Source of the DNA: a virus
DNA: 28,783 bases
IMG/VR virus record: IMGVR_UViG_3300023112_000655
Coordinates: 1-28,783 of that record
Strand: one strand, 5' to 3'
In this document: piece after piece, positions 1 to 28,783 of the stretch
Layout of the letters: each line of letters opens with the position of its first letter
How positions within the stretch are numbered: the first letter of the stretch is position 1
The notes under the pieces: generated by a model
The model's input: only the letters and a program-made list of their open reading frames with translations
The model's database searches: none
Told to the model about the DNA's origin: nothing
Position numbers and translations under genes: made by a program

Positions 1-21
1 AGTGAAGAAATCGAGTCAAGG

Positions 22-147
22 GTTCTGAGATTTAGACTTTCCCTCTCCAGCTTTGAACACTGGAGTCAGAACTTCGAAAGCCCGTCTAAAAACAGGTTTT
101 CATAGGAATGAGGCTCCCCAACTCACGTTGGGGGGAGAGAGTCTAAA
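22..147 (+). promoter_or_regulatory. Structured leader upstream of the packaging genes
   Basis: This stretch has no convincing gene but strong dyads. GTTCTGA (22-28) pairs with TCAGAAC (66-72) around an inner CTCCAG/CTGGAG stem (45-50 with 60-65). CCCCAAC/GTTGGGG (116-122 with 127-133) forms a stable hairpin with a 4-base loop that can extend outward to 114-135. TTTAGACT (31-38) is the exact complement of AGTCTAAA (140-147), and its first seven bases also match GTCTAAA at 84-90. The long-range pairing conflicts with the local stems, so the RNA could switch between folds. Position before the terminase genes suits either an RNA leader or a DNA packaging-recognition site. The role is inferred only. 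Confidence 0.45.
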
Positions 148-165
148 AAACTTAACAAGAAGTAA

Positions 166-312
166 ATGGTCACTAAAAAAGAAGAAAAGGGTTGTATATC
201 AATTCTAATCCTCATAGCAGGAGCAGCTGGATTTTACGGAGATGATAAAAGTATAGTTGGATTGTTCTTCTTTTGTTTAGGAGTAGTAATGTTGTACGAT
301 ACTTTAAAATAA
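166..312 (+). CDS. Small hydrophobic membrane protein (48 aa)
   Basis: A short ORF encodes 48 residues. A charged amino end (MVTKKEEKG) is followed by two hydrophobic stretches, about residues 11-23 and 31-44, separated by a GDDKS turn. This is the shape of a two-pass membrane hairpin, with a short charged tail (YDTLK). A TTAAC element at 152-156 lies nine bases before the ATG, the same arrangement as many other genes here. The stop codon is only five bases before the terminase small subunit start. Hydrophobicity suggests a membrane role, possibly holin-like, but placement beside the packaging genes rather than the lysis genes gives no support. No family is recognised. Confidence 0.6.
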   Translation: MVTKKEEKGCISILILIAGAAGFYGDDKSIVGLFFFCLGVVMLYDTLK

Positions 313-317
313 AAAAT

Positions 318-797
318 ATGCCAAAATCAACACTAGAGACACCGTTAAATAGTAAAACCAAGAGTGGACATGTTCTTACTGATAAAGAAGAGCTCTTTTG
401 TAATGTATACGTAGAAACATTCGATAAAATAAAAGCAGTATTAGCAGCTTATAACGTAGATCAAGATAAACCAGGATGGAATCAAACAGCTAGAGTTATA
501 GCTCACGACAACCTAACAAAGGTTTACATTAACGAGAGAATAAGGGAATTACTCGATAAACATCACTTAAATGACGAAGAAGTAGATTTAGAATTAGCTC
601 ATATAATTAGACAAAATGCAGAATACAATCCAAAGAGAGCTGCAATAAACGAATATAATAAAATAAAAGGAAGACATGCTGCAGAAAAACATGAACACAA
701 GTTTAAAGGAGCTAGTGATGAAGAACTTAGAGAACGTGCCTCGGAACTCATTACAGGAGTTATTGGAGATACAAGCGGAACTGGAAAGAAGAAGTAA
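318..797 (+). CDS. terS: Terminase small subunit
   Basis: A 159-aa protein that should bind the packaging site and recruit the large subunit. Residues about 19-80 follow the pattern of phage small terminases: LTDKEELFCNVYVETFDKIKAV, a segment like the LTxKQxxFxxxY...N...A start of the family's helix-turn-helix, then NQTARVIAHDNLTKVYINERIREL, like the usual A...a..LL.n..V..yI..r. The rest is helical and charged, ending in a GTGKKK tail. The frame is open further upstream to 273, but the ATG at 318 is preferred because it follows the upstream gene's stop with an A-rich leader and makes the start match the family. The 3' end overlaps the large subunit start. Confidence 0.8.
   Translation: MPKSTLETPLNSKTKSGHVLTDKEELFCNVYVETFDKIKAVLAAYNVDQDKPGWNQTARVIAHDNLTKVYINERIRELLDKHHLNDEEVDLELAHIIRQNAEYNPKRAAINEYNKIKGRHAAEKHEHKFKGASDEELRERASELITGVIGDTSGTGKKK
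705..711 (+). promoter_or_regulatory. Shine-Dalgarno-like site selecting the terL start
   Basis: AAAGGAG lies six bases before the ATG at 718, inside the terS coding sequence. It is one of the few good SD matches in the window. It favours 718 over the other in-frame ATGs at 676 and 691 and over a downstream ATG at 853 that would remove the helix before the Walker A motif. Confidence 0.45.
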
Positions 798-2259
798 TGA
801 GAACCTAGCAGAAACTTTTGTTCCTAATAGCAAAGGAGAAGAATTCATTAAGATGGTAGGGAATAACGAATCCTTCATCAATATGTTTTGTGCTGCTAAT
901 GGAGTAGGGAAGTCAGCAACTTGTGCAATGATAACAAGAGCAATCTGTTTCGGACCAGTAGATCACGATACTACTAGAAGTAGATGGAAAGAAGAATGGG
1001 GAGAAGCACCTGATTCTTTTTTTGATTATCCTCTGTATAAAGATTTCCCTTATTTGAAGAAAGGGAGAATTATATCTGATCCCACAACGATTAAAGAGAA
1101 GATTGTTCCAGAATTAAAGCTATGGTTCCCAGCAAATAGATTCGACATTCATTACGATACAAGGAAGGAAGGGAAGCAATTCGAAGCTAAGTGGATGACT
1201 GATACAGGATTTGAATTTGATTTAATGACAACAGAACAGAATGCTAAAGAGTTTGAATCAACAGATCTAGGATTCCTTTATTTTGACGAGCCAGCTCCAA
1301 ATGATATATATCTAGCCTCAATAGCTCGTTGTAGAAGAGGAGCGATAGTCTATTGGGGATTTACTCCATTGAAGTATTCAGCGTGGATTAAAGATGATCT
1401 TTACGATAAAAGAGACGGGAAGACGATTGATTATGTCACAGCAGATGTATGGGAGAACTGTGAAGAGAGAGAAGGAACTAGGGGAATTCTTAAGGAAATA
1501 GATATCGATAGAATGATCTCCCAATATCCAGAAGTAGAGTTTGAAGCTCGTGTGAATGGAAAGTTCGGACATTTACTTGGATTAGTTCACAAGAAGTTCG
1601 AACCAAAGATTCATGTAATAGAGCCATTTGATATAGATGAGAACGATTTCTGTGTGGCAATGGCATTAGATACTCATTCTAGGGTTCCTGATGCACTCCT
1701 CTGGATGGCAATTGATGAAAAGGGACGTAAGTACATCATTGATGAATTGATGTTTACAGGGACAGATAAGGAAGTTGCAGCCAAGATTATGAAGAAAGAA
1801 GAGGATGGACATATGAGAATAATAGATAGATTGATAGATCCATCAGCATTTAACGATGACAAGAGAACGAACGAAAAATCATATGCAGATCGATTAGAAG
1901 GGCATGGATTACGATTTAAGCGAGGTAGTAAGAAGTTGCATGAATGTATTAGAAGGACAGATTCAGCTCTTAAATACGAATTAAAAGAGGGCAAACTTGT
2001 AGTAGAACCAGAGTTTTACATATTCTCTAATTGTCAGGGACTAATTAAAGAGTTATTACACTATGTATGGGACGAATACCAAGGGAAGAGCAAGGATAAG
2101 AAAGATCCTAATCCTAATCCAGTAGACAAGGATGATCACTTAATAGAGGATTTACATAGATTATTGATGGAAGATTACTATTTCAGACCAAGAGGAAAGC
2201 AGAGATCAGTTAGATCTATCAGGAATAAAACCTTAAACCTACGTACACCTAAATGCTAA
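718..2259 (+). CDS. terL: Terminase large subunit (ATPase/nuclease)
   Basis: The DNA packaging motor protein, about 513 aa from this start. Positions below count from this methionine. The Walker A motif AANGVGKS is at about 59-66 and the Walker B segment FLYFDEP at about 186-192. A coupling-type YWGFTPL follows at about 212-218. The RNase H-like nuclease half has the first acidic residue in MALDTHSR (about 318), the second in LIDPSA (about 374) and the third in DKDDHLIEDLHRLL (about 471-473), in the order expected for TerL. It overlaps terS by 80 bases, with an SD-like AAAGGAG before the ATG. The frame is also open up to an ATG at 676. The stop overlaps the next small gene (ATGCTAA). Confidence 0.93.
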   Translation: MKNLENVPRNSLQELLEIQAELERRSNENLAETFVPNSKGEEFIKMVGNNESFINMFCAANGVGKSATCAMITRAICFGPVDHDTTRSRWKEEWGEAPDSFFDYPLYKDFPYLKKGRIISDPTTIKEKIVPELKLWFPANRFDIHYDTRKEGKQFEAKWMTDTGFEFDLMTTEQNAKEFESTDLGFLYFDEPAPNDIYLASIARCRRGAIVYWGFTPLKYSAWIKDDLYDKRDGKTIDYVTADVWENCEEREGTRGILKEIDIDRMISQYPEVEFEARVNGKFGHLLGLVHKKFEPKIHVIEPFDIDENDFCVAMALDTHSRVPDALLWMAIDEKGRKYIIDELMFTGTDKEVAAKIMKKEEDGHMRIIDRLIDPSAFNDDKRTNEKSYADRLEGHGLRFKRGSKKLHECIRRTDSALKYELKEGKLVVEPEFYIFSNCQGLIKELLHYVWDEYQGKSKDKKDPNPNPVDKDDHLIEDLHRLLMEDYYFRPRGKQRSVRSIRNKTLNLRTPKC

Positions 2260-2390
2260 AACCAGTAAACTTAAAGATACAGAAGTTAGTAGAGTACATG
2301 GAAGATAATCCATACTGTACGATAACTATTGTTATTCAGAATGGAGAGCCAGTATTCATAGAACGTATAACTGAGAGGATTAAGCTGTAA
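2253..2390 (+). CDS. DUF2292-like small protein (45 aa)
   Basis: A 45-aa ORF whose ATG overlaps the terL stop. The sequence pattern (a short helix, then TITIVIQNGEPVFIERITERIKL split over about residues 23-45) matches the small DUF2292/YezD-type proteins, which end in a two-strand unit of the form G-x-(V/I)-x-(I/V)-x-(I/V)-x-(N/D)-G-...-I-E-x-T-E-(R/K)-I-(R/K). No enzymatic residues are visible and the function of the family is unknown to me. Translation is probably coupled to terL through the ATGCTAA overlap, because no independent start signal is visible. Placement between the packaging ATPase and the portal is unusual. Confidence 0.65.
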   Translation: MLKPVNLKIQKLVEYMEDNPYCTITIVIQNGEPVFIERITERIKL

Positions 2391-2396
2391 CTTATG

Positions 2397-2425
2397 TTTA
2401 CTTAAATGGTAAAATAAGTTAAAAT
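2397..2425 (+). promoter_or_regulatory. Possible sigma70-like promoter before the portal gene
   Basis: TTTACT (2397-2402) and TAAAAT (2420-2425) are separated by 17 bases, inside the only AT-rich gap between terL/DUF2292 and the portal. A start downstream would give a leader carrying the 2449-2482 hairpin. In AT-rich DNA such matches are common, so this is weak. A Bacteroidota-type TAnnTTTG box was not seen. Confidence 0.22.
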
Positions 2426-2448
2426 AAAGGTAGTAATTATCTCGAAAA

Positions 2449-2482
2449 GGGAAAAACCCACGGAGAGTAACCGTGATTTCCC
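2449..2482 (+). promoter_or_regulatory. Hairpin directly before the portal start
   Basis: GGGAAA (2449-2454) pairs with TTTCCC (2477-2482). Inside it CACGG (2459-2463) pairs with CCGTG (2471-2475), leaving a seven-base AGAGTAA loop. The outer stem ends one base before the portal ATG at 2484. A purine-rich GGAGAG spans the inner stem and loop, so folding could control ribosome access. No U-run follows, so it is not a simple terminator. Confidence 0.5.
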
Positions 2483-2483
2483 T

Positions 2484-4625
2484 ATGATAGATAATAATGA
2501 AATACAGAAAAGGTGGCAATTTGCCTGGGAAGCTAAACAAGATGAGCTATCTCGTATAGAGAAGGCTTCTTGGTGGCTTTATGAATTTGAACGACACCTT
2601 GAAAGAGGTGAAGAAGGACACGCAGCATACAGATTCCCTGAAACAATGGGGTATCTTTTGCGTAGATATAACAACTTCCTTAGTGTTATTCCAGAAGCTA
2701 GAGCAACAATGAACGGAGATGAAGGATTAACGATGCAGTCTACGCTGGATCATTTTCAACGTGTAGCTAATATGACTCGTACACGAATGCAAGCTCTATG
2801 GCATACAGCTGGATATGGTAATTCAGCAATATGTGTAGTTCCTAATAGATACACTCAATACGATAGGAAGAAAGATAAATGGTACACAAAATATAGAGGA
2901 GTAGCTTCTGAGCATGTAGATTGGAGACATTTGTTTCCAGCTCCAGGGTTCCAGAACTTACACGATCATACTGGATTGAATCAATGTCCGTGGGTATTTA
3001 GAAAGAAAATCTTCCAAATAGATACATTTAGACGAATATACAGTGATCCTAAGTATAAGAACGTAGATCAAGTAAGTCCTACTACATGGGGAGATACTAA
3101 TGTTTGGTATGACGATAAGTTCAAGAAGAAGCATGAAACAGAAGAGCTTACTTCACAGAAAGAATTCGTAACCGTATTAGAATACTATGATGTTGAAAAC
3201 GATATATACTCAATCAACGCCTCTGGAGGAATTGAAATCTACAACTCACCAGATGGTATTGAGCTATCACATAAAGAGTTTCCATTTCATCAGTACAGGA
3301 ATATCCAAAGAGGAGACACTATCAACGGAATGGGTGAGATAGAGCTTAATCTTCCATATAATCTGTTTAGAGAGAAGATAATGAACCTAGCAATAGATGA
3401 CGCAATGCTACAAGTTCAGCCAGCATTAGTAGTAGATGGGGATATTAACTTCAATCCTGAAGAGCATGAACTACAATCTGGAGCTATATTTGATGTAAGA
3501 GGACCAGTAAACGGTAAACTACAGGATCATATTATGCCATTAAGACCAGGAGGAGGTATTACACAAGGAGTAATGTCAATGATTCAGATGGTTGAGAACT
3601 CAAGAATAGCTGTTACTTCAGACGATACAACAGCTCTTTATTCAAATCCTAATCAATTAGCTACTCAAACATTGGCTAAAATGCAGACACTTAATAAGAG
3701 TATTGACGCTTCTACTAAGCAGAATATCTACGATGCTGAATTCTATATGACTAGACAGACATTATCTTACATAAAGAATGAGCTATCAGAACCTATTAGA
3801 GAAGATAAGAAGATCGTTTACCCACTTGTTAAGGTGAAAGGATACAAAGCTGTGCAGAATAAACCTGATTCAGGAGTTAAGTTCGTAAAACAGCAAGGAG
3901 CGATTGATAAATTCAATCTTAATAAAAAGATTACAAATACATTCGATATAGATGAAATAGAGATCATCTCAGCTCAGAAAGATGAAGAATTGAAGAGAGA
4001 TCAGACTGAGAAGCTAATGATGCTCCTACAGACAACTATGAGCACCCTAAGTAACTTAGCTCAGACTAATCCTAGTTTGATACAAGAGATATTCGGAACA
4101 ATGGACTTCTCAGAACTAATGAAATATATGGCTAAGAACCTTGGATTAGGTGATGAGTTACAGGATATCTTCCCAGTAATAGAGAAGACTGGAGTAGAAC
4201 TTGATGAGATCGATGCAGAGCATGACTTAGTTGCAGCAGGTATCGTTCCAACTATTAAGCAGGGTGAAGATAGTGAATCCCATTACGGAGAGCACGTATT
4301 GTTTATGGGATCTAAAGTATTCAAGGATCTAGGTAAACAAGCTAAAGAAGCTCTTAATAAGCATTTAGAGATGACAGTTAAAAATATAATTAACCAAAAG
4401 GTCTATGTTGACAGAAAAACTGCACAAACCACCGATGGAGAGGAAGGAATGGGCACGACTCAAGAAGTATCTACCAGACGAAGCAATCCGAGCACTGGAG
4501 GTATGGTGGGTAACTCGTTTGGAGGAGATAAACCAGAAGCTAATCAAATCACTGGAGACACATTGGCTCCACAAAATATACCGCAAACTGCTAGGCCAGG
4601 AGAGCAACCTAACCCTGTTGGCTGA
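2484..4625 (+). CDS. Portal protein (P22-type, large)
   Basis: A 713-aa protein forming the dodecameric ring at the capsid vertex through which DNA is packaged and ejected. Its size is that of the P22-like large portals rather than the 400-500-aa siphovirus type. The amino part is rich in Trp/Tyr and helical. The core at about residues 280-350 (GMGEIELNLPYNLFREK, then LQVQPALVVDGDI and SGAIFDVRGP) is a typical portal wing/stem pattern, with the long helical segments at about 380-430. Residues about 500-580 are helical. The last 80 residues are low-complexity Gly/Thr/Asn/Pro sequence, and that part is overprinted by another frame. A hairpin lies just upstream and scaffold and capsid genes follow. 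Confidence 0.88.
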   Translation: MIDNNEIQKRWQFAWEAKQDELSRIEKASWWLYEFERHLERGEEGHAAYRFPETMGYLLRRYNNFLSVIPEARATMNGDEGLTMQSTLDHFQRVANMTRTRMQALWHTAGYGNSAICVVPNRYTQYDRKKDKWYTKYRGVASEHVDWRHLFPAPGFQNLHDHTGLNQCPWVFRKKIFQIDTFRRIYSDPKYKNVDQVSPTTWGDTNVWYDDKFKKKHETEELTSQKEFVTVLEYYDVENDIYSINASGGIEIYNSPDGIELSHKEFPFHQYRNIQRGDTINGMGEIELNLPYNLFREKIMNLAIDDAMLQVQPALVVDGDINFNPEEHELQSGAIFDVRGPVNGKLQDHIMPLRPGGGITQGVMSMIQMVENSRIAVTSDDTTALYSNPNQLATQTLAKMQTLNKSIDASTKQNIYDAEFYMTRQTLSYIKNELSEPIREDKKIVYPLVKVKGYKAVQNKPDSGVKFVKQQGAIDKFNLNKKITNTFDIDEIEIISAQKDEELKRDQTEKLMMLLQTTMSTLSNLAQTNPSLIQEIFGTMDFSELMKYMAKNLGLGDELQDIFPVIEKTGVELDEIDAEHDLVAAGIVPTIKQGEDSESHYGEHVLFMGSKVFKDLGKQAKEALNKHLEMTVKNIINQKVYVDRKTAQTTDGEEGMGTTQEVSTRRSNPSTGGMVGNSFGGDKPEANQITGDTLAPQNIPQTARPGEQPNPVG
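4390..4394 (+). promoter_or_regulatory. TTAAC start element inside the portal gene
   Basis: TTAAC lies ten bases before the ATG at 4405. The same element at 8-11 bases precedes nine other starts in the window. The wider context TTAACCAAA also precedes the decoration protein start (5667-5675). It supports 4405 as a genuine start of the overlapping ORF. Confidence 0.4.
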
Positions 4626-4761
4626 GAAAAAGCTCTGTCAGAGATTCATATCTGATTTAAAGTCAGTAATCACTGCAAGAGCTAACGAAAGAAAGAGGAC
4701 CTTTAAAATCAAGGAAGAGATGGCGGAATACAAACGTCGTCGAATATCACAAACTATGTAG
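4405..4761 (+). CDS. Basic helical protein overprinting the portal 3' end
   Basis: A 118-aa ORF in the +1 frame relative to the portal, overlapping it by 221 bases and continuing 136 bases past the portal stop. The product is highly charged and helical with several tryptophans (EVWWVTRLEEINQKL at about 32-46) and a Lys/Arg-rich tail ending KRRRISQTM. No family is recognised. An open frame this long is unlikely by chance in AT-rich DNA, and a TTAAC element precedes the ATG by ten bases. Alternatives are an ATG at 4435, or a TTG at 4618 that would leave a 47-48-aa protein overlapping only the last codons of the portal. The stop lies inside the left arm of the 4754-4804 hairpin. Confidence 0.55.
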   Translation: MLTEKLHKPPMERKEWARLKKYLPDEAIRALEVWWVTRLEEINQKLIKSLETHWLHKIYRKLLGQESNLTLLAEKKLCQRFISDLKSVITARANERKRTFKIKEEMAEYKRRRISQTM

Positions 4762-4804
4762 CTTAGGTGCAGTTCACGCTAATGGATTGCCCTGAGCCAC
4801 ATAG
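4754..4804 (+). promoter_or_regulatory. Long hairpin between portal and scaffold genes
   Basis: CTATGT-A-GCTTAGG (4754-4767) pairs with CCTGAGC-C-ACATAG (4791-4804): thirteen pairs, one of them G-T, around a single A/C mismatch, with a 23-base loop. The left arm includes the stop of the overlapping basic ORF. A T-run (4814-4819) begins ten bases after the stem, too far for a classic terminator. It could be a processing or stability element that separates portal from scaffold expression. Confidence 0.5.
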
Positions 4805-4831
4805 GTTCATATATTTTTTAACATCTATACA

Positions 4832-5662
4832 ATGGATGAAACATCTTCAACCGACGACATTCAGGTCGAGGTAACGAAGGACACCGTCGAGCCAGTGCAA
4901 ACTGAGCAAACAGGTGGAGCGGAAGACACCGCTATTAAAAACGATGCGCCTACACCAGAGGCAAAAGCCGAGGAAGGTAAGGGTGGTAATGTTGGAGCCG
5001 TAATTGAGAAACTTGGTAATGACAAGAAAGCTGCATACGAGGATCTAATGGATCTAGCAATGGAAAGTGAAGTAGCTAGAGACAAGATCAAAGCTAAAAT
5101 ACAATCTGATCCTTCAATGGAGAAGTATGTAAAAAGCAAGTTCGGAACGCAGTACGATCAAATCATGTCTGATAAGCCAGTAACGAAGACAGAAGGACTT
5201 GATTTGGAAAAGATCAGGGAAGAAGAGCGTATTAAAGCTCGAGCAGAACTGATTGAAAAACAGATTGTAACTAACCGAGATAAGTATCTCGACCAGAAAG
5301 CTGTAGAGTTTGGGTTTAATGCAGATGAGACGGAGAAGTTTAAAAAGACTTTCGATGTCCTATCTGGAGTAGAAGCTGATGAAGACGCAGCTGCAAGATC
5401 AGCAGCAAGAGTCGTCAACGATGAAAAGGTATCAGCTAAACCAATCTCGCATAATACAGCTGGAGGAGGAGAAGCACCAGCCCCAGTAGATTCCAAGATA
5501 GTCAAGGTATCAGCTGGTTTAGCAGAGTTTGCAAAGTCCAGAGGTATAGAGTTGAAGGAATTCGCTCGAGAGATCGCAACGATCCAAGAGCGTTCAAGCG
5601 TCGATAATAAAGGAGTAAGTGTATTATCACTTCCACCTTTAAAAGACGTGAAGCCAGAATAA
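4832..5662 (+). CDS. Scaffolding protein
   Basis: A 276-aa, strongly acidic, Glu/Lys/Ala-rich protein lying between portal and capsid genes, where phage scaffolds are normally encoded. The first 55 residues are disordered in appearance (Thr/Glu/Ala/Pro-rich). Residues about 55-200 are predicted helical with heptad-like spacing (KIREEERIKARAELIEKQ at about 126-143). The carboxyl part has a Gly/Ala/Pro linker and a short helix near 220-260. It should assemble inside the prohead and leave before packaging. A TTAAC element is nine bases before the ATG. No protease motif is seen here. The assignment rests on composition and position. Confidence 0.72.
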   Translation: MDETSSTDDIQVEVTKDTVEPVQTEQTGGAEDTAIKNDAPTPEAKAEEGKGGNVGAVIEKLGNDKKAAYEDLMDLAMESEVARDKIKAKIQSDPSMEKYVKSKFGTQYDQIMSDKPVTKTEGLDLEKIREEERIKARAELIEKQIVTNRDKYLDQKAVEFGFNADETEKFKKTFDVLSGVEADEDAAARSAARVVNDEKVSAKPISHNTAGGGEAPAPVDSKIVKVSAGLAEFAKSRGIELKEFAREIATIQERSSVDNKGVSVLSLPPLKDVKPE

Positions 5663-5682
5663 TTCTTTAACCAAAGTAAAAC

Positions 5683-6150
5683 ATGGCAGATTTTAGATTC
5701 CGAGGCACTCTCAATGGAGAAGATGCTGTAGGAGTAGTAAAAGATGTTGTAGCAGGAACAGCTGCTTCTATTGCTATTGGTGATCTAGTAATCCCTGATG
5801 ATGTTAATCCAGGGTATGTACGATTGATTGCTAATGCAGAAGTTATAGCTGCTGCTTATCGTGTTTACATCGCACTAAGTGCTTCAGATGAAACAGCTGG
5901 TGTAGATGGAACGGTAAAACTTCAATACGCTCCAAACATGATACTAGAAGGGACTGCGACAACTCCAGCCAACCTAGTACAAGCAGTAATTGATACTCTA
6001 GTTACAGTAGATGTAAATACAGGAGTAATTACTGTAGATGAAAATGACACTGCAAACGGATTCCTAAGGATTAAACGTCCTCAGGGTGGTGCAGGCAACT
6101 TCGAAACTACATCAGGTGTAATGGAAGTTATCGCAAATCCAACTAACTAA
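5683..6150 (+). CDS. Capsid decoration/stabilisation protein
   Basis: A 155-aa, beta-rich protein just before the major capsid gene. The opening (ADFRFRGTLNG, then KDVVAGTAASIAIGDLVI) resembles DUF2190-type capsid decoration proteins, in which an early GDLV strand and Gly/Val/Ala-rich strands form a small beta domain. The end (GFLRIKRPQGG...ETTSGVMEVIANPTN) is a plausible closing strand. It most likely sits on the outer capsid surface and stabilises the expanded head. TTAAC lies 11 bases before the ATG. It is 20 bases from both the scaffold and capsid genes, so the three are probably co-transcribed. The family match is by pattern, not by search. Confidence 0.6.
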   Translation: MADFRFRGTLNGEDAVGVVKDVVAGTAASIAIGDLVIPDDVNPGYVRLIANAEVIAAAYRVYIALSASDETAGVDGTVKLQYAPNMILEGTATTPANLVQAVIDTLVTVDVNTGVITVDENDTANGFLRIKRPQGGAGNFETTSGVMEVIANPTN

Positions 6151-6170
6151 TTTATTAACGATTATAGACT

Positions 6171-7067
6171 ATGAGTTTTACAAGTCTTAAACCAAGTGAG
6201 GTTGACTTGCTCGTAAAGAAAGAGTTTCTTTCTGGATACGAGTCATATACCCCACATGGTCAAATGATCTTCAACATCGACACTCCAGATCGTCTCAATG
6301 AGAAAGAGTCTGTAGTAACGACTGATGGAGACATTCCACAAGTTGCAGAAGGAGCTGATTATCCAGAAGCTCAGATCCGTGAACTTGGAACACAAACATT
6401 CACATCTCTTGAATACAAGAAGAAGTTTGGAATCACAGAACTAATGATGGATTTCTCAAACTACGGTTCTACAATGAAAGAAATGAGGATGGCTGGATAC
6501 AGAGCTAGATACAAACAAGATCTGTTGATGGAACAAACTCTTTCAGGAGGGTTCGCTACAACAACAACTTGGGACGGTGAGTATCTATTCTCTGCTTCTC
6601 ACGAAGTATCAGATACAGGAGTAACACAATCAAACCTGATTACAGGTGCGATGACAAAAGACAAGCTTAACGAGATGTATATCGCTCTTAAGCAAATGAA
6701 GGCACATGATGGACTAAAGATGCCTTTACAAACAGCTTATCTAGTAGTGCCAACTGCACTTAAGATGACTGCTTGGGAACTAATCAGTTCTCCAGACGAT
6801 CCAACAACAGCTGATCGTTCAAAGAACTTCATCAATAGCTTGAACATCAAGATTATTGAATGGCCACTACTTGATGATAGTTCAACATCTGCATACTTCA
6901 TGTGTTCAGAGAAGATGTTCCACACTCTTACTGCTTACCAGAAAGCACAACCAAGCATGAGAATGTACATCGACGAAGACACAGGAAATATGTACGAGAA
7001 AGTTAGATTCGTTCAGACACAAGGAGCGACTGACTACTTTGGAACTGTAGGATCTACAGGTCTATAA
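6171..7067 (+). CDS. Major capsid protein (HK97 fold, gpT-like)
   Basis: A 298-aa protein in the classic position after scaffold and decoration genes. The pattern resembles Mu gpT-type capsid proteins. It has an N-arm without a long delta domain, the E-loop/A-strand region VVTTDGDIPQVAEGADYP (about 48-65), the spine-helix segment around 98-122 (MKEMRMAGYRARYKQDLL), and WDGEYLFSASHE at about 134-145. An A-domain part (LQTAYLVVPTALKM) is followed by a closing GATDYFGTVGSTG. No N-terminal propeptide cleavage site is obvious, which fits a separate scaffold. TTAAC lies 11 bases before the ATG. The structured gap after the stop may stabilise or bound this highly expressed message. Confidence 0.85.
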   Translation: MSFTSLKPSEVDLLVKKEFLSGYESYTPHGQMIFNIDTPDRLNEKESVVTTDGDIPQVAEGADYPEAQIRELGTQTFTSLEYKKKFGITELMMDFSNYGSTMKEMRMAGYRARYKQDLLMEQTLSGGFATTTTWDGEYLFSASHEVSDTGVTQSNLITGAMTKDKLNEMYIALKQMKAHDGLKMPLQTAYLVVPTALKMTAWELISSPDDPTTADRSKNFINSLNIKIIEWPLLDDSSTSAYFMCSEKMFHTLTAYQKAQPSMRMYIDEDTGNMYEKVRFVQTQGATDYFGTVGSTGL

Positions 7068-7068
7068 A

Positions 7069-7105
7069 GACCTCTGGTGGGGCTGCTTGACCTCTAGTGA
7101 GGGCT
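7069..7105 (+). repeat. Imperfect tandem-like direct repeat after the capsid gene
   Basis: Two copies of gacctct(g/a)gtg(-/a)gggct occur at 7069-7084 and 7089-7105, differing by one substitution and one insertion. The second copy contributes the left arm of a CTCTAG/CTAGAG hairpin (7092-7097 with 7104-7109). It lies in the non-coding gap 7068-7167. Confidence 0.55.
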
Positions 7106-7124
7106 AGAGAGGAAAGCTACGGCT

Positions 7125-7150
7125 GATATAAACAGCTCCATCTTTATATC
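7125..7150 (+). promoter_or_regulatory. Perfect 8-bp inverted repeat before the next gene
   Basis: GATATAAA (7125-7132) and TTTATATC (7143-7150) form a perfect stem with a ten-base loop, ending 17 bases before the ATG at 7168. The TTAAC element (7153-7157) follows directly. It could be an operator or an RNA hairpin. No U-run follows, so it is not a standard terminator. Confidence 0.4.
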
Positions 7151-7167
7151 CCTTAACAATTTAAAAC

Positions 7168-8076
7168 ATGGGAGATACACATTTTTCAGGACCACTTTAT
7201 GTGGCAGGTGAGGAAATCGTTAATGAAAATGGTGAGGTAGTTGCTGATATTGAATTTGATGCCAGTGGTGGTATTACAGACAGTAATGGCAATGAATTAC
7301 TAGACTTTACGGTAACGACAGCAGCTATAAACAATATTGATATTGGGAATGCAGCTATAGGGGATAGTCCAGCTATTACAGCAATAGGTGACGACACTAA
7401 TATTGGTATTAACCTTACTCCTAAAGGGAGCGAAGGTGTCCATGTAAATGCAGGTCCTCAGTCTGGTCTTGAGGTTTACGTAGAAGACGACGGTGCATCT
7501 GGAGGAGGGATAGTAATGAATCTTGATTCAGCTTCTCCAGCAGCGGATGATAACCTAGGGAACATTGTATTCGTAGGTAATGATGATGGTGGTAACGAAA
7601 CTCAGTATGCAGTAATACAAGGATTTATTGCAGACCCTACTGATGGTAGTGAAGAAGGAGCATTGGTCTATAACGTAATGAACGGTAGCGGAGCTTTGGA
7701 AGAAGTTTGCTCTATTGAAAGTAACGGAGTAGGTCTAGCGAAGATTCTTTATCTTTCTACAGAAGTATTAGCAGCAACCTCAGAAGGAGTTGCGGCTTCT
7801 ATTGCTACAATAGTTTCTAAAATTACTACCAACGGAGATACAGATGAAGATGCAGTTACTCTTGCAGACGGTGATGAAGATGGACAAATTAAAAAGTTTA
7901 TCGTTTCAGTCGTAGGCAATGCAGCTGATTCAGTAAAGATTACTCCAGCTAAGATGATTGGTGGAACTCAGATTACATTCGCAGCTAATCCTTTGGGAAA
8001 AGGTTGTGAAATGATTTGGGATGAAGCAGCTGATGGTTGGGTAGTTTGCGCTAACAACGGAGGAACAATAGCTTAA
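7168..8076 (+). CDS. Beta-rich virion protein, probably head fibre or decoration
   Basis: A 302-aa Gly/Asp/Ala-rich protein directly after the capsid gene. The amino part (DTHFSGPLYVAGEEI) resembles openings of small phage surface proteins. Repeated short strands with DG/NG turns follow. The last 100 residues (DGDEDGQIKKFIVSVVGNA, then ITPAKMIGGTQITFAA and a closing MIWDEAADGWVVCANNGG) match a beta-sandwich pattern common at the ends of phage decoration and fibre proteins: D-G-Q, I-T-P, G-G-T-x-I-T-F and W...GW...NNG. It has no enzyme motif and no membrane segment. Attachment to head or tail cannot be decided. TTAAC is ten bases before the start. Confidence 0.5.
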   Translation: MGDTHFSGPLYVAGEEIVNENGEVVADIEFDASGGITDSNGNELLDFTVTTAAINNIDIGNAAIGDSPAITAIGDDTNIGINLTPKGSEGVHVNAGPQSGLEVYVEDDGASGGGIVMNLDSASPAADDNLGNIVFVGNDDGGNETQYAVIQGFIADPTDGSEEGALVYNVMNGSGALEEVCSIESNGVGLAKILYLSTEVLAATSEGVAASIATIVSKITTNGDTDEDAVTLADGDEDGQIKKFIVSVVGNAADSVKITPAKMIGGTQITFAANPLGKGCEMIWDEAADGWVVCANNGGTIA

Positions 8077-8088
8077 TCTTTTTTTTAG

Positions 8089-8118
8089 GGAGAGAGGGGG
8101 TGATAAAAATCGCTCTCC
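8089..8118 (+). promoter_or_regulatory. Hairpin between two virion protein genes
   Basis: GGAGA (8089-8093) and GTGAT (8100-8104) pair with TCTCC (8114-8118) and ATCGC (8109-8113) around an AAAA loop, with a bulge at 8094-8099. A run of eight T (8079-8086) lies before, not after, the hairpin, so on the + strand it is not a terminator. It may be a processing or pausing element. Confidence 0.35.
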
Positions 8119-8157
8119 TCATAAAGAGATTATAGAAATCATTTAATTAAAAACAAT

Positions 8158-9333
8158 ATGACATTACTTAACACAGGACAACAACTAGAGGTCAGTGAGC
8201 AGAGAAGGCTTCCAGTTGATAACGTAGGAACAGATGCCATTACACCCGTAACAGGCGAAACTGTTCAACTATATTTCTATAATTCAGGAGTTTATACAAT
8301 TGATGCAGGACAAGCTGCTGGAGTTGTAGTAGTAGGTAAACTAGCTTATAGGAATGTAAAGAACGCCCTAGGAGACGTTACAGGAACTTATAATGATACT
8401 TCTCTATCTTTTACTTCTACGGCTCTTACAACTGAGGTAAAGTTCCCTAACATCATAGCGGAGCGTAACGATAGATTAACAGGAACGGTTAAAGCAGCGG
8501 CAATTACTGAAGGATTCGCCAATGGTGAATACTGTGTGGATTATAGAACAGGAGCGATTTACGGTGTAAAAGCTGATGCTTCAGTCACTTTAACTTCTAC
8601 TGCTTATAAGGTTGAGACAAATACATCAGGATCAGGTGGTGGTGGAATCGCTTCAGACGTAAATGTAGCTAAAGTGGGGGGAACAGCGGTTACATTGGGA
8701 CAAAAGGCTATGGCGGCTTCTATTCCAGTTGTTTTGCCATCTGACCAAACAGTGGGAGGAGCTGATGTAGACGATTCTGCGTTCACAGCTGGAACAGACC
8801 AAGGGCAAGTTGTTATGGGATTCTATGATACTACTGATGATGAAGTAGATGATGGAGACAAAGGAGCACTTAAAATGACAGCTAAGCGTAGACTTGAGAC
8901 TAGAAGTGAAGCTTATGATAGTTCTACACAGTCAGATAGAACAGCAGAGGTTAATCCTCTAAACCAACAGTACGTTAGTGAGACCCTAATAGATGAGACA
9001 AACATTACTGCAAACACAACTACATACGCTTATATAGATATGGCAGGTGTTAAGTATGTTGGTATACAGGGAGAGACAAGTGGAGCTGCACCAACCGATG
9101 TATTGACTGTTACCTTTGAGGCTTCTGTTCAAGATGATGGTACTGCCGCAGCAAGTTGTGACTACCAAGACGTTACTAACGCTTTGACTGGTTCAGCTAG
9201 CTTTGTAGATACAGACTTCATTGGAATTCTTGATACAGTTCTTCCAGTTAAATACTTGAGGGTTAAGTACGTTACATCGGCTGGGGGAGGAAACGATGCT
9301 GACCTTACAGTTTATACAAAAAAGCTATATTGA
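8158..9333 (+). CDS. Two-domain beta-rich virion protein
   Basis: A 391-aa protein with two parts joined by a Ser/Gly linker at about 156-163. The first part has strands ending in NGEYCVDYRTGAIYGV and a Thr/Ser-rich strand, a pattern seen in phage surface beta domains. The second part has AASIPVVLPSDQTV (about 186-199), a phrase recurrent in phage fibre and accessory virion proteins, and ends in repeated Val/Thr strands (LPVKYLRVKYV). No enzymatic residue set is visible. It uses a TTAAT variant of the start element ten bases before the ATG and ends in TGA. A head-fibre or tail-accessory role is inferred from the neighbours. Confidence 0.45.
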   Translation: MTLLNTGQQLEVSEQRRLPVDNVGTDAITPVTGETVQLYFYNSGVYTIDAGQAAGVVVVGKLAYRNVKNALGDVTGTYNDTSLSFTSTALTTEVKFPNIIAERNDRLTGTVKAAAITEGFANGEYCVDYRTGAIYGVKADASVTLTSTAYKVETNTSGSGGGGIASDVNVAKVGGTAVTLGQKAMAASIPVVLPSDQTVGGADVDDSAFTAGTDQGQVVMGFYDTTDDEVDDGDKGALKMTAKRRLETRSEAYDSSTQSDRTAEVNPLNQQYVSETLIDETNITANTTTYAYIDMAGVKYVGIQGETSGAAPTDVLTVTFEASVQDDGTAAASCDYQDVTNALTGSASFVDTDFIGILDTVLPVKYLRVKYVTSAGGGNDADLTVYTKKLY

Positions 9334-9352
9334 TGCTAATATATAAGTAATT

Positions 9353-9856
9353 ATGACAAAAAAGAAATGTACAAAATGCGGAGATGATAAAGCTTTGGAC
9401 CAATTCTATTCTTATAAAAGTGGACCTAGGGCTGGGAGTTTATATGGAGAATGCAAGGATTGCCACTTTGTACGTACGGAAAAATGGAGAAAGAATAACA
9501 GGAATAAGAGTTGTCAATATACAAAAGCGCATAGGGATAAATTAAAAGAAAAGATGTCTAAGGAAGAATGGTCAGAATTCCACAGAGAAGTTAATTTAAT
9601 GCAGAAGTTTGGATTAACATTAGAGGATTACGATTTAATGCTAGAAGAACAGAATGGGGTATGTGCTATATGTGGAGAAGAGGAAACATCTATCAGGCTA
9701 GGTAAGACGAAATTATTAGCAGTAGACCATGACCACGAGACGGGCGAAGTAAGAGGTTTATTGTGTGCTAGGTGTAACATGGCAATAGGACTTCTGAATG
9801 AAGATATAGATATATTAAAGAGTGCGATAAAATATATCACAAAAAAACTTTACTAA
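9353..9856 (+). CDS. Endonuclease VII-like HNH nuclease
   Basis: A 167-aa protein with an amino zinc ribbon (CTKC at 6-9, CKDC at 34-37) and a recombination endonuclease VII-type nuclease domain. The latter starts at about residue 86 (FGLTLEDYDLMLEEQNGVC) with a Cys pair at 104/107, the active-site DHDH at 125-128 and the second Cys pair at 138/141 (GLLCARCN). All residues expected for zinc binding and catalysis are present, so it should be active. T4 endonuclease VII resolves branched DNA before packaging, but many stand-alone relatives behave as mobile homing nucleases. Its insertion between structural genes fits the latter. Confidence 0.85.
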   Translation: MTKKKCTKCGDDKALDQFYSYKSGPRAGSLYGECKDCHFVRTEKWRKNNRNKSCQYTKAHRDKLKEKMSKEEWSEFHREVNLMQKFGLTLEDYDLMLEEQNGVCAICGEEETSIRLGKTKLLAVDHDHETGEVRGLLCARCNMAIGLLNEDIDILKSAIKYITKKLY

Positions 9857-9862
9857 AAATAT

Positions 9863-10420
9863 ATGACTATCACTCAATCATCAAACAATCTGCTTAAGCT
9901 CATAACAGGGGCTGAACAGGACAACTGTGCTGCTGAAATGATAGCTCGTGGTAACGGATATCACATTGATAAAGAGCTTACAGTCGGAGGAACAGGGGCA
10001 ATCTCTGCTAATGTTCTACAGGTAGAAGGAACAGTTGTTATCACTGACCAGTGGGCAATCATTACTAGAGTTGGGACATTAACCAATTGTACTAATATGT
10101 ATGCCACTCTGTACGATGGGACCAACACTGTTAACTTATCGGCTGATGGAGCGGTATTGAGCGGAATGCCAGTTGGAACATTTTTTACAAAAGACCAAGT
10201 ATACACTCAACCATATACAGTAAATGATGCTAGTCAGTGTAGAATGTCAGAGGTAACAGATAGTAAAAAGGCTGGAAGACCATTCATAATCACGCAGAAG
10301 GATGGAGCGGATACCTTTATTCAGCTGAACCTTACTACAACTGATAACCCTATAGACTTTGATGTAAAGATACACTTTGAGTATTATCCAATAAATGGGT
10401 CAACATTAACATTTTTATAA
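9863..10420 (+). CDS. Beta-rich virion protein of unknown role
   Basis: A 185-aa protein with many short Thr/Val/Ile strands and DG turns (MYATLYDGTNTVNLSADGAV at about 74-93; then IQLNLTTTDNPIDFDVKIHFEYY split near 150-172). It looks like a jelly-roll or lectin-like beta sandwich without catalytic residues. It has no signal peptide or membrane segment. It starts six bases after the endonuclease stop and lies between two nuclease genes in a run of virion surface proteins, so a fibre or decoration role is the most likely guess. No family is recognised. The leader before its ATG is A/T-only with no SD. Confidence 0.45.
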   Translation: MTITQSSNNLLKLITGAEQDNCAAEMIARGNGYHIDKELTVGGTGAISANVLQVEGTVVITDQWAIITRVGTLTNCTNMYATLYDGTNTVNLSADGAVLSGMPVGTFFTKDQVYTQPYTVNDASQCRMSEVTDSKKAGRPFIITQKDGADTFIQLNLTTTDNPIDFDVKIHFEYYPINGSTLTFL

Positions 10421-10433
10421 TTAACAAAAACAC

Positions 10434-10727
10434 ATGGAAAATTTAGACACTGTCTTTGAAGGCAAGGAGCTAGAAGACCTAGTTGTAGTGGCTCCAGCTA
10501 AGGAGTTAAATCTATTAGAACCTACACTGGAAGAGAAAGAAGCTATACTTGCAGGCTTGGTTGCAGGTAAGTCTTACAAAGAAATACGTAAGACAGTTAG
10601 GAGAGTAGAAATGGATGGAGAGAAGCAAGTTTCTGCTAAAGGATTCTCTTACGGTCAAATCAAAGAGATTGACATGGCTAGGCTAGCTAAGATAGCAGAA
10701 CTTACTGCTCCTGAAGTAGTTGAATAA
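10434..10727 (+). CDS. Small acidic helical protein, unknown function
   Basis: A 97-aa protein. The first 30 residues are acidic (KELEDLVVVAPAKELNLLEP). Residues about 32-58 (EEKEAILAGLVAGKSYKEIRKTVRR) look like a helix-turn-helix. A second helical pair follows (FSYGQIKEIDMARLAKIAEL at about 71-90). It could bind DNA or act as a small assembly factor, but no family is recognised. TTAAC lies eight bases before the ATG, overlapping no stop codon. It is flanked by a beta-rich virion protein and an HNH nuclease gene, so its original neighbour may be the LamG adhesin downstream. Confidence 0.5.
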   Translation: MENLDTVFEGKELEDLVVVAPAKELNLLEPTLEEKEAILAGLVAGKSYKEIRKTVRRVEMDGEKQVSAKGFSYGQIKEIDMARLAKIAELTAPEVVE

Positions 10728-10750
10728 GTAGAAGTAACTAAATAATAATT

Positions 10751-11344
10751 ATGTTAAAAGGAGTAGAGACCAAAACTTGTTCTATCTGTAAGGAGGCTAA
10801 AGAAGCTCCTAGCTTTGGTGTGAAAGGGCTTTGGTGTAAAGAGTGCAAATCTTTGAATGACAAGAAGTACTACCAGGCGAATAAAGATAAAATTAAGGCA
10901 CAGACTTCTGCTTATTACAATGAGAATAGGGAGCAGATAACTGCTAAATGGCGTACAGATGAACACAAGCAGAAGCTACAAGAGCGTAGGCATGCTAGCG
11001 GAGTACTGGAACAGGGAACACCTGAGTTCAAAGAGATGATTAAGGCTCGCCCTCAAAACAATATGACAGGAGAAAAGAATCCAAGGTGGGCTGGTGATGA
11101 TTACAAGGGGCGAAGGAACTCTCTGTACAGAAAACTTGTGGGAAAAGTCTTGGGACGAGACCTGGAGGCTTCTGAGGATGTTCACCACAAAGACGGAGAC
11201 TTTACAAATAACAACATTGATAATCTCGAGGTAATGAGTAGAGCGGAACATATGAGGATTCACGCTATAGAGCACGTAAAGCAAGCGGTAAGAGACGAGA
11301 AGGGTAGGTTCGTATCATTTAACCAATTACAATATGGGGCTTAA
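10751..11344 (+). CDS. HNH homing endonuclease
   Basis: A 197-aa protein with an amino zinc ribbon (CSIC at 10-13, CKEC at 29-32), a basic helical middle, and an HNH domain of the homing type. The domain has DVHHKDGDFTNNNIDNLEV at about 143-161, with His145/146 and the NNN motif, and EHMRIH at 166-171. GEKNPRW at about 107-113 is typical of the region before this HNH type. The end (DEKGRFVSF) resembles a short DNA-binding tail. It is probably a free-standing mobile nuclease inserted upstream of the adhesin genes. Its last bases overlap the next start by 11 bases and supply that gene's TTAAC element. Confidence 0.82.
   Translation: MLKGVETKTCSICKEAKEAPSFGVKGLWCKECKSLNDKKYYQANKDKIKAQTSAYYNENREQITAKWRTDEHKQKLQERRHASGVLEQGTPEFKEMIKARPQNNMTGEKNPRWAGDDYKGRRNSLYRKLVGKVLGRDLEASEDVHHKDGDFTNNNIDNLEVMSRAEHMRIHAIEHVKQAVRDEKGRFVSFNQLQYGA
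11319..11323 (+). promoter_or_regulatory. TTAAC start element inside the HNH gene
   Basis: TTAAC lies exactly ten bases before the ATG at 11334, within the HNH gene codons for Phe-Asn. As with the site at 4390-4394, it is followed by CAA. A start element retained in a coding overlap supports a functional role. Confidence 0.4.
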
Positions 11345-12635
11345 ATATGCTTCCAGACCATCAGAGGACGTAGTGTTTAGAGAGAACTTCATCAACGATG
11401 ATTATGTTACTGATAATGGTGGAGTTGCAACAGGCTCACCTACTATCAGCAATGGGGTAACCATGAACGGTTCTAGTCAGCTAGTGAGTTATGGTGACAT
11501 AGCTAATCTAGGTGCTGACAACTTTTCTTTTAACTTCAAGGTTAGTTTTACATCAGCAGACACACAGAATTATATTTTCTCTAAATGGGGGGACGCAAAT
11601 AATAGGTGGTATATAAGAAGGGACGTTAATGGATCGATATTTATGTTTTGTTTGGTAGGTGGAGTGATTAAGATTTCTGGTGTTTCTGCTACAGGGGTTA
11701 TCTCTGCGGCGAATACCGAATATGACATTACTATCTCAGGAGACTGGAGTGATACTTTACGGTTCTATGTAGATGGAGCAGCTTCAGTCGGCTTGGTAAC
11801 AACCTTTGTCAATGCCGACATCACTAATACTGGACCTTTTGAAATAGGAAGAGCAAATGCTGCTTACGGTGCATTTACAATGAAGGATTTGACTATTCGT
11901 AACAGGGCAATAACAGAAGAAGAGGCTGTAGATGTTTATGAGAACGACACATTTACAAGTATGGATGCAGGAAAGATGGAGATGTTCCTTAATGCCAGAA
12001 GTCATTTTGACGATGGTTCTGATGAGGTGACAGAGAATATCGGGACTGCTGGGAATGTTTATTGGGGAGATGGCGCAGGAAGCGCAGAGCCAGATTTACT
12101 AGAGCATAACGGGGTAGATTTTACTTCAGGAGCTGTTTACTTAAAGAAGCCAGCCCCTGTAATAGTTGCCGCTACTACTGAAACAATTTCAGTGGGAGGG
12201 CTTATGCGCCTTGATTCGCTGGGGACACAGTGCATAATGGAAAGTGACAACAACTGGTTATTAACTGTTCTTGCTGGAAATGGGATAGGGCTTGAGCTTA
12301 ATGATGGTGGTGGGGCTTACCACAACTACAGGTTTTCAAATACATTCCCACAAGTAGGGCAATGGGCGCACGTAGTGGGTGTTTATGATGGTTCCGAAGC
12401 ATCGACTGGGTTCAAGATATACTTTAATGGAGTAGAGCAGCCATATGGATTGGCGAGTTGGCACGGAGGGCTTACCCATAATGCCACAAGTACAGCGGTG
12501 GGGATTCGTGCTACTAATTATACATCGACTCCTTTAGATGGGGCAATGAAGTTTCCGTTCGCAGTTAAACAAGCACTCACTCCTACACAGATAAAGGAAT
12601 TATCAAATAAAGCATTCGCTAACTTAAACATATGA
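11334..12635 (+). CDS. Double LamG-domain adhesin-like virion protein
   Basis: A 433-aa protein with two concanavalin A/LamG-type jelly rolls. The first spans about residues 15-205. It has FSFNFKVSFTSADTQNYIFSKW split near 64-85, the RFYVDGAASVG hairpin near 143-153, and FEIGRANAAYGAFTMKDLTIRN before the usual LTxEE-like AITEEEAVDVY. The second spans about 225-430, with QWAHVVGVYDG, FKIYFNGVEQPYG and a closing ALTPTQIKEL. These features match Laminin_G_3-type domains in phage receptor-binding or decoration proteins. It likely binds glycans on the host surface. The stop overlaps the next gene start (ATGA), so the two are coupled. Confidence 0.75.
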   Translation: MGLKYASRPSEDVVFRENFINDDYVTDNGGVATGSPTISNGVTMNGSSQLVSYGDIANLGADNFSFNFKVSFTSADTQNYIFSKWGDANNRWYIRRDVNGSIFMFCLVGGVIKISGVSATGVISAANTEYDITISGDWSDTLRFYVDGAASVGLVTTFVNADITNTGPFEIGRANAAYGAFTMKDLTIRNRAITEEEAVDVYENDTFTSMDAGKMEMFLNARSHFDDGSDEVTENIGTAGNVYWGDGAGSAEPDLLEHNGVDFTSGAVYLKKPAPVIVAATTETISVGGLMRLDSLGTQCIMESDNNWLLTVLAGNGIGLELNDGGGAYHNYRFSNTFPQVGQWAHVVGVYDGSEASTGFKIYFNGVEQPYGLASWHGGLTHNATSTAVGIRATNYTSTPLDGAMKFPFAVKQALTPTQIKELSNKAFANLNI

Positions 12636-14329
12636 TAAGAGATAAATACAAGGCAAACGAAGTAATCTCTTATGATTTTCGTAAGGGTTCACTTGCAGAC
12701 CAAACTAGTACAAATGATATTACGAGTGTAACTGATTCTTATTTTGAGAAGTCACCTGCTCGTAGTCTTTTCTGTAATGGTTCTAGTTCTCTTTCTGCAT
12801 CTAATGCAAATGTAGGGCTTACTGGGAATCAATCAATGACTGTTACAGCTTTGATTGTAAATAAGAATAATGGTAACGGAAACAATAAAAGAATTTTCAG
12901 ACTAGGAAATACGTCTGCTAATGCTTTCTTTTCTGGGACTGTTAATGATGATGGCACTGTTTTATTGGATAACTGGGGTGGAAATTTAGCCACTACTGAT
13001 GCATTGGAAAACGGTAAGATTTACCATCTAACTTTCAAGTATGATGGAACTAATAGATATATTTATATCAATGGTTCTTTGTCTAATTCAGGAGCTTATT
13101 CAGCTTTGTCATTAACAGATGCAAAGATATATCTTGGCTCAAAAAGTGCTGGTAGTGATGCTTGGAAAGGGAATATCCAAGTTATAACTGTTTACAATAC
13201 GGCTATTTCAGATGAAGATATTGCAAAGATTGCCGAAGAAGAATTAACAAGTAAACCTTACAACATAGTAGACTACAAGAGTAATGGTAATTATAGAAAC
13301 TTCTTACCTGACGGAGATTGCGAAGAGGCTGGAGTAGGTAGATGGGAGGCTAGAAACAGTGCGACTATTACAAAGGTAACTGGTGGAGTTGCAGGACAGG
13401 CACTAAGAGTTGCTTATAACGGTTCTAATAGTCCTGGAGCAATGCAAGCTGTGTTCCAGGTTGGAAAAACATATAGACTTAGAGGATATGCAAAAGGAGA
13501 CGGAGTGTTTGACCCTAAGATTTATACTGGAGCTGGAGCAGCCATTAAAACTAACTTTGGAACAATCACAGACTGGACATACTTTGACATAATCTGGACT
13601 GCTGACAACACAAAAGCTGCTTGGTCTTCTAGCGCAACCAGTGCTGGTTACGCAGAATGGGATGAGCTAGAGATATTCGAATGTGAATTAGACGGTACGC
13701 CAAAATATACTGAAGCTTATATAGCAGATGGTAAAGGATGGAACGAGACCATAGCCCCAATAGCTGCTGATGGATACGTGACTAATACTGGATGGTATAG
13801 AGAACTTGGAAATATCGACGTAAATGCATATGATGGTTTCAACAAAGACTTTACATGTAATGCTGGGCCAATGGCATTAGTATTACCAAGTTATCAGGCA
13901 TATGGAACATGGGAGTTTGATTTCTATAAAGGAGCTGAGGGGAATTCTAGCCGTGTAGGATTTATAGCGGAGATTCCTGGAGATTATGCAACAGCAGGAC
14001 AGAATGGATATTATTTTACATTAACATCAGTAGAGTCTGTTCGTTTAATTCTCTCAACTAATGGTTCAGCTAGTATTTTATCTGAGAGTTCTACTGGTTA
14101 TTTAAGCAACAATACTTGGTATAAGATTAAGATAACTAGAGATAGGAGCAATAAGTTCACTATGTATTATTCAACAGATGATGGAAAGAATTATACTTTG
14201 ATAGATGCTAGTGTTACTGGCTCTAATCCAGTTACTAACTCAGTACACACAGAATGTAAGATGGTTTCAACCTACATGACTACATCTGATAAGTTAAGAA
14301 ACTTTAAATTTATTCCTTACATACAATAA
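12632..14329 (+). CDS. LamG/jelly-roll receptor-binding-type protein
   Basis: A 565-aa protein with three apparent beta modules. Residues about 1-212 form a LamG domain (KIYHLTFKYDGTNRYIYING, KIYLGSKSAGSDAWKG, then TAISDEDIAKIAEEEL). Residues about 225-355 resemble a CBM4/9-like carbohydrate-binding jelly roll (NFLPDGDCEEAGVGRWE, then FQVGKTYRLRGYAKGDG and YAEWDELEIFE). Residues about 385-565 form a third sandwich (YGTWEFDFYKGAEGN; NNTWYKIKITRDRSNKFTMY). Binding of host sugars is the probable role. It is translationally coupled to the previous gene by an ATGA overlap, with CTAAC eight bases before the ATG. No depolymerase active site is recognisable. Confidence 0.7.
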   Translation: MIRDKYKANEVISYDFRKGSLADQTSTNDITSVTDSYFEKSPARSLFCNGSSSLSASNANVGLTGNQSMTVTALIVNKNNGNGNNKRIFRLGNTSANAFFSGTVNDDGTVLLDNWGGNLATTDALENGKIYHLTFKYDGTNRYIYINGSLSNSGAYSALSLTDAKIYLGSKSAGSDAWKGNIQVITVYNTAISDEDIAKIAEEELTSKPYNIVDYKSNGNYRNFLPDGDCEEAGVGRWEARNSATITKVTGGVAGQALRVAYNGSNSPGAMQAVFQVGKTYRLRGYAKGDGVFDPKIYTGAGAAIKTNFGTITDWTYFDIIWTADNTKAAWSSSATSAGYAEWDELEIFECELDGTPKYTEAYIADGKGWNETIAPIAADGYVTNTGWYRELGNIDVNAYDGFNKDFTCNAGPMALVLPSYQAYGTWEFDFYKGAEGNSSRVGFIAEIPGDYATAGQNGYYFTLTSVESVRLILSTNGSASILSESSTGYLSNNTWYKIKITRDRSNKFTMYYSTDDGKNYTLIDASVTGSNPVTNSVHTECKMVSTYMTTSDKLRNFKFIPYIQ

Positions 14330-14331
14330 CT

Positions 14332-14628
14332 ATGTCTGAAACTCTAAAGAAGCACGCTCTTAAAATCCAGGTTGGGACTATAGCAACTGTTGCTATCTTT
14401 ATAATTTCAATGACTGTGTGGGTAATGGATGAGAGGGCTGAAATCTATACACACCTTGCTACAGCGGAGAATCAGTATGAACATTGCACTAAATGGTACA
14501 ACGGTCTCGAGGCTAGGATGGGGGTTGTTGAATCTTCAGACCAACAGCAAGACATTACTCAGGCAAGAATTGAAACACAGTTAGCTCAAATCTTTACAAT
14601 TCTAGAAGAAATTAAAACTAAACTATAA
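14332..14628 (+). CDS. Single-pass membrane protein with coiled-coil tail
   Basis: A 98-aa protein. A short basic amino end is followed by one transmembrane helix at about 13-33 (QVGTIATVAIFIISMTVWVM) and a helical, mostly polar domain from about 35 that forms a probable coiled coil at 60-98 (QLAQIFTILEEIKTKL at the end). The basic residues before the helix suggest the tail is outside the cytoplasm. This resembles inner-membrane spanin or XhlA-like lysis accessories, but the gene lies between adhesin and adaptor genes, far from the lysis cassette. It starts two bases after the previous stop. The function is unresolved. Confidence 0.55.
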   Translation: MSETLKKHALKIQVGTIATVAIFIISMTVWVMDERAEIYTHLATAENQYEHCTKWYNGLEARMGVVESSDQQQDITQARIETQLAQIFTILEEIKTKL

Positions 14629-14632
14629 TTAT

Positions 14633-15322
14633 ATGTCTACATTCGACACTTATGACAACTTGATAGAGCAGAAGCTTGCTAATACTTCCGAGGTATTCTT
14701 TACTCCAGAAGTAAAATTACAAGCTGCTAATGATACTATCGCTGAGATACTTAAGGAATATGATATTCCTGAGTTTACCAGAAGACCTTCTACTACTGGT
14801 CAATTAACATTTGCTAGTGGTAAAGCGGATTTCCCTGCTGATTATTTTAGAATGACAAAGCTGTGGAAAACAGGAACTTCGGGGATTGAATCAAATATAT
14901 ACACATATATCGTTCCAGATGATTTTGATCAGCTATCTAGTACAGCAGCTTATTATTGGACAGAAGATTACGATCCAGATGATGATACTAGAAAGTTAAT
15001 GATTAAACCTACTACTGAAACAGCGGTTGACTGTAGATACGTTAAGAATCCTACTACCATGACCGTATCAACAGATGAATCAGGATTAAGCAGTAAATGG
15101 GATGAATGTGTAGCATATGGATCATCTATGAGAGTTCTACAGCAAGCTAAGTTGTTTGATGAAGCTCGTGAATTAGAAAGACTTTACTTAGAAAAGAAAG
15201 CGGAAACATACTTGGCCGTTAAAAATCCAGGAGGAGTTAAGCAAGGATCAAAACTAAAAAGCCGTTGGGACAGATATAGTCTATTGGGACAAACTGGCGG
15301 TTATTATGATAAATGTCGTTAA
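14633..15322 (+). CDS. Head-tail adaptor (connector) protein
   Basis: A 229-aa protein placed immediately before the nozzle gene, as in P22/T7-like phages. The amino part (EVFFTPEVKLQAANDTIAEILKEYDIPEF at about 20-48, split) is helical. A beta segment (LTFASGKADFPADYFRMTKLW) follows, then a mixed region and a long carboxyl helix pair (AYGSSMRVLQQAKLFDEARELE, then YLEKKAETYLAVKN). The sequence LPADF-like FPADYFRM and the helical end match the phage adaptor/gp11-like proteins that ring the portal. It should seat below the portal and hold the nozzle. The stop and the next ATG are adjacent (TAAATG). Confidence 0.72.
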   Translation: MSTFDTYDNLIEQKLANTSEVFFTPEVKLQAANDTIAEILKEYDIPEFTRRPSTTGQLTFASGKADFPADYFRMTKLWKTGTSGIESNIYTYIVPDDFDQLSSTAAYYWTEDYDPDDDTRKLMIKPTTETAVDCRYVKNPTTMTVSTDESGLSSKWDECVAYGSSMRVLQQAKLFDEARELERLYLEKKAETYLAVKNPGGVKQGSKLKSRWDRYSLLGQTGGYYDKCR

Positions 15323-16903
15323 ATGGGATACTTATATATCAACAATTTTAAAGGATTAGTTACAAACGTAGATCCACGTTATCTTCAGCCAAACAAAGAT
15401 AGTGCTGGAATAGCTGATGCTACAGTTATGGAGAATATGGAAGCTACTCGTGAGGGATCGCTTATTACATCTTCTGGGTATGAATTGTTTTCAGAAGGAG
15501 TTGGAGCGGATGGAATCAGGAATCTTTACAATTATGATAAAGATGATGATGAGAGGTACTTACTTATAAGTGCTGGAGATCATCACTACTCCATTGATCC
15601 AACTAATGTAGCCTGGAATGATTTAGGAGATTATGGGGATGCAGCTAGTGAAATAGGTGGAACAACTTATTTTGGTAACACGGCTGAAAGAGTAGCTATT
15701 GTAGGAACATCAGGGGGAGTTAATACTCCACAACAGGTAGATATTACAAATCCAATGAATCCAATAGGTGGAACAGCTCCAAAAGGTTATATAATGGTTC
15801 CCTTTATGGGGAGATTGTTTATAGCTGTTGGGAATATATTACATTATTCAGATATAGAGGACGAAGATAGCTGGATAGGAACAATCAAGTTTAATGATAT
15901 AATCACAGGTCTATCAGTAAACGGGGAGCGTATAACGGTCATTACACGGACTTTTAACCAAGGAGTTGTGTTTACCTATGATGACTCATTTAATCTCTCT
16001 ACGCCTCTTAAAGAGCCATATGAACGTCCTTATGGATGCCTAGCTCCTTTATCAGTACAAAAGGTTGGATCAGATTCTTATTATTGGAGTGAGAGAGGTG
16101 TTATGAGATTAGGATCAGAGCAAGGAATAGACGAGGTTGGATTACCTAGACCATTAAGTTTAAGTAAAGATATTGAACCAAGTTTAAGATTTACTAATAA
16201 GAAGTATAGGAACGTAGCTAGATCAGCTCACTTCGAAAAGAATCAACAGTATTGGTTATCAGTTCCTTATGGAACAGATCAATTTCCATCAAGAACATTC
16301 GTATACGATGAAACATGGAAGATATGGACATTAAGAACTGGATTCTATCCTGGTGGATTAACTACTGCTAGAGATGAGGATTATGAAGAGCAACTGTATT
16401 TTGGAGATCACTTTAGTCAAAAGATTTATAAGTTCAATGATGAGAGCTATTCTTATGATGGAGATGGATATACAAGGAAATGGGTTTCTAAGGTATTCAC
16501 GTTCGGAACGAGTATCCAATACAAGAGATTCAAGAGAATAGATATTATTGGATCTATGGATTCAGCTACTAGGTTTTATATAACAGTAGACGTAGACGGA
16601 ACTAAGAAGAAGTATGAGATTGATAATACTTTTTTAATTAGAAATTCATACTCTAATTACATAGGAGATAATTGGAAGGGTGATGCTTGGCTAGGTGGAG
16701 ATGCTCCATCAGAAACTAGGTTTAAAAGATTCTATGCACCATTAGACTTTGATAGAGATATTAGAGAAGGAGCTGAGATACAGATAACCCTAGAGAATAG
16801 TAATGCAGAAGAACCTTTTAAAATAGATTTCATTGGTATTGATTACGAAATTCTGCCTACTCTTATTAAGAGAGATCGAGTCAATACTCAAAAAACTACT
16901 TAA
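15323..16903 (+). CDS. Tail nozzle / stabilisation protein (beta-propeller)
   Basis: A 526-aa protein of the P22 gp10 / T7 gp12 functional type. The opening NNFKGLVTNVDPRYLQPN, followed by MENMEATREGSLITSSGYELF, is a hallmark of these tail stabilisation proteins. Repeated strands with Trp/Tyr follow in a propeller-like rhythm (RLFIAVGNILHYSDIEDEDSW; YYWSERGVMRLGS; WLSVPYGTDQF; FVYDETWKIWTLR). The end is a beta domain near 400-515. It should form the hexameric nozzle below the adaptor and close the DNA channel. There is no spacer after the adaptor gene, so translation is probably coupled. No lytic motif is present. Confidence 0.8.
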   Translation: MGYLYINNFKGLVTNVDPRYLQPNKDSAGIADATVMENMEATREGSLITSSGYELFSEGVGADGIRNLYNYDKDDDERYLLISAGDHHYSIDPTNVAWNDLGDYGDAASEIGGTTYFGNTAERVAIVGTSGGVNTPQQVDITNPMNPIGGTAPKGYIMVPFMGRLFIAVGNILHYSDIEDEDSWIGTIKFNDIITGLSVNGERITVITRTFNQGVVFTYDDSFNLSTPLKEPYERPYGCLAPLSVQKVGSDSYYWSERGVMRLGSEQGIDEVGLPRPLSLSKDIEPSLRFTNKKYRNVARSAHFEKNQQYWLSVPYGTDQFPSRTFVYDETWKIWTLRTGFYPGGLTTARDEDYEEQLYFGDHFSQKIYKFNDESYSYDGDGYTRKWVSKVFTFGTSIQYKRFKRIDIIGSMDSATRFYITVDVDGTKKKYEIDNTFLIRNSYSNYIGDNWKGDAWLGGDAPSETRFKRFYAPLDFDRDIREGAEIQITLENSNAEEPFKIDFIGIDYEILPTLIKRDRVNTQKTT

Positions 16904-16912
16904 CATAAATAT

Positions 16913-18787
16913 ATGGCACTCACAAATCCACAATCATCAGAAACAACCTTAGTTGGAAGAATAGTACAGCAAAGTGTAACTTCCACATCAGATACGATAT
17001 ATGCTCAATTTGAGGATAAAAAGACTGGTGTAGCAAGGGAACCACAAGCTGATACCCTAGTTTTCACTCTTAGTAAAGATGATGAGAATTTTGAGATTAT
17101 ATTAGCTAGTTCTCATTCTACATCAGGAGGAATTACTACTATTAACGTAGCGAAGAGTGGAGCTACTGTTATAGGTAGGGACGTTCTCAAATACGGTAAC
17201 TTGGTAGGACAAGCCACTGGTAACAAACATCCAGTCAACAGGGAGATAGGATGTGCAGATATACACGTTTATACAGAGATTATTAACCAAATTATTAGAG
17301 GAGCAGAGGCGACAGGATCTAATATATTTAGAGTCGGAGATGAAACAGATTCAGATATTTATTGGTATTTCAATAATGCTGATGCTACACCTCCTTATAT
17401 TAAATATGATGCAGCTGGTGATATCTTTGTTTATGCTCCAGATGGAGTATCGGAGAATCCATTTACTGGGACTGGGTCAATTTCAGCTGGAGAGGGTTTA
17501 GATCTTACAGGAGGAGTTCTGAGTGCAAAAGGAGCAATACAAGCTACTAGTGCAGACACTACTGCTGATTACCTTGATGCTAAACTAACAGTATCATCAG
17601 GGGCTGGAGCTATTGTTACAAAAAGCTTGGTTAATCCTTCTGGTAACGAGTCTATTAACATAGATGTTGCTTTTAACGCTGCAACGCTAGATTCAATTGC
17701 AAATAGAGATAATTCTTATACGCCAGCCTATTTAACTTCTGGCGGAAACGTGTTCTCAACCTTTGGGCTATGGACTGCAGTAACAGACGGGGCGTTTCAA
17801 ATGACTATTGATGCAGGAGCAGTTAGTGTAACTGGGCTTGATTTTTCTTCAGTCACAAGCATGGGAGACGTAGTATTGGTTATGCAGACAGGAATTAGGA
17901 CGGTAACTGGAAGCACAGAAACTTGTACGTGGAGTGGGACAGCTATTGTGATTTCATCAGCTGATGAAACTTCTTCAAGTGCAATAACTGTAACTACTGC
18001 AGGAGCTTCAGGAACTGATATATCTGGAGCAGGTGCTAATTCTTATATGGATTGTGATGTTGGAAACGGTGTTGTTACGGCTGCAGCTCTAAACATAGCT
18101 GGTGATGCTGGAAAACTTGTTGAAATAGATACTGGAGGATATATAAATGATGATTTAATTACCTTACCCGCTCCTAACGTAAATGTTTATACTTCTGACG
18201 ATACATGGACAAAGCCTGCTGGACTGTCTTATGTAGTGGTTGAGGTAGTCGGAGGTGGAGGAGGAGGTGGTGGAGTTACAAATGATGACAATGCTGCTGG
18301 AGGTGGGGGCGGTGGTGGTTATTCACGAGAAGTAATAGCTGCTGCAACTCTTGGAGCAACAGAGGCTGTAACCGTTGGAACAGGTGGAGCTGGTGGTATT
18401 GGTGGGAGCACTGGTTCAGCTGGAGTGACTTCTTCTTTCGGTGCTCTCCTGCAAGCTACTGGAGGTGGAGGTGGTGGAACTGCAACTTCTGGAGCAGTCG
18501 AAGGAGCTGCTGGTGGTGTTGGGTCTGGTGGAGATATAAATGCTGCTGGGGACGATGGTGGAACTGGAAGTCTTGACGTAACCTTTAGTGTTACTGGTGC
18601 TTATGGTGGAGGAACAGTTCTAGGCGGTTCTACTAAAGGACAGTATGTAGCCACCACAGCTGGTGCAAATGGAGAGGCTGGGAGTGCTTATGGTGGAGGT
18701 GGAAGTGGAGCTGTAAATGCAGACAATAATGATGACAGAACTGGAGGAGCTGGAGCTGATGGAGTCGTGATAGTAACTGAATACTAA
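16913..18787 (+). CDS. Tail fibre with glycine-rich tip
   Basis: A 624-aa protein. Residues about 1-125 are an attachment-type domain (TIYAQFEDKKTGVAREP, VFTLSKDDENFEIILASS, NKHPVNREIGCADIHVYTE), as seen at the virion-bound end of podovirus fibres. Residues about 200-415 are beta-rich. A short strand (YTSDDTWTKPAGLSYVVVEV) leads at about 422 into a glycine-rich domain (to 624) with many Gly-Gly-Gly runs ending GADGVVIVTEY. That whole layout matches the glycine-rich receptor-binding domains of T-even-like adhesins and related fibres, which pack as polyglycine II helices. It likely contacts the host receptor. TTAAC is eight bases before the ATG. Confidence 0.75.
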   Translation: MALTNPQSSETTLVGRIVQQSVTSTSDTIYAQFEDKKTGVAREPQADTLVFTLSKDDENFEIILASSHSTSGGITTINVAKSGATVIGRDVLKYGNLVGQATGNKHPVNREIGCADIHVYTEIINQIIRGAEATGSNIFRVGDETDSDIYWYFNNADATPPYIKYDAAGDIFVYAPDGVSENPFTGTGSISAGEGLDLTGGVLSAKGAIQATSADTTADYLDAKLTVSSGAGAIVTKSLVNPSGNESINIDVAFNAATLDSIANRDNSYTPAYLTSGGNVFSTFGLWTAVTDGAFQMTIDAGAVSVTGLDFSSVTSMGDVVLVMQTGIRTVTGSTETCTWSGTAIVISSADETSSSAITVTTAGASGTDISGAGANSYMDCDVGNGVVTAAALNIAGDAGKLVEIDTGGYINDDLITLPAPNVNVYTSDDTWTKPAGLSYVVVEVVGGGGGGGGVTNDDNAAGGGGGGGYSREVIAAATLGATEAVTVGTGGAGGIGGSTGSAGVTSSFGALLQATGGGGGGTATSGAVEGAAGGVGSGGDINAAGDDGGTGSLDVTFSVTGAYGGGTVLGGSTKGQYVATTAGANGEAGSAYGGGGSGAVNADNNDDRTGGAGADGVVIVTEY

Positions 18788-18810
18788 ACAAGATAATTAA
18801 CTAATAATAT

Positions 18811-21804
18811 ATGGCAACTAAAAAAATAGGAGGAATAGTATTCACTGATAGCGGACAAGGATACACAGCTCCATTTACTCTAAATGGATCAACGGTTCAA
18901 GTCCCCGAATCCGCATATAATCAATATGGGAGTGTAGCTAAAGCTGGTAAAGCCTTAATGACTGGATCCTCTAGTCCAAGTTTATCTGCTGCTGATGCGA
19001 TAAAAAAGATCTCCAAGACTCAAGATGTAGACATGGGTATAGCTAAGTCAATATATGAGTATGAGCAGGGAACTGGTAGGTATACAGCAGACGACTATGC
19101 ACCAACAACAGCACCAGCTGCAACTGTTAAGACTAATGATGAAGGCGTTCCAGTTGAGTCTCAATATACGGCTGAGATGAGAGAGCTTAGAGGTGTCATA
19201 GGAGATATCCAAACATTCTCTGGAGAATTAGCTGCTACATTTGAAGAGCAATCAGAAACTTATAGAAAGTCATTCCAAGATCTACAAAAGATGATGGGTG
19301 AGCAAACAGAAACAGTTAGACAGCAATTAGATATGATACAGAAGCAAGCTGGAGCATTAGTAGATATTACTAACGAACAGTTTCAATCTGAAATGCTAGA
19401 GGCTCAACAGAATGGTGAGACAGACTTTACTCCAATAATGGAGAAGTATTTAGTAAAAGAAGGAGCTGAAGGAGCGGAGGTAGCTAAAGAGACAACAGCT
19501 GTAAAGGCGCCACAACCAGCTACAGGAGAAAGTCCAGATGAATTTGAGGCTATCAAGCAAGTATCTCAAATGCACAATGTTGATATGGGAATAGCGAGAG
19601 AGATATATAATTATGAAAAAAGACAAGCAGCACAAGCTGATCTACCAGATCCAGAGTTTTCACCAGGAGCAGGGTATTCAACTGATATAACAGAATCAGC
19701 TTCTCCTACACAGCAAGCAGATGAAGCTTTAGAGAACATTTCTAATATGAGTAGTAGTTCTGTAATGACGATGGTAGAGGGACTAGGATTAGACCTTGAT
19801 ACAATGACTTCTTCAGAAGCAATGCAGGTAATGTTATTAAGTCAAAGTATGGCGATAGCAGATGATCCCACTGTTTCTGATTTCTTAGAAAGATCAGCGA
19901 ATTATGCTATGTCAACTTTTGAAGAATCATTAAGGGTATACGGGAATGGTGGAACAGCTGTGAAAGAAATTGATAAAGCTATTTCAGGTAAAGATTTTAT
20001 GCCAACAACTTATGAAGGTTTGATGGCTAAAGCTCAACAGCAGTCTAAGGACTTACAACTAGAATCAGTAGAAGCTCAGAGAGATTACATGAAGACACAG
20101 CAAGACGTATGGATGAAACAAGAAACAGATAATAGATCAAGGCTTGAAGGATACTTAAAAGCTAAATTATATGCAGTTGGCGCTCAAGATTCCAGTGCAG
20201 GACTACAGACAATGGCTCTAGCGGTCAATGCTGCTGATATGAGGCTACAACTTAAACAAAGTGAGTATAACTATGGCATTTCTCAATTAAACGTTCAGGC
20301 GCGATCTATAATGAACAATTATGCGAATGGAATAGTGGAACTTACGTTAAACGTAGAAGAGAAAAAGGCTACTGCTGAGTCTACATATAACGAAAAGATG
20401 TTAGGAATAGAGAAGGAGTTGATCTTAGATAATAAAGAAAAGAACAAATTAAGAATGGAAGCTTATACAAGCTTTACAGATAATATGTATAAGATTGAGC
20501 AGGACCAGAAAACAGAAGAAAGGTTTTGGTATCAACAGAATTATCAAGAAGCACAAGATGCTATTGGTAATGCTTATCAATTAAGTGGATTGATGGGGAC
20601 TATGCATGCCGTAGATGAGAACGGAAACGTAGTTGATACTGGTATAAAAACTATTGATACAAAGAAATGGGAAAAAACATATTGGTTAGATTACATGCAA
20701 TATGAAAGATCTATTACTAATGACAACATGGATACTCTATTTAATTTAATAGATAGAGGGGCGGATATGGGGTCAATAGCTAATATAGCTGGTCAAATGG
20801 GAATAGATCCTTCTATATTAAGCGGTGTAACTAGTAAGGATGAAGCTAAGGGGCTTTTGGCTGATGCAGCAGAGAGAGCCAAGTTTGTTGGACTTTATTC
20901 TGGAGTTATGGAAGAAACTTCTTATCAGGATTTAGAGAATAATTATGATGGTGAGTACACAGAGATGGGAATACCTGATGTTGATCCTGGGGCCTTTTCA
21001 GACATTAGAGCTGCATTAGATTTGTTTGCAGATAACATTACTCAAAACTTTAATACTAAGGTTGGATATTTAAAAGGTAGATCTACTCATGGAGGGTATG
21101 ACATTACGTTTAACGATGGAACCGTTAAGTCGTTTACTTCTGGAGTTGTTACCGATGTTATTCCTGATCCGAATCCAGGGGTTAAAAGTGGATGGGGAGA
21201 AAGAGTCATAATAACAGATGGATACGGAAGGAAGTGGCAGTATGCTCACTTCAATAATGGAGGTAGTTCCGTTGTTGTTGGAGATAAAATAGGAGTAGGG
21301 CAAGCAATAGGAGTACAGGGGAATGGGGGGTATTGCATTAGTACAAGTGGAGGTAGTGGAGCCCATTTAGACTTTAGGCTTGTTGGATTTGATTCTAGTT
21401 TAGGAACTACTGGAACTGGTCAAACAGTATCGGAACCTTATAAAAAGGCTGCTCAATATGAATCTTCAAGGTTTACAGATGCTGTTTCATCTATTGGATA
21501 CAACTCTAGTATTTTAAAAGAGGTAGCAGCAGGATCTATTGAAAAATCTGATTATGATACAATGGTATCGCAAGCCAAACTAAGAGGAGATTGGAACGCT
21601 GTTAGTGCATTAACGAATGTGAAAGAAGGAGTTACAATAGACGGTATTGAAATCCCACCTACTGAATTACTTAAATATGCAAACAAAGTAAGCTCTGGAG
21701 GAAATGAAAAAGAGATGTTTGAATCTCAATTTGACGATGAAGGATGGGATTACGGAGATGAGGAATATACTGAATTTATGAATACTATAAAATATCTATT
21801 ATGA
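18811..21804 (+). CDS. Large virion/ejection protein with variant M23 peptidase domain
   Basis: A 997-aa protein. Residues 1-60 are a small beta part; 120-200 and 400-580 are long helices or coiled coil. A 23-residue motif occurs twice (63-85 and 247-269, core VDMGIA...IY.YE). Residues about 750-860 are an M23/LytM-type fold with HGGYD (760-764), YAHF (His813) and AHLDF (851-855). The usual HxH is HxD here: Asp854 replaces the second His, a zinc ligand. The domain may bind rather than cut peptidoglycan, or use Asp as ligand. Position before the giant protein fits an ejected lytic core protein that opens the cell wall. It overlaps the next start (ATGA); TTAAC is nine bases before its own ATG. 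Confidence 0.7.
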   Translation: MATKKIGGIVFTDSGQGYTAPFTLNGSTVQVPESAYNQYGSVAKAGKALMTGSSSPSLSAADAIKKISKTQDVDMGIAKSIYEYEQGTGRYTADDYAPTTAPAATVKTNDEGVPVESQYTAEMRELRGVIGDIQTFSGELAATFEEQSETYRKSFQDLQKMMGEQTETVRQQLDMIQKQAGALVDITNEQFQSEMLEAQQNGETDFTPIMEKYLVKEGAEGAEVAKETTAVKAPQPATGESPDEFEAIKQVSQMHNVDMGIAREIYNYEKRQAAQADLPDPEFSPGAGYSTDITESASPTQQADEALENISNMSSSSVMTMVEGLGLDLDTMTSSEAMQVMLLSQSMAIADDPTVSDFLERSANYAMSTFEESLRVYGNGGTAVKEIDKAISGKDFMPTTYEGLMAKAQQQSKDLQLESVEAQRDYMKTQQDVWMKQETDNRSRLEGYLKAKLYAVGAQDSSAGLQTMALAVNAADMRLQLKQSEYNYGISQLNVQARSIMNNYANGIVELTLNVEEKKATAESTYNEKMLGIEKELILDNKEKNKLRMEAYTSFTDNMYKIEQDQKTEERFWYQQNYQEAQDAIGNAYQLSGLMGTMHAVDENGNVVDTGIKTIDTKKWEKTYWLDYMQYERSITNDNMDTLFNLIDRGADMGSIANIAGQMGIDPSILSGVTSKDEAKGLLADAAERAKFVGLYSGVMEETSYQDLENNYDGEYTEMGIPDVDPGAFSDIRAALDLFADNITQNFNTKVGYLKGRSTHGGYDITFNDGTVKSFTSGVVTDVIPDPNPGVKSGWGERVIITDGYGRKWQYAHFNNGGSSVVVGDKIGVGQAIGVQGNGGYCISTSGGSGAHLDFRLVGFDSSLGTTGTGQTVSEPYKKAAQYESSRFTDAVSSIGYNSSILKEVAAGSIEKSDYDTMVSQAKLRGDWNAVSALTNVKEGVTIDGIEIPPTELLKYANKVSSGGNEKEMFESQFDDEGWDYGDEEYTEFMNTIKYLL

Positions 21805-24800
21805 GTTACCTAACAGATTATTTAATAAACAAAGGAGAGTCTTTTAAAGCTAAGAAAGAAGAGGAGTCTTCCTTGATGAAGGATACAATGCTTCCGTTTG
21901 TAAATCAGGCTATTAAAAATGATACAGCTAGAAGCGCAGAGAGAGAAGCTTTGATAAGTGCCACAAAAGGTGTTGGTAGTGTTTTGCCTTCTCCCACTCA
22001 AGACACTGTTAATAATTTTATAAACAATGCTAAGAAAATCTACGTAGATAAGGCTAATAACATAGCTAGTAGTATTGTAGACTTCAGTAGAAACATGGAA
22101 GAACTCCCTACTCATAACGAGGAAGGTTCATTTCCATGGTATTGGGAAACGGCTAGTAGAAAAGCATGGGGAGGAATAGCCGATACTATAGAGCATACTC
22201 AACAGCTAGGAGAAGATTATTACAAGGCTAGTCAAATAAAAGACGATAAAACAAGACTCGCTTCTACTTCTATAGTTCTTGGAAAAACGTTATTAGGAGC
22301 TTCAGCTTTACCATTTTCAACAGCATTAACTGGAGTTGATACTCCTTTTGAAGCTTTTGGTTTACCAGAACCAGAGAAGGGATTTGAAAAGATATGGGAA
22401 GTAGCTGGGTGGCTGACTGGTAATATGAAAGATTTTCATAGAGAAGCATTAGGTAGACAGTATGTAGAAGATGTTAAAAAGCATAAAGAGCTTTATGGTG
22501 AGATGGAGAACGATGAACTGCTGGATAATTTAACAAAAGATTACAAACAAGACTTGCGACTAAATAATGAAGTATGGGATTTAGGGCAAGACCTAGTTGG
22601 TATATTCATAACAGGAAGAATAGCTAAACATTTAAAAACTGGTACAGCTAAAGCTGGTGAAATTTGGACAGGAGAAAAACTAGTTAAACTAAGACCTCTT
22701 ATTGAAGAGGGAATGAGATTACACGAATCTATAGCTAAAGGAGAAAAGCCTGCTACGCCTTCAAAAGCATTCCAAGCTATCAACGAGTTAGCTATGGATT
22801 TAAAGAAAGGAGAAAAGATTAAAGGAGAGATAATAAATGGAGAGCCAGTGGTTAGGGTGAAAGGAACGGGGGTTAAAGATATTATCACTGGAAAGAAAAC
22901 AGAGTTTGTAAAATGGGCGAAACAAACTATTAAAGACTGGTTTCCTAAAGAGGCTCATACGGAAAAGATGACTCAGCTTCTTAAAGCTAAGTCTAATAGT
23001 AAGTCTTATGACCTAGCAAATGAGGCGTTAGGTTGGAGTCCTGGAGAAAGCAGGTTTGTTTATTACGGTGGATTGAAACCTAAAGGAGCTAGACCTGGAA
23101 TAGACGTGCCAGCTCCGTTACCCGACACAGTTCCTACTACTAAGATTTTAGAAGACTTGAAAGGAAGAGATACTGTATCAAAACAATTCATACAAGATTT
23201 GACTAATCAGCCTCAGGTTAAACAGGTTGAAAGAGATATGATTCGTGGATTTTTAGATGAATATGAAGGAGGCAAAATAAACGTAACAGAGTTTGAGAAC
23301 AAAGTTAGGACGGCGTTATTGCCGTTGGAAGAAGTGTTGTCAAAGGTTCAGACCAATAGGGGTGAATATAATTTTGATAGGTACGAGAACATAACATTGC
23401 CTGACGAAACAAGAGGTGAAATAGAAAATTATTATGAAACTGTTTATGGTAGTCCTATTCAAACAAGTGCAGGGCAGATTCATTTTGGACAAGATATTGA
23501 AAATTACTTCGCCCACACCAGAATAGAAGACGTACCAGGAGATACCCGTAGAATAATAGAACTACAAAGCGACTTGTTTCAGAAGGGGCGATTGGAAGGA
23601 GAGCAGTTTAGTAAAAATGCAGAAGCTATAAGGGAGATAGAAAAATTAGAAAAAAAAGATTTTTTCATATTTGAAAATGAGGCACAGGCTATCCTTACAA
23701 AATTTAATGCTGATCCTGATAGAGTTAATATAGAATCGCTTTTTGAAGGGAAGGGCTTGAGGTCTGGTAGTAACGATGTGAAGGCTGAACAGCAACTCCA
23801 ACCCTACCGAAACATCTGGTATGAAAGAATAATAAGAGAAGAAATAAAGGGAGCGGCTCAAGATGGAAAGCAGACAGTCCTATTCCCTACAGGTGAAACA
23901 GCTATGAAGATTGAGGGGTTGGGGGATACAACTACTTGGTCGGTGGTGCATGATTCAGGGAAAATAACAGGCTTTCCATTAAAAGAGCTAATGGACATGG
24001 GTGAGTACGAAGGGGCTAAATATGCGCCAGGACAGATAATCAGGAGAGATGGTAACATAGGAGATGAGTGGGTAATTACGGAAGTTTTAGACAATGGAAG
24101 GTTTAAAGCTGAATTTAAAAAGAAATATGATGAACAGTTTGAGACTTGGCAAATGACAAAAGGCAGGACAGGGAAAAATGAACAAGAGTTACTAGAGGAC
24201 ATAAATAATTTTGCTGAAACCTTCGACATATCAGGAAAAGTGGACACTTCCAATCCTATCTACAAATTCTATGAAAAAGACGTGGCTAAATATCTTAACA
24301 AAGAATACGGTATTAAACAGATTACTGATGAACAAGGAGTTACATGGAACAAGGTAGAGATGACACCGAAGCTTACTGATAAAGTCCTTAAATCGCCTGT
24401 AATGGCTTTCATGCGTGGACCAGAAGGAGACGCAAGTCAAAGACCAGGAATAGAGAAGGTAGCGGTAATAGAAGATATGGATTTAAAAACATCGAGAGAA
24501 TACGAAGAGAGTACAAGGAAAATAGAAGAGCTTAGTGGAGAGATAGAGGCTGTAGACGAAGGGTTAAAACAATTTGATAGAGAAGATTTAAATGTTATTA
24601 GAAAGTTAAATAGAATCTTAGAAAAAACTACTGGTGATATTGAAACGCTAAGAAAGATTCCAGAATCTCCAATTGGAAAAGGATATTCAGAAAAAAAGGT
24701 TGCTAAGATAGAAAAAGAAATAGCTGAAGCAAAGGCGATGCGTGATTTCGCAAATACTACTATTGAGAGGGTTACGGAAGTTTTAGGCATAGACGAAGCT

Positions 24801-27398
24801 GAAGCTATAAACTTTATAGAAGAGATCCCCACTAGGAGACAAGTTGCAGCCTTGCGTTCTGAAAGGAGAATGACCTCTGTAAAAGCTAGTAAGCTTAAAA
24901 AGAGAATAGATCGTATGCAAACCATAAGGAATATAACTGATAAGCAAAAAGCGGCTCAAAAGATAAAGTCAGAAATTATTAAGTCTGCTAAAGATATTCC
25001 GCTAAGAGAACGGGGAAAACTATTAGCTACTATTAAAAATGCTAAAACTGGTAAGGACTATAAAAGAGCAGTAGACAAAGTTGGGGAACTTCAGGAGTTT
25101 GCTGAAAAAAAGAGACTGGAAAAGCAAATAAAAAGAGAGCTTAAATATACTAAGCCTATAAAGAAAGGGCAGAAAAGAGTTGCTAAATATGATTATGAGA
25201 GCAATAAGGTTATAGAAAAGCTGAGAGATATAAATAGATTTTCTAAAGAAAAGGCGCAAGAAGTTTTAAAGCTTTCTCCTACAGAAAATTTATCAGAGTT
25301 CGATAAAATGAAAATAAGAATGTTGTCACTTAAGGCGAATGGAGCTAAGTCGTCGCTGGCTTTAGTTGAAAAGGTTTTAGATGACATAAAGACTATAAAA
25401 ATGTCTGGAAAGATGACTAAGAATGTTGATGACTTGATTAAGAAAATTGAAAAAAGACAAAAGGTTGATGAGTTATTAGAGAACATGGAGCTTCAAAAAC
25501 CTAGTTTGCCTGTTCTAAAGCAGCTAAAAACTGCATACGTTAGTTCAATTTCTAATTTGTATTCAGCTTTAAATGCGATAGCTGGGAAAAAGATAGCAGA
25601 TCAGTATGATTATGGAAGGCTTCAAACTAAAACGCAAAATGATTTTGGAGAAAAAGTTGAAAAGATAGTTGCTAAAACAAAGCAGATTTATAATTTAAAA
25701 AGTGATTGGGAGTTAAACAAGAAGTTAATAAACGACCTTGCTTCACCAGATTATAAGATAACTGATAGCATAGGGACTATAGAAATAAACAAGCTTTCTT
25801 TAATGGATATATATAATGCTATTAAGAATGATCTAATTAAAGATAGATATTACAATACTTTTGGAGAAGAGCAGGTGACAGCGTTGTTGCAGAATCTATC
25901 TATTGAAGACGCTAAACTAGCTGATACGTTAATGGAGGAAGCACAGGGGTATAGGGATGTTTTAAACCAAAGAAGTGTTGAAATAACTGGAAGAGATTTG
26001 GGTGTTGTTGAAAATTATTGGCCATCCACTTCTAAGTATAAAGCTGATTTTTATGACGACATAAGGATCCAGGGGGAAACTCCTAGCGCAATGAAGGAAA
26101 GGGCTAAAAGCTCTAGCGTAAAACCAGTTCCAGATAATGCTTGGTTAAAGTTACAGAAACATATTGCAGAGGCGGAACACGTAAAGACTGTTAGTAGAAA
26201 ATATGAAGAGTTGCAAAACCTTTTTACCAATGAAGCTGTTGAAAGAAAAATAAAAGAAAAATATGGAATCGAAGTTTATTATACTTTGATGGAGCATATA
26301 GATACTTTTTCCCTTAATTATAGAACTCAAAGGCTTGATGTGTTTTCTGGTGTTATGAACAAGGCTTTGAATAATTGGGTAAAAGCTAAGATTGGATCCC
26401 CAACTGTTTTTGTTAGACAGCTTATATCTAGTGTCTATTCTACTAGGAAAGTTGGTATAAAAAATTATTTAAAATACAACAAGGATTTTATAAAGAATCC
26501 TAAGGGAACCTTTGACTATATGTGGAACAACGTTCCATATATCAGGTCTCGTTTTAAACAAGGTTATTCAGAGGCGTTACAAGAAGTTATAAGAGGAGCG
26601 GATAAGTTAAAAGTGGGGATGGGGAGCTTGACTAAATATCTAACACTTCTAACTAGAAGTGGTGATGTAACAGCGATAATGATAAATGGCTACCCTATTA
26701 TAAAAGATGAAATGTCTAAACATGGTGATATAAAAAAGGCATCAGAAGAATTAGAAAAGTTTACAGAAAAGACCCAGCAGTCTGGATCTTCAGCCAATTT
26801 GTCATCACCACAACGTGCAAAGGGATTTTTTCATAGAGTGTTTTTTAGATTTAAAAATACAACAAATCAGTTATTAAGGTTACAAACTGACTCTACTATT
26901 CAGGCCTTAAATAAACAAATAACTCCAAAAGAGTTTGCTGCTGATACTGTTTTATATTCAATCTATACTCCTATTATGTATGTACTAGCTGGGATTGCAG
27001 TGAAAGAACTTTGGCAAATGATAACTGGTGCAGAAGTTGAAGAAGAAGAAAGCACTGTTGCTGGTGATATCCTACAGAACATTCTTGTCCAGCCTTTTCA
27101 GGCGTTACCATTGCTCGACGCTGCAGCTGAAAATGCTTATGCTGAAATTAGAAAAAAACTTACAGGAAAAGATTATTACTATGGAGAGGGTTTATTTAGC
27201 TATCCATTGTTTGATGATGTTTCTAAAGCGTGGACCAAGGCAAAAAAGAAAGAAAAAGATGCAAGCGATTGGTTGAGCATAATGTCTTTATTACAAGAAC
27301 CCGTTACGGGAATCCCTACAGAAACGCTTTTGAGATATTATAAATATGCAAGGCCAGAACAAGCATCTAGTAAGAAAAAGAAAACATTTAGCTTTTAA
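21801..27398 (+). CDS. Giant ejection protein with polyvalent-protein domain
   Basis: An 1865-aa protein at the end of the virion cluster. Residues 1-450 are mixed helical. Residues about 555-857 match a domain found in phage and plasmid polyvalent proteins: HFGQ and FAHTRI, then ELQSD (587-591; EIQSD in relatives), YRNIWYERIIREE (from 669), FPTGET (695-700), IYKFYEKDVAKYL (about 821-833) and a closing MTP (854-856). Residues about 885-1235 are Lys/Glu-rich coiled coil. Residues about 1510-1750 are a basic helical part with a hydrophobic segment near 1715-1735 (YTPIMYVLAGIAV). T7 gp16-like inner-core proteins have similar size and placement. It probably enters the host with the DNA. No tape-measure neighbours are present. 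Confidence 0.65.
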   Translation: MSYLTDYLINKGESFKAKKEEESSLMKDTMLPFVNQAIKNDTARSAEREALISATKGVGSVLPSPTQDTVNNFINNAKKIYVDKANNIASSIVDFSRNMEELPTHNEEGSFPWYWETASRKAWGGIADTIEHTQQLGEDYYKASQIKDDKTRLASTSIVLGKTLLGASALPFSTALTGVDTPFEAFGLPEPEKGFEKIWEVAGWLTGNMKDFHREALGRQYVEDVKKHKELYGEMENDELLDNLTKDYKQDLRLNNEVWDLGQDLVGIFITGRIAKHLKTGTAKAGEIWTGEKLVKLRPLIEEGMRLHESIAKGEKPATPSKAFQAINELAMDLKKGEKIKGEIINGEPVVRVKGTGVKDIITGKKTEFVKWAKQTIKDWFPKEAHTEKMTQLLKAKSNSKSYDLANEALGWSPGESRFVYYGGLKPKGARPGIDVPAPLPDTVPTTKILEDLKGRDTVSKQFIQDLTNQPQVKQVERDMIRGFLDEYEGGKINVTEFENKVRTALLPLEEVLSKVQTNRGEYNFDRYENITLPDETRGEIENYYETVYGSPIQTSAGQIHFGQDIENYFAHTRIEDVPGDTRRIIELQSDLFQKGRLEGEQFSKNAEAIREIEKLEKKDFFIFENEAQAILTKFNADPDRVNIESLFEGKGLRSGSNDVKAEQQLQPYRNIWYERIIREEIKGAAQDGKQTVLFPTGETAMKIEGLGDTTTWSVVHDSGKITGFPLKELMDMGEYEGAKYAPGQIIRRDGNIGDEWVITEVLDNGRFKAEFKKKYDEQFETWQMTKGRTGKNEQELLEDINNFAETFDISGKVDTSNPIYKFYEKDVAKYLNKEYGIKQITDEQGVTWNKVEMTPKLTDKVLKSPVMAFMRGPEGDASQRPGIEKVAVIEDMDLKTSREYEESTRKIEELSGEIEAVDEGLKQFDREDLNVIRKLNRILEKTTGDIETLRKIPESPIGKGYSEKKVAKIEKEIAEAKAMRDFANTTIERVTEVLGIDEAEAINFIEEIPTRRQVAALRSERRMTSVKASKLKKRIDRMQTIRNITDKQKAAQKIKSEIIKSAKDIPLRERGKLLATIKNAKTGKDYKRAVDKVGELQEFAEKKRLEKQIKRELKYTKPIKKGQKRVAKYDYESNKVIEKLRDINRFSKEKAQEVLKLSPTENLSEFDKMKIRMLSLKANGAKSSLALVEKVLDDIKTIKMSGKMTKNVDDLIKKIEKRQKVDELLENMELQKPSLPVLKQLKTAYVSSISNLYSALNAIAGKKIADQYDYGRLQTKTQNDFGEKVEKIVAKTKQIYNLKSDWELNKKLINDLASPDYKITDSIGTIEINKLSLMDIYNAIKNDLIKDRYYNTFGEEQVTALLQNLSIEDAKLADTLMEEAQGYRDVLNQRSVEITGRDLGVVENYWPSTSKYKADFYDDIRIQGETPSAMKERAKSSSVKPVPDNAWLKLQKHIAEAEHVKTVSRKYEELQNLFTNEAVERKIKEKYGIEVYYTLMEHIDTFSLNYRTQRLDVFSGVMNKALNNWVKAKIGSPTVFVRQLISSVYSTRKVGIKNYLKYNKDFIKNPKGTFDYMWNNVPYIRSRFKQGYSEALQEVIRGADKLKVGMGSLTKYLTLLTRSGDVTAIMINGYPIIKDEMSKHGDIKKASEELEKFTEKTQQSGSSANLSSPQRAKGFFHRVFFRFKNTTNQLLRLQTDSTIQALNKQITPKEFAADTVLYSIYTPIMYVLAGIAVKELWQMITGAEVEEEESTVAGDILQNILVQPFQALPLLDAAAENAYAEIRKKLTGKDYYYGEGLFSYPLFDDVSKAWTKAKKKEKDASDWLSIMSLLQEPVTGIPTETLLRYYKYARPEQASSKKKKTFSF

Positions 27399-27408
27399 TC
27401 ACTCGATT

Positions 27409-28011
27409 ATGTATAAACGAAAGAAGGAATTAGTCAACGAGATCTTCAAACAGAAAGGTGGATCATGTCAATCTGCTGCTACTAAACACGTCTTCGAGCT
27501 AAAATACTTTGAAAAATACGGCAAGAAGCTAGACCTAGATTACTATAAGTTCTACAAAAGACTTAAGGTTGTTCACCCTAGAGGAGATTATGAGAAGATG
27601 AGCTTTGTTATAGACCTTCTTAAAAGCGAAGGAATGTACTGTAAGAAGAATAAAGAATACTACAAGATTAAGTCTGGCAGGTTGTTTTATAGTTATAGGA
27701 ATCGCTACCTATTCGGTAGAAATCCATATTCAAAGATAATAGGAGGTGAACCCTTGATCTTAGATTGTATGTGGGAATCTCAAAAGTTAAGTACAGTAGG
27801 AGATGACGGAGTATTGAGTAATTACGAAAGAGTAGTACATCATGCAATGGCAGGTATATGTGGAGACAAACATAATATAGACGTTATATGGGTTGCTAAT
27901 TCACATGGAGTGAAAGCAGCTGGCACCGATAATGGATGGTTTAAATTCAAAAGGAAAAACGATACAAAGCATTTTCCTTTGATTTTAGAAGCTTATCAAA
28001 TAACAGTTTAG
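27409..28011 (+). CDS. Papain-like (C1-type) cysteine peptidase
   Basis: A 200-aa protein. GGSCQSAATKHVFELKYFEK (17-36) fits the papain active-site helix (GSCWAFsavgalE in relatives) with Cys20. A Gln (15) before it could serve the oxyanion hole, though one residue closer than in papain. His145 in VHHAMAGIC matches the catalytic His (NHAVxxVGY), and WVANSHG (161-167) matches the Asn of the VKNSWG motif, followed by GWFKFKR. Order and spacing suit an intact triad. The frame is open to an ATG at 27346, but 27409 is preferred: it is after the previous stop, with TTAAT nine bases upstream. Neighbours are an M23 endopeptidase and a holin-like gene, so it probably acts in lysis. No signal peptide is visible. 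Confidence 0.65.
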   Translation: MYKRKKELVNEIFKQKGGSCQSAATKHVFELKYFEKYGKKLDLDYYKFYKRLKVVHPRGDYEKMSFVIDLLKSEGMYCKKNKEYYKIKSGRLFYSYRNRYLFGRNPYSKIIGGEPLILDCMWESQKLSTVGDDGVLSNYERVVHHAMAGICGDKHNIDVIWVANSHGVKAAGTDNGWFKFKRKNDTKHFPLILEAYQITV

Positions 28012-28012
28012 T

Positions 28013-28537
28013 ATGCTTATTTGTCCTATTCAAAACAAGGCAGCATTTGTCCTTAACTGGATTCAGATTCGCCCGAAAGTTTCACAGATATTCAATGAAA
28101 AAGATACTCGACACTGGTACGAAGCTATGGGTATGACTGGTCACAATGGTATCGATTGGGGTATCCCAGTGGGTACTCCTATATTCGCACCGATGGATGG
28201 TCAAGTAAAAGTAAAGGATTCTGGTAAAGACGGATATGGTTTACATTTTAAGATTAGGAATCCTTATAAGGCTTCAGAGTTCGTAGGAGGCCACATGAGC
28301 GACATAATACAACCTAATGGTAGTCACGTACATTCTGGAGACTTAATGGGTTATTCGGGAAATACGGGCTTCTCAACAGCTCCACACTTTCATGGAGGAT
28401 ATAGATTATTAAAAGATAGTGATAAAGATATCTTCTCATGGGAGGTAATGGATTATAGCAATGGGTTCTTTGGATATATAGACTTCCTTGAATATGTACT
28501 AAATTGGAAAGGAACGCACAAGAAATTTACTTTATAA
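28013..28537 (+). CDS. M23 family endolysin-type metallopeptidase
   Basis: A 174-aa LytM/M23 peptidase with all residues in place: GHNGIDWG (His44, Asp48), GGHM (His94) and APHFHGG (His125, His127). GTPIFAPMDGQV and HSGDLMGYSGNTG fill the usual core strands. It should cut peptide cross-bridges of peptidoglycan. No signal peptide or cell-wall binding domain is present, so it needs a holin for release. Its length is that of a bare catalytic domain with a short amino extension. It begins one base after the peptidase stop and lies ten bases before the holin-like gene. It contrasts with the degenerate M23 domain of the 997-aa virion protein. Confidence 0.85.
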   Translation: MLICPIQNKAAFVLNWIQIRPKVSQIFNEKDTRHWYEAMGMTGHNGIDWGIPVGTPIFAPMDGQVKVKDSGKDGYGLHFKIRNPYKASEFVGGHMSDIIQPNGSHVHSGDLMGYSGNTGFSTAPHFHGGYRLLKDSDKDIFSWEVMDYSNGFFGYIDFLEYVLNWKGTHKKFTL

Positions 28538-28547
28538 ATTTACAAAT

Positions 28548-28748
28548 ATGAAATTCTTAAAAGAAAATCTACCAGTCCTATTATCAAAGAAGTTCTGGGG
28601 ATTAGCTGCGTACATCTTACTAAGTTACCTAGAGGCTAAAGGTCTTATAGGTGGCGAAGAGATTATACATTTAACTCAACTAGTAGGATTAGCTACAGGA
28701 GTTGGAGTAGCAGACAGTGTGGCTAGAAAAATTAGCCTTAAAAAATAA
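28548..28748 (+). CDS. Putative holin (small membrane protein)
   Basis: A 66-aa protein. A short basic amino end (MKFLKENLPVLLSKK) precedes a hydrophobic helix at about 16-36 (FWGLAAYILLSYLEAKGLI). A polar turn (GGEEI) and a second hydrophobic segment at about 42-57 (LTQLVGLATGVGVADSV) follow, with a basic tail RKISLKK. Two membrane helices plus a charged tail and placement straight after the endolysin gene suit a class II-type holin. No dual-start motif is obvious. The remaining 35 bases of the window contain no gene. The name rests on topology and context, not on a recognised family. Confidence 0.65.
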   Translation: MKFLKENLPVLLSKKFWGLAAYILLSYLEAKGLIGGEEIIHLTQLVGLATGVGVADSVARKISLKK

Positions 28749-28783
28749 TACGACGTTATTAAATAGGCCTCCTAAACCATTCC

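Follow-up and report, generated by a model that had tools for sequence, protein, structure and literature searches.

The 3′ end of the portal gene in the window, positions 1 to 28,783 of an IMG/VR viral record, appears to harbor a second, genuine gene (4405..4761, + strand; 118 aa), the first 73 codons of which share their bases with the last tenth of the portal gene but are read in a shifted frame. Comparison of seven lineages shows that both frames are under selection in all of them and that conservation of the product extends from the ATG onward. As a whole, the available sequences are quite probably best explained by a genuine overlapping gene that is expressed through internal initiation and has a proposed role in the phage head.

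The portal gene (2484..4625, + strand; 713 aa) was recognized by its match to the PHROG 332 connector family (E 9e-10) and by its homologs. The smaller gene lies in its +1 frame, and 221 bases (4405..4625, + strand) are common to both, as a sequence-only reading of this DNA had described. That reading also regarded long same-strand overlaps as rare, which agrees with the published lengths of +1 overlaps: the median is 14 nt (IQR 8–26) across 12,609 virus genomes (PMC8903798), and 221 is far in the tail. The portal C-terminal tail encoded by the shared bases is of low complexity, again as had been noted.

Homologs and selection in both reading frames

Searches based on the terminase, on the core of the portal, and on two degenerate DNA patterns identified six further independent lineages, namely, L008 (the same as L009), L026, L029, L033, L035, and L036. 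These are uncultivated viral contigs with portals that are 41–56% identical to that of the window. Two other contigs represent the same virus as the window (99.95–99.98% identity over 8.6 kb) and were uninformative; the relatives at hand are either such near-identical copies or have about 41–56% portal identity. All six lineages have an ATG-initiated open reading frame of 105–108 codons in the same frame and at the same place at the portal 3′ end, with overlaps of 173–221 bases: L008 (5534-5860; 108 aa, overlap 206), L026 (6007-6333; 108 aa, overlap 206), L029 (3844-4170; 108 aa, overlap 221), L033 (966-1292; 108 aa, overlap 221), L036 (9067-9390; 107 aa, overlap 218), and L035 (8720-9037; 105 aa, overlap 173). 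Each of the seven lineages, including the window, has the long overlap of a gene pair without a stop in either frame over the shared stretch. Stops or frameshifts in the +1 frame of relatives, which the sequence-only reading had named as grounds for rejecting the gene, are absent from the six other lineages. A portal tblastn search against cultured phages and scans of genome contigs gave no match. Vibrio phage D93 has a weak match to the L029 product (E 0.4), which was dismissed, as no recognizable portal adjoins it.

The window product is similar to that of L008 (E 7e-8 in a single pairwise comparison) and is matched by a profile of the other six members (E 6e-13; leave-one-out, 7065 ORFs). 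The same leave-one-out procedure (7065 ORFs) gave E 5e-21 to 3e-37 for five other members and E 0.003 for the most distant one, L035. Conservation is not confined to the part past the portal stop, which was another possible objection, and starts at the first residue of the product with the pattern MLxxK....LPIxKKxWxEL.

The suppression of synonymous change in the portal frame that had been proposed as a check over 4405-4625 was found. At portal residues shared between lineages, the same codon is used 1.78 times as often as expected inside the overlap (342 comparisons) vs. 1.11 times outside (5728 comparisons); the lineage pairs are non-independent, and these values are given as observed/expected ratios without a P value. 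In bins of 25 columns, the ratio is 0.91–1.30 through portal codon 615, 1.45 at codons 616–639, and 1.72, 1.91, and 1.75 across codons 640–713, which form the overlap. The step in synonymous constraint falls at the predicted place, i.e., in the overlap and in the bin directly before it; this bin (616–639) lies just before the ATG, at the site of the start element. Selection on both frames is thus indicated by the synonymous constraint together with the conserved second product.

The protein product and its possible role

The products of this family have 105–118 aa and a pI of 9.5–10.2. The window product (14.4 kDa) contains four Trp among its 118 residues, has a pI of 10.0 and a net charge of about +12, and is predicted to be all-helical, which bears out its earlier description as Trp-, Lys-, and Arg-rich and helical. 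AlphaFold2, based on the seven sequences, predicted a helical hairpin (pLDDT ~80, pTM 0.6) with helices at residues 13–22, 25–56, and 62–117 of the window product, and the model of the L029 product is a similar hairpin. Since the overlap encodes the first two helices, half of the predicted hairpin would be missing from a truncated gene model. A PHROG search with the seven members returned nothing below 0.03 and provided no named family. Pfam has no family common to more than two of the seven, and its weak single-member matches (best 5e-4) are to eukaryotic or unrelated families; the PDB sequence search found no convincing match. With Foldseek, the model had no match with E below 0.5 in PDB and none below 0.1 in BFVD; the best VIA-align Z of 10.6 is within the range of generic helical bundles, and the fold matches only generic coiled-coil hairpins. 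The product is a new protein family, and the overlapping gene itself is of a known kind. Phages are known to make two proteins from the same bases by out-of-frame overlap and internal initiation, as in Rz/Rz1 of lambda and the genes of phiX174. Those cases involve other genes and proteins, whereas the overlap described here belongs to an uncultivated lineage and involves the 3′ end of a portal gene. Literature searches for earlier descriptions of this overlap found none.

In the window, TerS (273-797, + strand), TerL (676-2259, + strand), and a 45-aa frame between TerL and the portal (+ strand) precede the gene pair. Downstream are genes for a probable scaffolding protein (4832..5662, + strand; 276 aa), a probable head decoration protein (5683..6150, + strand; 155 aa), and the major capsid protein (6171..7067, + strand; 298 aa; Pfam Phage_capsid_4, E 6e-14). 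The scaffolding protein was assigned by its acidic N-terminus and its place between portal and capsid, and had no family match in the Pfam and PHROG searches; the decoration protein was assigned by position and has a homolog wherever the locus of a relative covers this stretch. The overlapping gene is always directly 3′ of the portal, and the order portal, overlapping gene, scaffold-like gene, decoration, and capsid is found in the relatives whose loci extend that far. Three relatives also have short, very basic frames downstream of the overlapping gene and before the scaffold, namely, L029 (4173-4346), L036 (9401-9592), and L026 (~6335-6454), and none is present in the window.

Judging from this gene order, the basic helical product might act between portal and scaffold during head assembly, e.g., as a small factor that binds either of them, and its overlap with the portal gene would keep the output of the two proteins coupled. 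Such a role is our best guess and is put forward tentatively, because the place after the portal is fixed and unrelated phages (UFV-P2, ctxSa4, L039, L041, and L045) also put a small helical gene there; the generic helical fold is the other basis for it. That the gene is real but encodes a protein that binds DNA or is ejected, or one with an early regulatory function, has a lesser but real chance. A small, basic (pI 9.5–10.2), and helical product without a family match would suit such functions, but the fixed position within the packaging and head operon and the fact that in many tailed phages (L017, L039, L041, L045, and UFV-P2) the portal is immediately followed by a small helical gene argue for the head.

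Among these phages, the LUZ24-like Pseudomonas phage UFV-P2 has the same order of portal, small gene, scaffold, and capsid, and its small protein (AGH88967.1, 83 aa) is apparently helical, whereas its gene overlaps the portal by only 1 base. The comparison of this protein with the window family gave an hhalign probability of 0.1%, although short helical proteins can lose similarity. Podoviridae sp. ctxSa4 (MW202718.1), which has a terminase 31% identical to that of the window, has a post-portal gene of similar size (UOF81025.1, 121 aa), but the portal overlap is 4 bases, the portal is unrelated, and the post-portal gene has no significant similarity. The small post-portal gene of L017 has no detectable homology to the family, and the family profile found no match in L032 (a distant relative with 28% portal identity), L039, and L041 and reached only E 0.8 in L045.

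Start and extent of the gene

The product and the portal are likely translated from one late mRNA, the former through independent internal initiation at the ATG in which the TTAAC element would take part. In the window, an in-frame TAA (4387..4389, + strand), five codons upstream of the ATG at 4405, closes the +1 frame, and a +1 stop is found 0–5 codons ahead of the ATG in all seven lineages. Therefore, the product would start at the ATG and not via a frameshift further upstream.

The TTAAC element (4390..4394, + strand) is inside the portal coding sequence, ten bases upstream of the ATG, as the sequence-only reading had stated. It precedes the ATG in five of the seven lineages (window, L026, L029, L033, and L036); L008 and L035 have TAAC, which is common to all seven homologs. 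The element is not special to this gene, however, since in these viruses TTAAC is present within −22 to −4 (19 bases) at 30 of 76 gene starts vs. 1.5 expected (p 4e-31). The result is unaffected by two coordinates among the 76 (L029 1965 and L036 10507) that were marked as not being start codons. Shine-Dalgarno-like words were found at three of the 76. The first T of TTAAC is 13–18 bases ahead of the start codon, and the distance from TTAAC(C) to the start is about 8–13 bases. In the window, TTAAC(C) precedes the starts at 4405, 4832, 5683, 6171, 7168, 10434, 11334, 16913, and 18811; such starts also occur in L008, L026, L029, L036, and L010. The enrichment before starts was not found in crAss001 and is weak in Flavobacterium phage 11b. 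These patterns suggest that TTAAC is probably an initiation signal. We consider it rather doubtful that this element, at about 8–13 bases before the start, replaces Shine-Dalgarno as the true initiation signal and starts genes deep inside others (the portal/4405 pair and possibly TerS/TerL); if it did, the host ribosome would use an undescribed recognition mode.

Programmed frameshifting is a common device in phage tail genes, and with both genes on the same strand in a +1 relation, the second frame could be entered from the portal to produce a portal with an alternative C-terminus. This is very unlikely, since the upstream stop leaves at most five codons for the shift, or else the shift would have to occur past the ATG, and the conservation from M1 would be unexplained. 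We give even less credence to the possibility that only the part past the portal stop is real, as a short gene from TTG 4618 or similar. Such a gene would match the expected output of a gene finder with a 60-base limit, and codon usage is typical only past the portal stop, but the N-terminal residues within the overlap are conserved from M1, the alternative starts do not correspond across lineages, and the overlap is under synonymous constraint.

For the openness of the frame, we used a null model in which the portal protein was kept, synonymous codons were redrawn from the usage of each portal, and the +1 frame was read. In the window, the recoded +1 frame then has 2.6 stops on average and stays open in 2.4% of draws. 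The values for the seven lineages are 2.4, 6.6, 0.95, 0.2, 5.6, 15.5, and 4.3%, and the product of the probabilities for zero stops across all seven is ~1e-11 under synonymous recoding. Similarity of the +1 products between lineages is above this null in nearly all pairs (z 3–18) and is weak only with L035. Stops interrupt the +2 frame of all seven lineages, and the pairs that include the window do not exceed the null similarity in this frame. That the frame is untranslated and open only because of the compositional bias of the portal tail, in which Pro, Gly, Gln, and Ala codons avoid +1 stops, is the least probable reading and is already refuted as far as sequence can do so: single genomes are open often enough (0.2–15% of synonymous recodings), but all seven are open with a conserved ATG, a +1 protein similarity exceeding the null, a conserved continuation past the portal stop, and synonymous constraint in the portal frame.

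Age of the overlap, annotation, and other observations

The portal tail is poorly conserved as a protein, with 9–48% identity inside the overlap vs. 39–66% outside. Codon usage in the overlap is genome-typical in the portal frame and atypical in the +1 frame in six of the seven lineages; that of the smaller gene turns typical past the portal stop. Because of this difference, we lean toward the portal reading being the older one, with the start of the small gene probably extended into a tolerant, low-complexity portal tail. The evidence on age is mixed, however: the +1 protein is better conserved than the portal tail across the overlap, which speaks against this polarity. The opposite scenario, in which the smaller gene is the older one and the portal tail expanded into it, was considered in view of the seemingly tailless L032 and was dropped, as reading TGA as sense in L032 restores the tail and the codon usage is contrary. 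L032 (IMGVR_UViG_3300036985_004989) has in-frame TGA codons in the portal and capsid genes (reverse complement of about 7000-9190), several of which occupy Gly positions, as well as a tRNA (anticodon TCA) at 7794-7867 (−). TGA looks to be read as Gly (code 25), and hence L032 looks like a phage of Gracilibacteria or Absconditabacteria.

Prodigal limits same-strand overlaps to 60 bp (PMC2848648), in line with the earlier remark that gene callers restrict them. Within this limit, the longest frames left have 33–53 residues, and their starts do not correspond between lineages. Therefore, the family would be absent from automatic annotation or truncated to a stub of this size, as had been expected for the homologs, and standard annotation cannot report it in full because the gene lies under the portal. 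The gene would add a conserved protein family to those of the head module in this lineage of uncultivated tailed phages. It also suggests that double-stranded DNA phages of ordinary genome size can retain overlaps longer than 200 bases and that a start signal can lie within another coding sequence. Screening of portal 3′ ends for such frames could probably recover more missed head proteins.

A second long overlap is present in the same operon, where TerS and TerL of the window overlap in the +1 frame at 676-797. Overlaps of this kind, 122–137 bases long, were found in five lineages, namely, the window, L008 (1777-1913), L026 (2226-2350), L010 (2126-2250), and L043 (4964-5100). The TerL N-terminus is conserved in four of these five, and the chance of an open frame is 0.1–1.9% each. 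Between its head and tail genes, the window has Endonuclease VII-like and HNH endonuclease genes (9353-9856 and 10751-11344). Two adjacent genes (11334-12635 and 12632-14329) contain Laminin_G_3 (concanavalin-like) domains and possibly encode virion adhesins.
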